64,000 nucleotides of DNA from Veillonella dispar (lineage in GTDB: Bacteria; Bacillota; Negativicutes; Veillonellales; Veillonellaceae). How positions within the stretch are numbered: the stretch's first letter is position 1; the number at the start of each line of letters is the position of its first letter. Positions 1-64,000 of the stretch are shown here, in pieces. Made by a program: the position numbers and the translations under genes. The notes under the pieces were generated by a model. The model was given only the letters and a program-made list of their open reading frames with translations. It was not told the origin of the DNA and searched no databases. The stretch lies in NCBI RefSeq assembly GCF_900637515.1, contig NZ_LR134375.1, positions 1,137,952 through 1,201,951 on the forward strand, written 5' to 3'.

Positions 1-160
1 CTGCATTCTCACGAACTGCACAAGTATTTAATAAAATTAAATCTGCAATTTCTACGTCCTCTGTAGGTGTATAGCCTACAGATTCTAACTGATGCGATAA
101 GCGCTCAGAATCAGCAGTATTCATTTGACAACCATAGGTGTAAATATAATAAGACTTCAT
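1..160 (-). CDS. miaB: tRNA-2-methylthio-N6-dimethylallyladenosine synthase, 5' part only
   Basis: This is the first 53 codons of a radical SAM methylthiotransferase; the rest lies beyond the left edge of the window. The visible N-terminal UPF0004 domain has the family signature YGCQMN (Cys11) and [10 protein letters not shown] (Cys47), two of the three cysteines that hold the auxiliary 4Fe-4S cluster. In the known family MiaB adds a methylthio group to i6A37 of tRNAs reading UNN codons. The motif fits MiaB better than MtaB or RimO. It starts 8 bases after the stop of the P-loop/Asp23 gene and is probably cotranscribed with it. Confidence 0.9.
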
Positions 161-168
161 TCTAACTC

Positions 169-1044
169 CTATACTTTAACAATCTTACGTTTTGTTTCTA
201 TAATATTCTTAACTTTTATAGACATACGTTCAATAGACATGCCTGTAATATACTCAATTTCATTTCGAACAGACTTTTGTACCTGTTGCATCAATGCTTT
301 AACAGGATAACCATGTTCAATAACAACAGCCATATCAACAACTAAACCATTTTGGCCTTTGTCACTCTTTTTGAAAGAAATAACACTTGATTCATCAACA
401 CCAACAACTTTTTTTAAGCCATTGCGAATCAATTTAATAATTACATCATCATCGAAGGTAAGACGTCCATAATAGCTGAAAGCAGGACGAACTACAGAAC
501 GTTCAAAACCTTCTGATCCAATTTGACCCAATGTATCTTGATCTTGTTTTTTCAAAGTACGGCGACGCCACATGGTTTTAATTGGATCAATCAAATATCC
601 TCTAAAGTGAGGTTTCAATTCCATTGTTGGAACTGGAATAATATGTTTACCTTCTTTAAGACGAGCATGTTGTGCTTTTTCAATTTCTTTAGGTGTAGCT
701 ACATCTTCAATGCGAATGTATCGATCTGGATCTTGCAAGCCTAATGCTTTCGTAATTTTCTTAACCATATTATCGGATGTACCAATAATCATAAGCTTAT
801 TAGGATTAATTTTATCTAATTGTTCACGCACTGATTTTACTTGTACTTCATCTTGGAAAATAGCACGACGAACAGCTTTTAATCGGCTAGATTCCTTCTT
901 TGCAGAAAAGCCAGCTACAATCTTATTATCATGAATTAAAATGCCATCATCAATGATACATTCAATATTATTTTCATGAGCAACTACGAGCGCACGATGG
1001 CTTTTACCAGTGCCACTACTACCTACAAATGCAACGACTTCCAT
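169..1044 (-). CDS. P-loop NTPase fused to an Asp23/Gls24-like domain
   Basis: A 291-residue protein with two parts. The N-terminus carries a Walker A motif, GSSGTGKS, at residues 8-15, followed by a nucleotide-binding-like region. The last 90 or so residues ([13 protein letters not shown]... [10 protein letters not shown]...) resemble the Asp23/Gls24 alkaline-shock fold, with the typical pattern of a short strand, a hydrophobic helix and a conserved Val-rich strand. I chose ATG at 1044 because GAGG lies 6 to 7 bases upstream; the in-frame ATG at 1056 has no ribosome binding site. It sits between the PHP gene and miaB. No function is known to me. A role in envelope stress or a kinase activity is speculation. 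Confidence 0.75.
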
Positions 1045-1059
1045 AGTCAACCTCATTAT

Positions 1060-1887
1060 TTATAACAAACTAATAAATTCTGATACATTCTCAGCGGATA
1101 CCAAGTAATCGCCAAATTGATCTGGTGCTTTTCCTGGAATACCATGATAATCAGAACCACCTGTAATAAACAAGTTATGTTCTTTAGCTAATGCTTTATA
1201 TCGTTTCACATCATCATCGTTATGTTTAGTATGGTAAACCTCCATACCATCAAAATCATAGGCTAACATTTCTACTACATATTCATCACTAGTTACTAGT
1301 TTAGGATGAGCCATAACGGCAAGGCCACCAGCTTTATGAATAATATCAATAATATGCGGAACCGCAACCTTTACCTTAGGTACATAGCATGGACTATCTT
1401 TTCGAAGAATACCTTTGAATACCTCATTAATATCCTTAGCATAACCACCATCAATTAATAACTGTCCAATATGTGGACGCCCATAAGCTTGCGTCTTAGG
1501 GAATTTTTTAAGTAGGTCATCTTTTGATATAACATATCCAGCATTATTACAACGTTTGATAATCTCATCAATCCGTTCTTCTCGTTTTGCTTTAAAATAT
1601 TGAATAAAGTCTTTTAATTCTTGATTTGTTTCATCAAAACGATATCCCAGAATATGAATCGATTTATCTTTATAGTCAGCACTAAATTCGCAACCATTAA
1701 TAATTTTAATAGTTTTCTCTGGATCTAATTGCTTTTGAGCGGCACGCAATGCTTTTATGCCATCAATTTCGTCATGATCTGTTAACGCCATCATAGATAG
1801 TTTACATTCTAAGGCAAGACGTAATAATTCTTCGGGACTTTTAACACCATCAGAATAGATAGAATGCATGTGAAAATCAACAAGCAT
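1060..1887 (-). CDS. PHP-domain metal-dependent phosphoesterase
   Basis: A 275-residue member of the PHP phosphoesterase family (TrpH/YciV type). The metal ligands are visible: HMHSIYSDG at residues 6-14, TDHDEI near 37-42, a His after VMAH near residue 193 and GGSDYHG near the C-terminus. Family members characterised elsewhere hydrolyse 3',5'-nucleoside bisphosphates or remove 5' nucleotides from short RNAs, so a nucleotide or RNA phosphatase role is likely, but the substrate cannot be read from the sequence. The start has a strong GGGAGG ribosome binding site. It follows the proS terminator and heads a small unit with the P-loop/Asp23 gene and miaB. Confidence 0.85.
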   Translation of the reverse strand: MLVDFHMHSIYSDGVKSPEELLRLALECKLSMMALTDHDEIDGIKALRAAQKQLDPEKTIKIINGCEFSADYKDKSIHILGYRFDETNQELKDFIQYFKAKREERIDEIIKRCNNAGYVISKDDLLKKFPKTQAYGRPHIGQLLIDGGYAKDINEVFKGILRKDSPCYVPKVKVAVPHIIDIIHKAGGLAVMAHPKLVTSDEYVVEMLAYDFDGMEVYHTKHNDDDVKRYKALAKEHNLFITGGSDYHGIPGKAPDQFGDYLVSAENVSEFISLL

Positions 1888-1962
1888 AGAGCACCTCCCA
1901 TTACAATTATCCTATCTTTTAATTATGACTGATTTAGCTAATTTATTCAAGATGAGATAGAA

Positions 1963-2002
1963 AAATTGCGACCCTAATGAGCATTCACTAGAATCGCAAT
2001 TT
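1963..2002 (-). terminator. Rho-independent terminator after proS
   Basis: On the minus strand AAATTGCGA pairs with TCGCAATTT (1994-2002 with 1963-1971), and an inner CTAGTGA/TCATTAG helix closes an ATGC loop. The hairpin is followed by TTTTTCTATC. It lies directly after the proS stop and before the PHP gene, so it should end the long rpsB-to-proS unit. Confidence 0.8.
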
Positions 2003-2004
2003 AA

Positions 2005-3723
2005 TTATAAATCTTGAAGTAATTCAGTAACCTTAGTCGCTACAGAATCGATTGCACATGTAATCGCTTCACCAGACTTACGGATTTGAATTTCTACTTC
2101 ATTATTTTCAAGTGTATTTTTACTTACTGTAATTCGAAGTGGATAGCCAATTAAATCAGCATCTTTGAATTTTACACCAGCTCGATCCTTACGATCATCA
2201 AGTAACACATCTACACCTGCATCTTGTAATGCAGTATAAATTGTTTGACTTGTAGACATCAAAGCTTCATCTTTTGCATTAATAGGTACAATAACGGCTT
2301 CAAATGGAGCAATAGCACGTGGCCAAATGATACCATTTTCATCGTGGTACTGCTCAATAGCTGCAGCTAATGTACGAGATACACCAATACCATAGCACCC
2401 CATAATCATTGGATTAGGGCGACCATTTTGATCTAAGAATGTAGCTTGTAAAGCTTCAGAGTATTTTGTACCCAATTTAAATACTTGACCCACTTCAATA
2501 CCTTTAGCATGCTCTAATGTACCACCACAAGTTGGACAAACATCATCATCTGTTATTAAACGAATTGGTGCAACAATGATATCTTCTACATTAAAGTCAC
2601 GTTTAGGATTAATGTTAATATAGTGTGCATCTTTCTTGTTTGCACCACCACAAACATTGTACGTTTCCATAACAGATTCATCCACAACAATAGCAAACTC
2701 TTCTGTTTGTTTTAACCCAACAGGACTTATAAAGCCAGCTGTCAAACCTACTTTTTCCAATTCTTCTGGTGTAGCCATTTCAGGCTCTACGGAACCCAAT
2801 ACAGCATGTTGCACTGCTACTTCATTTACTTCATGGTCACCGCGAACAATAGCTAACACAATTTTACCATCAATAGAAAATACTACGGCTTTAATCGTTT
2901 TATGTAATGGTAAATTAAGCATTTCTGCAACATCTTCAATAGTACTTGCATTTGGAGTGTCCACAACAGATAACTCTTGAAGTGCTTCTTCATCCTGTTT
3001 CATAATACCAGGTTTACCAATTTCTATATTGGCAGCATAGTCACATTTTGTGCAATACACAATATCAGCTTCACCAGCTTCAGCAATTGCCATAAATTCA
3101 TGTGTTCCACTACCACCGATGGCACCACTATCAGCTTCTACAGGACGGAATGTAAGACCACAACGCGTAAAAATACGTGTATATGCATCATACATAGATT
3201 TATAAGATTCGTCTAAACCAGCTTCATCTACATCAAAAGAATATGCATCTTTCATAATAAATTCGCGACTACGCATCAAACCATAACGTGGACGACGTTC
3301 ATCACGGAATTTACTTTGGATTTGATATAAATTTACTGGTAATTGACGATAGGAGTTAATCTCATTTTTTACAAGAGTTGTAATCATCTCTTCATGAGTT
3401 GGCCCCAAGCAGAATTCATTATCATGACGATCATTAATACGCATCATTTCTGCGCCATATGCGTTCCAACGGCCAGACTCTTTCCAAATTTCTGCAGGTT
3501 GTAAGATAGGCATCATGATTTCTTGAGCACTAGCACGATCCATTTCTTCTCGTACAATGGCTTCAATTTTTTTGATACTTCTCCACCCTAATGGCAAAAA
3601 GCTATATAAACCATTTGCAGTTTTGCGCATAAAACCTGCGCGAAGCATAAGCTGTTGGCTAACTACATCAGCGTCAGATGGAACCTCACGCAATGTAGGT
3701 GCATATAATTTAGTGGCTAACAT
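2005..3723 (-). CDS. proS: prolyl-tRNA synthetase (bacterial type)
   Basis: A 572-residue class II aminoacyl-tRNA synthetase that charges tRNA-Pro. Motif 2 (FRDERRPRYGLMRSREFIMKD) is near residues 137-157 and motif 3 (GCYGIGVSR) near 444. The insertion between motifs 2 and 3 is the YbaK-like editing domain, recognisable from the LHKTIKAVVF and FISPVGL stretches, which clears mischarged Ala-tRNA-Pro. The anticodon-binding domain follows. Length fits the bacterial form. The start overlaps the end of ispG by 7 bases, with GAGGAG five bases before ATG, so translation of the two is probably coupled. It is the last gene of the frr-uppS-cdsA-dxr-rseP-ispG series. Confidence 0.97.
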   Translation of the reverse strand: MLATKLYAPTLREVPSDADVVSQQLMLRAGFMRKTANGLYSFLPLGWRSIKKIEAIVREEMDRASAQEIMMPILQPAEIWKESGRWNAYGAEMMRINDRHDNEFCLGPTHEEMITTLVKNEINSYRQLPVNLYQIQSKFRDERRPRYGLMRSREFIMKDAYSFDVDEAGLDESYKSMYDAYTRIFTRCGLTFRPVEADSGAIGGSGTHEFMAIAEAGEADIVYCTKCDYAANIEIGKPGIMKQDEEALQELSVVDTPNASTIEDVAEMLNLPLHKTIKAVVFSIDGKIVLAIVRGDHEVNEVAVQHAVLGSVEPEMATPEELEKVGLTAGFISPVGLKQTEEFAIVVDESVMETYNVCGGANKKDAHYININPKRDFNVEDIIVAPIRLITDDDVCPTCGGTLEHAKGIEVGQVFKLGTKYSEALQATFLDQNGRPNPMIMGCYGIGVSRTLAAAIEQYHDENGIIWPRAIAPFEAVIVPINAKDEALMSTSQTIYTALQDAGVDVLLDDRKDRAGVKFKDADLIGYPLRITVSKNTLENNEVEIQIRKSGEAITCAIDSVATKVTELLQDL

Positions 3724-4802
3724 AAAGACTCCTCATTTAAGCTTTCTAAATATTGATCAATTTCTCTAAATAATGTATCTACTAATTCAGCTTCTGGCAC
3801 AGTCTTGATAACTTCACCCTTTCGGAAAACAATACCCTGACCATTACCACCAGCAATACCAAAATCAGCTTCACGAGCCTCACCGGGCCCATTTACAACA
3901 CATCCCATAACCGCAACTTTAATCGGTGCTTTAATAGATGCTAAGCGCTCCTCTACAATTCCCGCCATGTCAAACAGATTGACTTGGCATCGGCCACATG
4001 TAGGGCAGGAAATCATTGTAGCACCAAAGTTGCGTAATCCCAAGTTACTTAAAATACTTCGGCCTACTTCTATTTCATGTATTGGGTCACCCGTTAAAGA
4101 TACCCGTAATGTATCACCAATGCCGTCTAATAATAAAGCACCAATACCCATAGCAGACTTAATGGTACCTTGTTTTATCGTCCCAGCCTCAGTAACACCT
4201 AAATGTAAAGGATAAGGAATCTTATCGGATAACTTACGATAGGCTTCTACCATTAAAGGAACTTCCGTTGCTTTAATGGATAATTTCATTTGGCGATAGT
4301 CAAGCTTTTCAAGAATTCGCACATGTTCTAATGCAGTCTCTACCATGCCATCTGCTGTAGGATGACCACCATGAGCATCGAGGATATGCTTTGGTAAAGA
4401 ACCAGCATTGACACCTATACGAATTGGAATTTGTTTAGGTTTAGCTTTTTCAATAACAGCTAATACTTTATCCTCTCCGCCAATATTTCCTGGGTTAATA
4501 CGCAATCCATCAACATTATTCTCAATAGCTTCTAAAGCTAATTTATAGTCGAAATGAATATCAGCAATTAAAGGAATATCAATACCAGCACGAACTGCTT
4601 TTAAAGCTTTTGCAGATGCCATTGTAGGTACTGCAACACGTACTAATTCACAACCAGCCTCAGCTAAGCGATTTATTTCAGCAATAGCCTTTTCCGTGTG
4701 AACCGGATCAGTGGTAATCATAGATTGAATGCTTACCGGTGCATAATCACCTATTTTAACTGTACCTACATAGATACCATTTGTTGGTTTACGTACAATC
4801 AT
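3717..4802 (-). CDS. ispG: 4-hydroxy-3-methylbut-2-en-1-yl diphosphate synthase
   Basis: A 361-residue IspG (GcpE), the penultimate enzyme of the non-mevalonate (MEP) isoprenoid pathway. It converts 2-C-methyl-D-erythritol 2,4-cyclodiphosphate to HMBPP using a 4Fe-4S cluster. The cluster cysteines are visible in SCPTCGRC near residues 266-273 and in MGCVVNGPGEA about 35 residues later. Length matches the two-domain bacterial form without the plant-type insertion. It lies between rseP and proS. Together with dxr and ispH in this window it shows that the organism uses the MEP pathway. Confidence 0.97.
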   Translation of the reverse strand: MIVRKPTNGIYVGTVKIGDYAPVSIQSMITTDPVHTEKAIAEINRLAEAGCELVRVAVPTMASAKALKAVRAGIDIPLIADIHFDYKLALEAIENNVDGLRINPGNIGGEDKVLAVIEKAKPKQIPIRIGVNAGSLPKHILDAHGGHPTADGMVETALEHVRILEKLDYRQMKLSIKATEVPLMVEAYRKLSDKIPYPLHLGVTEAGTIKQGTIKSAMGIGALLLDGIGDTLRVSLTGDPIHEIEVGRSILSNLGLRNFGATMISCPTCGRCQVNLFDMAGIVEERLASIKAPIKVAVMGCVVNGPGEAREADFGIAGGNGQGIVFRKGEVIKTVPEAELVDTLFREIDQYLESLNEESLC

Positions 4803-4820
4803 TGTAATCTCCCATCTATC

Positions 4821-5837
4821 TTATAGTAATCGGAATATATCCTGAGTTGTTACATATAAGAATAATGCTACCATCAAAGCAACACCAACCATTTGAATAT
4901 ACATAAGTGCCTTAGCAGGTAACTTACGACCTGTGATAGCTTCAGCCAAAATAATAATTAAATGACCACCATCTAATACAGGTAATGGCAAAAGATTAAT
5001 AACCCCTAAGTTAATACTTAAAAATGCTGCAAAACTTAATAGTGGCGCAAAGCCAGATTGTGCAATAGTACCAGCCATTTGTGAAATCCCTACAGGGCCA
5101 GATAGCTCTGCTGCCTGTGTGCCTCGAATCATATCATATAAGCCACTTAGCATAGCAACAATTGTTTGACCTGTACGAGTAACAGCTAGACTGAAAGACT
5201 CGCCTATGCTATAACTTTCTCGTGTAAAACTAGGATAAATACCAATTTTAGGACTATCTTGTTCCATTTTTGGAATCACTGTAGTTTCTACAGTTTCTCC
5301 GTCTCGATCTACCACAACGGTAACACCATGGTTGGCAGTACCTTGTAAGCTAGGACGGATTTCATCCCACGTTGAAATCTTTTTACCATCAATAGTAAGA
5401 ATTCTATCATTTGATTGTAAATGAGCTTGTTCAGCGGCACTACCAGGGATGATATTACCAATAACAGGATCATTTGTATAGGTAAGATTACCTACTGTTG
5501 CATTGAGGCCAAAGAATAAAACAATGGCCAATAAAAAATTGAATACTGCCCCTGCAGAAATAACAATAAATTTCTTCCATGCAGGTTTAGTATAAAATGA
5601 CCGTTCATTTAACGGCTCGTCAGGACTCATGCCAGCAATACGATTAAAACCACCAAGAGGAATGATACGAATAGAATATAAGGTTTCCCCTTTTTGGACT
5701 TTAAATATGGCCGGTCCAAAACCTATGGCGAATTCATCTACTTGCATGCCCGACATTTTTGCTGTAATAAAATGGCCTAACTCATGAATAAACACGATTA
5801 AACCAAATACAAATATTGTGGCTAATGCCGTTGTCAT
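4821..5837 (-). CDS. rseP: site-2 intramembrane zinc metalloprotease
   Basis: A 338-residue RseP/RasP-type site-2 protease. The zinc motif HELGH is at residues 18-22 within the first membrane segment. A single PDZ domain covers roughly residues 115-185 (GNIIPGSAAEQAHLQSNDRI), and the distal NLLPLPVLDGGH motif supplies the third metal ligand in a C-terminal membrane segment. Members cleave anti-sigma factors and remnant signal peptides inside the inner membrane. It sits 8 bases from dxr and 18 from ispG in the same unit, a gene neighbourhood common in bacteria. Its targets here are unknown. Confidence 0.93.
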   Translation of the reverse strand: MTTALATIFVFGLIVFIHELGHFITAKMSGMQVDEFAIGFGPAIFKVQKGETLYSIRIIPLGGFNRIAGMSPDEPLNERSFYTKPAWKKFIVISAGAVFNFLLAIVLFFGLNATVGNLTYTNDPVIGNIIPGSAAEQAHLQSNDRILTIDGKKISTWDEIRPSLQGTANHGVTVVVDRDGETVETTVIPKMEQDSPKIGIYPSFTRESYSIGESFSLAVTRTGQTIVAMLSGLYDMIRGTQAAELSGPVGISQMAGTIAQSGFAPLLSFAAFLSINLGVINLLPLPVLDGGHLIIILAEAITGRKLPAKALMYIQMVGVALMVALFLYVTTQDIFRLL

Positions 5838-5845
5838 ATATACTC

Positions 5846-6991
5846 CTATACCATCAATGATGTAGCCTTTTCACGAGCCCATCTATCGATAGCTAATAAA
5901 TTGTCTAACGTAAAGTCATCTTCAGGTCCCATAGATTCTAGAACTGATGTAACGACTTTGTAAATATCACCAAAGGCGATTTTATCATCTAAAAATGCAT
6001 AAACTGCTGTTTCGTTTGCAGCATTAAATACGGCGGGTTTAAAGCCACTTGCTCGTCCTACTTCATATGCAAGACGAAGAGCAGGAAAATCATCATATCG
6101 TGGTGGTAAAAACTCTAATTGTAAGGCTTTAGTAAAATCAAGATGATTCATACTTAAAACTTCACGTTTTGGATATGTCAAAGCATATTGAATAGGCTCG
6201 CGCATGTCTGGATTCCCCATTTGAGCTAATATAGCCCCATCTTTCATGCGTATCATAGAATGAACGATACTTTGAGGATGTACCACAACATCAATATGAT
6301 CAAAATCAAAACCAAAAAGCCAATGAGCTTCGATTACCTCTAAGCCCTTGTTAAATAGAGATGCAGAGTCGATAGTAATCTTATTGCCCATATTCCAAGT
6401 TGGATGTCGCAAGCAATCTGCAGCTGTGGCAGTTTGAATCTTATCAGAATCCCAAGTCCGTAAAGGACCACCAGAAGCTGTAACGATTAAAGAATCAACA
6501 TTATCGCAATCTTGTCCTTCTAAGCATTGGAAAATAGCACTGTGCTCACTATCAATAGGTAAAATTTGTACGCCATACTCTTTCGCTAAGGATGTAATCA
6601 ATGGGCCACCGGCTACTAATGTTTCTTTATTAGCAAGACCAATGGTCTTACCTTTTTTGATGGCCTCCACAGTAGGTTCAATACCAGCAGCACCTACAAT
6701 AGCAGTTACAACCATAGTAGCTTCTTGAATTGTTGCTGCCGCAATGAGCGCTTCCTTGCCACCTACAAGTTTTGTAGGACCTGTATAGCGGCCTTGTAGC
6801 TCTTTAAAAGCATTTTCATCAACTAGTCCGGCTACTAATGGCTGATATTCTTTAATTTGTTGTTCTAAGAGGTCAATATTATGATGTGCCACTAATGCAA
6901 CCACCTTGAATTGATCTGGATGTTGAGACACTACATCTAGTGTCTGTGTACCGATTGAGCCAGTACTGCCAATAATACTTAGGTATTTCAT
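5846..6991 (-). CDS. dxr: 1-deoxy-D-xylulose 5-phosphate reductoisomerase
   Basis: A 381-residue Dxr, which converts DXP to 2-C-methyl-D-erythritol 4-phosphate with NADPH, the committed step of the MEP pathway and the target of fosmidomycin. The NADPH-binding GSTGSIG is at residues 8-14, the metal/substrate region PIDSEHSAIFQ near 145-155, and the flexible loop NPDMREPIQYALTYP near 258-272. Length and domain order are those of the family. It is tightly spaced between cdsA and rseP. Confidence 0.97.
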   Translation of the reverse strand: MKYLSIIGSTGSIGTQTLDVVSQHPDQFKVVALVAHHNIDLLEQQIKEYQPLVAGLVDENAFKELQGRYTGPTKLVGGKEALIAAATIQEATMVVTAIVGAAGIEPTVEAIKKGKTIGLANKETLVAGGPLITSLAKEYGVQILPIDSEHSAIFQCLEGQDCDNVDSLIVTASGGPLRTWDSDKIQTATAADCLRHPTWNMGNKITIDSASLFNKGLEVIEAHWLFGFDFDHIDVVVHPQSIVHSMIRMKDGAILAQMGNPDMREPIQYALTYPKREVLSMNHLDFTKALQLEFLPPRYDDFPALRLAYEVGRASGFKPAVFNAANETAVYAFLDDKIAFGDIYKVVTSVLESMGPEDDFTLDNLLAIDRWAREKATSLMV

Positions 6992-7009
6992 AAGCTTACC
7001 TCTATTAGA

Positions 7010-7834
7010 TTAGTACGAAAAGAGTAATATATATATCAATGTAATAGGAGCCGCAAATAATAAGCTATCAAAACGATCCAATACACCACCATGACCTGGT
7101 AGTAAAGTACCAGAATCTTTCACATTACATAATCGTTTAATCTTTGATTCAAATAAATCACCTAATGGTGCAAGTATACCGCTAATCATACCAACATGAA
7201 TGCCCATCCACCATGGAATGCCTACGATATACGAAAATACTGCGCCTGTAATAATACAGCCGATAAAGCCACCAATAAAACCCTCTAGTGTTTTATTGGG
7301 ACTAATGGATGGAACAATTTTACGTTTCCCAAAGGCACGACCAGCAAAATAAGCAAAAGTATCACTAGCCCATGTTGTAAACAATACTAGCCAAAGAGTA
7401 ATTGTTCCCCAATTATATAATTCAAATGGCATTGATAGAGACATGTATATAGAGTCATGACGAATCATGAGCAAAGAAATCATGCCAATACCAACATATA
7501 ATAAGCCAAATACACTAAATGAAACACTAGCTAAGGAGTATTTGTTTTCACCAAATGTACATAACATATAATTAGCTGATAAACTCAATACTAATATAGC
7601 TATTGCTAGAATATACTGATGACATGCAAAGGCAATCATCAAAAATAAAATACTAATATAGCCCCATAAAATGGACATACGCACATGTTTAGCTTTACCT
7701 AGTAAAACAAACTCACGCCAGCCCAACAGAGCTAATAATGTAATAAGAATATCATATACAGGTCCGCCTAATGTAATGGCCCCTAAGGCAATAATAAAAC
7801 CTATAACAGCGGTTATAACACGTGTTTTTAACAT
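7010..7834 (-). CDS. cdsA: phosphatidate cytidylyltransferase
   Basis: A 274-residue integral membrane enzyme that makes CDP-diacylglycerol from phosphatidic acid and CTP, the branch point of phospholipid synthesis. The C-terminal CdsA signature is visible: SPNKTLEGFIGG near residue 176, then GDLFESKIKRLCNVKDSG ending in LPGHGGVLDRFDS. About seven hydrophobic membrane segments precede and surround it. It is 3 bases from the end of uppS, so the two are almost certainly cotranscribed and probably coupled. Confidence 0.95.
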   Translation of the reverse strand: MLKTRVITAVIGFIIALGAITLGGPVYDILITLLALLGWREFVLLGKAKHVRMSILWGYISILFLMIAFACHQYILAIAILVLSLSANYMLCTFGENKYSLASVSFSVFGLLYVGIGMISLLMIRHDSIYMSLSMPFELYNWGTITLWLVLFTTWASDTFAYFAGRAFGKRKIVPSISPNKTLEGFIGGFIGCIITGAVFSYIVGIPWWMGIHVGMISGILAPLGDLFESKIKRLCNVKDSGTLLPGHGGVLDRFDSLLFAAPITLIYILLFSY

Positions 7835-7837
7835 TTT

Positions 7838-8602
7838 TTATTCCTCATCACGTAAGCCACCAAACCGGCGTTCTCGTTTTTGATATGCTGCAACAGCCTC
7901 TAATAATGTTTCCTTAGTGAAATCTGGCCAATGTAAATCAGTAAACCAGAATTCAGCGTAAGCTAGCTGCCACAATAAAAAGTTACTAATTCTAAAATCA
8001 CTACTTGGACGAATTAACAAGTCTACATCACTAAACTCTTTAGTGAAAAGTTGGGAACTAACATAGTCTTCTGTAATCTCGTCTGTAGTAATAGTTCCAT
8101 CCACAACAGAATTTGTAATATCGCGGATAGTTCTTACTATTTCATCACGCCCCCCATAGTTTATTGCTAACTGTAAGGTAAGGCCTGTATTATTCTGAGT
8201 TAATAATTCGGCATCGTGAATAATCTTTTGAAGCTCATCTGAAAGAGCACCGATATATCCAATAAAGCGAATACGCACATTATGTTCATGCATATACTTA
8301 ACATTATTATTTAAGTATTCTTTTATGAGAGCCATAAGTAAAGAAACTTCCTGTTCAGGACGCTTCCAGTTCTCTGTGGAGAAGCCATATACCGTAAGAG
8401 CTCTAATTCCAATCTCATCTGCAGCAATAACAATCTGCTTTAATACGTCGGCTCCTGCGCGGTGTCCCATTGATCGTGGCATGCCTCTTCGTTTTGCCCA
8501 ACGACCATTGCCATCCATAATAATAGCAACATGTTTTGGTATCACATTACTATCAATAACAGGCGTATCAGATGGTTTACGGTTAAATAATTTCTTTAGC
8601 AT
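7838..8602 (-). CDS. uppS: undecaprenyl diphosphate synthase (cis-prenyltransferase)
   Basis: A 254-residue UppS that extends farnesyl diphosphate with isopentenyl diphosphate to make the C55 carrier used for peptidoglycan and polysaccharide export. The catalytic Asp30 lies in IMDGNGRWAKRRG and the C-terminal motif RPSSDFRISNFLLWQLAYAE is near residues 197-216. The start overlaps the preceding small gene by 20 bases and has GAGG about 7 bases upstream. It joins the MEP-pathway genes dxr and ispG on the same transcript. Confidence 0.97.
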   Translation of the reverse strand: MLKKLFNRKPSDTPVIDSNVIPKHVAIIMDGNGRWAKRRGMPRSMGHRAGADVLKQIVIAADEIGIRALTVYGFSTENWKRPEQEVSLLMALIKEYLNNNVKYMHEHNVRIRFIGYIGALSDELQKIIHDAELLTQNNTGLTLQLAINYGGRDEIVRTIRDITNSVVDGTITTDEITEDYVSSQLFTKEFSDVDLLIRPSSDFRISNFLLWQLAYAEFWFTDLHWPDFTKETLLEAVAAYQKRERRFGGLRDEE

Positions 8603-8834
8603 AGTCTACCTCGATAGAATTTCCGAAGTCGCTGGCAATCATTGGTCTATACACTAGTATATGTAAACACTCATCAACCTTGGTAATACGTGCTACATAA
8701 AATCCTTTATCAGCAATATCAAAAAAGCGATTAAAGGATCCCCCAATCATTACCTTAAAAGGAATATGGGCAGCCTGCAAACGAGACTTTGCAAGCTGCC
8801 ATGGCATTCCAATAAGGCTATTAGAATCTAACAT
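8583..8834 (-). CDS. small conserved protein with a PASTA-like N-terminus, unknown function
   Basis: An 83-residue protein whose first 25 residues (SLIGMPWQLAKSRLQAAHIP) resemble the opening of a PASTA repeat. No signal peptide or membrane segment is evident. Its ATG overlaps the frr stop by one base (TAATG), and its 3' end overlaps uppS by 20 bases, so it is translated as part of the operon and is very unlikely to be a chance frame. In most Firmicutes frr is followed directly by uppS. I do not recognise a named family and assign no function. Confidence 0.7.
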   Translation of the reverse strand: MLDSNSLIGMPWQLAKSRLQAAHIPFKVMIGGSFNRFFDIADKGFYVARITKVDECLHILVYRPMIASDFGNSIEVDYAKEII

Positions 8835-9394
8835 TATACTTCTAATACGTCCTTTTCTTTTACTGCTTTTAACTCATCAATCTGCTTAATTTTAGCATCT
8901 GTAAGTTTTTGAATTTGATCTAAACCGTCTTTAGCATCATCTTCAGTAATTGTTTTAGCTTTCTCTTCTTTTTTCAATGCATCATTTACATCACGACGAA
9001 TATTTCGTACTGCAACTTTAGCATCTTCAGCTTTTTTATGAACAACTTTAACGATTTCTTTACGACGTTCCTCAGTCAATTGAGGAATAGTCAATCGAAT
9101 TTGAGCACCATCATTACCAGGATTTAAACCAAGATCAGATTGTAAGATTGCTTTTTCAATAGCACCAATCATAGTTTTATCCCAAGGTGCAATAACAATC
9201 ATACGAGGCTCAGGCACGGAGATATTTGCAACTTGGTTAATTGGAGATGGGCTACCATAATAGTCAACCATTACTTTGTCAAGCAATGCTACACTAGCAC
9301 GGCCTGTACGAATAGATGCAAATTCATGTTTTAAAGCCTCAATAGACTTATTCATGCGTTCTTCTGCTTGTTGCAACAATTCTTTAATTTCCAT
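8834..9394 (-). CDS. frr: ribosome recycling factor
   Basis: A 186-residue RRF, which with EF-G splits post-termination ribosomes. The three-helix bundle sequence is intact, including FASIRTGRAS near residue 25, a PEPRM motif near 75 and the KVVHKKAEDAKVAVRNIRRD helix. Length is exactly that of the family. It lies 5 bases from pyrH in the classic rpsB-tsf-pyrH-frr order. Confidence 0.98.
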   Translation of the reverse strand: MEIKELLQQAEERMNKSIEALKHEFASIRTGRASVALLDKVMVDYYGSPSPINQVANISVPEPRMIVIAPWDKTMIGAIEKAILQSDLGLNPGNDGAQIRLTIPQLTEERRKEIVKVVHKKAEDAKVAVRNIRRDVNDALKKEEKAKTITEDDAKDGLDQIQKLTDAKIKQIDELKAVKEKDVLEV

Positions 9395-9399
9395 TTGAA

Positions 9400-10125
9400 T
9401 TATTCTCCTCGAACTATGGTACCAATCTCTTCACCTTTAGCGGCTTTAGTAATGTTACCAGGAATGTCCATGCTAAATACAATAATAGGGATATTATTAT
9501 CTTTACATAAAGTTGTGGATGTTGCATCCATAACCTTTAATTCTTTTGTGATGATATCATTATATGTTAACTCATCAAATTTAACGGCATTAGGATTCGT
9601 TTTAGGATCAGAATCATATACACCGTCAGCAAACTTCTTCGCCATCAAAATTGCATCTGCTTCAATTTCAGCAGCGCGCAATGCAGCAGTCGTATCTGTA
9701 GAGAAGTATGGTTTACCAAGGCCTGCACCGAAGATAACGATACGTTTTTTCTCTAAGTGACGAATTGCACGACGACGAATATAAGGTTCTGCAATTTCTT
9801 GCATTTCGATAGCAGTTTGAACACGAGTGTCTACGCCTGCTTGTTCTAATGCATCTTGCAATGCTAAGGAGTTCATTACTGTTGCTAGCATACCCATATA
9901 GTCAGCAGTAGCACGATCCATACCTTGGTTACTACCAGCCAACCCTCTCCATAGGTTACCACCACCAACAACAATTGCGATTTCTAAATCAGTGGATTTT
10001 GCTAAAGCTGCAATCTCTTGAGCAAATTCTTCAACAACATCAGGGTTAATACCAAAACCTTGGTCACCTGCTAATGCTTCACCACTTAACTTCAAAACAA
10101 TACGTTGAAAGTTTCTCTTTGCCAT
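9400..10125 (-). CDS. pyrH: UMP kinase
   Basis: A 241-residue bacterial UMP kinase of the amino-acid-kinase fold, converting UMP to UDP and regulated allosterically by GTP and UTP in characterised homologues. The signature features are LKLSGEAL near residue 12, [10 protein letters not shown] near 52 and the hexamer-interface region [18 protein letters not shown] near 77-94. A hairpin between tsf and pyrH (10147-10178) suggests that only part of the rpsB-tsf transcript continues into this gene. Confidence 0.98.
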
Positions 10126-10146
10126 GTTTTTACTCCTCTATTGCAA

Positions 10147-10178
10147 AATAAGAGAACACTGTACGGTGTTCTCTTATT
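10147..10178 (-). terminator. terminator or attenuator between tsf and pyrH
   Basis: A perfect 13-base-pair stem (10147-10159 with 10166-10178) with a six-base loop is followed on the minus strand by TTTTGC. The U-tract is short, so partial read-through into pyrH-frr is likely. That would fit much higher expression of rpsB-tsf than of the downstream genes. Confidence 0.7.
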
Positions 10179-10187
10179 GTTTCTTAA

Positions 10188-10868
10188 CTATTTACCAACA
10201 GATGCCATTACTTCAGCTACGAAGTCATCTTGGCGTTTTTCAATGCCTTCACCTAAACCGTAGCGAACAAAACGACGTACGTTGATGTTTTCACCGATTT
10301 TTGCAATACTTTCATTAATTACATCAGTAACAGTTTTGTCACTATCTTTAATGAATACTTGTTCTAATAGGCAGTTTTCTTTATAGAATTTTTCAATACG
10401 ACCAGCAACCATTTTTTCCAAAACAGCTTCAGGTTTTGGTTTACGGCCAGCTTTAACGTCTTCTTCAGCTTCTACTTTAGCTTGTTCCAACAATACTTGT
10501 TTTTCGTGTTCGATTACTTCAGCAGGAACTTCTTCACGGTTCAAGTATGTAGGGTTTACAGCTGCGATTTGCATAGCGATATCGCGTGCCAAGTTTTGGA
10601 AATCATCAGTTTTAGCAACGAAGTCAGTTTCGCAGTTAACTTCTACCAATACACCGATACGACCACCAGCGTGGATGTAAGATTGTACTACACCTTCAGC
10701 TGCGATACGACCAGCTTTTTTAGCTGCAGCAGCCAAACCTTTTTCACGAAGAAGGTCAACCGCTTTTTCGATATTACCGTCAGTTTCAACCAATGCTTTT
10801 TTAGCGTCCATCATACCTGCGCCAGTCATGTCGCGCAATTCTTTTACCAAAGCAGCAGTAATTGCCAT
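10188..10868 (-). CDS. tsf: translation elongation factor Ts
   Basis: A 226-residue EF-Ts, the nucleotide exchange factor for EF-Tu. The N-terminal UBA-like domain ([21 protein letters not shown]) and the [11 protein letters not shown] exchange motif near residues 80-90 are clear. It is shorter than the 283-residue E. coli protein because it lacks much of the second core subdomain. Short forms of about 200-220 residues are common in several phyla, so this is a family variant and not a truncation. It follows rpsB across a 115-base gap that holds a hairpin. Confidence 0.97.
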
Positions 10869-10889
10869 TATTTTGTTCCTCCTAGTACT

Positions 10890-10922
10890 AATTAAGGTAA
10901 GGATATAGTCCTTACCCTAATT
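10890..10922 (-). other. hairpin in the rpsB-tsf intergenic region
   Basis: GGTAAGGA (10896-10903) pairs with TCCTTACC (10909-10916) around a five-base loop, extended outward by A/T pairs with one mismatch. No T-run follows on the minus strand, so it is unlikely to be a simple terminator. It may be an RNA processing or stability stem, or part of a protein-binding site. Confidence 0.5.
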
Positions 10923-10983
10923 ATATATGTTATAGATTTATCTTTCAAATGCTAATCAGAAATGATTAAGTAGCTTAACAGAA

Positions 10984-11697
10984 TTATTCTGCAGCTTCAG
11001 CACCGTCTAAAGATTCGCCTTGACGACCTTCAAGAACAGCGTCTGCCATTTTACCAGCCAACAATTTTACAGCGCGGATAGCGTCATCATTTGCTGGGAT
11101 TGGGAATTCTACTTCATCAGGATCGCAGTTAGTGTCAACTGTTGCAACAACTGGAATACCCAATTTTTTAGCTTCTGCAATAGCGATTTTTTCTTTTTTA
11201 GGATCAACTACGAAAAGAGCACCTGGCATTTTAGGCATATCTTTGATACCGCCAAGATATTTTTCCAATTTTTCCATTTCATGACGAAGACCGATAACTT
11301 CTTTTTTAGGCAATACTTCGAAAGTACCATCTTCTGCCATAGCTTCCAATTGTTTTAAACGTTTAATACGAGTTTCAATTGTTTTGAAGTTAGTCAACAT
11401 ACCGCCCAACCAACGTTCGTTAACGAAGAACATGTTAGCACGGATAGCTTCTTCTTTAATAGCTTCTTGAGCTTGTTTTTTAGTACCTACGAACAAGATT
11501 ACTTCGCCTTGGGAAGCAACTTCACGCAAGAAATTGTAAGCTTCTTCTACTTTTTTAACTGTTTTGGACAAGTCAATGATATAAATACCATTGCGTTCAG
11601 TGAAGATGAATTTCGCCATTTTAGGGTTCCATCTTCTAGTCTGATGACCAAAGTGTACACCAGCCTCTAATAATTGTTTCATTGATACTACTGCCAT
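10984..11697 (-). CDS. rpsB: 30S ribosomal protein S2
   Basis: A 237-residue S2, needed for S1 docking and mRNA binding on the small subunit. It has the opening [22 protein letters not shown] and the later signature ending [15 protein letters not shown]. Length is normal. The gene has its own sigma-70-type promoter and a roughly 100-nucleotide structured leader (11700-11797), and begins the rpsB-tsf-pyrH-frr-... unit. Confidence 0.98.
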
Positions 11698-11699
11698 TG

Positions 11700-11797
11700 T
11701 GGCACCTCCTGTTAATTAACCTCCGCCGCTTCATCCTTCGGGTCACCCAAAATTAGGCACAGTACCGAAGTCCACCGACGTGCATATTTTTCATACC
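11700..11797 (-). promoter_or_regulatory. structured 5' leader of rpsB, candidate autoregulatory RNA
   Basis: Between the predicted transcription start and the AGGAGG ribosome binding site the minus strand can fold into several helices: GCAC with GUGC, CUUCGG with a downstream CCGAAG, and a small GGGUGACCC hairpin. The CUUCGG/CCGAAG helix bridges from inside the first stem-loop to a position past it, suggesting a pseudoknot. Several r-protein operons carry such leaders for feedback by their own product. I do not match this one to a named family, so autoregulation by S2 is inference. Confidence 0.4.
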
Positions 11798-11802
11798 CAG
11801 TA

Positions 11803-11831
11803 ATTTTACCAAAAAATTATTCTAAAAGCAA
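11803..11831 (-). promoter_or_regulatory. sigma-70-type promoter of rpsB
   Basis: TTGCTT (11826-11831) and TAAAAT (11803-11808) are separated by 17 bases on the minus strand. The -35 box abuts the rpe terminator stem. It would start transcription about 100 bases before the rpsB ATG. Confidence 0.65.
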
Positions 11832-11833
11832 GC

Positions 11834-11870
11834 AAGGAGTGAGGATTTATTTAAGAAAACCTCACTCCTT
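11834..11870 (-). terminator. terminator after rpe
   Basis: AAGGAGTGAGG (11834-11844) pairs with CCTCACTCCTT (11860-11870), an 11-base-pair stem with a 15-base loop. On the minus strand it is followed only by a loose GCTTGCTTTTAG, so termination may be incomplete. The rest of the 11871-11980 gap is A/T-rich and shows nothing else. Confidence 0.55.
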
Positions 11871-11980
11871 ATGTTTGATTATAAAATTATTTTTCTAGAA
11901 GCTATTATTTCCAAACATAGTACTGTTTAGATACTACACATAATATTAAGATAGTAAACTCAAAATAACAATTATTATAA

Positions 11981-12631
11981 CTAGTTATTTCGAATGGCCG
12001 CAATCATTTGTGCTCGATCATCAGCGCCAAACACAGCGGAACCTGCAACTAGAATTGTAGCACCTGCTCGTTTAATAGGTACACAAGTAATATCATTAAT
12101 ACCGCCATCTACTTCAATAACTGCAGTTGTGTTGTCCACTTCTTCTAATAGCATTTTAGCTTGTTTAACTTTTTTAATAGCGTTTGGAATAAAGGATTGA
12201 CCACCAAAGCCAGGATTTACGGACATAATTAAGATCATATCAAGATCAGCTGCTACATCCTCCAATAAAGATACTGGTGTACCTGGATTAAGTGATACCC
12301 CTGCTTTCATACCACATTGTTTGATATGTTGAATCAATCGATGCATATGAGGCACTGTTTCTTGATGGAATGTAAAATACTCTACACCAATCTTTGCAAA
12401 CTCTTCTACGTAATCACCAGGATTAGTAACCATTAAATGAACATCAAATGGTAGTTGTGTATAAGGACGGATTGCTTTTACTATAGGTGCACCAAAGGTT
12501 AAGTTTGGTACAAAATGACCATCCATAATATCAATATGCAATAAGTCCGCTCCGGCTAATTCAATGGATTTTATTTCTTCACTTAATGTTGCAAAATTTG
12601 CAGAGAGCATAGATGGTGCAATTTTAATCAT
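11981..12631 (-). CDS. rpe: ribulose-phosphate 3-epimerase
   Basis: A 216-residue TIM-barrel enzyme interconverting ribulose 5-phosphate and xylulose 5-phosphate in the pentose phosphate pathway. The motifs are APSMLSANF at the start, DIMDGHFVPNLTFG near residues 34-47, VNPGFGGQ near 140 and VDGGIN near 174. Metal and acid-base residues lie in these. It follows rsgA by 1 base. Together with the split transketolase at 60697-62465 it serves the non-oxidative pentose phosphate branch. Confidence 0.97.
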   Translation of the reverse strand: MIKIAPSMLSANFATLSEEIKSIELAGADLLHIDIMDGHFVPNLTFGAPIVKAIRPYTQLPFDVHLMVTNPGDYVEEFAKIGVEYFTFHQETVPHMHRLIQHIKQCGMKAGVSLNPGTPVSLLEDVAADLDMILIMSVNPGFGGQSFIPNAIKKVKQAKMLLEEVDNTTAVIEVDGGINDITCVPIKRAGATILVAGSAVFGADDRAQMIAAIRNN

Positions 12632-12632
12632 T

Positions 12633-13496
12633 TTAAAACCTCTTTCGTTGACTTTCTATGTCATTACGTATAGACATATATGCATCATATCGTCCTTGAT
12701 GAATATGGCCAGCCTCTAAAGCATCTTTTATGCCACAAATAGGTTCATGTTCATGATAACAAGGATTAAATTTACATGTATCAACATAATCACTAAATTC
12801 AGGGAATAACGTAGGTAACCGTTCTAATGATACATCATTGAACTCAATGGCGCTAAAGCCTGGTGTATCCATGATAAAGGAATTTGAATCCAAACTATAT
12901 AAGGAAGCATGACGAGTAGTATGTTTACCACGCTTAATTTTGTCACTAACCTCTCCCGTTTGGAATGCAAACTTAGGGTCCACTGCATTTAATAAACTAC
13001 TTTTACCAACACCAGAAGGACCTGCAAATGCAGTTACCTTATGTTCTAAGACATGACGTAAGTCATCAATACCAGTCATATTATATGTTGATGTCATCAA
13101 TACTTCATAGCCGATAGATTGATAAAGTTTTACCATATCTTCCGTATCTGAATCCATCAAATCACATTTGTTGATACATAATACAATAGGAATATCTGCA
13201 TGCTCAATCATAACCAGCATTTTATTGAGCAATAACTCATTAATATCTGGCTCATGGGCAGCTACCACCAATACAACTTGGTCAATATTGGCTACCGCAG
13301 GTCTTACCATAGCATTATGACGATCATGGATGGACTCAACGAATCCATCCTCTGAAATCGTAACACGGTCACCAACAAGTAAACTGTAGCGACCTTTCTT
13401 TAATCTGCCTCGAACTTTACATTCATGAACAGTACCGCTATCGTCTTGTACGTAAAAGTAACCATTCATATTTTTGACAACAATGCCTGTAATCAT
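12633..13496 (-). CDS. rsgA: small-subunit biogenesis GTPase RsgA (circularly permuted)
   Basis: A 287-residue YloQ/RsgA GTPase that helps late maturation of the 30S subunit. The G motifs are in the permuted order typical of the family: NKCD (G4) at residues 109-112 precedes the P-loop GPSGVGKS at 159-166 and DTPGF (G3). An N-terminal OB fold and a C-terminal zinc motif (CKFNPCYHEHEPICG) flank the GTPase domain. It lies 8 bases after prkC, the same order as prpC-prkC-rsgA-rpe in Bacillus. Confidence 0.97.
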   Translation of the reverse strand: MITGIVVKNMNGYFYVQDDSGTVHECKVRGRLKKGRYSLLVGDRVTISEDGFVESIHDRHNAMVRPAVANIDQVVLVVAAHEPDINELLLNKMLVMIEHADIPIVLCINKCDLMDSDTEDMVKLYQSIGYEVLMTSTYNMTGIDDLRHVLEHKVTAFAGPSGVGKSSLLNAVDPKFAFQTGEVSDKIKRGKHTTRHASLYSLDSNSFIMDTPGFSAIEFNDVSLERLPTLFPEFSDYVDTCKFNPCYHEHEPICGIKDALEAGHIHQGRYDAYMSIRNDIESQRKRF

Positions 13497-13504
13497 AATT
13501 CCCC

Positions 13505-15439
13505 TTATAATGCTGTTTCTTGTACTAATGCACCATTGAGATAAACCTCAATACGTACATTACCTACACCAGACACTTTTTTAACGATACGATCACCAGG
13601 TTTATTTGTATCATCATAAATAACAGCAGAACCTTCATCATCCTTTACAACAATTTTAAGTTCTTGATTTTTAGACCCCGCTGGAACTGTAATATCTACA
13701 GTACCAGTTGTTTTATTACTGCTACTATCCGACTTTTTATCAGATTTCTTTTTATCATCTTTATATTCAGTCGTTAAGTTTACCGTAGATCCTTCATCAA
13801 TTTCATCGCCAGCTTTAATGCTTTGCTCAGTTACAATAGATTTTTCTTCTACTGAACCAGCTACTTGATTAACGCCAAGATGAGCATTGCTCAATGTATC
13901 TCGCGCATCTTTTAAGGTCATACCAATAACATTTGGCATTTGAATCTTTTTAGCTTTTGCTTTATTTACAACGAGATCAATTGTAGTGCCTTTAGAAACT
14001 TTAGAATCACCAGATGGACTTTGAGCAATAATAACGCCATCAGGTTTATTATCAACAGATTGTTGAGTTACTTTACCCACAACTAAACCTACATCTTTGA
14101 GACGTTGTCGTGCTTGTTCTACAGTTAAACCGGATAAGTCTGGTACTGTAATATCACCAACACCTTTAGAAACGACAAGGTGTATTGTTCGCTGTTCTTT
14201 AACCTTTTCCCCAGCCCCTGGAGTCTGAGAAATAACTTGACCTGCTGGTACATCAGGGTTTGTAACTTCACTTGTAGATACGCGCAAATGTTTATCTTCT
14301 AAAATATTTTTAGCTACAGATACTTGCTTACCTACAACATTAGGTACATCCACTGTTGTATTGCTCCAGAAGTTACCATAACTCAAGAAGGCACCTAAGA
14401 ATGCTACTAAGAAAATAACAGCAGCACCTAGAACAATATATTTTTGTGGAATCGATGCTATTTTGCTTAACATACTCTTCTTTTTACCCTCATCTTTTTG
14501 CTCTTCTTCAATGGTGCTGAAATCCTCCATAGCTTCAGGATCGACAGCTGGAATCATTTGCGTAGCAAAATCATATGGTTCATGACGTTGTGTTTTTCCC
14601 ATTGTAAATCCTTGGGACAATCGTAAATCACTAATCATATCAGAAATAGAATCAAAACGATCCGCAGGATTTTTAGATAGAGCCTTCATCACAACTGCTT
14701 CTAAAAGCGGTGGAATGGACGGATTATATCGGGTTGGAGGAGCTACTTTTTCACGCACATGTTTTAATGCTACTGCGATTGGTGTTTCCCCTTCAAAAGG
14801 AACCCTTCCAGTAAGCATTTCATATAAAACTACCCCTAAAGAGTAAATATCAGTATTTCCATCCACAGGTTTACCACTAGCTTGTTCTGGTGATAAATAA
14901 TGGGCTGACCCTAAAATAGAGTTCGTATACATCACGGTATTGGTAGCATTCATGGCTCGAGCGATACCAAAGTCAGTAACTTTTACACGACCAGTACGAG
15001 TGATAATAACATTATGTGGTTTAATATCACAATGTACTATTCCCATTGTATGTGCGTGCTCTAAGCCCTCAGCAATAGCAATTGTGAACTTAACAGCCTC
15101 ATCTATGGATAGTCTGCCATGACGAGTAATGTATTCTTTTAATGTTTCACCATCTACATATTCCATAATGATATAGTGTAAGTCTTGATCAAACCCTACA
15201 TCATACATGTTTACAATATTAGGATGATTTAGTTTGCCTGCCGCTTGTGCTTCTCGTTTAAAACGCGTAACAAACTCATCATCATTGGCAAAGTTAGCAT
15301 GCAATACTTTAATTGCTACTTGTCTACCTAGTAAGGTATCTTCTCCAAGGTATACGTCTGCCATTCCGCCAACGCCAATTTTATCAACTATTCGGTAGCG
15401 GTTATCTAGAAGTAAACCTTTTATATTCATAGTACTCAT
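13505..15439 (-). CDS. prkC: membrane Ser/Thr protein kinase with three PASTA repeats
   Basis: A 644-residue PrkC/PknB-type kinase that senses cell-wall fragments or lipid II outside the membrane and phosphorylates proteins inside. The glycine loop GVGGMADV is at residues 22-29, Lys44 in VAIK, the catalytic loop HCDIKPHN at 136-143 and DFG at 156-158. The usual HRD is HCD here. A single membrane segment (about 334-353) is followed by three PASTA repeats, a Lys/Ser-rich linker and a short C-terminal domain of unknown type. GGAG five bases upstream supports the first ATG. The partner phosphatase gene is immediately upstream. Confidence 0.95.
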   Translation of the reverse strand: MSTMNIKGLLLDNRYRIVDKIGVGGMADVYLGEDTLLGRQVAIKVLHANFANDDEFVTRFKREAQAAGKLNHPNIVNMYDVGFDQDLHYIIMEYVDGETLKEYITRHGRLSIDEAVKFTIAIAEGLEHAHTMGIVHCDIKPHNVIITRTGRVKVTDFGIARAMNATNTVMYTNSILGSAHYLSPEQASGKPVDGNTDIYSLGVVLYEMLTGRVPFEGETPIAVALKHVREKVAPPTRYNPSIPPLLEAVVMKALSKNPADRFDSISDMISDLRLSQGFTMGKTQRHEPYDFATQMIPAVDPEAMEDFSTIEEEQKDEGKKKSMLSKIASIPQKYIVLGAAVIFLVAFLGAFLSYGNFWSNTTVDVPNVVGKQVSVAKNILEDKHLRVSTSEVTNPDVPAGQVISQTPGAGEKVKEQRTIHLVVSKGVGDITVPDLSGLTVEQARQRLKDVGLVVGKVTQQSVDNKPDGVIIAQSPSGDSKVSKGTTIDLVVNKAKAKKIQMPNVIGMTLKDARDTLSNAHLGVNQVAGSVEEKSIVTEQSIKAGDEIDEGSTVNLTTEYKDDKKKSDKKSDSSSNKTTGTVDITVPAGSKNQELKIVVKDDEGSAVIYDDTNKPGDRIVKKVSGVGNVRIEVYLNGALVQETAL

Positions 15440-15457
15440 TATTTCTCCATTTCTAGA

Positions 15458-16159
15458 TTAGATTGTTCCCACCACAATGGTCACATTATCTCCTGCTCCG
15501 ACATCATATACGGATTCCATTAATGACTCTATAACTTTCATATCATCATCAGTAGATTGTAAAGCACTAGCAATTACATCATCTGATACATATCCGCATA
15601 GTCCATCAGTGCAAAGTAAAATACGATCACCTGGAAGAATGGATTCTACACCACTATCTACCTCTAAAGTATTATCAACACCGACTGCACGGGTTAATAA
15701 GTTTCTTTGAGGATGATTTAGCATTTCATCCTTTGTAATCTCTCCAGCAGCTAATAATTCTTGTACCATAGAATGATCTGTAGTAATTTGTCGTAAAAGA
15801 CCATCTCTATATACATACAAACGACTATCACCAACACTTGCCCAGTATAATTGGTTACCATTAATAGCTGTAACAACAGCAGTAGTACCCATACCAGCAA
15901 GACGTTCTTCATGAGCTACGCGATTGGCTATACGTTCATTTGCATGAATAATGGCATCGCATAAGTCTTGTTGACCAACCGTTTGAAGGGAGGCCAAATA
16001 TTCTTTTATTTCATCAACAGCATAGGTACTAGCGATTTCACCACCACTATAGCCACCCATGCCATCAGTGACAGCACAAATAGGACCGTCTATAAAAAAT
16101 CGATCTTCATTGCGCTGACGCACAAGTCCAATTTTACTTAAACCAACAAAATTATTCAT
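15458..16159 (-). CDS. prpC: PP2C-type Ser/Thr protein phosphatase
   Basis: A 233-residue PPM-family phosphatase that reverses phosphorylation by the neighbouring kinase. Metal-binding motifs are visible: RNEDRF near residues 16-21, VTDGMGGYSGGE near 30-41, GMGTT near 86-90, and the C-terminal GDNVTIVV. Length matches Bacillus PrpC. Its start overlaps the end of rlmN by 8 bases and it is followed by the kinase gene after 18 bases, so the pair is coexpressed. Confidence 0.95.
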   Translation of the reverse strand: MNNFVGLSKIGLVRQRNEDRFFIDGPICAVTDGMGGYSGGEIASTYAVDEIKEYLASLQTVGQQDLCDAIIHANERIANRVAHEERLAGMGTTAVVTAINGNQLYWASVGDSRLYVYRDGLLRQITTDHSMVQELLAAGEITKDEMLNHPQRNLLTRAVGVDNTLEVDSGVESILPGDRILLCTDGLCGYVSDDVIASALQSTDDDMKVIESLMESVYDVGAGDNVTIVVGTI

Positions 16160-17198
16160 GATTCTCCTTTTTCCGACCGTGAGCTGCTTTTAGCTGCCCA
16201 CATGCGGCTTGGATTGCATCGCCCATCTCTTTACGTACCGTTACAGATACGCCATAGGAAGCAACGATGTCTTTAAATGTATTCATATTCGTAATAGATG
16301 GTTTATATAATTCAATATGTTCATTGCCATTAACAGGAATTAAATTAACATGGCAATTTGGGAAATCCTTACAGATTTCTCCCAAAGCATGAGCCTCCTC
16401 CATAGATGCGTTTATAGAATCTATAAGGATATACTCAAAGGTAATACGACGTTGAGTCGTATCATAATAATATTTTACCGCATCTAAGACTTCCGTCAAT
16501 TCATAACGAGCCCCAACAGGCATAATACTACGACGCACTTCATTATTTGTAGCATGTAATGAGAGTGCTAATGTTATAGGCAATCCTTCATCAGCTAGCT
16601 TATAGATGTTAGGAACCCATCCACAGGTAGAAATCGTCATCTTACGATAACTAATATTACAAATTACAGGATCGTGTAACAGTTGTAAAGCTTGTAACAC
16701 ATTATCATAGTTTTGTAACGGCTCACCTGCGCCCATAACGACAACAGAATGAATTTGCTCTTTAGTAAGAGCCCCGAAGATAACAACTTGACCTATGATT
16801 TCAGCCGCTGTCAAATCACGGTACAAACCGCCTTGTGTAGAAGCACAGAATACACATCCCATAGCACAGCCTACTTGGGATGAAACACATACGGAATAAC
16901 CATAGTGTTGTTCCATTAGAACGGCTTCTACTCGGCTTTGATCTATCATTTCAACGAGTATTTTACGAGTCTTCCCATCTGGAGAAACAGACTCTGTAAT
17001 TAATGTAGGTAAAGAAATAATACAGTTATCACTTAACCATTGACGCAATTCTTTTGGAAATTGTGTCATGTCTTGAAAATCAAACACATATCTATGATAG
17101 ATATAGTCGATTAACTGTTTCGCTCGAAACTTTTGTATATTATGGGTCTTAAAGATAGATTGTAATTCTTCTAAAGACTTACCCAATAATTCTATCAT
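16152..17198 (-). CDS. rlmN: 23S rRNA A2503 / tRNA A37 C2-methyltransferase
   Basis: A 348-residue radical SAM methyltransferase modifying A2503 of 23S rRNA and A37 of some tRNAs. The 4Fe-4S cysteines are Cys111, Cys115 and Cys118 in CAMGCVFC, preceded by QVG. The resolving Cys is in AACGQL near the C-terminus. Cfr shares this architecture, but the context (rsmB-rlmN-prpC-prkC) is the housekeeping RlmN locus. Confidence 0.96.
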   Translation of the reverse strand: MIELLGKSLEELQSIFKTHNIQKFRAKQLIDYIYHRYVFDFQDMTQFPKELRQWLSDNCIISLPTLITESVSPDGKTRKILVEMIDQSRVEAVLMEQHYGYSVCVSSQVGCAMGCVFCASTQGGLYRDLTAAEIIGQVVIFGALTKEQIHSVVVMGAGEPLQNYDNVLQALQLLHDPVICNISYRKMTISTCGWVPNIYKLADEGLPITLALSLHATNNEVRRSIMPVGARYELTEVLDAVKYYYDTTQRRITFEYILIDSINASMEEAHALGEICKDFPNCHVNLIPVNGNEHIELYKPSITNMNTFKDIVASYGVSVTVRKEMGDAIQAACGQLKAAHGRKKENHE

Positions 17199-17216
17199 GG
17201 TACTCCATTTCTATTA

Positions 17217-18572
17217 TTATGATATGCGCTTCATACGAGCCATGAAGAATCCATCCATATGATCTCGCGGTGGATATGTTGTAATCATACCATCGGTAGA
17301 TGGTGGTAATCCTTCATAGGATACAGGGTCAATAACAAAGTTCTTATGAGTTGCTAAGAATTTTTCCAATACATCCTCATTTTCACCGCTATTGATCGTA
17401 CATGTAGAATATACTAAATATCCGTTAACTTTGACCATTTCAGCGGCTTTTTCTAATATTTCAAGCTGTAATGGAGGCAATTCAGTAAGTAAGGATTCTG
17501 TTTTTCTCCAACGCATATCTAATTTTTTTTGTAAAATGCCAAGTCCAGAACAGGGTGCGTCAACTAAGACACGATCAAATTGTTCCTTCCAATTATCAGG
17601 TAAATAACGACCATCTTGGAGCTTAGTAGAAACAATAGATACGCCCAATCGCTGAGCATTGTGATTCATAAGATCTAATTTATGATCGTATATATCACAA
17701 CTCATAATGGCGCCTGTATTATTCATAAGACTTGCCATATGCATAGACTTACCACCTGGCGCAGCACAACAATCTAATATGCGCTCTCCTGGCTGCGGAT
17801 CTACTACATGAGCCACTAACATAGATGCTTTATCCATAAAGGTAATGTGCCCATCGATAACAGGTTTTGCTTTTTCTAAATGGCCTTGATGCGCATTAAT
17901 ATAAACTACTTCTGGAATATATGTATCCTGCTCAACGGTCCAACCTAAATCTTGTAATTCTTTTAGGCAATCCTCAATAGATATTTTTATCGTATTGATA
18001 CGTGCCGTCAATCTAGGTTGTTCATTAAACCAAGCGCAAAGATCTATAGTCTTATCCTTACCCATTTCATTCATCCATAAATTAACCAGCCATAATGGTT
18101 GATTATAAATGAAAGAAATTTCTTCAGCCTCAGATTTAGCAAGTTCACCAATAGAAATACTATCACTTTCACGCAAAACGGAACGTAACACTGCATTTAC
18201 AAAACCAGATAAACCTCTAGTTAAGTTTTTAGCCAATTTAACAGATTCATTGACAGCTGCACTTTCAGGTACCTTATCCATATAGATAATTTGGTAAATA
18301 CCTAGTCTAAGAATTTCTACAACCATTGAAGATAATTTCTTGAGAGGTCGTTTTGCAAAGTGAATAATAATGGCATCAAGATAATTTTTTCTACGAATAA
18401 CACCATATACCAACTCAGTAAAAAATCGTCTGTCTAAATCGGATAGATGATATTTCTGTAAATACTCCTGTAACTTGATATTCGCATAAGCACCATTACG
18501 ATTAATATCACTCAAAGCTTTCACTGCGAGCAATCGAATATTTTGTTGTTCATAACTTTTTACTTCAGTCAT
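17217..18572 (-). CDS. rsmB: 16S rRNA (cytosine-967-C5)-methyltransferase
   Basis: A 451-residue RsmB: an N-terminal NusB-like RNA-binding domain (residues about 10-140) followed by a SAM-dependent Rossmann domain. The SAM motif DCCAAPGGKS and the two catalytic Cys motifs, DAPCSG and YSTCT, are present. I prefer ATG at 18572, which has AGGA 8 to 9 bases upstream, over the in-frame TTG at 18587. It overlaps the DUF116 gene by 8 bases. Confidence 0.95.
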   Translation of the reverse strand: MTEVKSYEQQNIRLLAVKALSDINRNGAYANIKLQEYLQKYHLSDLDRRFFTELVYGVIRRKNYLDAIIIHFAKRPLKKLSSMVVEILRLGIYQIIYMDKVPESAAVNESVKLAKNLTRGLSGFVNAVLRSVLRESDSISIGELAKSEAEEISFIYNQPLWLVNLWMNEMGKDKTIDLCAWFNEQPRLTARINTIKISIEDCLKELQDLGWTVEQDTYIPEVVYINAHQGHLEKAKPVIDGHITFMDKASMLVAHVVDPQPGERILDCCAAPGGKSMHMASLMNNTGAIMSCDIYDHKLDLMNHNAQRLGVSIVSTKLQDGRYLPDNWKEQFDRVLVDAPCSGLGILQKKLDMRWRKTESLLTELPPLQLEILEKAAEMVKVNGYLVYSTCTINSGENEDVLEKFLATHKNFVIDPVSYEGLPPSTDGMITTYPPRDHMDGFFMARMKRIS

Positions 18573-19347
18573 CGTTTTTCCTACCAATTAATTGTTCAAC
18601 TGCTGCACGAACTCGTTCAGGATCCACTGTAGTATTGCAACATGGTCCATTAGGTCTTTCATTTAAAACACCAATGACAGGTATAGGAAATACATCGGCC
18701 ATACCACTTGCTAAATCACGTTCACAAGCAATGGCTACAATAGCCTTAGGCCTTGCTTCTTTTACCTTCATTCGCGCTAATGTACCACCTGTAACAACTA
18801 TAAATTGACAACCATAATCTTTGGCAACTTGTAATAAACTTCCAACCTGGCATCTACCACACTGCTTACAATTATATACATCATGTGTAACCTTATGAAC
18901 ACAAGAGCTTTCCTGTAAACAATGCGGTGTTAATAACAATATGCGTTTTGGATCAACCGTATACATATCTAGCATCACGAGATGATTAATCAAATCTATC
19001 ATAGACTGACGAAGCTGATCCTTAGTAACCCCTCTCACTTTACCAATCAATAAGGATAATGGAAATAATCCATATATAAACTGATTGGCTAGCCTTAAAA
19101 CAATAGGATGTAACCGTATTATACCGAAACTAGCAATAATCAAGGATAAACACAATAACCATATAGCACCAATACATACAGAAAAAACAACTGTAATAAT
19201 TATGGGGGCAATAGGATGTAATTGTGTAAGCCCAGGTTCTAACACATACATTAGAAAACCTAGTACCGCTGTAAGCAAAGCACATGTAATTGTTGATAAT
19301 ATAAGGTATAACGGATACTTTTCGTACTGCTTACATTGAGTCTCCAA
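18565..19347 (-). CDS. DUF116 membrane protein with a cysteine cluster
   Basis: A 260-residue DUF116 protein. Two hydrophobic segments occupy roughly residues 12-36 and 47-72. The cytoplasmic-looking remainder is cysteine-rich: HCLQESSC, then CKQCGRC near residues 157-163, then IACERDL and NGPCCNTT. Such spacing suggests an iron-sulphur cluster or zinc site, but no biochemical role is known to me. It overlaps fmt at its start and rsmB at its end, so it is cotranslated with translation genes. It recurs in this position in some other Firmicutes, from general knowledge. Confidence 0.8.
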   Translation of the reverse strand: METQCKQYEKYPLYLILSTITCALLTAVLGFLMYVLEPGLTQLHPIAPIIITVVFSVCIGAIWLLCLSLIIASFGIIRLHPIVLRLANQFIYGLFPLSLLIGKVRGVTKDQLRQSMIDLINHLVMLDMYTVDPKRILLLTPHCLQESSCVHKVTHDVYNCKQCGRCQVGSLLQVAKDYGCQFIVVTGGTLARMKVKEARPKAIVAIACERDLASGMADVFPIPVIGVLNERPNGPCCNTTVDPERVRAAVEQLIGRKNDD

Positions 19348-20341
19348 AAACGATACCTTCCTTTATCTGATGTCCATTAATAAAATCGGTAGCAGAAATA
19401 CGCTTTTTATTTTCCGGTTGTACTTCTGTTAATAGAAGTATATTTCCATCACCACAAAATACACCTAACCCGGCTGTTTTAGATACGATTGTACCAGGAA
19501 CAGTTGTGGCTGAAATAGCAATTGGTACATGTTTACCATGAACATCTATCAAACAGTGAGTCGTATCACTGGGAACCACTTCTCCAGACCATACTTTTAA
19601 ACGTTTTCCATCGAGATATGTATAACATCCAGGAGTTGGATTAAGTCCTCTAATGAGATTTACAATTTCATTAGCAGGCTTAGACCAATCAATGTGTCCC
19701 ATTTCTTTTGTAATTTTGGCAGTGTGTGTAGCCATTGTATCATCTTGTGGAATTGCCACAATTTCCCCATTAACCCAACGAGTTAATACGGGAACAATCG
19801 TTTCGCCACCAAGTACAGCCATACGTTCAAATAATTGCCCTGTCGTTTCACCAGGTAAGATATCGGTTTCCACGATATCGATAATGTCACCAGTATCAAG
19901 ACCATCATCCATATGCATAATGGTAACACCTGTTTTAGTATCCCCATTTAAAATGGCATAATGAATCGGCGCAGCCCCTCTATACTTAGGTAAAATAGAT
20001 GCATGGACGTTAATACATCCATATTGAGGTAAGCGAATAAGCCATGGCGGTAAGATTTTACCGTACGCAATAACCACTACTACATCAGGTTGTAACGCTT
20101 CAAGTTCCGCTTGTACTTGTTCATCACGTAAGGTGACAGGTTGGAACACAGGTAAATTATGTTTCAGCGCTGCTACTTTTACAGGTGGCATTTGAACTTG
20201 TTTACCGCGACCTTTTTGTTTATCAGGCTGGCAGTATACACCAACTATAGAGTGTCCAGCCTTAATTAATGCTTCTAAAGTAGGAACGGAAAAGTCTGGT
20301 GTCCCCATAAATACGACGCGCAATTGTTTTTGATTAGACAA
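19331..20341 (-). CDS. fmt: methionyl-tRNA formyltransferase
   Basis: A 336-residue enzyme that formylates initiator Met-tRNA with 10-formyl-THF. The N-terminal formyltransferase fold shows VFMGTPDFSVP, the catalytic region NVHASILPKYRGAAPIHYAI near residues 112-131 and the MDDGLDTGDI motif near 147. The C-terminal OB-like tRNA-binding domain follows. It overlaps def by 8 bases in the usual def-fmt pair. Confidence 0.97.
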   Translation of the reverse strand: MSNQKQLRVVFMGTPDFSVPTLEALIKAGHSIVGVYCQPDKQKGRGKQVQMPPVKVAALKHNLPVFQPVTLRDEQVQAELEALQPDVVVVIAYGKILPPWLIRLPQYGCINVHASILPKYRGAAPIHYAILNGDTKTGVTIMHMDDGLDTGDIIDIVETDILPGETTGQLFERMAVLGGETIVPVLTRWVNGEIVAIPQDDTMATHTAKITKEMGHIDWSKPANEIVNLIRGLNPTPGCYTYLDGKRLKVWSGEVVPSDTTHCLIDVHGKHVPIAISATTVPGTIVSKTAGLGVFCGDGNILLLTEVQPENKKRISATDFINGHQIKEGIVFGDSM

Positions 20342-20822
20342 TTTCTTTCTCCTCAGGATGATCCGTAATCAATCGTAAGTTAGTTGCTTTTTCAATAAAC
20401 AAATGCCCTTCTAAATGGTCAATTTCATGTTGAAAAATACGCGCCAAGAATCCTTCAGCTTTAATTGTTACCTTTTTATTATGAGGGTCAATTCCTTTAA
20501 CTGTGATTTTATCGAATCTTTCAACATCACCAAAATAACCAGGTACACTCAAACATCCTTCTGGTCCCACTTGGGAGCCTTCAGCATGAGTGATTTCAGG
20601 ATTAATTAAGGCAATGAGACCACTACCAGCATGATCATCTACGACGATAATTCGTTTAGATACAGCTACTTGAGGTGCAGCCAGTCCAACACCTTCGGTT
20701 TCATACATTGTTTCAGCCATATCATCGATAAGGGCTCTAAGTTTTTTATTAACATGTTCTACAGGTTCCGCAATTTGTTTTAAAACGGGATGACCTGCTT
20801 TCACAACGTCTAATACTGCCAT
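20334..20822 (-). CDS. def: peptide deformylase
   Basis: A 162-residue metallo-deformylase that removes the formyl group from nascent peptides. All three motifs are intact: GVGLAAPQV, EGCLSVPG and QHEIDHLEG, supplying the Cys and two His metal ligands and the catalytic Glu. Length fits the short (type 1) form. It pairs with fmt downstream and follows priA by 13 bases, a widely conserved order. Confidence 0.97.
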   Translation of the reverse strand: MAVLDVVKAGHPVLKQIAEPVEHVNKKLRALIDDMAETMYETEGVGLAAPQVAVSKRIIVVDDHAGSGLIALINPEITHAEGSQVGPEGCLSVPGYFGDVERFDKITVKGIDPHNKKVTIKAEGFLARIFQHEIDHLEGHLFIEKATNLRLITDHPEEKEIV

Positions 20823-20835
20823 TTATACTCCTATA

Positions 20836-23019
20836 CTAAACTGGATCTACATCAATCAAAAGTCCTTCTTGTGTAAAGATCCATGAATTATATATATATT
20901 CTTTTAAATTTGATAAATCGGTACCGCGAATCATAATCGCTAAACGATACATGTCTCGTACCTTTTTAATACTCGCTTCATAAGGTCCATTGATGAGAAT
21001 ATCGCTATCACCTTTATGAGTCTCTAAATCGCTTACAATGCGATTAGCAATGGTCTCCAAGGTGTCCATATTCTGATGACGCACTACCATATGTATCATC
21101 TCTCTAAATGGAGGATATCCTAAGGCTTTACGATTTTGGATTTCTTCATTGTAAAAGCCTACATAATCATGAGCCTTACTCTTTATTATAGCATAATTTA
21201 AAGGATTATATGTTTGTATAACTACACTGCCCGTTTTATCACCTCGACCAGCCCTACCAGAAGTCTGGGTGAGCAGATCAAAAGTTCGTTCAGATGCAGT
21301 ATATACAGGAATATTTAAAACGGAATCAGCCGTTAAAATACCAACAGCTGTTACATCTTTAAAGTCATGCCCTTTTGATACCATTTGAGTTCCCAATAAA
21401 ATATCATATTTATGGGCCCCAAAATCATGTAAAATATCTTCTGCTAATTGCTTATTCTTTGTCACATCTTGATCAAGTCGAGCAATACGTGCAGATTTAA
21501 AGTGCTGTCGTAATTCTTCTTCAACCTTTTGTGTGCCTGAGCCAAAGAACTTAATACGTTTGCTATGACATTTTGGGCATACTGTAGGAATTGGTTCATG
21601 ATGTTCACAATAATGACAACGCAATTCCTCACCAGCTTGATGATACACCATTGCCACATCACAATGTGGACACATAATGGTTTCTCCACAGTCTCTACAC
21701 ATAACAAATGTATTGTAACCACGTCTATTTAAAAGAATAATCATTTGATTATGTTCGTTCAATGTTTTTTGAATCAAGCTACTCATAGCATCAGAAAAAA
21801 CAGAATAGTTGCCATGAAGAATTTCTTCCTTCATATCAACAATCGTTACCTTTGGCATGGGTTGTTCAAAAATTCGATGAGGCAACTCTAGCAAATGATA
21901 CTCCCCTTGCTTAGCTTTATAATAAGAAGTAACAGCTGGTGTAGCGGAACCTAATATGACAGGACAACCATGTGCTTCTCCACGCCATAAGGCAACGTTA
22001 CGGGCATGATAACGAACCATATCCTCTTGCTTATAAGATGTATCGTGTTCTTCATCGACTACGATAAGACCAATATCCTCTGCTGGAGCAAAAACTGCTG
22101 ATCGGGCACCAATAATAATATGACTATCCTTGCGACGTAAACGCTCCCAGTTATTATTACGTTGTTGGACCGTCAATTTACTATGAAATACTACAACTTC
22201 ATCACCAAAGGTTTCTACAAAGCGCCGTACAATTTGATCTGTCAAAATAATTTCTGGAACCAGTATAATAGCGGTCTTATCTTGACTTATACAGCGGGCT
22301 GTGGCTTTTAAATACAGTTGCGTTTTCCCACTACCTGTTACACCATGCAATAAAAAGGTTTTATGTTGATGTGAATTCATCGCCTCTTGAATAGGCTTAT
22401 ATACCGCTTGTTGTGCATCAGTTAATGGTATATTAACTTCTTCTGTAAACAATTCATCAAAGGTAGTCTTTGTAGCTTTAAATCTAGATTCATTGGTAAT
22501 CCCCTTAGCTTCACTCACTTGTTTAATGACCATACGAGAAAATCCTTTGGCCAATAATAAAGCTTTTGATGCACCACCTACTTCAAGTAAATATTTGGCT
22601 AACTCTCGTTGCTTCTTTTTTCGCTCACTAAATTGTTCTACAGAAAAAGCAGGCGTAACAACAAGCCATTCTTCCTTAGGCGCTTCATAGGATTTAAGGG
22701 TTTTATTAACTGTAAACAAACGCAATGCATCGCCATAAGAGAATAAATAATATTCATTTAAACGACGTGCAGTATCCATCATTTCAGGTGTAAACCACGG
22801 TTCATTGTCTAATACTTGAACAATATTTCGTAATTTAAATTCAGGGGGTTCTATTAATTCTTCATAACCAATTAGAATACCCTCTTCACGACTATTGCCT
22901 AATGGAATAAGTACACGTGTGCCAGGTAAGACATTTCCAAACTTTTCAGGCATTAAGTAGCTTAATGGTTTATGAAGTTGTTTAGCAGGTCTATTAATAA
23001 TAACTTGTGCGACACGCAT
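20836..23019 (-). CDS. priA: primosomal replication restart helicase PriA
   Basis: A 727-residue 3'-5' superfamily 2 helicase that reloads the replisome at stalled forks. Walker A GVTGSGKT lies near residue 227 and the DEEH box near 326. The zinc-binding cluster CRDCGETIMCPHCD, then CHYC and CPKC, sits between the two halves of the helicase. The N-terminal DNA-binding region (QVIINRPAKQLHKPLSYLMP) is complete. The start lies just 25 bases after the metK terminator hairpin. Confidence 0.97.
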   Translation of the reverse strand: MRVAQVIINRPAKQLHKPLSYLMPEKFGNVLPGTRVLIPLGNSREEGILIGYEELIEPPEFKLRNIVQVLDNEPWFTPEMMDTARRLNEYYLFSYGDALRLFTVNKTLKSYEAPKEEWLVVTPAFSVEQFSERKKKQRELAKYLLEVGGASKALLLAKGFSRMVIKQVSEAKGITNESRFKATKTTFDELFTEEVNIPLTDAQQAVYKPIQEAMNSHQHKTFLLHGVTGSGKTQLYLKATARCISQDKTAIILVPEIILTDQIVRRFVETFGDEVVVFHSKLTVQQRNNNWERLRRKDSHIIIGARSAVFAPAEDIGLIVVDEEHDTSYKQEDMVRYHARNVALWRGEAHGCPVILGSATPAVTSYYKAKQGEYHLLELPHRIFEQPMPKVTIVDMKEEILHGNYSVFSDAMSSLIQKTLNEHNQMIILLNRRGYNTFVMCRDCGETIMCPHCDVAMVYHQAGEELRCHYCEHHEPIPTVCPKCHSKRIKFFGSGTQKVEEELRQHFKSARIARLDQDVTKNKQLAEDILHDFGAHKYDILLGTQMVSKGHDFKDVTAVGILTADSVLNIPVYTASERTFDLLTQTSGRAGRGDKTGSVVIQTYNPLNYAIIKSKAHDYVGFYNEEIQNRKALGYPPFREMIHMVVRHQNMDTLETIANRIVSDLETHKGDSDILINGPYEASIKKVRDMYRLAIMIRGTDLSNLKEYIYNSWIFTQEGLLIDVDPV

Positions 23020-23043
23020 ACACTATTTCCTTTCATTTATTAT

Positions 23044-23078
23044 AAAAGGTCTCAGTAGAAATTCTACTAAGACCTTTT
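23044..23078 (-). terminator. Rho-independent terminator after metK
   Basis: A 17-base-pair stem with a single-base loop (23044-23060 with 23062-23078), fully paired in the minus-strand RNA because the one mismatch is a G-U wobble. It is followed by TTTTATAATAA. The TATAAT in that tail (23039-23044) could double as a -10 element for priA, but no good -35 box is visible. Confidence 0.85.
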
Positions 23079-23081
23079 GTA

Positions 23082-24272
23082 TTATAAGCCAGCTTCAGCT
23101 TTTAAAATTGCTGCTTTGTCAGTACGTTCCCAAGGTAAATCTACATCAGTTCTACCGAAGTGACCATATGCTGCAGTTTTGCGATAATGAGGTTTTAACA
23201 AATCAAGCATTTCAATAATACCTGCTGGACGAAGGTCGAAATGTTTCTTAACGAGTTCTTGAATTTTAGTTTCCTCAATATGACCTGTACCAAAAGTATC
23301 AACTAAGATAGATACAGGATGAGCAACGCCGATTGCGTAAGCAACTTGTACTTCACATTTATCAGCAAGACCTGCTGCAACAACGTTTTTAGCTACATAA
23401 CGAGCAGCATATGCTGCAGAGCGGTCTACCTTAGATGGATCTTTACCAGAGAAAGCACCGCCGCCATGACGAGCCATACCGCCATAAGTATCTACGATGA
23501 TTTTACGGCCAGTCAAACCAGCATCACCATGAGGGCCACCGATTACGAAACGGCCAGTTGGGTTGATGAAGTATTTTGTATTTTCATCAACAAATTCAGC
23601 AGGCAACGCTGCGTCGATAACAAAGCGTTTCAAATCTGCTTTAATTTGTTCTTGAGTTACTTCAGGGCTATGTTGCGTAGAAATAACGATTGTATCAATA
23701 CGTTTTGGTTTACCATCAACATATTCAACAGTAACTTGAGTTTTACCATCTGGACGAAGGTATGTCAAAGTACCGTCTTTACGAACTTCTGTAAGACGAC
23801 GGGATAAACGATGAGCCAAAGAAATAGGCATTGGCATAAGTTCAGGTGTTTCATTAGATGCATAACCAAACATCATACCTTGGTCACCAGCACCAATTTT
23901 ATCTAGTGCTTCACCATTACCATCTTTAGATTCAAGAGCTTCATCTACGCCCATAGCGATATCAGCAGATTGTTCATCGATAGAAACTAATACACCACAA
24001 GTATCGCAGTCAAAACCAAATTTAGCACGTGTATAGCCGATATCTCGAACAGTATCACGTACGATGCGAGGAATATCCACATAAGTATTTGTAGAGATTT
24101 CACCTACTACATGAACTAGACCCGTAGTAACTAAAGTTTCACAAGCTACACGAGCAGTTGGATCTTTTTCAATAATCGCATCCAAAACAGCATCAGAAAT
24201 TTGGTCAGCTATTTTATCTGGATGGCCTTCAGTAACAGATTCAGAAGTAAAAAACATATGTTTTTCAGCCAT
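23082..24272 (-). CDS. metK: S-adenosylmethionine synthetase
   Basis: A 396-residue MAT enzyme that makes SAM from methionine and ATP. Signature motifs [12 protein letters not shown] near residues 114-125 and [16 protein letters not shown] near 254-269 are intact, and the N-terminal [12 protein letters not shown] is present. An AGGAGG ribosome binding site precedes the ATG. Expression should be controlled by the SAM-I riboswitch immediately upstream, shutting off at high SAM. It is a single-gene unit ending in its own terminator. Confidence 0.98.
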
Positions 24273-24287
24273 TTTATCCTCCTAATA

Positions 24288-24424
24288 CGAAAAAAAGCCT
24301 CTCATGTACTCATGAGAGACCCTCCCATCTAACGACATTTGTCATAGGAATTAGCACCTTTTCCTCTTGGAATGGTTGCTGTAGCTTCACAGGGCCTATC
24401 CCTCCACTACTCTTGATGAGTTAC
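24288..24424 (-). promoter_or_regulatory. SAM-I (S-box) riboswitch controlling metK
   Basis: The minus strand carries the S-box consensus: ATCAAGAG, then GTGGAGGGA, GGCCCTGTGAAGC, CAGCAACC and GGTGCTAATTCC. The closing P1 strand GATGGGAG follows. Downstream is a terminator hairpin, CTCTCATG/CATGAGAG (24299-24318), with a seven-base T-run. SAM binding would favour the terminator. Aptamer and expression platform are both complete. Confidence 0.95.
24290..24318 (-). terminator. riboswitch-controlled terminator in the metK leader
   Basis: CATGAGAG (24311-24318) pairs with CTCTCATG (24299-24306) around a four-base loop, with TTTTTTT after it on the minus strand. It is the expression platform of the S-box element, just 18 bases from the metK ATG. 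Confidence 0.88.
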
Positions 24425-24430
24425 AGAAAT

Positions 24431-24459
24431 ATTATAGTGTATTTGCATTGATAAAGCAA
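24431..24459 (-). promoter_or_regulatory. promoter of the metK leader
   Basis: TTGCTT (24454-24459) and a perfect TATAAT (24431-24436) are 17 bases apart on the minus strand, between the sulP stop and the S-box aptamer. Confidence 0.8.
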
Positions 24460-24466
24460 GTCATTA

Positions 24467-26131
24467 TTATATTTCTTTCGCCTCTAGTAAAGCCAAATCG
24501 TGTTCAGCTTTGTGAAGAGCACTATCAAATTTTCGATACATGTGATGGCGACCAAGAATATCTAAAAAATCAGACTTATACATTTCGCGACGTATATCAT
24601 AACTTACATCACTTAGTAATACCTCGATACCTCTCTTTTGGAGTTCTTCAATGATACTACGTAATATACGTAAGCCCGTTAAATCTACAAATGGTACTTT
24701 CACAAAACGAATTATCAAATATTTAGGATCTTTATGAATCGAATTTAATGCCCGATCAAAAGCACTTATAGCACCAAAAAATAACGGCCCTTCTACTGTA
24801 TATACCATGATATCAGGGTGTATTGTGATTTCATGTTTAATCTGCTCAGATAATTCAGCACAACTTGCTTCGTGCACGTCAATAGTATTAACCATTTTAC
24901 GCATGAATTGTAATACAGCCAGTACTACACCTACGTTTACGGCTACAACCAAATCTGTGAAAATGGTTAAAAAGAATGTGAGAAGCAAAATAACTTGATC
25001 TGGTCGTGGCGCTAAAATAAGCATGCGAACAAATCGCGGCGCATCACTCATATTATAGGCAACAACAAAAAGAATGGCAGCCATTGATGCTAACGGAATA
25101 TAAACAGCATAAGGCGCTAAAAATAACAAAATAATGCATAGTGTTATGGCATGAATGATACCAGCTAATGGAGAATTACCACCTTGGCGAATATTGGTAG
25201 CAGTACGCGCAATCGCTCCTGTAGATGCAATACCACCAAATAAAGGGGCAAATACATTAGCCAGTCCTTGTCCAAACAACTCAGTATTTGATTCATGCTT
25301 TGTACCACTCATACCATCCGCTACAACTGCAGATAACAAAGATTCTATAGCACCCAGCATAGCAATGGTAAAAGCAGGTCCGATTAAAGTTAATATTTTA
25401 TCAAAGCTTAGAATCGGTATAGAAAATTCTGGTAAACCTTGAGGAATGCCTCCAAAAGCACTACCAATCGTCAATACACTGGGAAATTGATAAACAGCTT
25501 GAATAATCGTAGCTACAACCATGGCCACAATAGGAGCTGGCACTTTTTTGATATACGGAATTTTAGGTAATATCAATAATAAAGCTAAACTTAATACGGC
25601 TATACCTAATGTCGGTAAATCTGAGTTTGGCAAAGATTGAATCATAGCCCACAATTTCTCATGAAAATGAACCATATAAGGTAATTGGGGAAATCCAAAG
25701 AAATACGGCCATTGACCAACCCAAATCGTAACCCCAATACCAGCTGTGAACCCCATAATAACAGGAGCCGGAATAAATCGGATAACTGTACCTAACTTCG
25801 CTACACTCATCAAGATAAGCATAATACCAGCCATCATAGTAGCAATTTGTAAACCTTCGAACCCATAGTTTACAACTATACTACTTAATAGGACGATGAA
25901 AGCCCCTGTAGGACCAGCAATCTGTACAGGTGAACCACCAAATAAGGAAACGAATATACCTGCAATAATAGCAGTATAGATACCCGCTTGCGGCGCAACT
26001 CCACTGGCGATAGCAAAGGCCATGGCTAATGGTAGTGCTACAACTCCTACCACCAAACCAGCAATAATATTATTGCTCCATTTATCTTTGCTTAACGAGC
26101 CATCCAAATAAGCTTTTTGAATAGCAAACAT
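24467..26131 (-). CDS. SulP-family anion transporter with STAS domain
   Basis: A 554-residue SulP (SLC26) permease with about 12-14 membrane segments and a C-terminal STAS domain from about residue 440 (TVEGPLFFGAISAF... VPFVDLTGLRILRSII). The N-terminal signature (NIIAGLVVGVVALPLAMAFA) is clear. Family members carry sulfate, bicarbonate or other anions; the substrate cannot be read from sequence. I start it at ATG 26131 (MFAIQKAYLDG); the longer frame to 26182 begins with TTG and adds residues foreign to the family. Lying next to metK hints at sulfur supply, but there is no shared regulation visible. Confidence 0.88.
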   Translation of the reverse strand: MFAIQKAYLDGSLSKDKWSNNIIAGLVVGVVALPLAMAFAIASGVAPQAGIYTAIIAGIFVSLFGGSPVQIAGPTGAFIVLLSSIVVNYGFEGLQIATMMAGIMLILMSVAKLGTVIRFIPAPVIMGFTAGIGVTIWVGQWPYFFGFPQLPYMVHFHEKLWAMIQSLPNSDLPTLGIAVLSLALLLILPKIPYIKKVPAPIVAMVVATIIQAVYQFPSVLTIGSAFGGIPQGLPEFSIPILSFDKILTLIGPAFTIAMLGAIESLLSAVVADGMSGTKHESNTELFGQGLANVFAPLFGGIASTGAIARTATNIRQGGNSPLAGIIHAITLCIILLFLAPYAVYIPLASMAAILFVVAYNMSDAPRFVRMLILAPRPDQVILLLTFFLTIFTDLVVAVNVGVVLAVLQFMRKMVNTIDVHEASCAELSEQIKHEITIHPDIMVYTVEGPLFFGAISAFDRALNSIHKDPKYLIIRFVKVPFVDLTGLRILRSIIEELQKRGIEVLLSDVSYDIRREMYKSDFLDILGRHHMYRKFDSALHKAEHDLALLEAKEI

Positions 26132-26195
26132 GTAAATAACACTTCTTTCTATGTACAACAAACTACAAAATTTAAGATACAATTATGTATCAGTG

Positions 26196-27389
26196 CTATT
26201 TATTTTTTACTAATTCCACAACTTCTTTCATAATGTTATGTGCTAACTCAGATTTTTTCATATTAGGCATTTCTTTTGGATCTTTATTAGGATATAAGAA
26301 GTAGCCTTCATTTGTATCTACATTAAAACCAGCATTAGACTTACTTACATCATTGGCTACAAGCATATCTAGATTTTTTCTAGCTACCTTATCTTGACCA
26401 TACTCGATTACATGTTCTGTTTCTGCTGCAAACCCAACAAGAATTTGATGTTTCTTTTTAGCACCTAAACCTTGTAGGATATCTGGATTCTTAACAAGTT
26501 CTAATGTCATAGACTCCATTTTTTTGATTTTTTGCTCTGCTTTATGAAGGACTCTAAAGTCAGATACTGCAGCGGCCATAACAACTACATCTACCGTATC
26601 GTATCGAGATTCAACAGCATGTTGCATAGATAAGGCAGAATCAACAGGAACAAAATCTACTCCACTTGGTACAGCTAAAGATGTAGGAGCACTAACTAAA
26701 ATAACATTAGCCCCCATGCGTGCTGCTTGTTCAGCAATGGCGTACCCCATTTTGCCGCTAGAACGATTCCCAATATAACGAACAGGATCGATGTTTTCTT
26801 GCGTACCACCAGCGGTAACAAGTACTGTGGTACCTTCAAGCTCATTAGATTTACACATCTGCGATTCAAGCCATTCTACAATGGCTTCAGGCTCTGGTAA
26901 ACGACCCACACCAGTGATACCACAGGCTAGCCAACCTTCAGCCGGTTCCATAATATGGTACCCCAAAGCCTGTAATCCCTCTAAATTTCGTTGCGTAATG
27001 GGATTATTATACATTTCGGTATTCATAGCCGGACAAAGATATTTTGGCGCCTTAGTAGCCATTATTGTTGTCGTTAGCATATCATCTGCAATACCGGCAT
27101 AAATTTTGCCAATCACATTTGCTGTAGCAGGTACAACCACATATGTATCTGCCCATGTTGCTAGTGCAATATGCTCCACATCCCATTGGTGTACTTGTTC
27201 AAACATGTCGATAGCTACAGGATGTCCACTAATTTCACCAAATGTAAGTGGTGAAGCTATATGAGTGGCGTTTTCAGTCATAACAACCTTTACTTCAGCA
27301 CCCTTTTTACGAAGTCGGCTTACTACTTCAATTGCCTTATACGCTGCAATACCTGCAGATACAGCGACAATGATATGTTTTTCGCGCAT
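26196..27389 (-). CDS. coaBC: bifunctional phosphopantothenoylcysteine decarboxylase/synthetase
   Basis: A 397-residue fusion for coenzyme A synthesis. The N-terminal CoaC half is a flavoprotein with the PASANT-equivalent PATANVIGK near residue 85, the substrate-binding PAMNTEMY near 117 and a GITGVGRL loop near 157. The C-terminal CoaB half begins near residue 185 with TVLVTAGGTQENIDPVRYIGN and binds CTP. It works upstream of CoaD, also encoded here (31829-32320). It lies downstream of rpoZ, the usual gmk-rpoZ-coaBC order. Confidence 0.96.
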   Translation of the reverse strand: MREKHIIVAVSAGIAAYKAIEVVSRLRKKGAEVKVVMTENATHIASPLTFGEISGHPVAIDMFEQVHQWDVEHIALATWADTYVVVPATANVIGKIYAGIADDMLTTTIMATKAPKYLCPAMNTEMYNNPITQRNLEGLQALGYHIMEPAEGWLACGITGVGRLPEPEAIVEWLESQMCKSNELEGTTVLVTAGGTQENIDPVRYIGNRSSGKMGYAIAEQAARMGANVILVSAPTSLAVPSGVDFVPVDSALSMQHAVESRYDTVDVVVMAAAVSDFRVLHKAEQKIKKMESMTLELVKNPDILQGLGAKKKHQILVGFAAETEHVIEYGQDKVARKNLDMLVANDVSKSNAGFNVDTNEGYFLYPNKDPKEMPNMKKSELAHNIMKEVVELVKNK

Positions 27390-27443
27390 GTTCTTCTCCT
27401 TTTAAAAATTCCTTGTATCAAGGATACAAGGAATTGATTAATC

Positions 27444-27659
27444 TTATTTAATGCCTTCTTTTGTGCGTTTATAAGTCACTTCACCTTCGGCAATTTCATA
27501 GAATGCCAAGGATACAGGCTTGTCAGTTGCATGTGTAGATTCAGCTAAGCATTGTTCGCCATCTGTTAATTCACGAGCCCGTTTAGCTGCCAATGTTACC
27601 AAAGTATATTTGCTATCAACTTGACTTTCCAATTTTTTCAATGGAGGTTTTACCATCAT
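27444..27659 (-). CDS. rpoZ: RNA polymerase omega subunit
   Basis: A 71-residue omega subunit that stabilises the beta' subunit. The conserved block SKYTLVTLAAKRARELTDG is followed by KPVSLAFYEIAEGEVTY. The open frame extends to 27791 inside gmk, but AAGGAG lies eight bases before the ATG at 27659, and the upstream residues are out-of-frame gmk. It begins 5 bases after the gmk stop. Confidence 0.92.
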   Translation of the reverse strand: MMVKPPLKKLESQVDSKYTLVTLAAKRARELTDGEQCLAESTHATDKPVSLAFYEIAEGEVTYKRTKEGIK

Positions 27660-27663
27660 ACTA

Positions 27664-28293
27664 TCACTTCTCCTTAGACTCTTGATACTGTTTATAAATA
27701 AATTGAATTTGCTCTTTATTACGACTAATCTTACAGGATTCTGCCCGTAAAATAGAAGCAACCTTCTCTGATGCCTCTCCGAGATCATCATTTACAACTA
27801 TATAGTCATATCTATGAGCTAATGCCAATTCAGAACAAGCTAATGACAGCCGTTTATCAATAACTTCTTTCGCATCTGTACCGCGGTTATGTAAACGTTC
27901 AGATAACTCAGTTAAAGACGGTGGCACTATATAAATAAATACAGCATCACTAAAACGTTCTTTTACTTGCATAGCACCTTGAATATCAATTTCTAACAGT
28001 ACACTTTTACCTTCATCTAATAAATCCATTACATGTTGCTTCGGTGTACCGTAGTAATTATCATATACTTTTGCATATTCTAAAAATGCATCTTCACTTA
28101 ATAGAGATTCAAACTCTTCTTTTGAGCGAAAGAAATAATTGACCCCTTCCACTTCACCAACACGTGGTGCCCGTGTTGTCATAGAAACGGAATAAACTAG
28201 ATTAGGCATTTCTTTTCGAATATTCGCACAAATCGTACCTTTACCTGCGCCAGATGGCCCGGATATAACGATTAATAATCCTCTGTCTGACAT
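27664..28293 (-). CDS. gmk: guanylate kinase
   Basis: A 209-residue GMP kinase. P-loop GPSGAGKGT is at residues 11-19, and the GMP-binding SMTTRAPRVGEVEGVNYFF is near 36-54. Length is standard. It lies between remA and rpoZ in the conserved yicC-remA-gmk-rpoZ-coaBC series of Firmicutes. Confidence 0.97.
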   Translation of the reverse strand: MSDRGLLIVISGPSGAGKGTICANIRKEMPNLVYSVSMTTRAPRVGEVEGVNYFFRSKEEFESLLSEDAFLEYAKVYDNYYGTPKQHVMDLLDEGKSVLLEIDIQGAMQVKERFSDAVFIYIVPPSLTELSERLHNRGTDAKEVIDKRLSLACSELALAHRYDYIVVNDDLGEASEKVASILRAESCKISRNKEQIQFIYKQYQESKEK

Positions 28294-28301
28294 ATGTACT
28301 C

Positions 28302-28571
28302 CTATGATTCTACTGTATCTTCGTCTACATCATATTGCACAAGTCGATGTGCTACGGTTTCTGGTTGAATTGCAGATAATACAATTTGACCACTATCCAT
28401 AACTAATACAGCACGAGTCTTACGACCATATGTAGCATCAATGAGTAGGCCCTTATCACGTGCATCTTGAACCATACGTTTAATTGGTGCAGATTCAGGA
28501 CTAATGATAGCCATAACACGGTTAGCAGATACCATATTACCAAAGCCTATATTCAATAATTGAATACTCAT
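28302..28571 (-). CDS. remA: RemA family regulator (DUF370)
   Basis: An 89-residue DUF370 protein. In Bacillus subtilis RemA is a DNA-binding regulator of biofilm matrix and osmoprotection genes. The family core [19 protein letters not shown] and the [15 protein letters not shown] loop are intact. The conserved place between yicC and gmk supports the assignment; what it regulates in this organism is unknown. Confidence 0.9.
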
Positions 28572-28585
28572 TTATGGACCTCCTA

Positions 28586-29467
28586 TTACTCTACATTCTG
28601 TACTTGTTCTCTAATTTTTTCTAACTCACATTTAAGTTGAACCACAAACTCTGTAATACTTGAATCCATAGCTTTGGAACCAATTGTATTCACTTCACGA
28701 TTCATTTCTTGCAAAATAAAATCCACCTTACGACCGATGGAATTCTCATCTACAAGTGTGTTTTTTAATTGTACCACATGTGAGGTGAATCGGACAATCT
28801 CTTCCGTAATATCAGTCTTATCAGCTAGTAAAGCTATTTCCTGCAAAAAACGATCTTCACTTATACTCGCTTCCAAAGAAACTAAGTACTCTTGAATTTT
28901 ACCTTTTATATGCTCGCGATACGCTTCTACGGCTCCCGCCTTATTCTCATCAATATGTTTGATGACATTTTCTAAGGTAGAGATACGTGATAATAAATCT
29001 TGTTCAATATGTTTACCTTCTACCGTACGCATTGCTATTAGAGCATCTAATGCTTGAGTTGTAGATTCTTTTACTATTTCTGAAAGCACATCTTCTGCAA
29101 TCGGTGTATCTTGTTGTTGAATCCATTCATTAGAAACAGAGTTGACCGCTTGCAAAGGAACCTTTTTAGGGTCATCATAAAACTCTTCTTGAACAAGTAA
29201 TTCTTGTATCTGCTTTCTCAACACACTATTTATTGTAAAGGTCTTAGGTCTCTCTCCCGCATCCTGAATAGAAACAGATACTTCGACCTTACCGCGGGTA
29301 ATTCGATCTTGTACTAATCCGCGAATAATGGTTTCAAAAGGGTTTATTTGCTTTGGACTACGTATAAATAAATCAAGAAATCGCGCATTTACGGACTTTA
29401 TTTCTACCGTGCAGGTAATGCCATCTTTGGTTGCCGTGCCAGAACCAAAACCGGTCATACTTTTCAT
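28586..29467 (-). CDS. yicC: YicC/YloC family endoribonuclease
   Basis: A 293-residue YicC-family protein beginning MKSMTGFGSG and ending with the DUF1732 block DFILQEMNREVNTIGSKA. Homologues in E. coli and Bacillus have been described as hairpin-binding endoribonucleases. It is first in the yicC-remA-gmk-rpoZ-coaBC unit and is divergent from rqcH. AAGGAGG precedes the start. Confidence 0.92.
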   Translation of the reverse strand: MKSMTGFGSGTATKDGITCTVEIKSVNARFLDLFIRSPKQINPFETIIRGLVQDRITRGKVEVSVSIQDAGERPKTFTINSVLRKQIQELLVQEEFYDDPKKVPLQAVNSVSNEWIQQQDTPIAEDVLSEIVKESTTQALDALIAMRTVEGKHIEQDLLSRISTLENVIKHIDENKAGAVEAYREHIKGKIQEYLVSLEASISEDRFLQEIALLADKTDITEEIVRFTSHVVQLKNTLVDENSIGRKVDFILQEMNREVNTIGSKAMDSSITEFVVQLKCELEKIREQVQNVE

Positions 29468-29506
29468 GTGATATCCTCCTTAGCAGTTTTTATTATTGTA
29501 CCACGA

Positions 29507-29536
29507 ATTATACATTCCGTGTTTAAATACTAAGAA
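29507..29536 (-). promoter_or_regulatory. possible promoter for yicC-remA-gmk-rpoZ-coaBC
   Basis: A perfect TATAAT (29507-29512) on the minus strand has a weak TTCTTA 18 bases upstream. It is in the 127-base divergent gap with rqcH. On the plus strand two TATACT boxes (29554 and 29564) could serve rqcH, but neither has a good -35 element. Confidence 0.35.
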
Positions 29537-29594
29537 TTATATGTACATTATGTTATACTAAACTATACTTCTAAATAAAATTGAAAGGAGTACT

Positions 29595-31310
29595 ATGAAT
29601 TTAGACGGACTTACCATGTCTGTTCTCGCTAAAGAATTAAACGAGCGATTACAAACAGGTCAAATACAAAAATTATATCAAATAGATAAAACTACATTAC
29701 TATTTAAAATTCGAGCCCTTAACGAAGATCAAAACTTGATTGTTACCGTTGGTGCAACCCCTGCAATGTATCTTAGCAAACCGCTCCAGGATTTACCAAA
29801 AGAACCAAGTTCACTATGTATGTTTTTACGTAAACATATTGAAGGTAGCCGCATTGTAAAGGTGGAACAAATTAATGGGGACCGAATCATGTGTATCCAA
29901 ACGGATAAGCTTGAAATGGATGGATCTATTACAAGTACATTTATCTATGTAGAATTAATGGGCAAATATTCAAACTGTATCTTTGTGCAAGATGGAGTCA
30001 TTTTAGAATCCTTAATTCACGTATCCCCTTTAATGAATCGTGAACGGTCTATTAGTCCTAAGCTTGACTATGAATTACCACCAAATGCTAATCGTGTAAG
30101 TTTGATGGACTTCGATTATGAAGAAATAAGAAATCTACTGACTTCCTTTGGTAATGGTAATGTACAACAATCTATACGAGCTATCTTTAACGGTTTTGGT
30201 AAACCTTTATTAGATGAAGTATTATGGACTGCCAATCTAGATGGTGATGAATCTATAACTGATTTAAGTCCAGATCAAATAGATACATTAGCTAAGGCAT
30301 TATATGAGCTAAAAGCAAAACTCCAAGACAGTCATGGCTTGCTTACTTTAATCAATGAGAATAATAAAAAAGCACACGCTACCTTTACGTTACACAATTA
30401 TAAAGTAGTAAAAGAATATAGTACGATTTCAGAGGCTCTAGAAGAATCGATTCACAATACAAAATCAATTCACACTGCTGATAAAGAATTAGAAAAGATT
30501 TTAACAGCGGCTATCAAGAAAGAAGAAGTTCGTCATCAAAAAATCAAAGATGAATTAGATGACACCAATAAAATGGATACCTATAAACTATATGGCGATA
30601 TCTTAATGATTAATGCCCACTTACAGGTACAATATGAACCTTCTATCCAATTAACAAATCTTCTTTCTGAAGAAGGAGAGTTATTAACAATCCCCTTAAA
30701 GCCAAATCTTACGATTGTAGAAAACGGACAATGGTATTATAAGCTCTATACAAAATTAAAAAATCGTATGGTCAGCGGCGAATATCAACTTAATGCTAGT
30801 ACTACAAAACTGGAATATCTCAAATCGATTTTATATAGTATTTCATTAGCCACTACCCGTGAAAGCTTAGAGGAAATTCGAAAAGAATGTATGGATGCGG
30901 GCATTATAAAAAAATCCAAGAAACCACTATCTTATAAGCTAGGTAAATCGAATTACATTCATTTAACCATTGATGAAGGCGAAATATTTATTGGTCGTAA
31001 CAATCAACAAAACGAATATTTAACCCATCGATTTGCAAAACCAACCGATATTTGGTTCCATACACAAGATATTCAAGGTTCTCACCTCATATTAAGACTT
31101 AATGTAGAGCCTGATGATATGATTTTATCAAAGGTTGCTCAATATGCAGCATATTTTAGTAAGGCTCGCGAGACTAGTAAGGTGCCTGTAGACTATACAT
31201 ATATTAAAAATATCAAAAAACCACCTGGGTCTCCTCTTGGATTTGTTATCTTTAATACTCATCAAACAATGATTGTAGAGCCTAAAAAACCCGATAATTA
31301 TACTGAATAA
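29595..31310 (+). CDS. rqcH: RqcH, ribosome quality control (NFACT) protein
   Basis: A 571-residue NFACT protein, once called fibronectin-binding protein A and now known in Bacillus as RqcH, the Rqc2 homologue that adds C-terminal alanine tails to nascent chains on split 50S subunits. The NFACT-N domain opens MNLDGLTMSVLAKEL, a coiled-coil middle spans roughly residues 290-420, and the NFACT-R domain contains YLTHRFAKPTDIWFHTQDIQGSH near the end. AAAGGAG lies before the ATG. It is one of only two plus-strand genes and ends in a bidirectional terminator. Confidence 0.95.
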   Translation: MNLDGLTMSVLAKELNERLQTGQIQKLYQIDKTTLLFKIRALNEDQNLIVTVGATPAMYLSKPLQDLPKEPSSLCMFLRKHIEGSRIVKVEQINGDRIMCIQTDKLEMDGSITSTFIYVELMGKYSNCIFVQDGVILESLIHVSPLMNRERSISPKLDYELPPNANRVSLMDFDYEEIRNLLTSFGNGNVQQSIRAIFNGFGKPLLDEVLWTANLDGDESITDLSPDQIDTLAKALYELKAKLQDSHGLLTLINENNKKAHATFTLHNYKVVKEYSTISEALEESIHNTKSIHTADKELEKILTAAIKKEEVRHQKIKDELDDTNKMDTYKLYGDILMINAHLQVQYEPSIQLTNLLSEEGELLTIPLKPNLTIVENGQWYYKLYTKLKNRMVSGEYQLNASTTKLEYLKSILYSISLATTRESLEEIRKECMDAGIIKKSKKPLSYKLGKSNYIHLTIDEGEIFIGRNNQQNEYLTHRFAKPTDIWFHTQDIQGSHLILRLNVEPDDMILSKVAQYAAYFSKARETSKVPVDYTYIKNIKKPPGSPLGFVIFNTHQTMIVEPKKPDNYTE

Positions 31311-31340
31311 AAAGAAGCGAAGGAAATCCTTCGCTTCTTT
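31311..31340. terminator. bidirectional terminator between rqcH and the coiled-coil gene
   Basis: A perfect 14-base-pair stem (31311-31324 with 31327-31340) with a two-base nominal loop has A-runs on the left and T-runs on the right. It begins right after the rqcH stop and can end both convergent transcripts. Confidence 0.9.
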
Positions 31341-31349
31341 TTATTTATA

Positions 31350-31817
31350 TTATTGGTTTTCTTCTGTACGTTGTTCAGTTTGTTTCAAACTTTCACGATT
31401 TTGACGTAAGCTTTCCAATGTTTTCTCTAAGTTGTTTTCCACATATTTAAGAACATCACCAGCATATTGAATAGAGCTAGATTTCAATTCTTCAGAGGAT
31501 TGGTTAGCTGCATTGATAATTTGATTTGCTTGTTCTTGCGCTTGTTTTACAAGTTCGCTTTCAGCAGTTAATTTAGCAATGTAGTCTTTAGCTTGATCAA
31601 TTAGAGTTTCAGCTTGACGTTGAGCATCAGCTAATACTTTATCTTTATCAGCTACAATACGACGAGACTCTTCAAGTTCCAATGGTAAGGACTCTTGAAT
31701 AGAATCAATAATACGCATAATTTCGTCTTCCTCAACCATACGTTTAGTAGTCATAGGAATACGGCTGCTAGATTCAATAAGAACCTCTAAATCTTCTAAT
31801 AATTTTTCTGTTTTCAT
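31350..31817 (-). CDS. coiled-coil protein resembling ATP synthase subunit b / DivIVA
   Basis: A 155-residue, highly charged helical protein with heptad-rich stretches over most of residues 35-145 (for example RRIVADKDKVLADAQRQAETL). No membrane segment is visible, so it is not a real F0 subunit b, although automatic annotation often says so. ATG at 31817 has AGGGG eight bases upstream; the in-frame GTG at 31826 overlaps that site. It is the last gene after rsmD and coaD. A scaffold role in division or envelope assembly is only a guess. Confidence 0.75.
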   Translation of the reverse strand: MKTEKLLEDLEVLIESSSRIPMTTKRMVEEDEIMRIIDSIQESLPLELEESRRIVADKDKVLADAQRQAETLIDQAKDYIAKLTAESELVKQAQEQANQIINAANQSSEELKSSSIQYAGDVLKYVENNLEKTLESLRQNRESLKQTEQRTEENQ

Positions 31818-31828
31818 ACAATTCACCC

Positions 31829-32320
31829 CTATTTATTATGGACCGTATTAAAGCGTTCTTCAAGTTTTTCCTTAACATCATCCGGAACTAACCCATCTAG
31901 CTTACCGCCAAATTTTGCAAGTTCACGAATACCTGTGGAGCTGACGAAAGAGTATTTATTATTAGTCATAATAAATACAGTTTCAATATCATCATCCAAA
32001 TATTTTGCAAACAAAGCACGTTGAAATTCATATTCAAAGTCACTTAACGCGCGCAAACCACGAATGATTATAGTAGCATTCTTAGATTTAACATATTCGT
32101 TAAGCAAACCGCCTGTACAATCAATCTCAACATTAGGAATATGTTTGACAGAATTTCGAATCATCTCTACCCGTTCTTCCATGGTAAACAAGGAATTTTT
32201 ATTCGGATTTGAGCTAACAGCAATGATTAATTTATCAACTAATCGACTGCCGCGTTCAAAAATATCAACATGTCCATTTGTAACTGGGTCAAAACTACCC
32301 GGACACACACCTATACGCAC
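31829..32320 (-). CDS. coaD: phosphopantetheine adenylyltransferase
   Basis: A 163-residue nucleotidyltransferase that makes dephospho-CoA from 4'-phosphopantetheine and ATP. The T/HxGH-type motif SFDPVTNGHVDI is at residues 9-20 and the ATP-binding loop SSTGIRELAKFGG near 129-141. Length is typical. It sits 4 bases from rsmD, the common rsmD-coaD pair. Confidence 0.97.
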   Translation of the reverse strand: MRIGVCPGSFDPVTNGHVDIFERGSRLVDKLIIAVSSNPNKNSLFTMEERVEMIRNSVKHIPNVEIDCTGGLLNEYVKSKNATIIIRGLRALSDFEYEFQRALFAKYLDDDIETVFIMTNNKYSFVSSTGIRELAKFGGKLDGLVPDDVKEKLEERFNTVHNK

Positions 32321-32324
32321 AGGT

Positions 32325-32876
32325 TTAGCTCCTTTCAGCTATGTTTACAAAATAGGAAACCATCGTATAACCAAATTTCTGTTCTTTTATACATTCCCAT
32401 GATTCAGGCAAGGTAAATGCCTCGTCCTTATGGTGTTCTAAGAGTAAAACACCGTCAGGCTTTAATAAATCATAGGTCACAACCAAATCTATGGTGTCTT
32501 GTATAAATCCATTTTCATATGGTGGATCAGAAAAAATATAATCGAACTGTTGTCCCATTATATAGTTTTTTAATTGTGAAAGTTTCCTCGGAATGATTTC
32601 TAACCGATCTTCCACATGACAGTGTTTTGCATTCTCTAAAATCAATTTTCCTGTTTTAAAGTCTACCGCTACCGCATGTGCTGCACCACGACTTAAGGCT
32701 TCAATAGCTACTGCACCTGTACCAGAAAATATATCTAATACATGAGTACCAAATATACCTCTATTAGATAATACATTAAACACACTTTCACGAACACGAT
32801 CAAGTGTAGGTCTAGTATCTACCCCTTTAGGTGCTTTTATAGTATGTCCCTTTGCAGTTCCGCCAATAATTCGCAT
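32325..32876 (-). CDS. rsmD: 16S rRNA (guanine-966-N2)-methyltransferase
   Basis: A 183-residue SAM-dependent methyltransferase acting on G966 of 16S rRNA. It opens MRIIGGTAKG, has the SAM motif VLDIFSGTGAVAIEALSRGA near residues 45-64 and the catalytic NPPF-type motif written here as SDPPYE. Paired with coaD downstream. Confidence 0.95.
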   Translation of the reverse strand: MRIIGGTAKGHTIKAPKGVDTRPTLDRVRESVFNVLSNRGIFGTHVLDIFSGTGAVAIEALSRGAAHAVAVDFKTGKLILENAKHCHVEDRLEIIPRKLSQLKNYIMGQQFDYIFSDPPYENGFIQDTIDLVVTYDLLKPDGVLLLEHHKDEAFTLPESWECIKEQKFGYTMVSYFVNIAERS

Positions 32877-32930
32877 ACAACCCTCACAAGATTATACTCA
32901 TTAATTATAGTATATAAATAACCAAATTAA

Positions 32931-32954
32931 AAGTATCTTTTATTTATGATACTT
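32931..32954 (-). terminator. weak terminator overlapping the gpsA stop
   Basis: AAGTATC (32931-32937) pairs with GATACTT (32948-32954) around a ten-base A/T loop, followed on the minus strand by TTTTAATTTGG. The gpsA stop codon lies inside it. The seven-pair stem is weak, so read-through to rsmD is plausible. Confidence 0.4.
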
Positions 32955-33942
32955 CAATTTTAATATCTCGTCCCATCAATTCAGCTAATGCCAAAGCTGG
33001 AGATTTTTCTTCATATAAAACTTCATATAAAGCCTTGGTTATAGGCATTTCAATATGATGTTCACAAGCCATCTTATAAACAATGTCCGTAGCAAAGAAG
33101 CCTTCTACAACCATATTCGTATGATTAATGATATAGTCCATTGTTTTTCCATCTGCTAATTGTTGACCAGCTGCTCTATTACGGCCATGAGGACTCATAC
33201 AGGTGGCAATCAAATCCCCCATACCAGCAAGACCAGCATAGGTTTCCTTTTGTGCCCCTAAGGCTACACCAAAACGAGTCATCTCATGTAAACCACGTGT
33301 TAAGAGTAAGGCTTTACAGTTATCACCTAACTTTAATCCGTCAACGATCCCTGCGGCAAGAGCAATAATATTCTTCGTAGCCCCAGCTAATTCAACACCA
33401 GTAATATCGGTATTTGCATAAATCCTAAAGTTTTGACTACATAATGTTTTCTGTAACATAGTGGCCACTTCAAGATTTTCTGTACTCAATACAGAGGCAG
33501 CAGGCAAATCACGACCAATTTCCTCAGCATGATTTGGACCAGATAAAACTGCGAGATTACATCCTACAGGGCCTAGAACCTCTCGCATAACTGTAGTCAA
33601 TAACTTGCCAGTAGTACGTTCTACACCTTTTGAGCAAAGTATATAGGATTGTTCTTTATGCGCATATGGTTTAAGAGACTCTAAGCTAGTGCGTACATGT
33701 ACAGACGGTGTAACCATTAGAACGATATCAGCCGCATTGATACAAGTAGCAAGATCTGAGCTATATAGTAATTCCTTTGGTAATGTTACACCTGGTAAGT
33801 ACTCTTTATTCTCTAAATCTTCTGCTAATTGTTTAGCAAATTCTGGGCGTCGACAATATAAAGTTGTAGTATTTCCAGCTAATACGGATTTAATAGCAAG
33901 AGCAGTACCCCAGCTACCAGAGCCGACAACAACAACATTCAT
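32944..33942 (-). CDS. gpsA: glycerol-3-phosphate dehydrogenase (NAD(P)+)
   Basis: A 332-residue enzyme that reduces dihydroxyacetone phosphate to sn-glycerol 3-phosphate for phospholipid synthesis. The Rossmann motif VVGSGSWGTALA is at residues 4-15, the catalytic Lys lies in GATKNIIALAAG and GLAGMGDL follows. It comes 3 bases after plsY, whose product acylates its product. The trio der-plsY-gpsA is a conserved Firmicute group. Confidence 0.97.
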   Translation of the reverse strand: MNVVVVGSGSWGTALAIKSVLAGNTTTLYCRRPEFAKQLAEDLENKEYLPGVTLPKELLYSSDLATCINAADIVLMVTPSVHVRTSLESLKPYAHKEQSYILCSKGVERTTGKLLTTVMREVLGPVGCNLAVLSGPNHAEEIGRDLPAASVLSTENLEVATMLQKTLCSQNFRIYANTDITGVELAGATKNIIALAAGIVDGLKLGDNCKALLLTRGLHEMTRFGVALGAQKETYAGLAGMGDLIATCMSPHGRNRAAGQQLADGKTMDYIINHTNMVVEGFFATDIVYKMACEHHIEMPITKALYEVLYEEKSPALALAELMGRDIKIEVS

Positions 33943-33945
33943 AGA

Positions 33946-34542
33946 TTAATCCTTTTTGATACGTTCTACTTTTAACTCATTACCTGCTAGTAAACGTTTA
34001 ATATTATCCCAATGTCGAACAATGACAAATAAAGCTGCCAAAGCGCCAAAGCCTACGAACCAATAAGATTCTCCTGTAAAATACATTAAAATTGGTACTA
34101 AAGCTGCTGCTATAATAGATCCTAGTGATACGAGCTTAGTAAAATAGACAATCACGCCCCATACCAAGAAGGCAATCAAAGCCACTAATGGTGATAAAGC
34201 AATTAGAACTCCTAGTCCTGTAGCTACCCCACGACCGCCTTTAAAGCCTAAGAAAATAGACCAGTTATGGCCCATCATAGCAAGGATACCACCTAAGATC
34301 ATATACATAGGTCCATAAGAGGACAACAATACAACCCCAGCTGCCCCTTTTAAAGCATCACAGAGAAATACTGGTAATGCAGCTTTTAGACCTATAACGC
34401 GATACGTATTAGTAGCACCTATATTTTTAGAACCGTATTGACGTACATCTGTATTAAAGAAGGTCTTGCCAATAATTAGGCCACTAGGAATTGAACCAAT
34501 AAGGTATGCCAACACAGCATATACAATAATCATAATATCCAT
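33946..34542 (-). CDS. plsY: acyl-phosphate:glycerol-3-phosphate acyltransferase
   Basis: A 198-residue membrane enzyme performing the first acylation of glycerol 3-phosphate. The three PlsY motifs are present: YLIGSIPSGLIIGK near the N-terminus, YGSKNIGATNTYRV near residue 36 and GHNWSIFLGFKGGRGVATG near 90. About five membrane segments. Its ATG overlaps the der stop by one base (TAATG). Confidence 0.96.
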   Translation of the reverse strand: MDIMIIVYAVLAYLIGSIPSGLIIGKTFFNTDVRQYGSKNIGATNTYRVIGLKAALPVFLCDALKGAAGVVLLSSYGPMYMILGGILAMMGHNWSIFLGFKGGRGVATGLGVLIALSPLVALIAFLVWGVIVYFTKLVSLGSIIAAALVPILMYFTGESYWFVGFGALAALFVIVRHWDNIKRLLAGNELKVERIKKD

Positions 34543-35876
34543 TAGTCTTCATCATCTCGTTTCTTACCACGCAATACTAAACGAATTGGTGTTCCTTCAA
34601 AACCGAAAGACTCACGCAATCTATTTTCTAAGAAACGCATATATGAGAAGTGAATTAACTCTGGTTCATTTACAAACAAAATAAATGTAGGTGGTTTAAC
34701 ACTAGCTTGCGTCATATAGTAAATTTTTGGAATTCTGCCATTACGAGAAGGTACAGGATTTACTGTTTGAGCATCTTGTAACAATTGATTTAATGTACCT
34801 GTAGACACGCGACGATATTGTTGTTCAGATACAAACTTAAGCATATCTGCTAAACGGTGTATACGTTGTTTTGTAAGTGCTGAAGCAAATAGAATTGGAG
34901 CAAATTGCAAGAAACCTAATTCATCATAAATATCTTCAGTAAAGCGCAATGTTGTTTTGTCATCTTTTTCAATAAGATCCCATTTATTAACAACAATAAT
35001 TACACCCTTACCTGCTTCATAAGCATAGCCAGCAATTTTCTTATCTTGTTCTGTAACACCATCTTGCGCATCAAGAACAAGAACGACGATATCTGAACGG
35101 TCTACAGAGCGCAAGGAACGAACAATACTATATCGTTCAACAGCTTCTTCGATTTTAGACTTACGACGCATACCTGCTGTGTCAATAAGAACAAACTTTT
35201 GATCGCCATGAGTCCAATATGTATCGATAGAGTCACGTGTTGTGCCTGCTACATCAGATACGATTACACGATCTTGACCCAATAAGGCATTAGTCAAAGA
35301 AGATTTGCCTACATTAGGACGACCAATAACTGCGACATGAATGGTATCTTCGTCATCAACATTTGTCCCAACTGGAGGGAAATGTTTAACCGTATCATCT
35401 AATAAGTCGCCTAAATTCATTAAGTTCTTAGCGGAAATACCGATAGGATCGCCTAAGCCAAGATTGTAGAATTCATAAATATTAGGTTCCTGATTAACAC
35501 TGTCAATTTTGTTAACAACTAATACTACAGGTTTACCACTAGCACGTAAGATATTAGCTACCTCTTCATCAGCAGGTACAATACCTTGTTTGCCATCTAC
35601 CACAAATAAGATTACATCTGCCTCTTCAATAGCCAATTCAGCTTGTAATCGCATCATCTTAGGAATGACATGACTATTATCTGTAATAAATTCGATGCCG
35701 CCTGTATCGATCATTGTAAATTCACGATTTAACCACTCTGCGTCAAAGTAAATACGATCCCGTGTTACACCAGGGATATCTTCAACGATAGAGATCCGTT
35801 TATTAACAATGGCATTAAAAAGTGTAGATTTCCCTACATTTGGACGACCTACAACGGCCACTAATGGTTTTGCCAT
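34542..35876 (-). CDS. der: ribosome biogenesis GTPase Der (EngA)
   Basis: A 444-residue protein with two tandem GTPase domains and a C-terminal KH-like domain, needed for 50S assembly. P-loops GRPNVGKST (residues 10-18) and GRPNVGKSS (about 185) are both intact, with NKID and NKWD specificity motifs. It follows the ispH-rpsA terminator and appears to have its own promoter at 35913-35942. Confidence 0.97.
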   Translation of the reverse strand: MAKPLVAVVGRPNVGKSTLFNAIVNKRISIVEDIPGVTRDRIYFDAEWLNREFTMIDTGGIEFITDNSHVIPKMMRLQAELAIEEADVILFVVDGKQGIVPADEEVANILRASGKPVVLVVNKIDSVNQEPNIYEFYNLGLGDPIGISAKNLMNLGDLLDDTVKHFPPVGTNVDDEDTIHVAVIGRPNVGKSSLTNALLGQDRVIVSDVAGTTRDSIDTYWTHGDQKFVLIDTAGMRRKSKIEEAVERYSIVRSLRSVDRSDIVVLVLDAQDGVTEQDKKIAGYAYEAGKGVIIVVNKWDLIEKDDKTTLRFTEDIYDELGFLQFAPILFASALTKQRIHRLADMLKFVSEQQYRRVSTGTLNQLLQDAQTVNPVPSRNGRIPKIYYMTQASVKPPTFILFVNEPELIHFSYMRFLENRLRESFGFEGTPIRLVLRGKKRDDED

Positions 35877-35912
35877 GGTTTCACCTCATTATCTAATCTA
35901 ATACATTACTAT

Positions 35913-35942
35913 ATTTTATCATATTCTACGTATAGTACGCAA
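35913..35942 (-). promoter_or_regulatory. probable promoter of der-plsY-gpsA
   Basis: TTGCGT (35937-35942) and TAAAAT (35913-35918) on the minus strand are separated by 18 bases. The -35 box overlaps the U-tract of the preceding terminator. Confidence 0.5.
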
Positions 35943-35975
35943 AAAGGCTAACCAAGGAAACCTTGGTTAGCCTTT
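35943..35975 (-). terminator. Rho-independent terminator after ispH-rpsA
   Basis: A perfect 15-base-pair stem (35943-35957 with 35961-35975) with a three-base loop, followed by TTTTTG on the minus strand, 15 bases past the stop codon. Confidence 0.9.
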
Positions 35976-35990
35976 ATATTAGACAATGAA

Positions 35991-37889
35991 TTATTCAGCG
36001 TCTTCTGCAGTTTCTTTTGCTTCCATCAATTCAGTTAAAGCCAAGCCCAATTTCTTTTCATCTTTGTTAAGAGAAATGATTTTAACTTCAACTTCTTGAC
36101 CACGGTTTAAGTAATCTTCAACTTTCGCATTACGTTGTTTTGTAATTTGAGAAATGTGAAGTAAACCTTGGATGTCGTCGTTAACAGCTACGAATGCACC
36201 ATAAGCTACCAAACGAACAACTTTACCGTTGATAACATCGCCAACGTGCAATGTTTCTTCAGCTACGTCCCATGGGCTCTTAGATAAAGCTTTTAAGGAC
36301 AAGGATAATTTGTTGCTTTCAGCGTCGAAGGATTGTAATTTAACTTCGATTTCTTGACCAACGGAAAGAACATCTTCCACTTTTTTGATTTTTTGCCAAG
36401 AAATGTCGGAAATGTGAAGTAAACCTTCAATACCGCCGATATCTACGAAAGCACCATAAGGCATGATTTTACGAACGATACCTTTATAGTTGTCGCCAAC
36501 GTTGATGTTTTTCAATGCTTCAGCTAATTTAGCTTGACGTTCTACTTCCAATACTGCACGACGGGAAAGAACCAAACGGTTTTTCTTTTCGTCGATTTCA
36601 AGTACTTTAGCTTCGAATTCTGTACCAACCAAGTTGTCCAAGGATTTTACGAAATGAACATCACCTTGGGACAATGGAATGAAACCACGAAGGGATTTAA
36701 CTGTTACTACCAAACCTGCTGGGATAGCATCAATACCTTTACATACGATAGCTTCATCTTTTTCTTGTGCTTCGATAACATATTGCCAATCTTCATCTTT
36801 AGCCAAGCGAGTCATGGAAAGATAAATAGGATTATCTTCTTTGATGTGGTTCATGATAACTGCTTTAATTTCATCACCATTTTTCAACACATCTTTGGCA
36901 GATTCTGGTGCTGGATAAGAAATTTCAGTTCTGTTCAAAATGGCTTCAGTTTTGTAGCCAAAAGATACATATGCGCGTTCATCTTCAACTTGAACTACTG
37001 TACCTTCTACAACGTTCCCTTTCTTAAATTCTTCTTGACCTTCTGCTGCTAATAATTCTGCAAAATCTTTCATTGTCTCAATGACCTCCTTAATAATCCA
37101 GTCGGGAGTCGATGCTCCTGCTGTAACTCCTACCGTCTGTACTCGGTTAAACCATTCCAGTTGTAATTCAGTAGAAGTTTCAATGTGATATGTTGTACAT
37201 CCAACGTCACGACAAACCTCTGCCAATCGGTTTGTATTGCCGCTGTTCTTACCGCCTATCACTATCATAAGATCTACATTACGTGCTAAGTCAACGGCAG
37301 AGTTCTGTCGTTCTTGCGTTGCATTGCATATCGTTTTGAAAATCTTAAGATTCTTAGATTTTTTCTCTAATATCTCTATTATACTGTTAAATTTGAATTG
37401 TGAAAAGGTAGTTTGTACAACAACGCCCATTTTTTCCACAATTTGTAGTTTTTCGGCGGATTCTTCATCTTCGATGATTATTCCTCTGTTATTTGCCCAT
37501 AAATTGATGCTTTTAACCTCAGGATGGTTTTTTTCGCCTAAAATCACCAATGTCATGCCATCTTCAATGACAGACTTAGCATCTTGTTGTGCTTTTTTTA
37601 CATGAGGACATGTAGCATCTAAAATATGTAAGCCCTTTTCTTCGGCTTCAGCGTAAATGGCAGGACCTACACCATGAGATCTAATAATCATAGTTCCTTC
37701 ATCGATATCAGCAACCTCTTGAATCGGGCTTACCCCTTTACTTTCTAAGCGCCCTACAACTTGAGGATTGTGAATGATAGGACCTAATGTATAACTTTTA
37801 CCCTCGCTATTGGCAGCTTCATCAGCCATTTCAACAGCTCGTTTTACGCCATAGCAAAAGCCGTAGTTTTCAGCCAAAATTATTTCCAT
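35991..37889 (-). CDS. ispH: IspH (HMBPP reductase) fused to ribosomal protein S1
   Basis: A 632-residue fusion. Residues 1-280 are IspH, the last MEP-pathway enzyme, with the three cluster cysteines Cys12, Cys94 and Cys188 and the histidine motif RSHG near 70-73. From about residue 290 four S1 RNA-binding repeats follow (VVEGTVVQVEDERAYVSFG, then weaker, then two strong ones with YGAFVDIGGIEGLLHIS and YGAFVAVNDDIQGLLHIS). This joined form is known in Negativicutes and some Clostridia. It may provide the cell's S1, or an S1-like protein. It overlaps plsC by 10 bases; the order cmk-plsC-ispH/rpsA is conserved. Confidence 0.96.
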   Translation of the reverse strand: MEIILAENYGFCYGVKRAVEMADEAANSEGKSYTLGPIIHNPQVVGRLESKGVSPIQEVADIDEGTMIIRSHGVGPAIYAEAEEKGLHILDATCPHVKKAQQDAKSVIEDGMTLVILGEKNHPEVKSINLWANNRGIIIEDEESAEKLQIVEKMGVVVQTTFSQFKFNSIIEILEKKSKNLKIFKTICNATQERQNSAVDLARNVDLMIVIGGKNSGNTNRLAEVCRDVGCTTYHIETSTELQLEWFNRVQTVGVTAGASTPDWIIKEVIETMKDFAELLAAEGQEEFKKGNVVEGTVVQVEDERAYVSFGYKTEAILNRTEISYPAPESAKDVLKNGDEIKAVIMNHIKEDNPIYLSMTRLAKDEDWQYVIEAQEKDEAIVCKGIDAIPAGLVVTVKSLRGFIPLSQGDVHFVKSLDNLVGTEFEAKVLEIDEKKNRLVLSRRAVLEVERQAKLAEALKNINVGDNYKGIVRKIMPYGAFVDIGGIEGLLHISDISWQKIKKVEDVLSVGQEIEVKLQSFDAESNKLSLSLKALSKSPWDVAEETLHVGDVINGKVVRLVAYGAFVAVNDDIQGLLHISQITKQRNAKVEDYLNRGQEVEVKIISLNKDEKKLGLALTELMEAKETAEDAE

Positions 37890-38500
37890 AAAGTCTCCTC
37901 TATACGATTTTCATGATACGAATCTATCATGCGTTGGATTTCACCTTTCACACGATCATTAACTTCTTTTATTGCTTCCGGTGTTGGCTTTGCCTTACTT
38001 ACAGGAACTTGTTTACCAATAATACATGCGACTTGATTTTTCTTCATATTATGAGATCCAATAATCGCAACTGGTGTAATGCCAATACCCGTACGCAACG
38101 CAATGGATGCGGCTCCGTCATGGAATCTTCCAAGTTTCCCATTCTTTTGTCGATTCCCTTCGGCAAATATACCTAGCACCTTATTATCTTTCAATAAGCC
38201 TAATGCATGACGAATAGCCACCTTATCAATAGCTCCACGGTTTAGAGGAAACGCACCAAGCCAAGTACAGAAAAATCGAGAAATAGGATTTACGAATAAC
38301 TCCTGCTTTGCCATAAAGTGCACATGTCTTGGTAATGCATACCCACAAATAGGTGGATCATTATTACTTAAATGATTTGGTACAACAATAACGGGACCTT
38401 CCATAGGGAAATTATCACGACCGTATACCTTTAATCCATAGCCGACTTTATAACGCAACCAAAAAGCAGTACGCCAAAGCCATGTAGAAAATTTATTCAT
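37880..38500 (-). CDS. plsC: 1-acylglycerol-3-phosphate acyltransferase
   Basis: A 206-residue PlsC-family acyltransferase making phosphatidic acid. The catalytic HX4D motif is NHLSNNDPP (near residues 42-50), and the substrate motif FAEGNRQKNGKL is near 113. It lies 1 base after cmk and overlaps ispH. With gpsA, plsY and cdsA in this window it completes the route from glycerol 3-phosphate to CDP-diacylglycerol. Confidence 0.93.
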   Translation of the reverse strand: MNKFSTWLWRTAFWLRYKVGYGLKVYGRDNFPMEGPVIVVPNHLSNNDPPICGYALPRHVHFMAKQELFVNPISRFFCTWLGAFPLNRGAIDKVAIRHALGLLKDNKVLGIFAEGNRQKNGKLGRFHDGAASIALRTGIGITPVAIIGSHNMKKNQVACIIGKQVPVSKAKPTPEAIKEVNDRVKGEIQRMIDSYHENRIEETLWK

Positions 38501-38501
38501 C

Positions 38502-39176
38502 TTAGATTCGCTCCTGTACTAGATGCAATATATGTTTCACTGTTTCATCAAATGTCATATTACTAGAATCCACAACAATGGCATCCTCAACACATACGAG
38601 TGGAGATTCATCACGATTTTTATCCATTTCATCACGACTTTCTACGTTCTTTTTAATGTCTTCTAATGGTTGCTCATTAGAAGTACCTTGAACTTCAAGC
38701 CATCTACGTTTAGCTCGTGCATCTACAGAAGCAGTTAAATATATTTTCAATTCTGCATTCGGTAATACAACAGAACCTATATCACGACCATCTAAAATAA
38801 CACCACCAACAGCTGCCATTGCTTGTTGACGTTCAACTAGGTATTCACGTACTCCTTTATAAGAAGCAATGGTTGATACATTTTCATTGATTTGTTGTTG
38901 TCGAATTAAATCAGTTACATCTTGACCTTTTACATACACTTTACAAGCACTTGCCGTAGGCTCTAGTGTTAAATCTAATGAAGGGAGTAAAGCCTCAACC
39001 TCCTTTTGATTGTTAACATCTACATGACTATCAAGAACAGCCCATGTAACACCTCGATACATAGCACCTGTATCAATATATAAATAACCTAATTCATTAG
39101 CCACTACTTTTGAAATACTACTTTTACCAGCCCCTGCAGGACCATCAATAGCAATGGCAATTTTTTTAGTATTCAT
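38502..39176 (-). CDS. cmk: cytidylate kinase
   Basis: A 224-residue CMP/dCMP kinase. The P-loop GPAGAGKSS is at residues 12-20, and the family motifs DTGAMYRGVTW and DGRDIGSVVLPNA are clear. It lies between the HI0933-family flavoprotein and plsC. Confidence 0.97.
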   Translation of the reverse strand: MNTKKIAIAIDGPAGAGKSSISKVVANELGYLYIDTGAMYRGVTWAVLDSHVDVNNQKEVEALLPSLDLTLEPTASACKVYVKGQDVTDLIRQQQINENVSTIASYKGVREYLVERQQAMAAVGGVILDGRDIGSVVLPNAELKIYLTASVDARAKRRWLEVQGTSNEQPLEDIKKNVESRDEMDKNRDESPLVCVEDAIVVDSSNMTFDETVKHILHLVQERI

Positions 39177-39184
39177 AATAACCT

Positions 39185-40432
39185 CTATTCTTCATCACCA
39201 TGTACAGCATGCATAGCCGCTACATAACCAGTAGAAAAAGCTGCTTGTAAATTATAGCCACCCGTAAAGGCATCAATATCCAAAACCTCACCGGCGCCAT
39301 ATAAACCTTTCACTAATTTAGATTCCATTGTTTTTGGACTAAATTCTTTTAACGAGATTCCCCCTGCTGTCACAATGGCTTCTGCCACCGGACGCAATTC
39401 TTTAACGGTTAATGTCATATGCTGTAATACATGACATAAACGCAAACGTTCTTCTTTTGTGATTTGATTAATTGGTTTGCTTGGATCTAATTCAGCAAGC
39501 TTTATAACAATAGGAATAAGATTTACCGGCAGTAAATCCTTCATTCCATTAGCCAATTGTTTCTTAGAATATAAATCAAAATCTTTTTGTAATCGCTTAT
39601 CTAATACTTCTGCAGTTAATGCAGGCTTAAGATTTATTTCAATAGTAATTTGAGGATTTTTCTTACGCAATAATTTGCCTACCGTATGACTTAACGACAA
39701 GATGGTAGGACCTGTAAGGCCGAAATGGGTGAACATCATTTCCCCGAATTGCTTGGCCTGTACCTTATTTTTAGAAATAACGGATACCTCAACATTACGA
39801 AGGCTAAGCCCCATAATATCCTTCACCCATGATTCCTCAGTTACAATTGGCACCAACGATGGTCTAATATCCGTAATGGTATGCCCTATTTTCTTAGCTA
39901 AAGTATATCCATCACCAGTCGAACCTGTTAAAGGATAAGAAGCACCCCCAGTACAGATGATAGCAGCATCACAAGCATATTGTTCTTTATCTGTTGTAAC
40001 ACCCACTACTCGATCATCTTTTACAGTAATAGATGTAACAGGTTCATTTAAATGAACTTGAACATTATACTTTTTCAAGATTTTCATGAATGTATTGCGT
40101 ACTTCTAGAGCGGAATCAGATTCAGGGAATACGCGACCACCACGTTCTACCTTAGTTTTCAAACCCCAACTATGTAATAGTTCAAGCAAGTCTTCATTAC
40201 TAAAGCGTTCATAAGCACCGTAGAGGAACTTGCCATTACCTGGCGTATTTTTAATGAACTCAGTCATATCTGCATTATTTGTAATATTACATCGACCTTT
40301 ACCGGTAATCCCCATCTTCTTACCAACCATATTCATTTTTTCAAGTAATATGACACGAGCACCTTCACGACCTGCTATAACAGCCGCCATAAGACCTGCC
40401 GCACCACCACCAATGACTATGATTTGTTTCAT
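39185..40432 (-). CDS. HI0933/YhiN-family FAD-dependent oxidoreductase
   Basis: A 415-residue flavoprotein of the HI0933 (BaiN/YhiN) family. The FAD-binding GGGAAGLMAA is at residues 7-16, GKGRCNITNN near 62 and the C-terminal GLYGAGEVLDIDAFTGGYNLQAA motif near 377-400. Members are widespread and the physiological substrate is not known for most. It overlaps the rluB stop (ATGA), so translation is coupled. Confidence 0.9.
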   Translation of the reverse strand: MKQIIVIGGGAAGLMAAVIAGREGARVILLEKMNMVGKKMGITGKGRCNITNNADMTEFIKNTPGNGKFLYGAYERFSNEDLLELLHSWGLKTKVERGGRVFPESDSALEVRNTFMKILKKYNVQVHLNEPVTSITVKDDRVVGVTTDKEQYACDAAIICTGGASYPLTGSTGDGYTLAKKIGHTITDIRPSLVPIVTEESWVKDIMGLSLRNVEVSVISKNKVQAKQFGEMMFTHFGLTGPTILSLSHTVGKLLRKKNPQITIEINLKPALTAEVLDKRLQKDFDLYSKKQLANGMKDLLPVNLIPIVIKLAELDPSKPINQITKEERLRLCHVLQHMTLTVKELRPVAEAIVTAGGISLKEFSPKTMESKLVKGLYGAGEVLDIDAFTGGYNLQAAFSTGYVAAMHAVHGDEE

Positions 40433-41157
40433 TTCTTATCAGTCCCCAACGCTTTAAGTGCTTTAACCTCTCTAATAGTAAGTTGACGAGAAGCACCACG
40501 TTTTACACCACCCAATGTGAGACCTGCATAAGCAATACGTTTTAAGTTATGAATGCGATACCCAAAGTGTTCAAACATACGACGAACTTGGCGATTACGA
40601 CCTTCATGAATTGTAATCTCTACTTCATGAACACCGTTATGATCGTCAAAACCTAAGTCTACAATTGTAGCAGGTGCTGTCATTCCGTCTTCAAGTTTAA
40701 CGCCATTGGCAATGACTTGTAAATCTTCATCACGAACGCGACCTTTAATGCGCACTTCATAGGTTTTTTCTACACCTTTAGATGGATGTGTTAAGTTTTG
40801 TGCTAACTCACCATCATTGGTAAGTAATAGTAAACCTTCCGTATATAAATCGAGACGACCAATAGGATAAATGCGTTTAGATTCATTTTTAATATAATCT
40901 AAAACAGTTTCTCGACCTTGAGGGTCAGATACAGATGTAATGACGCCCTTCGGCTTATTTAATAAATAATATACAGGCTTTTCTTGCGCCAATAATTGAC
41001 CATTAACCTTAACCTTATCTTTTTGAGGGTCAATTTTAACGCCCAGCTCAGTTACCTTGCGGCCATTAACCTGAACTTTCCCCTCTGTAATTAATTCTTC
41101 TGCCTTACGTCGTGATGCAACACCACAACTAGCAATAAATTTTTGTAATCGTTCCAT
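40429..41157 (-). CDS. rluB: 23S rRNA pseudouridine synthase (RluB/RsuA family)
   Basis: A 242-residue pseudouridine synthase with an N-terminal S4 RNA-binding domain (RLQKFIASCGVASRRKAEELI) and the catalytic Asp in GRLDLYTEGLLLLTNDG. I start it at ATG 41157 (MERLQ), because the longer frame to 41199 runs inside scpB. In Firmicutes this gene after scpAB corresponds to RluB, which modifies U2605 of 23S rRNA. Confidence 0.93.
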   Translation of the reverse strand: MERLQKFIASCGVASRRKAEELITEGKVQVNGRKVTELGVKIDPQKDKVKVNGQLLAQEKPVYYLLNKPKGVITSVSDPQGRETVLDYIKNESKRIYPIGRLDLYTEGLLLLTNDGELAQNLTHPSKGVEKTYEVRIKGRVRDEDLQVIANGVKLEDGMTAPATIVDLGFDDHNGVHEVEITIHEGRNRQVRRMFEHFGYRIHNLKRIAYAGLTLGGVKRGASRQLTIREVKALKALGTDKK

Positions 41158-41158
41158 A

Positions 41159-41668
41159 TTATCCTTCTGTTTCCGAAACTTCTTGATGTAAAGCTTCAAT
41201 AGATTCTACACCAGCACTTCTTAAAAACTCGTCAGTTGTGCCATAAAGAATAGGTCTTCCTACAGTGTCTTTATGACCTAGCTCAGCAATAAGAGATCGA
41301 GTGAGTAATTGTTTAATAATCTTATCGCTATTTACACCGCGGATTTCTTCAATTTCAGCTTTAGTTATAGGTTGTTTATAGGCTATAACAGCTAATGTTT
41401 CCATCGCTGCATTAGATAATTTATCTTCTCGCTTACGTATATGACCTACATAATCAGCGCTTTCCATAGCGCTAACTAACTCAACACCAGCCCCTGATAC
41501 TCTCAATCGGATACCTCGATTTTGGTCTTCAAGCTCACGTTGTAATGTGTCTATATAGTCCTGTACTTCCTCTGTTGAAAGTCCAAATACTTCTCCAAGC
41601 ATATCTATTGATATAGGCTTTGCCGATGAAAACAATACGGCCTCTAAATGCATTGTTGGTAAGCTCAT
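41159..41668 (-). CDS. scpB: segregation and condensation protein B
   Basis: A 169-residue winged-helix protein and the kleisin partner of ScpA in the SMC condensin. The family block AMETLAVIAYKQPITKAEIEEIRGVNSDK is intact. It follows scpA by 12 bases and precedes rluB by one base. Confidence 0.95.
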   Translation of the reverse strand: MSLPTMHLEAVLFSSAKPISIDMLGEVFGLSTEEVQDYIDTLQRELEDQNRGIRLRVSGAGVELVSAMESADYVGHIRKREDKLSNAAMETLAVIAYKQPITKAEIEEIRGVNSDKIIKQLLTRSLIAELGHKDTVGRPILYGTTDEFLRSAGVESIEALHQEVSETEG

Positions 41669-41680
41669 ATAGCCCCCTTT

Positions 41681-42406
41681 CTATACGGTACCTTCTAAGG
41701 CTGCAGTGAATACAATATCATCCTCTTCATAGCTCATTTCCATAATTTGTTGTTTCAACAATTCTAAAACAGCCATAAAGATCGTTACCATTCCACTCTT
41801 TGTTTCAATTGCCACTAATAACTCTCTAAAGTGTAAACTTTCACCACGACGTATACGACTAGATAAAGACAGAATCATATCTTCTAAGCTATAACTGTCT
41901 TTTTCAACCTTTACTTCACGAATAGGTTCCTCTTCAGGTAATTCCTTAGCTCGCTTTAAGGTTTGATAAAAAATTTCGTATAATTGGGAAAGTTCTAAAT
42001 TATATACATTATCTAATCCAAGTACGCTTGTTTCTTCAGGTCTACTAAATATATTGGCAGAAACAGCTGTACGCTCCATTAATAGAGCTGTAAAATCCTT
42101 GATTTTCTTAAACTCTACTAATTTTGCTACCAATTCATCACGTGGATCCTCAGCTTCATCTGGCTCAGGTTCAGCTTTAGGCAGTAACATACGCGATTTA
42201 ATCTGCAATAAGGTAGATGCCATTACAAGAAACTCACTACTATAATGAATATCAAAGTGATTCCAATTATCTAAATATTCCAAGTATTGACTCGTAATTT
42301 CAACGATAGGAATATCGGTGATTTCTATTTTATGTTTTTCAATGAGATGTAAAAGCAAGTCTAAAGGACCTTCAAAAACATCTAACTTATAATTATAATC
42401 TCCCAT
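41681..42406 (-). CDS. scpA: segregation and condensation protein A (kleisin)
   Basis: A 241-residue kleisin that bridges the SMC heads. The N-terminal YKLDVFEGPLDLLLHLIEKHKIEITDI is the family signature, and a C-terminal winged helix follows. I start it at ATG 42406, with AAGGA nine bases upstream; the in-frame TTG at 42415 is less likely. It is the first gene of a long unit running to ispH-rpsA, behind a good promoter. Confidence 0.94.
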   Translation of the reverse strand: MGDYNYKLDVFEGPLDLLLHLIEKHKIEITDIPIVEITSQYLEYLDNWNHFDIHYSSEFLVMASTLLQIKSRMLLPKAEPEPDEAEDPRDELVAKLVEFKKIKDFTALLMERTAVSANIFSRPEETSVLGLDNVYNLELSQLYEIFYQTLKRAKELPEEEPIREVKVEKDSYSLEDMILSLSSRIRRGESLHFRELLVAIETKSGMVTIFMAVLELLKQQIMEMSYEEDDIVFTAALEGTV

Positions 42407-42443
42407 AAACCCCAATCCTTAGAAAATATACTTTAACTATATA

Positions 42444-42473
42444 ATTATAAAGCATTTATAGTAGTACTTTCAA
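42444..42473 (-). promoter_or_regulatory. promoter of the scpA-scpB-rluB-...-ispH unit
   Basis: TTGAAA (42468-42473) and a perfect TATAAT (42444-42449), 18 bases apart on the minus strand, in the divergent gap with the phosphoethanolamine transferase gene. Confidence 0.75.
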
Positions 42474-42485
42474 ATAATTGTTTTT

Positions 42486-42515
42486 TTTACAGTCATCTGC
42501 TATCTTTATTATAGT
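42486..42515 (+). promoter_or_regulatory. promoter of the phosphoethanolamine transferase gene
   Basis: TTTACA (42486-42491) and TATAGT (42510-42515) are 18 bases apart, about 60 bases before the ATG. The region between is very A/T-rich with no obvious operator repeat. Confidence 0.65.
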
Positions 42516-42572
42516 AATTATTATATATTATGAAAAAAATTTATTGTGTATTCCTACAAGAGGGGATTTATT

Positions 42573-44405
42573 ATGTTATCTAGTTTAAAGCAAATTGGGA
42601 GAAACCCCATCTTTCGCTTTGGTATCATTAGTATTGTTTTATATATAGCTCTATTTTTCATCTATGAACCTATTACACTAGGACTAGATGTTGAAGATAT
42701 AACGATTTTAGCAGTACCAACAATTGTAGGTACTTTTTTATTTCAATACTTTATGGGGTGTACCGTTTTTCATAGACCATTTTTAGGATATGGATTAGTT
42801 GGTATTCTTTGGGCTCTTACATTCCCACTCCTTTTCCACTGGTCCTATGTTAAACCTTTATATTTCTATGAATTCGCTAATGACTTCTTATTTGGCCTAC
42901 TCATTTTTATGGGCTTATCTGGAATTCAATTCTTACTAAATCAAACGAATCGCCTTCATAAAACCACATCATTAATCATGGCAATCATTACCATGATATT
43001 AAGTCTTATTCCATTCTTACAAATTGGATACTACTTAACTACATGGCATTGTTTAACGCCAGCTAGTTTACTAGCAGTATATATGACGAACCCAGAAGAA
43101 GCCTTTGGTTTCTTAAAAAATGCTGCCGGTATCCCTGGTCTTATCGCTGTTGGTATAGGTCTTATATTATGGACGTATCTACTCTACTGGTCTAATCTAG
43201 GAATGAAAGCAGTAGTAAACTTAAATACTACACGACCTATGCGCTCTACATTGCTAATTGCATCTATAGTAGCATTCTTAGTATATGTACCATTCTTCTT
43301 ATTCCCTAAAACATGTATTGTAGCAAACTGGATTGCTGCTGGCGATTATGTAAAACAGATGCAACAATATAATGATAACCATCATTTAGTTTTCGATTCC
43401 TTTAATTTAGATACAAAGGAAACCTCTGCCAATAAAACACCAGGTACGATCATATTAGTAATTGGTGAGTCTAGTTCTCGTGATTATATGAAGGTTTATA
43501 ATCCAAACTTCCCTTATGACGATACACCATGGCAAGGTAATATGCGCTCTGATAACAAAGATTTTGTGTTCTTTGATAACGCATATTCATCCTATGTACA
43601 AACAGTACCTACTCTAGAACGCGCTTTATCTGAACGCAATCAATATGATGATAAACCATTCCTTGATTCAGCAAACATCTTAGACGTAGCTAAAAAGGCT
43701 GGTTATACTACTTCTTGGTTTAGTAACCAAGGTGTATTTGGTGAATACGATACAGCCATTTCTCTAATGGCAAAAACAGCAGATACTACAAAATGGTCTC
43801 ACGAATCATATGCATTCTCTGATCGCTATGATGAATCATTATTGCCTTTATTACAATCTGTAGACCCTACGAAAAATAACTTTATCGTTATTCATATCAT
43901 GGGTAGCCATATTTATTACAATGACCGTTACCCTCATGAGTTTAGTAAATGGAAACAAGGCCCATACCCAGATGGCCAAGAAGCATATGCTAATAGCCAA
44001 CTGTATACGGATTGGTTATTACAACAAATCTATACGTATGGTAAGGAAAAATTAAACTTACAAGCTATGGTCTATTTCTCTGACCACGGTGAAAGTTTAG
44101 ATAAATCTCATAACCCAGATACATTTGACTTTGTTATGACTCACATTCCATTCTGGATTTATTTATCTCCTCAATATCGTGCAGCGTATCCTCAAACTGC
44201 AGAGGAACTTACTAAGCACGAACATCAATACTTTACAAATGATTTACTATATGACACATTAATCGGTCTTATGCATGCACCTAACCAACGTTATGATGCA
44301 ACACGAGACTTCAGTAATGATAAGTATCGATTTAATTTACATAACCTTACTACCTTACTAGGGGAACAACCATTAACTAACGATCCTGTAAATGCAGGTA
44401 AATAA
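42573..44405 (+). CDS. phosphoethanolamine transferase-type sulfatase-domain protein
   Basis: A 610-residue inner-membrane enzyme. Seven or so hydrophobic segments fill residues 15-245, followed by an alkaline-phosphatase-fold domain facing the periplasm. Its motifs are LVIGESSSRD (about 295-304, metal-binding Glu299), VQTVPTLERA with candidate nucleophile Thr344, and FSDHGESLDKSH later. Homologues (EptA, CptA, OpgE) transfer phosphoethanolamine from phosphatidylethanolamine to lipid A, core sugars or glucans. GAGGGG before the ATG at 42573 decides the start over the in-frame ATG at 42546. It is monocistronic, and the acceptor is unknown. Confidence 0.85.
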   Translation: MLSSLKQIGRNPIFRFGIISIVLYIALFFIYEPITLGLDVEDITILAVPTIVGTFLFQYFMGCTVFHRPFLGYGLVGILWALTFPLLFHWSYVKPLYFYEFANDFLFGLLIFMGLSGIQFLLNQTNRLHKTTSLIMAIITMILSLIPFLQIGYYLTTWHCLTPASLLAVYMTNPEEAFGFLKNAAGIPGLIAVGIGLILWTYLLYWSNLGMKAVVNLNTTRPMRSTLLIASIVAFLVYVPFFLFPKTCIVANWIAAGDYVKQMQQYNDNHHLVFDSFNLDTKETSANKTPGTIILVIGESSSRDYMKVYNPNFPYDDTPWQGNMRSDNKDFVFFDNAYSSYVQTVPTLERALSERNQYDDKPFLDSANILDVAKKAGYTTSWFSNQGVFGEYDTAISLMAKTADTTKWSHESYAFSDRYDESLLPLLQSVDPTKNNFIVIHIMGSHIYYNDRYPHEFSKWKQGPYPDGQEAYANSQLYTDWLLQQIYTYGKEKLNLQAMVYFSDHGESLDKSHNPDTFDFVMTHIPFWIYLSPQYRAAYPQTAEELTKHEHQYFTNDLLYDTLIGLMHAPNQRYDATRDFSNDKYRFNLHNLTTLLGEQPLTNDPVNAGK

Positions 44406-44506
44406 TCTAGACTATTTCTTGAACTGAGTTAATCATATTAATCTGTTATCAGTAAAGCATATAATTATGTAATGATAGCCAGTTAAGGTTATAGTAAAGA
44501 AAAAAC

Positions 44507-44540
44507 AAAAAAGAGATGAGTTAAAACTCATCTCTTTTTT
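44507..44540. terminator. bidirectional terminator between two convergent genes
   Basis: A perfect 16-base-pair stem (44507-44522 with 44525-44540) with A-run and T-run flanks. It serves the plus-strand phosphoethanolamine transferase gene and the minus-strand DUF523 gene, whose stop codon (44528-44530) lies inside the stem. Confidence 0.9.
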
Positions 44541-44983
44541 TCTTCTATTAATAAATCAATATCATCTTCTGTATACACTTCAATATTATTCTTTAATAGA
44601 GCCTCTACAGTGCATCCATGACCATCCCGTAGGGTTTTACTAAAGGTGCCATCATAAATGCGCTTATAGCCACAACTAGGGCTTTTTGCTTTCATTAGAG
44701 CCCGATTACACTCATTTTGAAAAGCTATATCTAATGTATTCTGAGCACCTATAAGGAATTCTTTAGTTACATCAGTCCCATTAGCCGTACATATACGTTC
44801 TCCTTGTCGCTCTGCAGGATCACGCGGTGTACTAAGTCCACCTAATACTTCTGGACATACAGGTACTAAATCAAACATTTCTTTTAACAATGGTAATTTC
44901 CCTATATAATTATCTTTTCCATCATAACGACATGATACGCCGCATAGACATTCACTAATTAGCAATTTAGGTTTCTTATTCAT
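44528..44983 (-). CDS. DUF523 protein, unknown function
   Basis: A 151-residue DUF523 (YbbK-like) protein with ISECLCGVSCRYDG near the start, VPVCPEVLGGLSTPRDPAE near residues 41-59 and a KSPSCGYKRIYDG motif near 104. The conserved cysteines suggest a metal or redox site. No Shine-Dalgarno sequence is visible before the ATG, and the gene follows the tRNA terminator closely. The stop codon is within the shared terminator stem. No function is established to my knowledge. Confidence 0.8.
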   Translation of the reverse strand: MNKKPKLLISECLCGVSCRYDGKDNYIGKLPLLKEMFDLVPVCPEVLGGLSTPRDPAERQGERICTANGTDVTKEFLIGAQNTLDIAFQNECNRALMKAKSPSCGYKRIYDGTFSKTLRDGHGCTVEALLKNNIEVYTEDDIDLLIEEKKR

Positions 44984-45030
44984 AGTATTATTTAATATGT
45001 AGTATTAAAACTTAATTTACATAAGAAAAA

Positions 45031-45052
45031 AAGACTAACCGAAGTTAGTCTT
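45031..45052 (-). terminator. terminator of the tRNA operon
   Basis: AAGACTAAC pairs with GTTAGTCTT around a UUCG tetraloop, followed by TTTTTTT on the minus strand. It lies 3 bases after the tRNA-Leu CCA end. Confidence 0.9.
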
Positions 45053-45055
45053 AAT

Positions 45056-45144
45056 TGGTGCCGAGGACCGGAATCGAACCGGTACGGTTGTTTCCAACCG
45101 ACGGATTTTAAGTCCGTTGCGTCTGCCTGTTCCGCCACCCCGGC
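45056..45144 (-). tRNA. tRNA-Leu (anticodon UAA)
   Basis: An 89-nucleotide class II tRNA. The acceptor stem GCCGGGG pairs with CCTCGGC, the anticodon loop CTTAAAA presents UAA, and a long variable arm (CGGTTGGAAACAACCG) marks it as leucine. The 3' CCA is encoded. It is the last gene of the five-tRNA unit. Confidence 0.96.
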
Positions 45145-45158
45145 ATGGGTAACGTTTG

Positions 45159-45233
<75 letters not shown>

Positions 45234-45242
45234 ATATAAAGT

Positions 45243-45317
45243 TGGAGCGGGAAACGAGATTCGAACTCGCGACCCCCGCCTTGGCAAGGCGGTGCTCTAC
45301 CGCTGAGCTATTCCCGC
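45243..45317 (-). tRNA. tRNA-Gly (anticodon GCC)
   Basis: 75 nucleotides. GCGGGAA pairs with TTCCCGC, the anticodon loop TTGCCAA presents GCC, and CCA is encoded. Confidence 0.96.
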
Positions 45318-45324
45318 ATGTACA

Positions 45325-45400
<76 letters not shown>

Positions 45401-45405
45401 ATGAA

Positions 45406-45481
45406 TGGCGACCCCGATCAGATTTGAACTGACGATCTTCGCCGTGACAGGGCGACATGTTAACCGCTACACCACGGGGCC
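45406..45481 (-). tRNA. tRNA-Asp (anticodon GUC)
   Basis: 76 nucleotides and first in the operon. GGCCCCG pairs with CGGGGTC, the anticodon loop CTGTCAC presents GUC, the discriminator is G as required for aspartate, and CCA is encoded. Confidence 0.96.
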
Positions 45482-45500
45482 GTATCCAAAGTACTTGCTT

Positions 45501-45529
45501 AGTATATCGGTTATCAGGACTTTTGTCAA
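45501..45529 (-). promoter_or_regulatory. near-consensus promoter of the tRNA operon
   Basis: A perfect TTGACA (45524-45529) and TATACT (45501-45506), 17 bases apart on the minus strand, about 20 bases before tRNA-Asp. It fits a strong stable-RNA promoter. Confidence 0.9.
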
Positions 45530-45531
45530 CA

Positions 45532-46128
45532 CTATCCTACAATATTTTTGATGAATTCTTCTTCATCTTTTAATGTTGTGGATTCTTTATGTCCTGGGTC
45601 GATTATTAAATCCTTAGACAAGGTTAATATATACTTCAAACTAGTAATCAAATCTTCTGGATTACTATTATAATTGTCAGTATTCCCTACATTTTGTTTG
45701 AATACAGTATCCCCTGAAAATAGATGTCCTTCTATTTCAAAACAAACAGAACCAGCACTATGACCAGGTGTGTGATGGACAATAACTTCAAAGGGTCCTA
45801 ATTGTAGTTTACCTGTTACTAAATCGTTACAATTAGTATACATTTTCTTCTTGTAAACACTTGGTCTGCGACGAATTAATTGTAATAATTCTTGATCTAA
45901 AGGATGTAAATAAGCAGGAATATTATAATGCTCACATACCTCATCTAGAGCTGACACATGGTCACAATGACCATGTGTCAATAGAACTGCTATTGGTTCA
46001 GAATCCCCTACCATTTCAATGATATGCTTACTATGAAATCCAGGATCAATTATTAAAGATTTACCCTCTTTAACGAGTACGTAGCAATTCGCTTTATAAA
46101 GCCCTAGAGGGCGTTTTATAATATTCAT
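45532..46128 (-). CDS. MBL-fold metallo-hydrolase (glyoxalase II-like)
   Basis: A 198-residue single-domain metallo-beta-lactamase-fold hydrolase. The zinc motif THGHCDH is near residues 51-57, followed by HTPGHSAGSVCFEI, FSGDTVF and IDPGHKE. The family includes glyoxalase II and YcbL-type thioester hydrolases; the substrate is unknown. It is 12 bases after trkH and just before the tRNA promoter. Confidence 0.85.
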   Translation of the reverse strand: MNIIKRPLGLYKANCYVLVKEGKSLIIDPGFHSKHIIEMVGDSEPIAVLLTHGHCDHVSALDEVCEHYNIPAYLHPLDQELLQLIRRRPSVYKKKMYTNCNDLVTGKLQLGPFEVIVHHTPGHSAGSVCFEIEGHLFSGDTVFKQNVGNTDNYNSNPEDLITSLKYILTLSKDLIIDPGHKESTTLKDEEEFIKNIVG

Positions 46129-46140
46129 ATTATTCGCCCC

Positions 46141-47628
46141 CTATAGAACACGATACCGCTTGGAAGATTGTTTTTTTATAAAATACCCTTCCCAGAATTG
46201 AGGATGAAGCATAACAAGAATGGTAAATAATTCTAAACGCCCCAATATCATATCAACAATAGCTATACATTTTGCTGAGTCAGGCATAGCACCAAAGGAA
46301 TCAGTGGGACCAAATCCACCAAAACCAAGGCCAACATTACTTAAGAATGCTGTTATCACTTGCATAGAATCATATGTGGATAAACCAGTGCAAGTCATCA
46401 AAAAGACAGAAATAACATAAATCATTAAGTATAAAAATAAAAATTGTTGTGTCATTTGAATCCACTTGGTAGGCATTGGTTTACCATTGATGCGTACAAC
46501 TTGAACCATATCTGGATGAATCGATTTACGCAGGTAAATGATACTACTTTTAATTAAAATAATGAGACGTATAATTTTAACGCCCCCTGTGGTAGAACCA
46601 CTACAACCACCAAAAAATGATGAAATAAAGAGCATCATCTGAGCTGCAGCAGGCCATAAATCATAATCACTTACAGCAAATCCACTACCAGTTTGAATCG
46701 ATACAAGATTGAAGGACGCATCCCTAATAATTTGTATTGGATCATTTATAGTAGATTGTAAGGCTAATGATAATCCAATAATTATAATGCCTATTAGAAT
46801 TACAAGCCAATACATGCGTGTTTCAAAATCATCAATTAAAATACGAATCCCTTTATGAAGAGCATTATAGTATACAGAAAAATTTCCGCCTGCTAATATC
46901 ATAAAGAAAATAAATACAAAGCAAATATAGTTATTCTGCTCATAAACAAACGTACCAGCTGATGTAGGTGTAAAACCACCTGTAGATATAATAGAAAATG
47001 CATAATTAAGTGCATCAAATGGTTCGATTCCACCCGCCCATAGCATGAGGAAACAAACTCCAGTGAACACAATATATAACCGCCAAAGTTTTGTAGCCAT
47101 TGATTGAATACGAGGCATAACTACACCTGGTTTTGGTACCGAAGCTTCTGCATTAAACATATGAGCTGCGTCAGCACCAAGATTTTTCAAGAAGGATAAA
47201 ATAAGGACGATAATCCCCATCCCACCAATCCAGTGCATAAGTCCACGCCATAATACAAATGTATTCGGTAAATCATCTACACTATTAATAATAGTAGCAC
47301 CAGTTGCAGTAATCCCAGATGTAGCTTCAAACAGCGCATCAAACACATTGACTAAAATACCACTACCAAGAAATGGTAAGGAGCCTAAGATAACGGTTAA
47401 TATCCATGTAGCTGATACTACTAAATACCCATCGCGAAGACTAAAACTTTGACTTTCTTTGCCATAATAAGATAAAAGTCCACCTAAGCCGAATGAAATA
47501 CCGGTGGTAATCAAAAATGACCAATATGCAGTTTCAAATACGACACTATATATAAAGGGTATCAATGTAAAAATCCCAAATATATATAATAGCCGCCCCA
47601 CTAAGGACATGACAATTTGAATGCGCAT
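46141..47628 (-). CDS. trkH: TrkH-family potassium uptake membrane subunit
   Basis: A 495-residue Trk/Ktr channel-like transporter with about ten membrane segments and four pore loops. The selectivity-filter glycines are seen in TSGITATGATII, STGGFTPT, TGSGFAVS and NVGLGFGG. The third loop is followed by SSFFGGCSGSTTGGVKIIR. Its regulator gene trkA is directly upstream (12 bases), so the pair forms a complete K+ uptake system. Confidence 0.94.
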   Translation of the reverse strand: MRIQIVMSLVGRLLYIFGIFTLIPFIYSVVFETAYWSFLITTGISFGLGGLLSYYGKESQSFSLRDGYLVVSATWILTVILGSLPFLGSGILVNVFDALFEATSGITATGATIINSVDDLPNTFVLWRGLMHWIGGMGIIVLILSFLKNLGADAAHMFNAEASVPKPGVVMPRIQSMATKLWRLYIVFTGVCFLMLWAGGIEPFDALNYAFSIISTGGFTPTSAGTFVYEQNNYICFVFIFFMILAGGNFSVYYNALHKGIRILIDDFETRMYWLVILIGIIIIGLSLALQSTINDPIQIIRDASFNLVSIQTGSGFAVSDYDLWPAAAQMMLFISSFFGGCSGSTTGGVKIIRLIILIKSSIIYLRKSIHPDMVQVVRINGKPMPTKWIQMTQQFLFLYLMIYVISVFLMTCTGLSTYDSMQVITAFLSNVGLGFGGFGPTDSFGAMPDSAKCIAIVDMILGRLELFTILVMLHPQFWEGYFIKKQSSKRYRVL

Positions 47629-47640
47629 AGTCCCTCCAAA

Positions 47641-48981
47641 CTAGGTTAGATATTTAAGTAATTTACTTACTGATTCAGGTAACGCAAAGAGAACAATGTG
47701 ATCTCCATCTAAAATCTCAGTATTACCACGTGGCACAATGGCTTCATCACCACGCAAAATAACACCTACTAAAGCCTTCCCTGGTAAACGTATATCTTTC
47801 AATTGTTTACCGGCTACAGGTGATTCACTTGTAATAGCAACCTCAATAGATTCCGCTTTCCCACCTTCAAAGGTAGAGATTGATAAAACACCTTCTCCGC
47901 TTCGAACAAAACGTAAAATTTGACTAGCTGTAAATAAACGTGGAGAGAATACGACATCAATGCCTACTTGTTCCATAAGCATAATGTATTCAGGTCGCCC
48001 TACACGTACTACAGTCTTAGGGATCCCCATATGTTTACCTACAAGAGCGACTAACAAGTTAAGCTTGTCATCATCCGTAAGTGCAATGATAACATCACTA
48101 TCAGCAATCTCTTCTGCTTCTAAGAGATCGAAATCCGTAGCATCCCCATTAATAACAATTGTCTTATCCACAAGGTTTGCTAGCTGTTCACAACGGTCAA
48201 AATTCTTTTCAATAACTTTAACCGAAAATCCAGCTTGCTCCAAAAGGACCGTTAAATTTCTACCTAAAAGGCCAGCTCCAATGATAACAGCTCTTTTATA
48301 GAATGTATTATGATTATGGAACCAAAGACTTTCTACCTCTTCAACGGCTTCTTTCAAGCCTAAGAAGAATACACTATCATCAGGCTGTAGAATACTTTCA
48401 CCATGAGGAATAATCATTTCACCATAGCGTAAAACACCTACTAGTAAAACACCTTCAGGGAATTGGATTTCTTTTAAAGGTTTTCCGATTAATGGAATAT
48501 CATCTGTAATCTTAAATTCCATGAGGCGCACAGCGCCTTGACCAAAGTCCTCAACATCAATAGCTGAAGGCGTTTCTAAAATTTGTAAAAGCTCTTGAGC
48601 CGTAACCATTTCAGGATTAATGAACAAATCTACGCCTAATTTGGCACGCATCTCATCATCCATATGTTCTGCTACAGTATTATCCCGAACACGAGCAATC
48701 GTTGTAGGAACACCTGTAATCTTAGCTACAGCACAGGATAGCATATTTACTTCATCAGAATCGGTAACAGCAATAAACATTCCTACATCTTCCATACCGA
48801 TTTCATTGAGCAATTGTATATCACTGCCGTTACCTTGAACAAGGCTAACATCTAAGGTATTTTCAAGATTTTGTATGCGTTCTGATGACCGATCGATAAC
48901 GTACACATCATGATCATCTTGTATCAGGCGTTGTGCCAAGGAATAGCCAACCTTACCAGCACCTACAATGACAATTTTCAT
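47641..48981 (-). CDS. trkA: TrkA potassium uptake regulatory subunit
   Basis: A 446-residue cytoplasmic protein with two RCK units. Each has a Rossmann fold (VGAGKVGYSLA at residues 5-15 and IIGAGLLGRNL near 232) and a C-terminal RCK_C domain (SIDVEDFG... and SIEVAITSESPVAGKQL). It binds NAD(H) or ATP and gates TrkH. The duplicated form matches TrkA of Gram-negatives rather than the half-size KtrA. Confidence 0.95.
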   Translation of the reverse strand: MKIVIVGAGKVGYSLAQRLIQDDHDVYVIDRSSERIQNLENTLDVSLVQGNGSDIQLLNEIGMEDVGMFIAVTDSDEVNMLSCAVAKITGVPTTIARVRDNTVAEHMDDEMRAKLGVDLFINPEMVTAQELLQILETPSAIDVEDFGQGAVRLMEFKITDDIPLIGKPLKEIQFPEGVLLVGVLRYGEMIIPHGESILQPDDSVFFLGLKEAVEEVESLWFHNHNTFYKRAVIIGAGLLGRNLTVLLEQAGFSVKVIEKNFDRCEQLANLVDKTIVINGDATDFDLLEAEEIADSDVIIALTDDDKLNLLVALVGKHMGIPKTVVRVGRPEYIMLMEQVGIDVVFSPRLFTASQILRFVRSGEGVLSISTFEGGKAESIEVAITSESPVAGKQLKDIRLPGKALVGVILRGDEAIVPRGNTEILDGDHIVLFALPESVSKLLKYLT

Positions 48982-48986
48982 CGTCT

Positions 48987-49895
48987 TTATTCCTCTTCTT
49001 GTGATTCATTACTAACAGGAGGTGTCCATTGACGTCCTATTTCAGTTAATAATGTCCAACCATCATCTTGAACAATCTTTTTCTCTTTCATCAAATGCCC
49101 TAAAGCACGTTTAAACGCGGCTTTGCTGATGTTAAACTTATCTTTAATCAACATAGCAGAAGATTCATCACTATACGGCATCTTACCACCACGGTTAAGA
49201 AGATATTCCATAATAATATCTCCATCAGATATGAGGGCCTTTTCCTTGGTAGGGCGCATGGATACATTGATTCGGCCATCATCACGTTTAAAGGTAACGC
49301 GACCTTCAACCATCTCCCCAACCTTTAGTTTTCTCGTCATTTCTGAGCGATGTAAAAAGGCTATCCATCGTTCTGGAGTAATAAAGAATGCCCCATCACT
49401 AGTTAAGTTATAAATAGCACCCTTAACTAGTTGTCCTACCTTAGCCTCTGTAGCGGCCTTAGAAGCACGACGCATTTCATCATCTACATCCATAGATACT
49501 GCAAATCGACCAGATTTATCAGTATATAGGCGAACCCAAACCTTTTCACCAACTTGAGGACGTCCACGCATCTCAGCATGTGGCATAAAGATACCACGCT
49601 CAGTGCCAACCTCAACGAAACAGCCAAAGTTTGTAGTGTTGATTACCTCAACATAGCCAATTTGACCTACCTTCATCGCAGGTAAACGCATAGACGCAGT
49701 TAAACGTCCTTTTGGATCGCGATATAAAAATACCTCTACCTCATCACCAATAGCAACTGGAGATGTTTGTTGATCCTTATGAAGCAAAATATCATCATTT
49801 GTATTGCCTGTTTGACCATCTAGAAAGGCCCCTTGGTCACTAGTACGCAATACTTTTAATGTGGCAATTGTATTTTCCAACAATTCTGTAGCCAT
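48987..49895 (-). CDS. cvfB: CvfB-like S1 RNA-binding protein
   Basis: A 302-residue protein of the CvfB/YitL family, with three S1-like modules and a C-terminal winged helix (SDESSAMLIKDKFNISKAAFKRALGHLM). Staphylococcal CvfB binds RNA and affects virulence genes. I start it at ATG 49895 (AAGGAG upstream) rather than inside rsfS at 49931. It lies between rsfS and trkA. Confidence 0.85.
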   Translation of the reverse strand: MATELLENTIATLKVLRTSDQGAFLDGQTGNTNDDILLHKDQQTSPVAIGDEVEVFLYRDPKGRLTASMRLPAMKVGQIGYVEVINTTNFGCFVEVGTERGIFMPHAEMRGRPQVGEKVWVRLYTDKSGRFAVSMDVDDEMRRASKAATEAKVGQLVKGAIYNLTSDGAFFITPERWIAFLHRSEMTRKLKVGEMVEGRVTFKRDDGRINVSMRPTKEKALISDGDIIMEYLLNRGGKMPYSDESSAMLIKDKFNISKAAFKRALGHLMKEKKIVQDDGWTLLTEIGRQWTPPVSNESQEEE

Positions 49896-49896
49896 A

Positions 49897-50259
49897 TTAT
49901 ACTCCTTCAAATGGAACTCGAACTGCATCATTCCACAACTCTTCTAAACCGTAGAATTCACGCAATTCATCACCACCAAAGACATGACAAATAACATCGC
50001 CAAAATCAAGTAAAATCCATTCCCCTTCACGGTAACCTTCTCTGTGGTTGACTGTCATGCCCAATTCTGCTGCTTTATCTTCCATTTCATCAGCAATACT
50101 TTGAGATTGCTTGATATTATTCGCACTAGCAATTAGGAAGTAATCACCTAACATAGATACACCTTCTAAATCGAGGATTTCAATATCTCTACCTTTTTTA
50201 TCGAAAGCAGCTTGTGCTAATTGTAATACGATTTCTTTAATTTCTTCTTTATTTTTCAT
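49897..50259 (-). CDS. rsfS: ribosomal silencing factor
   Basis: A 120-residue RsfS (YbeB/DUF143) that binds uL14 and blocks subunit joining in starvation. Motifs LDLEGVSMLGDYFLIASA and EGYREGEWILLDFGDVICHVF are complete. It belongs to the conserved group nadD-yqeK-(LCP)-rsfS. Confidence 0.96.
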   Translation of the reverse strand: MKNKEEIKEIVLQLAQAAFDKKGRDIEILDLEGVSMLGDYFLIASANNIKQSQSIADEMEDKAAELGMTVNHREGYREGEWILLDFGDVICHVFGGDELREFYGLEELWNDAVRVPFEGV

Positions 50260-50271
50260 ACTATTCCCCTT

Positions 50272-51393
50272 TTACCGTTTTTTACTACTCTCATCACCAG
50301 GTTCTGTTGGCTTTGTAATAGTCCCACCATTATGTTCTGATTCAGGCGCAACCTTGGCTGTACTATTAGTTGGAGCTGTTACAAATTGTGTCATTTCATT
50401 AGCTGGTAAATTTCCCATCGTAATGCCTACTAATCGTTGTGCTTCCGTAGGATTTACCTTCCAATATGTCATATCTCCTACTAGCTCTTTTTCTCCAGGA
50501 AGAATGTAGAAATGGATTTCTTCCTTATTGATTTTGCTAGCATTATACACAAGCTTAATAGCATCTAAAGTAGAAATATTGCTATCATAATGATCCCAAA
50601 TACGCCAAATATGCCATGCATTTGTTAAGAAGAATGCATTATGCTCTTCTTCTACCCATAGTTTTAAAAAGCGTTCTTGTCGTTGTACACGTGTAAATGT
50701 ATCATGTTTTGGATCAGAATATCTTAAATAAGCCAATGCTTTATCACTATCTAATGTTTGATAGCCTCGTTGCAAATCGATATCTTTATTTCCGTCTGCA
50801 TCCACGTGTTCCATATTTTGTTCTACATAGATTTGTTGATTTCCTAATACATCATTCGTTTTTTTGAAAGCATTTTGGTTAACGACAACATAATATGGTA
50901 TAGAAATATGGAACATATCTTCAATAACAGCTTTTGTTAAATCAATACCACCTTTTTCATAGATGCTATTGAGCATTGTTGCATCAGTCTGATCTCTGTT
51001 ATCAATTTTACTATTACTAGGGATGCCAATAACATCCATAGTCTTTTGATCTAAATTAATAGACAACAAGAATAAGCTATCACTTTGACTTGGATTATTA
51101 TCATCAGTACCGACAACAAGAATATATAACGGTTTATCTAAGCCTTTTTGCTCTACAGATACAGTATTACCATCTTGTTTATTTCCATTATCTCCAGATG
51201 CATCAGTTGATTCGGTAGTACCTACAATAGCTCTATATGCATAAGATACACCAGTATACAAACCGTATCCTATACCGCCAAGTAATGCTACTAGTACAAT
51301 AATAGCTAATATAATTCTAGGCCATTTAACAGATGACTTTTGTTGACGTCTTCTTCTTCGACGGCGAGCTCTTGCTCGTTCACGTTCTTCCAT
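50272..51393 (-). CDS. LytR-CpsA-Psr (LCP) family protein with degenerate active site
   Basis: A 373-residue membrane-anchored LCP protein. An Arg-rich cytoplasmic tail (residues 6-17) precedes one membrane segment (about 25-47), then the extracytoplasmic LCP domain. LYILVVGTDDN (Asp97), SDSLFLLSI and RYSDPKHDTFTRVQRQ (about 224-239) are conserved, but the usual IPRDT motif reads IPSNS (124-128), lacking the Arg and Asp. LCP enzymes ligate lipid-linked glycopolymers to peptidoglycan. The gene lies between yqeK and rsfS, where Firmicutes often carry an LCP gene. Confidence 0.88.
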   Translation of the reverse strand: MEERERARARRRRRRRQQKSSVKWPRIILAIIVLVALLGGIGYGLYTGVSYAYRAIVGTTESTDASGDNGNKQDGNTVSVEQKGLDKPLYILVVGTDDNNPSQSDSLFLLSINLDQKTMDVIGIPSNSKIDNRDQTDATMLNSIYEKGGIDLTKAVIEDMFHISIPYYVVVNQNAFKKTNDVLGNQQIYVEQNMEHVDADGNKDIDLQRGYQTLDSDKALAYLRYSDPKHDTFTRVQRQERFLKLWVEEEHNAFFLTNAWHIWRIWDHYDSNISTLDAIKLVYNASKINKEEIHFYILPGEKELVGDMTYWKVNPTEAQRLVGITMGNLPANEMTQFVTAPTNSTAKVAPESEHNGGTITKPTEPGDESSKKR

Positions 51394-51405
51394 ATATAAA
51401 CTCCA

Positions 51406-51975
51406 TTATTTACAAGATTGTAACACATCATTACGACCAAGAATGGTCAAAGGATAAATAGATTGTTTTTGCTCAATAAGATGAATAATAGTGTTATCAA
51501 AACCAAGCAATACAGCTTTATCTAAATTTTGATCCGCTACTTTACGCAATTCATCAACACCTGGAAAATCTCGATTAGGTTCTATATAGTCTGCTAAGAA
51601 TATAACTTTATCTAGTTTAGACATATGTACCTTACCAGTCGTATGAACCCTAATGGCTTCCAAAACCTCATTATCAGATATGGAAAATTCTTGTTTAGCA
51701 CGAATCATACCGGCTAGTCCATGTAAAAGATTACCATTGCTTAATAATTCTTGATCAGCCTCATAGGATTCAGCACTAACTAGCTTTTGCATTTCCTTCA
51801 GCGAAAGCTCCTTTGCACAATCATGCAACAATGCGGCTAATCTAGCCTTTTCCACATCAACGCCATAAAGTTCAGCTAAATGAGTGGCTGATTCAACAAC
51901 GCCAAGAGTATGCTTAAAACGTTTTTTACTCAACCATTGACTCACGCTAACTTGTATTTCATCAAATGATAACAT
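51406..51975 (-). CDS. yqeK: YqeK-type HD hydrolase (symmetrical Ap4A hydrolase)
   Basis: A 189-residue HD-domain phosphohydrolase. The metal ligands are in RFKHTLGVVESA, LLHDCAKE (HD pair, near residues 49-56), HGLAG and VHTTGK. Homologues cleave diadenosine tetraphosphate to two ADP. It is 3 bases after nadD, the typical pair. Confidence 0.93.
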   Translation of the reverse strand: MLSFDEIQVSVSQWLSKKRFKHTLGVVESATHLAELYGVDVEKARLAALLHDCAKELSLKEMQKLVSAESYEADQELLSNGNLLHGLAGMIRAKQEFSISDNEVLEAIRVHTTGKVHMSKLDKVIFLADYIEPNRDFPGVDELRKVADQNLDKAVLLGFDNTIIHLIEQKQSIYPLTILGRNDVLQSCK

Positions 51976-51978
51976 CCT

Positions 51979-52593
51979 TTATTCCTTCCCATAAATATGG
52001 TTTTCTTCTATATACTCCACTACACATTTAGGCAACATGTACCGAACAGTTTTTCCAGAACGTAACCGCTCTCGCAAATACGTAGCAGATAATTTCATCT
52101 CAGGAACCTCCATAAGATGTATTTTTTCTCGTGCTTTTGGTCCTAAAATATCTAATGTTTCATCAATTGCACTAGATCCATCAGGTCTTGTAGCACCAAT
52201 AAAGTGGACCTCATTTAATAATTCCTCAATAAATTTCCACGTTGGCAACGCACGAATTGTATCCGTTCCCGCTATAAAGTAAAATTCAACATTTGGTCCA
52301 TAGAGCATCTTAAAATGTTGAATCGTATCAACTGTATACGAAGGGCCTTCACGACGCATCTCTACATCAGAAATTTCAAAATTTGGATTATCTGACACGG
52401 CTGCTGCTGTCATAGCATATCGATGATGACTATCTATTACATCATGTTGCTTATGAGGTGGTATCCGTGCTGGCACGAAAATAACCTTCTCAAGGTTAAA
52501 ACTTTCACAAGCCACCTCAGCAATCATTAGATGCCCTAAATGGATAGGATTAAATGTTCCACCTATGATACCTATACGACGTTTCTCTACCAT
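51979..52593 (-). CDS. nadD: nicotinate-nucleotide adenylyltransferase
   Basis: A 204-residue NaMN adenylyltransferase making deamido-NAD. The motif GGTFNPIHLGHL is at residues 10-21 and the C-terminal SATYLRERLRSGK (ISSTxxR equivalent) near 166. It overlaps the 3' end of the small membrane protein gene upstream and is coupled to yqeK downstream. Confidence 0.96.
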   Translation of the reverse strand: MVEKRRIGIIGGTFNPIHLGHLMIAEVACESFNLEKVIFVPARIPPHKQHDVIDSHHRYAMTAAAVSDNPNFEISDVEMRREGPSYTVDTIQHFKMLYGPNVEFYFIAGTDTIRALPTWKFIEELLNEVHFIGATRPDGSSAIDETLDILGPKAREKIHLMEVPEMKLSATYLRERLRSGKTVRYMLPKCVVEYIEENHIYGKE

Positions 52594-52736
52594 AATAATG
52601 TCACACCCTTAATGACAATGACACAAATAATGATAAATAAGAGCAGTGCTTTTCCATAGGATATCCATTCGTATCGACCTTTTGGGGTCTGAATATATCT
52701 GTAGTATGCCCTTATTAAGTAATATACTGTCTTCAC
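52587..52736 (-). CDS. 49-residue predicted single-pass membrane protein
   Basis: A short gene filling the gap between proA and nadD. It reads MKTVYYLIRAYYRYIQTPKG and continues with a charged turn (RYEWISYGK) into a hydrophobic segment of about 19 residues (ALLLFIIICVIVIKGVTLL). The GTG start overlaps the proA stop as GTGA, and the stop (52587-52589) overlaps the nadD start region by 7 bases. Such exact packing supports a real, translationally coupled gene. No good Shine-Dalgarno sequence is close. Function unknown; I do not recognise the family. Confidence 0.6.
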   Translation of the reverse strand: MKTVYYLIRAYYRYIQTPKGRYEWISYGKALLLFIIICVIVIKGVTLLW

Positions 52737-53992
52737 TTTCGAACTTGGCCTTCTCCAAATACAAAGTATTTATATGATGTTAGTGCTTGTAATCCCATTG
52801 GCCCACGAGCATGGAGCTTTTGAGTACTAATACCGATTTCAGCACCAAAACCAAATTCAAAACCATCAGTAAAACGCGTAGAAGCATTATGATACACAGT
52901 AGAACAATCTACTAAGTTCATGAATACTCTTGCACGCATCGGTTCATCTGTTACGATAGCCTCTGAATGATGTGTAGAATAACAATTAACATGATTAATG
53001 GCTTCTTCAAGATTTTCAACAATACGTACATTTAAGTCCATATCGTTATATTCAGTATGGAAGGAATCCTCTGTTAAAGGAATTGTATTCTCCATATATT
53101 GAGCCACAGCTGTATCACCGTGAATTCGGACGCCATATTCTTGTAGAACCTCATCAAGACGTGGTAAAAACTCACCAGCCACCGCTTGGTGTACTAGCAA
53201 TGTTTCCATAGAGTTACATACAGACGGACGTTGTACCTTTGCATTGATTGCAATTTCTAATGCCATATCGAGATTCGCATATTCATCTATATATGTATGA
53301 CACACACCACTACCGGTTTCAATAACAGGAATACTACTTTCCTCTACAACACGACGAATCAGTCCAGCTCCACCACGAGGAATGATGACATCAATATATT
53401 CACGTTGGTGCAATAATACACCAACCATATCCCGATCAAGAACTTCCACAAGTTGAATAGCATCTGGCGTAATACCTAAAGATTCTAAGGTATTACGCAT
53501 AATAGTCACGATAATTTGGTTGGTATGGAATGCCTCCTTACCACCTCGCAGTATCGTAGCATTCGATGTTTTTAAACAAAGCACACCAGCATCAATTGTT
53601 ACATTTGGACGAGCCTCAAAAATAATGCCAATAACACCAAAAGGTACCGCTCTTTTTTCAATAGTCAAACCGTTAGGCCGTGTAATTGTTTCTATAACCG
53701 AACCTACTGGACTTTCAAGAGCAGCTACTTGACGAACACCTTCTGCCATTTGAGAAATACGGCTAGGTGTCAATGTTAGTCGATCTATCATGGTTTGAGG
53801 CACATTATAATCACCAGATTTATCTAAGTCTAACTGATTAGCAGCCATAATTTCATCGGCTTGTGCTTCTACAGCATCAGCGATTGCTAATAATGCAGAA
53901 TCTAATGTACCTTGATCAATTTGAGCTAATTCAAAGGATGCCGCTTTAGCTCTTTGACCCATATCTTTACAAATTTCTTCATACTGGTTCAT
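52733..53992 (-). CDS. proA: gamma-glutamyl phosphate reductase
   Basis: A 419-residue enzyme reducing glutamyl 5-phosphate to glutamate semialdehyde in proline synthesis. The aldehyde dehydrogenase-like fold includes FGVIGIIFEARPNVT near residues 118-132, PRGGAGLIRRV near 206 and the catalytic Cys in KVQRPSVCNSMETLLVH. It lies 9 bases after proB. Confidence 0.97.
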   Translation of the reverse strand: MNQYEEICKDMGQRAKAASFELAQIDQGTLDSALLAIADAVEAQADEIMAANQLDLDKSGDYNVPQTMIDRLTLTPSRISQMAEGVRQVAALESPVGSVIETITRPNGLTIEKRAVPFGVIGIIFEARPNVTIDAGVLCLKTSNATILRGGKEAFHTNQIIVTIMRNTLESLGITPDAIQLVEVLDRDMVGVLLHQREYIDVIIPRGGAGLIRRVVEESSIPVIETGSGVCHTYIDEYANLDMALEIAINAKVQRPSVCNSMETLLVHQAVAGEFLPRLDEVLQEYGVRIHGDTAVAQYMENTIPLTEDSFHTEYNDMDLNVRIVENLEEAINHVNCYSTHHSEAIVTDEPMRARVFMNLVDCSTVYHNASTRFTDGFEFGFGAEIGISTQKLHARGPMGLQALTSYKYFVFGEGQVRK

Positions 53993-54001
53993 AGGATATC
54001 C

Positions 54002-55123
54002 TCAATGTAATAAAACTAGATTATTACGATGTACTGCTTCATCATAGGTTGTATTAATACCTAAAATTTGAGCTATATCATTTGTATTATGACCTTTAAT
54101 GGCCTTCATATCTTCGATGCCATAGTTGATAAGTCCACGGCCAATTTCTTTACCATCATGATAAATAGAAATTGTATCACCAGGTCCAAATGACCCATCT
54201 ACATCAATAATACCAGCTGGTAAAATGCTTGCCCCTTTATCTAATACAGCACGTGCACAACCATCATCAATAGTGATTGACCCTTTCAATCGTTTACCAA
54301 AGGCAAGCCAATGATGTTTACCTGATAGCCCAGCATCATGCGCTTCAAAGAGAGTACCAATTTGTTCGCCCTTACATACACGACGAACAGAATCTTCCAC
54401 TTCACCAGATGTGATTACCATCGGTACGCCTGAGTTTGTAGCCATATGAGCCGCTTTAATTTTAGTATACATACCACCAGTACCCATGTTAGATCCTGCT
54501 CCACCTGCAATGGCATAAGTTTCATCAGTAATTTCAGAAACTGTTTCTATTAACGTAGCATCTGAATTAGTTGCTGGATTAGCTGTATATAATCCTTCAA
54601 TATCGGATAAAATGATAAGCAAATCAGCATCTACAATACCTGCTACGGTAGCAGATAAAGTATCATTATCTCCGATTTTAAATTCTTCAATGGCAACCAC
54701 GTCATTTTCATTAATGATAGGAATAACATTGAGTTGCAATAACGTATGTAATGTATTACGCAAATTAAGATAACTATGGCGACCAGTACTATCTTCTTTT
54801 GTTAAAAGAATTTGACCTACTGTACGACCATATTCACGAAACATACGCTCATACATATGAATAAGGATGCCTTGTCCTACTGCTGCAGCAGCTTGTTTTA
54901 ATACAAGGTCTCTAGGTTTTTCCTTAAATCCTAAAGGGGCCAGTCCAGCACCTGTTGCACCAGAAGAAACGAGGATAACCTCTTTACCTTGGTTAGCTAA
55001 ATCTGATAGTTGGCGTACTAATCGTTCAATGCGTTCTAGGTTTAAATGACCATTAGCATAACAAAGCGTACTACTGCCTACTTTAACTACTATTCTTTTT
55101 GCGTTGATGATAGCACTGCGCAT
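54002..55123 (-). CDS. proB: glutamate 5-kinase
   Basis: A 373-residue kinase that starts proline synthesis and is normally feedback-inhibited by proline. The amino-acid-kinase domain has VVKVGSSTL near residue 12, VSSGATGAG near 53 and GTGGMYTKIKAA near 219. The C-terminal PUA domain (GSITIDDGCARAVLDKGASILPAG) starts about residue 281. proB and proA form a clear pair; proC is not in the window. Confidence 0.97.
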   Translation of the reverse strand: MRSAIINAKRIVVKVGSSTLCYANGHLNLERIERLVRQLSDLANQGKEVILVSSGATGAGLAPLGFKEKPRDLVLKQAAAAVGQGILIHMYERMFREYGRTVGQILLTKEDSTGRHSYLNLRNTLHTLLQLNVIPIINENDVVAIEEFKIGDNDTLSATVAGIVDADLLIILSDIEGLYTANPATNSDATLIETVSEITDETYAIAGGAGSNMGTGGMYTKIKAAHMATNSGVPMVITSGEVEDSVRRVCKGEQIGTLFEAHDAGLSGKHHWLAFGKRLKGSITIDDGCARAVLDKGASILPAGIIDVDGSFGPGDTISIYHDGKEIGRGLINYGIEDMKAIKGHNTNDIAQILGINTTYDEAVHRNNLVLLH

Positions 55124-55190
55124 AGAATAACCTCCTAGGGCTAACAGGTTATGTAGACCCCCATATAATACATGTTAGTAATATGACGAT

Positions 55191-55475
55191 TTATTTAGGT
55201 AGAATAATTTTTGGTTCTTTTTTAGCTTTATATAATACACCGTTAAAGCCGATAACTTGGACTAATTCGGCACCAAGCATATCAGCTAACTCTTGGAAAA
55301 TCGTCTTATCTTCAGGGCTATTGTTGAGTAATTTTACCTTGATTAATTCACGAGCCATTAATGCTGCGCGAGCACTATCAATAACACTATTTTCTAAACC
55401 ATTTTTACCAATTTGAACTACTGGTGGCATTGTTGCTGCCAAAGAACGTAAATACCGTTTTTGTTTTCCTGTCAT
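55191..55475 (-). CDS. yhbY: YhbY-type CRM-domain RNA-binding protein
   Basis: A 94-residue single CRM-domain protein associated with pre-50S particles in E. coli. The signature is QIGKNGLENSVIDSARAALMARELIKVK with the GxxG loop and LVQVIGFNGVLYK at the end. It follows obg by 8 bases, a conserved obg-yhbY pair. Confidence 0.94.
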   Translation of the reverse strand: MTGKQKRYLRSLAATMPPVVQIGKNGLENSVIDSARAALMARELIKVKLLNNSPEDKTIFQELADMLGAELVQVIGFNGVLYKAKKEPKIILPK

Positions 55476-55483
55476 TATTACTC

Positions 55484-56755
55484 CTACTCTTGGAATGTAA
55501 AGCGTTGATCGCCAATTACAACTTCATCACCGTCTTTACAACCTTTTTCCTTCAATTTAGCATCGAGCTCCATAAAACGCCAAATGCGTTGGAATCTACG
55601 AAGAGATTGATCATCACTTAAGTTTGTCATTGCCACTAAGCGTTCAATACGTTTACCTGTAATATAGAATGCAGCATCATCACCACGTGTAATAACGAAT
55701 TCCACATCAGGTTTTGCTTCGTATACTACTGTATCATCAGTTGCTTCCGGTTCTGGCTCATAATTTTCTACATAGTAGTAAGCTCGTTCCATAAGCTCTG
55801 GTAAACCTTCACCACTTAATGCATTGATAAGGAATACTTCATATCCTTTATCTTCAAAATATTTTTTTGTATCAGGAATTGTTGTATCATCAAAGACCAT
55901 ATCAATCTTATTGAGTGCAACAATTTGTTTTTTATTGGCTAATTTTTCAGAATATTTACGAAGTTCTTCATTAATAGCATCAAAATCAACCTTTGGATCG
56001 CGTCCTTCCATACCAGATACATCAAGGACGTGAATTAAAATATTAGTCCGTTCTACGTGACGCAAGAAGTTATGTCCTAGGCCAACACCTTCGCTAGCCC
56101 CTTCAATAAGACCAGGAATATCGGCTAATACAAAACTACGGTCACCAGAGATGGTTACTACCCCAAGTACAGGTGTCAATGTAGTAAAGTGGTAAGCAGC
56201 TACCTCTGGTTGAGCTTTAGAGACCTTACGTAAAATACTAGACTTACCAACAGATGGATAGCCTAATAAACCAACATCTGCCAATACTTTAAGCTCTAGT
56301 TGCAACCAGAACTCTTCACCAGGTTCACCCTTTTCTGCGAATGTAGGTGCACGGTTAGCACTTGTTTGGAAGCGTGCATTACCACGGCCACCACGACCAC
56401 CTTTAGCAATAACAAAAGTATCGCCGTCGTTAACGAGGTCACAGAAAATTTTACCTGTTTCTTCTTCTTTAATTACAGTACCCAACGGAACTGGAATAAT
56501 GAGTGGCTCAGAACCGCGACCATGCTTGTTGGAGCTTTCACCATTACCACCAGCAGGTGCCTTAAACTGACGTTTATATCTAAAGTCTACAAGAGTATTA
56601 ATATTCTTGTCCGCTTTAAATATAACGTCTGCCCCTTTACCACCATCGCCGCCACTAGGGCCGCCATTTGGCACGTATTTCTCACGGCGGAAACTAGACA
56701 TGCCGTCCCCACCGTCACCGGCCTTAACAAAGACACGCGCTCTATCTATAAACAT
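55484..56755 (-). CDS. obg: GTPase Obg (CgtA)
   Basis: A 423-residue large-subunit assembly and stringent-response GTPase. The glycine-rich Obg fold fills residues 1-158 (GGDGMSSFRREKYVPNGGPSGGDGG), then the P-loop GYPSVGKSS near 165, DIPGLIEG and NKID, then a C-terminal OCT domain from about 340 (VFEFVITRGD-like stretch DVEFVITRGDDAAFYITG). Complete length for the Firmicute form. Confidence 0.97.
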   Translation of the reverse strand: MFIDRARVFVKAGDGGDGMSSFRREKYVPNGGPSGGDGGKGADVIFKADKNINTLVDFRYKRQFKAPAGGNGESSNKHGRGSEPLIIPVPLGTVIKEEETGKIFCDLVNDGDTFVIAKGGRGGRGNARFQTSANRAPTFAEKGEPGEEFWLQLELKVLADVGLLGYPSVGKSSILRKVSKAQPEVAAYHFTTLTPVLGVVTISGDRSFVLADIPGLIEGASEGVGLGHNFLRHVERTNILIHVLDVSGMEGRDPKVDFDAINEELRKYSEKLANKKQIVALNKIDMVFDDTTIPDTKKYFEDKGYEVFLINALSGEGLPELMERAYYYVENYEPEPEATDDTVVYEAKPDVEFVITRGDDAAFYITGKRIERLVAMTNLSDDQSLRRFQRIWRFMELDAKLKEKGCKDGDEVVIGDQRFTFQE

Positions 56756-56772
56756 ACTTTAACTCCTATGCA

Positions 56773-57912
56773 TTATTGCTGTAATAACTCTAATGCTTTT
56801 TTAATTTGAATATCATCTAATGTACTAGATGGATTTACACCTTTTGGTAAATCCAGTTCTACATCAGGTTTAATACCAATGCCGTCAATAACACGGTCAT
56901 TTGGTGTATGGTATTTGGCAATAGTTACCTTAACACCTTCATTATCGAGGCTAGGGTAAATAGTTTGAACTGTACCCTTACCATATGTATTAGTACCTAA
57001 AATAGTACCTAGTTTACGATCTTGAATAGCACCAGCTATAATTTCAGATGCACTAGCAGACCCTTTGTTAACAAGAACGACTAATGGCATAGCTACTTCT
57101 GGACCATTAGACTTATAAACCTCTTTTTTCCCAGCTCTATTTTGTACGGTTACTAATGTTCCTGGAGGCATAATATAGTTAGAAATCTTTTCTGTAGTAG
57201 ATAATAACCCACCAGGATTATCTCGAAGGTCTAAAATTAGTTCCTTCATACCTTGAGATTGTAATTCTTTAAATTGTGTTTCGAAATCATCAGCTGTATT
57301 TTCTGCAAATTGACTAATCCGAATATATCCAACTGTACTTGTGAGCATTTTGCTTTTAACAGTAGGTAACACAATAGATTCACGGGTAATATCAAAGTGT
57401 AATTTTTCACCATTACGCTCTATATCAAGGGCGACAATAGTACCAGCCTCGCCGCGAATTCGAGAGGATGCATCTTCTACAGTAATATCACTTGTAGATT
57501 GACCATCGATAGCAATAATATGATCACCAGGTTTTATGCCCGCTTTGAAAGCTGGTTGATCTTCCATAATACTAACTGCATATAAACCTTTATCATCATG
57601 ACCAAGAACCATGCCTACACCTGCATAAGTGCCAGATGTTTGCATTTTCATGGACTTAAATTCGTCAGCATCTAAATAAATACTATGGGGCTCTCCCAAA
57701 GAGCCAATTAAGCCTTTAAGCATACCATCATAAAGGGTAGCTTTAGACATCGGTGTCATAAAGACTTGACTCGCAGCATAGTAGGCTACAAATAGTCTTG
57801 GTAATCCCCAGAATGAACCAGATAAGTACCAAAACGTAAGCCACATAATAACGATGCCGGAGCCTATATATTTCAATAGACTCCATAACACCGTACGTGT
57901 ATCAAATTTCAT
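56773..57912 (-). CDS. ctpA: carboxy-terminal processing protease (S41)
   Basis: A 379-residue exported S41 protease. A membrane anchor (about residues 12-33) is followed by a PDZ domain (SIMEDQPAFKAGIKPGDHIIAIDG) and the catalytic Ser/Lys dyad in NKGSASASEIIAGAIQDRK and YGKGTVQTI. I start it at ATG 57912, right after the M23 stop; the in-frame GTG at 57948 adds residues without family support. Gene order ftsE-ftsX-M23-ctpA is conserved in Firmicutes and suggests control of wall hydrolases. Confidence 0.92.
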   Translation of the reverse strand: MKFDTRTVLWSLLKYIGSGIVIMWLTFWYLSGSFWGLPRLFVAYYAASQVFMTPMSKATLYDGMLKGLIGSLGEPHSIYLDADEFKSMKMQTSGTYAGVGMVLGHDDKGLYAVSIMEDQPAFKAGIKPGDHIIAIDGQSTSDITVEDASSRIRGEAGTIVALDIERNGEKLHFDITRESIVLPTVKSKMLTSTVGYIRISQFAENTADDFETQFKELQSQGMKELILDLRDNPGGLLSTTEKISNYIMPPGTLVTVQNRAGKKEVYKSNGPEVAMPLVVLVNKGSASASEIIAGAIQDRKLGTILGTNTYGKGTVQTIYPSLDNEGVKVTIAKYHTPNDRVIDGIGIKPDVELDLPKGVNPSSTLDDIQIKKALELLQQ

Positions 57913-57913
57913 A

Positions 57914-59119
57914 TTATAAATATCCCATAGGATCAACAGGATCCCCACTTATACGAACTTCAAAATGTACGTGTGGCCCAGTACTATTACCAGTGCTACC
58001 AGCATAGGCAATAACTTGACCTTTAGATACATCTTGTCCTTCAGAGACAGCAAGCTCAGAATTATGGCCATAAAGGGTGGACATACCATTACCATGGTCG
58101 ATAACTACAGCGTAACCATAGCCACCCATCCAACCAGACCAAACAACAGTACCTCCATCAGCAGCATGAACTGGTGTACCTTCATCAACACCAATATCAA
58201 TACCGGAATGGTAGATAGTTGTACCCCAAATTGGATGTGTACGATAGCCATAAGGAGAAGTAATTTCACCACTTACAGGCCAACCAAGTTGACCAGATCC
58301 TTGAACCCAAGAGTAGCTTGGTGCAGACTGTTGAGCCGCAGCTGCCGCTGCTGCTTCTGCAGCTGCACGAGCTGCCGCACGTTCAGCTTGGCGAGCTTTC
58401 AATAATGCTGTAATTTGAGCGGAAGAAGCATTAAGTTCTTCCACTGCTTGCATTGCAGTAGCACGATCATTTTGTGCCTTCTGAAGAACTACCTCCCGTT
58501 CTTTTTTCTTTTGTTCAATTTCAGCTTGTTTTGCTACAGCAGCTTTTTCAAGCTCTACTAGCTTAGCTCGAGATTGCTCAAGAGCCTGTTTACGTGCCGC
58601 AATTTCAGCACGTTCTTTTTTAATTTCATCGATTAACTTGATGTCAGAATCAATGATGCGTTTTAAGATTTCTAATCGATTTGCAAAATCGCTAAAATCT
58701 TTAGAGCCAATGACAACATCTAAATAACTTAGACGTCCATTGATATAAATATCTCGTACACGCTTATAAAATACGGATTCTCGTCCTTCTAAGCGCTTTT
58801 GTGCTTCTGCGAGTAACTTTTCATTAACAGTAATATCATTTTCAACGGCTACACGTTGCTGTTGAATAGATTCTAACTGTTGTTGGGCCTGACGTAATTG
58901 CTCTTCAATTTGTCGCAACTGTTCAGATACACTTACAATAACAGTTTCTGCATCAGCTTTGATAGAGTTTTGTTGATTAACTTGTTGTTGAATTGAATCT
59001 AATTGATTCGTTAAATCCTCATCTTCCGCAGCAATGTATAGTGGTGTTCCCAGTACTACTATACCTGTTAAAATTGTTGCTACAAGACGAGATTTGATTG
59101 TGTTGTATTTCATAAACAT
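57914..59119 (-). CDS. murein hydrolase activator, EnvC-like (M23)
   Basis: A 401-residue secreted protein with a signal peptide (about residues 1-29, ending near IAAEDED), a long coiled coil (30-245, rich in Gln, Glu, Lys) with an Ala-rich stretch, and a C-terminal M23/LytM domain (YHSGIDIGVDEGTPVHAADG... GPHVHFEVR). The His and Asp zinc ligands appear intact, so it may be an active endopeptidase rather than only an activator. FtsEX normally binds the coiled coil of such proteins. The start overlaps ftsX by one base; ATG at 59113 is an alternative. Confidence 0.92.
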   Translation of the reverse strand: MFMKYNTIKSRLVATILTGIVVLGTPLYIAAEDEDLTNQLDSIQQQVNQQNSIKADAETVIVSVSEQLRQIEEQLRQAQQQLESIQQQRVAVENDITVNEKLLAEAQKRLEGRESVFYKRVRDIYINGRLSYLDVVIGSKDFSDFANRLEILKRIIDSDIKLIDEIKKERAEIAARKQALEQSRAKLVELEKAAVAKQAEIEQKKKEREVVLQKAQNDRATAMQAVEELNASSAQITALLKARQAERAAARAAAEAAAAAAAQQSAPSYSWVQGSGQLGWPVSGEITSPYGYRTHPIWGTTIYHSGIDIGVDEGTPVHAADGGTVVWSGWMGGYGYAVVIDHGNGMSTLYGHNSELAVSEGQDVSKGQVIAYAGSTGNSTGPHVHFEVRISGDPVDPMGYL

Positions 59120-60006
59120 TACACCTTCATGTATTGTTTTAAAGAAATCGTACTACCAATAGCACCGACTATAATACCGCCACCTAGAATATAGATAGCC
59201 ACATCATAGAAGAATGGGAACATTGGTACTAATGGGAAGAATGCTAAAGACTCAGAAACTTCCATGGTAATGAAATGGTAAAACTCACCTACACAAAGTA
59301 CGGCAATTACAGCCCCCACTAAGCCCAATAACATACCTTCGATCAAGAATGGCCAACGAATAAAACCATTGGTTGCACCAACATATTTCATGATGGCAAT
59401 TTCTTTACGACGGGCGAATACAGTCAAGCGAATTGTATTAGAAATGATGAATAATGTAGCTGCTGCTAAGAATGCGATTAATACAATACCACCAATTCTG
59501 ATTACTTGAGTAATGCGGAATAGTTCTTCTACAATATCTTGACCATAATGCGTACTTTCAACACCTTGGAATGTAGTGGCTAATTTAGCTGTAGCCTTAA
59601 CATCACTTGGGTTATCAAAGGTTAATACATAAGAGTTTGGCAATGGATTTACATCACCTAATGCATTTACCAATTGTTGTTGATCACCGAGGCGTGCTTT
59701 GAATTCCTTCATAGCTTGCTCTTTATTAACAAACTCTAAATGCTTAAGATTTGGTATAGCTTTAATTTGCTTACCTACAGCCATAATTTGGTCAGTTGTT
59801 AAACCATCTTTTAAATAAATGCTCAATTGAACTTGGTTTTCTAAACTAGATGCCATATTATTCAAATTGATAACACCGCAAAGGAATACACCGAGCATAA
59901 ATAGAGATAAAGCCACTGTAGAAATAGATGCTAACGTCATAAGACCGTTACGCTTCATAGATTTGAGGGCTTCTTTAAAAAAGTATTTCAATGTTCTAGG
60001 CTTCAT
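59119..60006 (-). CDS. ftsX: cell division protein FtsX
   Basis: A 295-residue ABC-type membrane subunit with four membrane segments and an extracytoplasmic loop of about 120 residues between the first two. It has the typical opening YFFKEALKSMKRNGLMTLAS and the cytoplasmic NTIRLTVFARRKEIAIMKYVGATN. I prefer ATG 60006 (GAGGTG nine bases upstream) to the GTG at 60018. With FtsE it controls the M23 protein encoded downstream. Confidence 0.94.
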   Translation of the reverse strand: MKPRTLKYFFKEALKSMKRNGLMTLASISTVALSLFMLGVFLCGVINLNNMASSLENQVQLSIYLKDGLTTDQIMAVGKQIKAIPNLKHLEFVNKEQAMKEFKARLGDQQQLVNALGDVNPLPNSYVLTFDNPSDVKATAKLATTFQGVESTHYGQDIVEELFRITQVIRIGGIVLIAFLAAATLFIISNTIRLTVFARRKEIAIMKYVGATNGFIRWPFLIEGMLLGLVGAVIAVLCVGEFYHFITMEVSESLAFFPLVPMFPFFYDVAIYILGGGIIVGAIGSTISLKQYMKV

Positions 60007-60682
60007 TAATTTCTGCACCTCTCATATTATCACTTTGAACGCGACCATCTTTAAGACGAATAACACGTTTATTTAAATACGAAACAAGATCCATATTATG
60101 GGTAACCATAATAACAGTTGTGCCAAAATTATTGATATGCTTAAACAAATCTACAATACCTTTACTTGTATCAGGATCTAGATTACCAGTCGGTTCATCA
60201 GCAATGAGCACAGAAGGTCGATTTACAATGGCGCGGGCAATAGCAACACGTTGTTGTTCACCACCAGATAAATCCTCTGGTAAATCATTTGCCTTGTCAG
60301 TTAACCCAACAAGCTCTAGTACATGACTTACCTTTTCCTTAATTACCTTTGGTTTTTCTTCAATTACTTCAAGAGCAAAGGCAATATTTTCTGATACCGT
60401 TTTGTTTGGTAATAAACGGAAATCTTGGAATACAACACCAAGTTTTCTACGTAATTTTGGAATTTTACTACGCTTCATACGCGTAACATCAAAATCATCA
60501 ACAATGACAGTACCAGAATCGGGTACTACTTCATGAGTTAACAATTTAAATAGAGTTGATTTCCCTGCACCGCTGTGACCACAAATGAGGACAAATTCGC
60601 CCTCATTTATAGTTAAACACACATCGTCTAATGCAACAGAACCATTATCATAGACTTTACTAACATTCTTAAATTCAATCAT
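59996..60682 (-). CDS. ftsE: cell division ATP-binding protein FtsE
   Basis: A 228-residue ABC ATPase. Walker [10 protein letters not shown] is near residue 35, signature [15 protein letters not shown] near 139 and Walker [13 protein letters not shown] near 160. It overlaps ftsX by 11 bases. The gene ends within the ribosome binding site of ftsX, which suggests coupling. Confidence 0.97.
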
Positions 60683-60696
60683 GGGGTCCCCTTTGA

Positions 60697-61629
60697 TTAT
60701 TTACGAGTGATTACACGTTTTACTGCTTCTACTATGTCTTTTGCTGTCAAACCATATTTAGCCATCAATTCTTTTGGCGTACCACTCTCCCCAAATGTAT
60801 CTTGTACACCAACGAATTCCATAGGAACAGGCTTATTAGCCACAACAACTTCAGACACAGCAGAACCAAGACCACCAATGATATTATGTTCTTCTGCTGT
60901 TACAATAGCACCTGTTTCAGTAGCTGCTTTTACAATTGCCTCTGCATCGATAGGCTTAATAGAAGCCATATTGATAACGCGGGCAGACACATTAGATTCA
61001 GCTAATGTTTTAGCCGCCTCAACAGCAGGGCCAACCAAGGCACCACAAGCAATGATAGTTACATCAGAACCATCTACCAATGTAGTAGATTTACCAGGTA
61101 CGAATGTATAACCTTCAGCTGTAACATCATCTACTCCAGCACGGCCTAAACGAACATATACAGGACCTTCATAAGATGCAGCCCATTCAACTACTGCTTC
61201 TGTTTCACGTTCATCTGCAGGTACTACTACAGTCATATTAGGTAAAGTACGCATACAAGAAATATCTTCCAAGCTTTGATGTGTAGCACCATCTTCACCT
61301 ACAGTAATACCAGCATGAGTAGCACATACTTTTACATTCAATTTTGGATAACATACAGCATTCCGAATTTGTTCAAATGCACGACCTGTTGCAAACATAG
61401 CAAAGGAAGAAACAAATGGAATTTTGCCTGCTGCTGCAAGTCCGGCACCAACAGAAATCAAGTTTTGTTCTGCAATACCTACATTAAAGAATCGATCAGG
61501 GCAGACATTTTTAAATGTATCAGTTTTAGTAGATTTAGATAAATCCGCATCTAATACGATAATATTTGTATTTTCTTTACCAATGCGAGCTAACGCATTA
61601 CCATATGCTTCACGTGTTGCTTTACCCAT
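60697..61629 (-). CDS. transketolase, C-terminal (pyrimidine-binding) subunit
   Basis: A 310-residue protein equal to the second half of a transketolase: the pyrimidine-binding domain (FFNVGIAEQNLISVGAGLAAAGKIPF, with the catalytic Glu) and the C-terminal transferrin-like domain. It overlaps its partner by one base (TAATG). Split transketolases are common in Firmicutes and Archaea. The pair serves the non-oxidative pentose phosphate pathway together with rpe. Confidence 0.93.
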   Translation of the reverse strand: MGKATREAYGNALARIGKENTNIIVLDADLSKSTKTDTFKNVCPDRFFNVGIAEQNLISVGAGLAAAGKIPFVSSFAMFATGRAFEQIRNAVCYPKLNVKVCATHAGITVGEDGATHQSLEDISCMRTLPNMTVVVPADERETEAVVEWAASYEGPVYVRLGRAGVDDVTAEGYTFVPGKSTTLVDGSDVTIIACGALVGPAVEAAKTLAESNVSARVINMASIKPIDAEAIVKAATETGAIVTAEEHNIIGGLGSAVSEVVVANKPVPMEFVGVQDTFGESGTPKELMAKYGLTAKDIVEAVKRVITRK

Positions 61630-62465
61630 TATTGTACCCCCATAATTTCATTAACAAAGGTTTCACCTTGCTCTGCACTAGGTGCTTTACCATGCCAACC
61701 TGCTTGGCCTTCCATTTCAGCTACGCCCTTACCTTTTACAGTATGCATTACGATACAAGTTGGACCTTCTGTGAAAGCTTTAGCAGATTCAATAGCATTA
61801 TGAAGTTCATCAAGATCATGACCATTGACTTCAATAACATTCCAATTGAAAGCTTTAAATTTCTCAGGAATTGGCAATGGAGAAAGTACTTTAGTAATAT
61901 CACCATCAATTTGAAGGCCATTAAAATCAACAAAAGCAGTCAAATTATTGAGTTTATAATGACCAGCAAACATTGCTGCTTCCCATACTTGACCTTCTTC
62001 AAGCTCGCCATCACCTAAAATGGAGTAAACGCGATAATCAGCATTGTCAATTTTGCCTGCCAATGCCATACCACATGCGGCAGAAATGCCTTGGCCTAAG
62101 GAACCTGTAGACATATCTACGCCAGGAGTATGTTTCATATCAGGATGGCCTTGTAACATATGGTCAATTTTACGTAAATTCAAAAGTTCTTCTTTAGGGA
62201 AATAACCTTTTTCAGCCAATGTAGCATATAAAGCAGGAGCTGCATGACCTTTAGAAAGGACAAAACGATCTCTATTTGGAGCTTTTGGATTTGCTGGATC
62301 TACATTCATTTCTACATAGTACAACAAGGCCATCACATCAGCGATAGATAAAGAACCACCTGGGTGACCAGATTTTGCTGCCGTTACAGACTGAACAATA
62401 CTAACGCGAATAGCTTTTGCCTTCTCTTGAACTATTTGTTTAACATCTTGTGTTAATGTAGCCAT
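61629..62465 (-). CDS. transketolase, N-terminal (diphosphate-binding) subunit
   Basis: A 278-residue protein equal to the first half of a transketolase. The ThDP and metal motif GDGELEEGQVWEAAMFAGHYKLNNL (near residues 150-174) and the substrate histidines in SGHPGGSLS and GHAAPALYA are present. It must combine with the adjacent C-terminal subunit for activity. Confidence 0.94.
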   Translation of the reverse strand: MATLTQDVKQIVQEKAKAIRVSIVQSVTAAKSGHPGGSLSIADVMALLYYVEMNVDPANPKAPNRDRFVLSKGHAAPALYATLAEKGYFPKEELLNLRKIDHMLQGHPDMKHTPGVDMSTGSLGQGISAACGMALAGKIDNADYRVYSILGDGELEEGQVWEAAMFAGHYKLNNLTAFVDFNGLQIDGDITKVLSPLPIPEKFKAFNWNVIEVNGHDLDELHNAIESAKAFTEGPTCIVMHTVKGKGVAEMEGQAGWHGKAPSAEQGETFVNEIMGVQ

Positions 62466-62498
62466 AGAGACCTCACTTTCTGGATTGGATCCAATATA

Positions 62499-63599
62499 TT
62501 AATAATCTTTAAGTAATGAAATAGCGATTTCTGCATTGCGTTGAGAGTTTAAACGCAATGCTTCAATACGATCATAAGAGGATTGATACTCTTCTCTGGA
62601 ATTTAAGAGCTTATGACATCGCTGATATAGCGCCTCTTCTCTAAGATGTGTCATTGTTCCTATTGGTTCCTGACCAATCATATGTAAGAAGCTTGTAATT
62701 TTAGGATCGTAGGAAATACCGATAACAGGTTTCCCCATTAAAGAGCTAAATACTAGAGCATGAAGACGTATACCAATCATTAGGTCCACATTCCCCGATA
62801 AGGATACTTGTTCCTCTGTAGAGAATGGGCCTTCAAGAACAATAGCCCCCTTCGGCATATAATTAGCGATAATTTTAGCTTCTTTTGTATCCTCTGGATG
62901 AGACATAGGAATAAAAATAATTTCTACCTCATCTTGCTCTTGTAATCGGCTTAACACATTGGCTAATGATTCACGATATTCTGTATCATCTTTCCAACTA
63001 CGAACAGCAACACCAATTCGTTTTGGATTCTCTATAGATTTAGGTAGTTTAGATGTATAGCCTTCTAAAATACGTTTACCAATAGACAAATTTGCCGGTT
63101 GCATAGCCAAAACAGCATCAGCTGTAACCTCTACATCTTCAATTCCTAAGGACTCTAATTCAGATTTTGAAATAGAATCACGAACTGTAATGGTATCCAC
63201 AAATCGCAATATAAAGCTAACAGCTCTTCGTGTAGAGGGACGATTTAAAGGCCCAATACCTTGAGAGTAAAGCATTACCTTTTTTCCCATCATTTTAGCT
63301 AAAGCCATAATACTTAAATAGTAATATGTATTACGAATACTTGTAGCATCTTGTAAAAGACTGCCTCCACCACTGATCACTAAATCAGAATTGGCAATTG
63401 CCTTTAAAATACCAAATGCAGAAAATGTCCCCACTGCATGAATGTTATGTTTTTTGCTTGTCTCTGTAGGATTACCAGAAATAACCGTAATATGCGCATC
63501 TGCTTCCTCTTTGCGAATGGCATCGATAATGGCACAAAGCATTGCTTCATCGCCAGCATTACCAAAACCATAGTAGCCAGAGATAACAATATTACTCAT
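62499..63599 (-). CDS. csaB: polysaccharide pyruvyl transferase CsaB
   Basis: A 366-residue CsaB-family enzyme, which in other Firmicutes adds a ketal pyruvate to wall polysaccharide to make the ligand of SLH domains. It opens IVISGYYGFGNAGDEAML, and has VISGGGSLLQDATSIRNTYYYL near residues 91-112 and a distal MIGIRLHALVFSSLMGKPVIGISYDPK. GGGAGG six bases before ATG 63599 decides the start. It overlaps the DUF5693 gene by 8 bases, a pair often seen together. Confidence 0.93.
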   Translation of the reverse strand: MSNIVISGYYGFGNAGDEAMLCAIIDAIRKEEADAHITVISGNPTETSKKHNIHAVGTFSAFGILKAIANSDLVISGGGSLLQDATSIRNTYYYLSIMALAKMMGKKVMLYSQGIGPLNRPSTRRAVSFILRFVDTITVRDSISKSELESLGIEDVEVTADAVLAMQPANLSIGKRILEGYTSKLPKSIENPKRIGVAVRSWKDDTEYRESLANVLSRLQEQDEVEIIFIPMSHPEDTKEAKIIANYMPKGAIVLEGPFSTEEQVSLSGNVDLMIGIRLHALVFSSLMGKPVIGISYDPKITSFLHMIGQEPIGTMTHLREEALYQRCHKLLNSREEYQSSYDRIEALRLNSQRNAEIAISLLKDY

Positions 63600-64000
63600 G
63601 GTCAACCTCCCGCGCTTGGAACCATTGTGTTACGTACATCATGAAACGTACAGCAATGATAAGAAGCAAACCTAAGAGAGCACCAATTAATAAACCATCA
63701 TATCCACGCATAATAGACATGAATACAGGAGTTCTAATATGACAGAATGTTTCAACCATTGAAGCTATGCCGATAACACCTGCAATAGTTAATAAGAAAT
63801 GGATTACTGTAGGCCATTTACGTAAGAATGCAAACGTAGCCAACATTAATGCTGGGTGACCAATAATGAACTCTTTTTCTCTAGGTCTTGCATACAATGT
63901 ATTTTCAAGGAAACGACGAAGCATAAGTTCAAATCCTGGTACAGGAACACCTGCTGTATGACCACTGCGGCCAACAAATACCCATGCCACGCCACCAAGA
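63592..64000 (-). CDS. DUF5693 membrane protein, 3' part only
   Basis: The last 135 or so residues of a multi-pass membrane protein; the 5' end lies beyond the right edge. It shows WVFVGRSGHTAGVPVPGFEL, then a RPREKEFIIGHPAL motif, then at least three hydrophobic segments. This matches DUF5693, which commonly precedes csaB in Firmicutes. Its role, perhaps in precursor transport or modification for the pyruvylated polymer, is inferred from neighbourhood only. Confidence 0.8.
   Translation of the reverse strand, partial: LGGVAWVFVGRSGHTAGVPVPGFELMLRRFLENTLYARPREKEFIIGHPALMLATFAFLRKWPTVIHFLLTIAGVIGIASMVETFCHIRTPVFMSIMRGYDGLLIGALLGLLLIIAVRFMMYVTQWFQAREVDHE

Follow-up and report, generated by a model that had tools for sequence, protein, structure and literature searches.

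LytR-CpsA-Psr (LCP) proteins have been studied as cell-wall ligases and as drug targets. Among the described members, TagT, TagU and TagV of Bacillus subtilis and LcpA (MsrR) of Staphylococcus aureus are polyisoprenyl-teichoic acid-peptidoglycan transferases.

Several active-site residues of these proteins have been assigned roles in papers that we cite, here and below, from the excerpts available. Arg118 of TagT is the proposed general base and is equivalent to Arg149 in the IPRD motif of Actinomyces oris LcpA, a residue described as essential for both glycosylation and pyrophosphatase activity; R118 is also reported to be important in TagT itself (PMC6381275). R227 of TagT, a proposed stabilizer of the pyrophosphate, equals the essential R266 of A. 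oris LcpA, R95 equals the dispensable R128, and R219 has been proposed to assist peptidoglycan in its attack (PMC6381275; PMC7831098). In S. aureus LcpA, R99, K135, N137, D224 and probably D123 have been placed at the peptidoglycan side (PMC7831098).

From statements in the available parts of these two papers (PMC6381275; PMC7831098) we made a grouping of our own. The five acceptor-side residues, which are catalytic or lie on the peptidoglycan side, are R95, R118, D119, K131 and R219 of TagT. The six donor-side residues, on the carrier or metal side, are D97, D105, R224, R235, R238 and Q239 in the numbering of the protein described here, the LCP protein of Veillonella dispar.

Results

The gene (50272..51393, minus strand) lies in a window of 64,000 nucleotides, the whole stretch of V. 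dispar DNA that was analyzed. It encodes a protein of 373 amino acids, recognized from the list of open reading frames, a PF03816 match and the fold. The gene is part of a run on the minus strand that consists of nadD (51979..52593), yqeK (51406..51975, with an HD domain), the LCP gene and rsfS (49897..50259); we named nadD after the cluster in PMC7549365 and from general knowledge. The LCP gene directly adjoins both neighbors, starting 12 bases after yqeK and stopping 12 bases before rsfS. This synteny has previously been published for Negativicutes (PMC7549365, in the part available).

PF03816 is the sole Pfam domain in the protein (81.6 bits against a curated cut-off of 24.6, E = 8.3e-23), and a profile search of the whole 2.12 Mb genome gave this gene as the single match (E = 1.9e-23). 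The LCP domain, delimited by the PF03816 match and the structural match, covers residues 87–330 (50404..51135, minus strand). Behind an Arg-rich N-terminus, the secondary structure of the model predicts a long helix at residues 24–56 (51226..51324, minus strand), which would serve as a membrane anchor and leave the N-terminus in the cytoplasm.

We modeled the fold with AlphaFold2 from 39 aligned proteins and compared the model by Foldseek and VIA-align. Mean pLDDT was 71.9, with block means of 71–90 across residues 91–330 and values under 50 in the C-terminal tail (residues 335–373). Model residues 80..327 align with TagV (6uf3) at Z 25.1 and an rmsd of 3.0 over 238 residues. Z is also 25.1 to S. 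aureus LcpA with C40-PP-GlcNAc (6uex), 22.8 and 23.2 to TagT with WTA precursors (6mps, 6mpt), and 21.4 to A. oris LcpA (5v8c). The first 26 structural matches are all LCP proteins (Z 16.7–25.1); the first entry outside the family has a Z of 4.2. By domain and fold the protein belongs to the LCP family. A common LCP fold, here taken from a model, is by itself no proof of function.

A sequence-only reading of the locus had claimed that IPRD is replaced by IPSN while the SD and RxxRQ motifs remain, and the alignments bear this out. I124-P125-S126-N127 (51013..51024, minus strand; codons read) stand in place of IPRD. S126 and N127 align with its Arg and Asp (R118 and D119 in TagT), both in HMMER alignments with TagV, TagT, Lin1025 and Lmo1026 and in the alignment with 40 rsfS-linked and 26 unlinked LCP proteins of Negativicutes. 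Arg-Asp occupies this position in all five PDB chains compared (TagV twice, Lin1025, Lmo1026 and TagT), out of 17 matches. A shift in the alignment is ruled out for positions 126 and 127, where three separate MAFFT alignments and HMMER concur.

The replacements extend beyond what the sequence-only reading had noticed, to Q103, M140 and S226. Our TagT numbering was counted from one alignment anchored on R118, and it agrees with R95, R118, R219 and R227 in the available parts of PMC6381275 and PMC7831098. Q103 (51085..51087, minus strand) replaces the Arg of RSD, R95 in TagT. M140 (50974..50976, minus strand) replaces the Lys of KINxAY, K131 in TagT by count and K135 in S. aureus LcpA. The RxR motif has become R224-Y-S226 (50716..50724, minus strand), in which the first Arg is kept (TagT R217) and the second lost (TagT R219). 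Also kept, on the same strand, are R235-x-x-R238-Q239 (50677..50691; TagT R227, R230 and Q231) and two presumed metal ligands, D97 of GxD (51103..51105) and D105 of SD (51079..51081; D97 in TagT numbering).

The V. dispar protein thus lacks three of the tested features of a competent ligase: S126 stands at the IPRD Arg, N127 and M140 stand at the IPRD Asp and the KIN Lys, and S226 takes the place of the second RxR Arg. The Arg of RxxRQ (R235) and the metal Asps D97 and D105 are present. Because of the three missing features, we do not class the protein as a competent LCP glycopolymer-peptidoglycan ligase. It may still work partly like one.

The change is order-wide. Exactly one LCP gene was found in 60 of 61 genomes of the Veillonella order and none in the remaining genome, which is 75% complete. 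At all 60 loci rsfS lies directly downstream on the same strand. Position 126 is S in 28 of these proteins, D in 16, P in 9, G in 3, and R, E, N and A in one each; position 127 is N in 51, D in 5, S in 2, and H and E in one each. Lys never occurs at position 140 (R in 7), position 226 is R in only 4, and position 103 is R in one and K in one. None of the five acceptor-side residues is kept in 49 proteins and a single one in 11, namely D119 in 5 (LPDD), R219 in 4, R118 in 1 and R95 in 1. As all 60 keep at most one of the five, chance, sequencing error or an oddity of one strain is ruled out. The only order member with the IPRD Arg (L004) has the motif IPRN. Among the 38 loci whose species we looked up, IPSN occurs in V. 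parvula SKV38, V. atypica, V. denticariosi and other named Veillonella, LPDN or LPDD in Megasphaera, Anaeroglobus and Colibacter, and LPNN in 'Veillonellaceae bacterium Marseille-P2974'. Among these named records, that of Veillonella sp. T11011-6 comes closest to the V. dispar protein, with 98–99% identity.

The donor side is better preserved: all six residues are kept in 27 of the 60 proteins, five in 27, four in 5 and three in 1. Position 97 is D in 53 of 60, and position 105 is D in 41 and N in 17. Both metal Asps are found together in 36 of 60, the V. dispar protein included, which weakens any claim that the donor side is intact. In family f4, D105 is N in 8/8 proteins of the first sample; hence the metal site is altered there, too.

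Other residues have become nearly fixed within the order: Y90 and W266 (60/60 each), H196 (57/60), R133 (52/60), N127 (51/60) and E240 (50/60). Except for N127, these are rare or absent among 66 LCP proteins outside the order. Ten residues are invariant in 26 diverse order members (Y90, L92, G95, V190, E191, G210, Y222, W266, G300 and W311). R133 (50995..50997, minus strand), seven residues downstream of S126 and in Veillonella usually followed by D134, is a candidate for a relocated active-site Arg, being present in 52/60 order proteins and in 1/66 outside. The sequence-only reading had named an Arg/Asp pair elsewhere in the domain as evidence against it; in view of R133, such a pair is excluded only partly. 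Eight of the 60 proteins do without R133, among them all four of family f3.

We compared these proteins with a class sample of 250 Negativicutes genomes, 53 of the Veillonella order and 197 outside it. The 53 carry one LCP gene each, with best PF03816 E-values of 1.1e-12 to 9.5e-30. The 197 carry one to five, with best E-values of 5.9e-42 to 5.4e-52 and no overlap with the order. From outside the order we aligned 40 rsfS-linked and 26 unlinked LCP proteins (4 of 109 LCP rows were dropped as identical). All five acceptor-side residues are kept in 26/26 unlinked proteins, a count that is partly due to selection since they were taken from the best-scoring matches.

The rsfS-linked proteins outside the order keep all five in 29 of 40. 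Twelve of the 40 rows had also been picked by a high PF03816 score (L040, L043, L044, L047, L103–L110), the other 28 by RsfS score alone (L062–L090 minus L082, which duplicates the LCP sequence of another row). Among the 28, Arg and Asp of IPRD are found in 20 and all five residues in 17. All 11 proteins with fewer than five lie among these 28, and eight belong to family f12. Their eroded motifs include IPQD, ILQD, LPRN, IPRY, IPAT and IPSD, mainly in f12. With 11 of 40 affected, the rsfS-linked copy erodes in several lineages and not only in the order. The lineages concerned retain other strongly scoring LCP proteins. LCP lies upstream of RsfS at 29 of the 30 RsfS loci sampled for this purpose; in the stretch of L061 none was found.

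Is being the only LCP protein enough to explain the loss? Of the genomes outside the order with a single LCP gene, we read G078 and G127 and left out G156 and G165. The two proteins read (L108, L110) keep the Arg-Asp pair and KIN; hence, being the sole LCP protein does not by itself go with residue loss.

In a tree of 105 LCP sequences (quick method, SH-aLRT support), the 39 order members group together as a single clade (support 100). This clade falls within the rsfS-linked proteins, which are separate from the unlinked ones (support 100). Family f8 (L066, IPSD) may be the sister of the order, in a tree that warns of long branches. The stem branch of the order clade is long (1.22). Over the same 79 loci, the ratio of between- to within-group change is the same for RsfS and LCP (2.12 and 2.13). 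Hence, the acceleration of LCP is not gene-specific, and part of the change reflects generally fast evolution.

The LCP gene is under purifying selection, with an omega of about 0.12 as for rsfS. Median omega within Veillonella is 0.119 for the LCP domain, 0.120 for rsfS, 0.065 for nadD and 0.204 for yqeK. These values are rough, with dS near saturation and within the usable range for no more than 29 pairs (whole LCP) or 37 pairs (LCP domain) out of 253. The LCP tail, at 0.93, is free. With equal ratios and equal omega for RsfS, gene-specific acceleration or relaxed selection is unsupported.

We counted 53 positions that 85% or more of the 66 proteins from outside the order share; 21 of these positions are lost in the order. 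The 21 include all five acceptor-side residues (chance p = 0.007) and none of the six donor-side residues (p = 0.04). With so many conserved sites changed, the p-value for losing all five is about 0.007 and no smaller.

Enzymes that could supply a donor polymer persist. A TagA/WecG-family enzyme (PF03808) is encoded in 150/150 class genomes, including 36/36 sampled order members, and CsaB in 149/150, each of the 36 having a single copy. The idea that the donor pathway was lost is therefore unsupported. The V. dispar genome has two PF00953 enzymes. The one at C1:837432 we take to be MraY from its place after a MurF-like gene, which leaves the one at C1:1728427 as the candidate WecA/TagO. TagA- and CsaB-type enzymes could, judging from their families, provide the polymer for the LCP protein; they are of the kind that makes a lipid-linked pyruvylated polymer, and such a product is only putative here. 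The genome also has four Wzy_C matches of the O-antigen ligase/polymerase type (C1:673467, 26004, 1320969 and 37578, the last barely over the cut-off), which are possible alternative ligases.

The TagA/WecG-family enzyme (L111:8013-8735, genome match C1:903189-903689) lies outside the window, presumably between an IMPDH-like gene that precedes it and phospholipid-synthesis-like genes that follow. A CsaB-type polysaccharide pyruvyl transferase lies within the window (62499..63605, minus strand), about 11 kb upstream of the LCP gene on the same strand. With other genes in between, the neighborhood is weak evidence for a functional link. CsaB belongs to a type of pyruvyl transferase that acts for SLH-binding wall polymers. 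It is nearly universal in our Negativicutes sample although OmpM of Negativicutes reportedly binds polyaminated peptidoglycan, unlike other SLH tethers, which bind pyruvylated polymer (PMC10628300, in the part available).

Other genes of the window include a set (57914-60682, minus strand) that ends in an M23 peptidase carrying a coiled-coil domain of PcsB type and whose preceding genes we take to be FtsE- and FtsX-like; it would be an FtsEX-PcsB set of Firmicutes type in a diderm. Five tRNA genes (Leu, Cys, Gly, Phe and Asp) lie at 45056-45481 on the minus strand, and the open reading frames over them (44992-45357 and 45158-45427) are very likely spurious. A membrane protein of the sulfatase family (PF00884) is encoded at 42546-44405 on the plus strand; it presumably resembles a phosphoethanolamine transferase.

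Discussion

Our results suggest that the V. dispar protein is no longer a standard peptidoglycan ligase and acts instead as a binder, regulator or scaffold for a polyprenyl-linked glycan. We give this reading a probability of about one half. Four observations together lead to it: the acceptor-side residues were lost jointly, those of the carrier side were mostly kept, the gene is under constraint, and the protein is the only LCP protein of its genome. As far as alignments can tell, the acceptor-side residues have been replaced together across the order while R224, R235, R238 and Q239 on the carrier side are kept. Most metal-side Asps are kept as well, D97 more often than D105, and the fold is kept under purifying selection.

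If so, the protein would still be located in the inner membrane and point toward the periplasm. It would also remain able to bind a polyprenyl-(pyro)phosphate lipid, which is probably made by a TagO/TagA/CsaB-like pathway. It would not transfer the glycan to MurNAc; its task might instead be to sense this lipid, to act as its scaffold or to hand it over. We propose a history in two steps. The rsfS-linked copy would have been redundant and free to erode while unlinked canonical LCP proteins did the ligation, and the ancestor of the order would have lost the canonical proteins, leaving the remodeled copy; the two steps may have occurred in either sequence.

Several observations do not sit easily with the pseudo-ligase reading. 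There are a few exceptions among the 60 proteins (IPRN in 1, the RxR Arg in 4, LPDD in 5, the RSD Arg in 1, and R at the KIN Lys in 7). The length of the stem branch is not specific to LCP, RsfS having the same ratio, and rsfS-linked erosion is also seen outside the order (11/40). A donor pathway with no other LCP protein would be odd if there were no ligation. And the residues newly fixed in the order look like remodeling to a new use, which could be catalysis.

Because these new residues could be catalytic, the main rival is a transferase with a rebuilt acceptor site, passing a glycan from polyprenyl-PP to a protein, an outer-membrane glycan or a modified peptidoglycan with the help of order-specific residues such as R133, H196 and W266. 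We consider this rather unlikely, though worth taking seriously. Y90, W266, H196, R133 and E240 indeed occur in nearly every protein of the order and seldom or never in the 66 from outside, N127 is constrained (51/60) and not random, donor-type enzymes persist, and A. oris LcpA is reported to glycosylate a protein (PMC6381275). Yet the excerpts of the same study report that the R149A mutation at the equivalent position abolished both activities (PMC6381275), nearly all members have also lost the Lys of KIN and the second Arg in RxR, and R133, absent from 8/60 proteins including all of family f3, is no general replacement.

It is less plausible still that the protein remains a standard peptidoglycan ligase that tolerates its substitutions; we regard this as improbable. 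The fold and the carrier-side Args are kept, both metal Asps are present in 36/60 including V. dispar, and this is the only LCP protein in genomes where TagA/CsaB-type enzymes persist. However, nearly all members have lost not only the general base but other basic residues along with it, Arg-Asp is found in all five PDB chains compared (of 17 matches), and mutating the base alone is reported to kill A. oris LcpA, the base being important in TagT as well (PMC6381275, as excerpted). That the gene is a relic in decay, retained only because it lies in the yqeK-rsfS operon, is already disfavored and the least credible of the readings, with only a few chances in a hundred. It would account for the loss of the active site and for the 11/40 eroded copies outside the order. 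It would not account for a frame that is open in 60/60 genomes, an omega of about 0.12 in Veillonella, and the ten residues, Y90 to W311, that are invariant in 26 diverse members. Deletion of yqeK in V. parvula SKV38 was reported to impair growth; supplying yqeK did not complement the defect, which the authors, in the part available, attributed to possible polar effects downstream (PMC7549365). The genes downstream of yqeK and exposed to such effects are lytR, the LCP gene, and rsfS, which also argues against a relic; the defect is compatible with a role of either and does not tell the two apart.

The sequence-only reading had proposed that the protein changed its substrate or became a regulator, and had related this to the lack of classical teichoic acids in Negativicutes. 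The evidence seems to point toward the proposal and not toward the reason. All 197 sampled genomes outside the order carry LCP genes with a best E-value of 5.9e-42 or lower; since other Negativicutes have canonical LCP proteins, the absence of teichoic acids does not explain the loss. Judging by sequence, the extreme change is confined to one order and does not concern the class as a whole.

A wider and more tentative idea, which we hold to be somewhat less than an even bet, is that a whole order of diderm Firmicutes, with Veillonella, Megasphaera and their kin, turned its last LCP ligase into a new kind of envelope protein. It would hold a polyprenyl-pyrophosphate glycan, with the peptidoglycan-receiving half replaced. 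Its role would be either to sense or chaperone the lipid-linked glycan or to transfer it to an acceptor other than peptidoglycan. If this is true, the fate of the TagA/CsaB-type product would differ from the attachment to peptidoglycan known for such polymers.

In the titles and first lines of abstracts among the matches listed for LCP in Negativicutes, Veillonella or diderm Firmicutes, and for inactive LCP, we found no report of an order-wide loss of the LCP active site. If our main reading is right, the order is a natural case of genomes that have retained TagA- and CsaB-type enzymes although their only LCP protein is without its catalytic side. This makes two things testable in the tractable V. 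parvula SKV38: the role of the non-catalytic parts of LCP proteins and the purpose of the TagA/CsaB-type product in Negativicutes. It is also a warning that not every PF03816 protein should be annotated as a transferase.

How, then, does the protein compare with known systems? With TagT, TagU, TagV and S. aureus LcpA it shares the fold, and with TagT-type transferases the carrier-side Arg and Gln residues and both presumed metal Asps. Unlike them, it is without equivalents of TagT R118, D119, K131, R219 and R95. The rsfS-linked LCP genes of other Negativicutes orders correspond to it in identity and in their location upstream of rsfS, and they form one clade with it. Unlike the Veillonella order, 29 of 40 of these keep all five acceptor-side residues, and most such genomes have further LCP genes.

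For an LCP protein that binds peptidoglycan, LcpA (Psr) of Enterococcus hirae, found at the division site, is a precedent; in the available part of that study, its authors still hold it to be a probable phosphotransferase (PMC5059904). For an acceptor other than peptidoglycan the precedent is A. oris LcpA, whose structure (5v8c) matches our model with the Z of 21.4 given above. Unlike the V. dispar protein, A. oris LcpA keeps its catalytic R149 and R266 and, as far as the excerpts report, needs both (PMC6381275).
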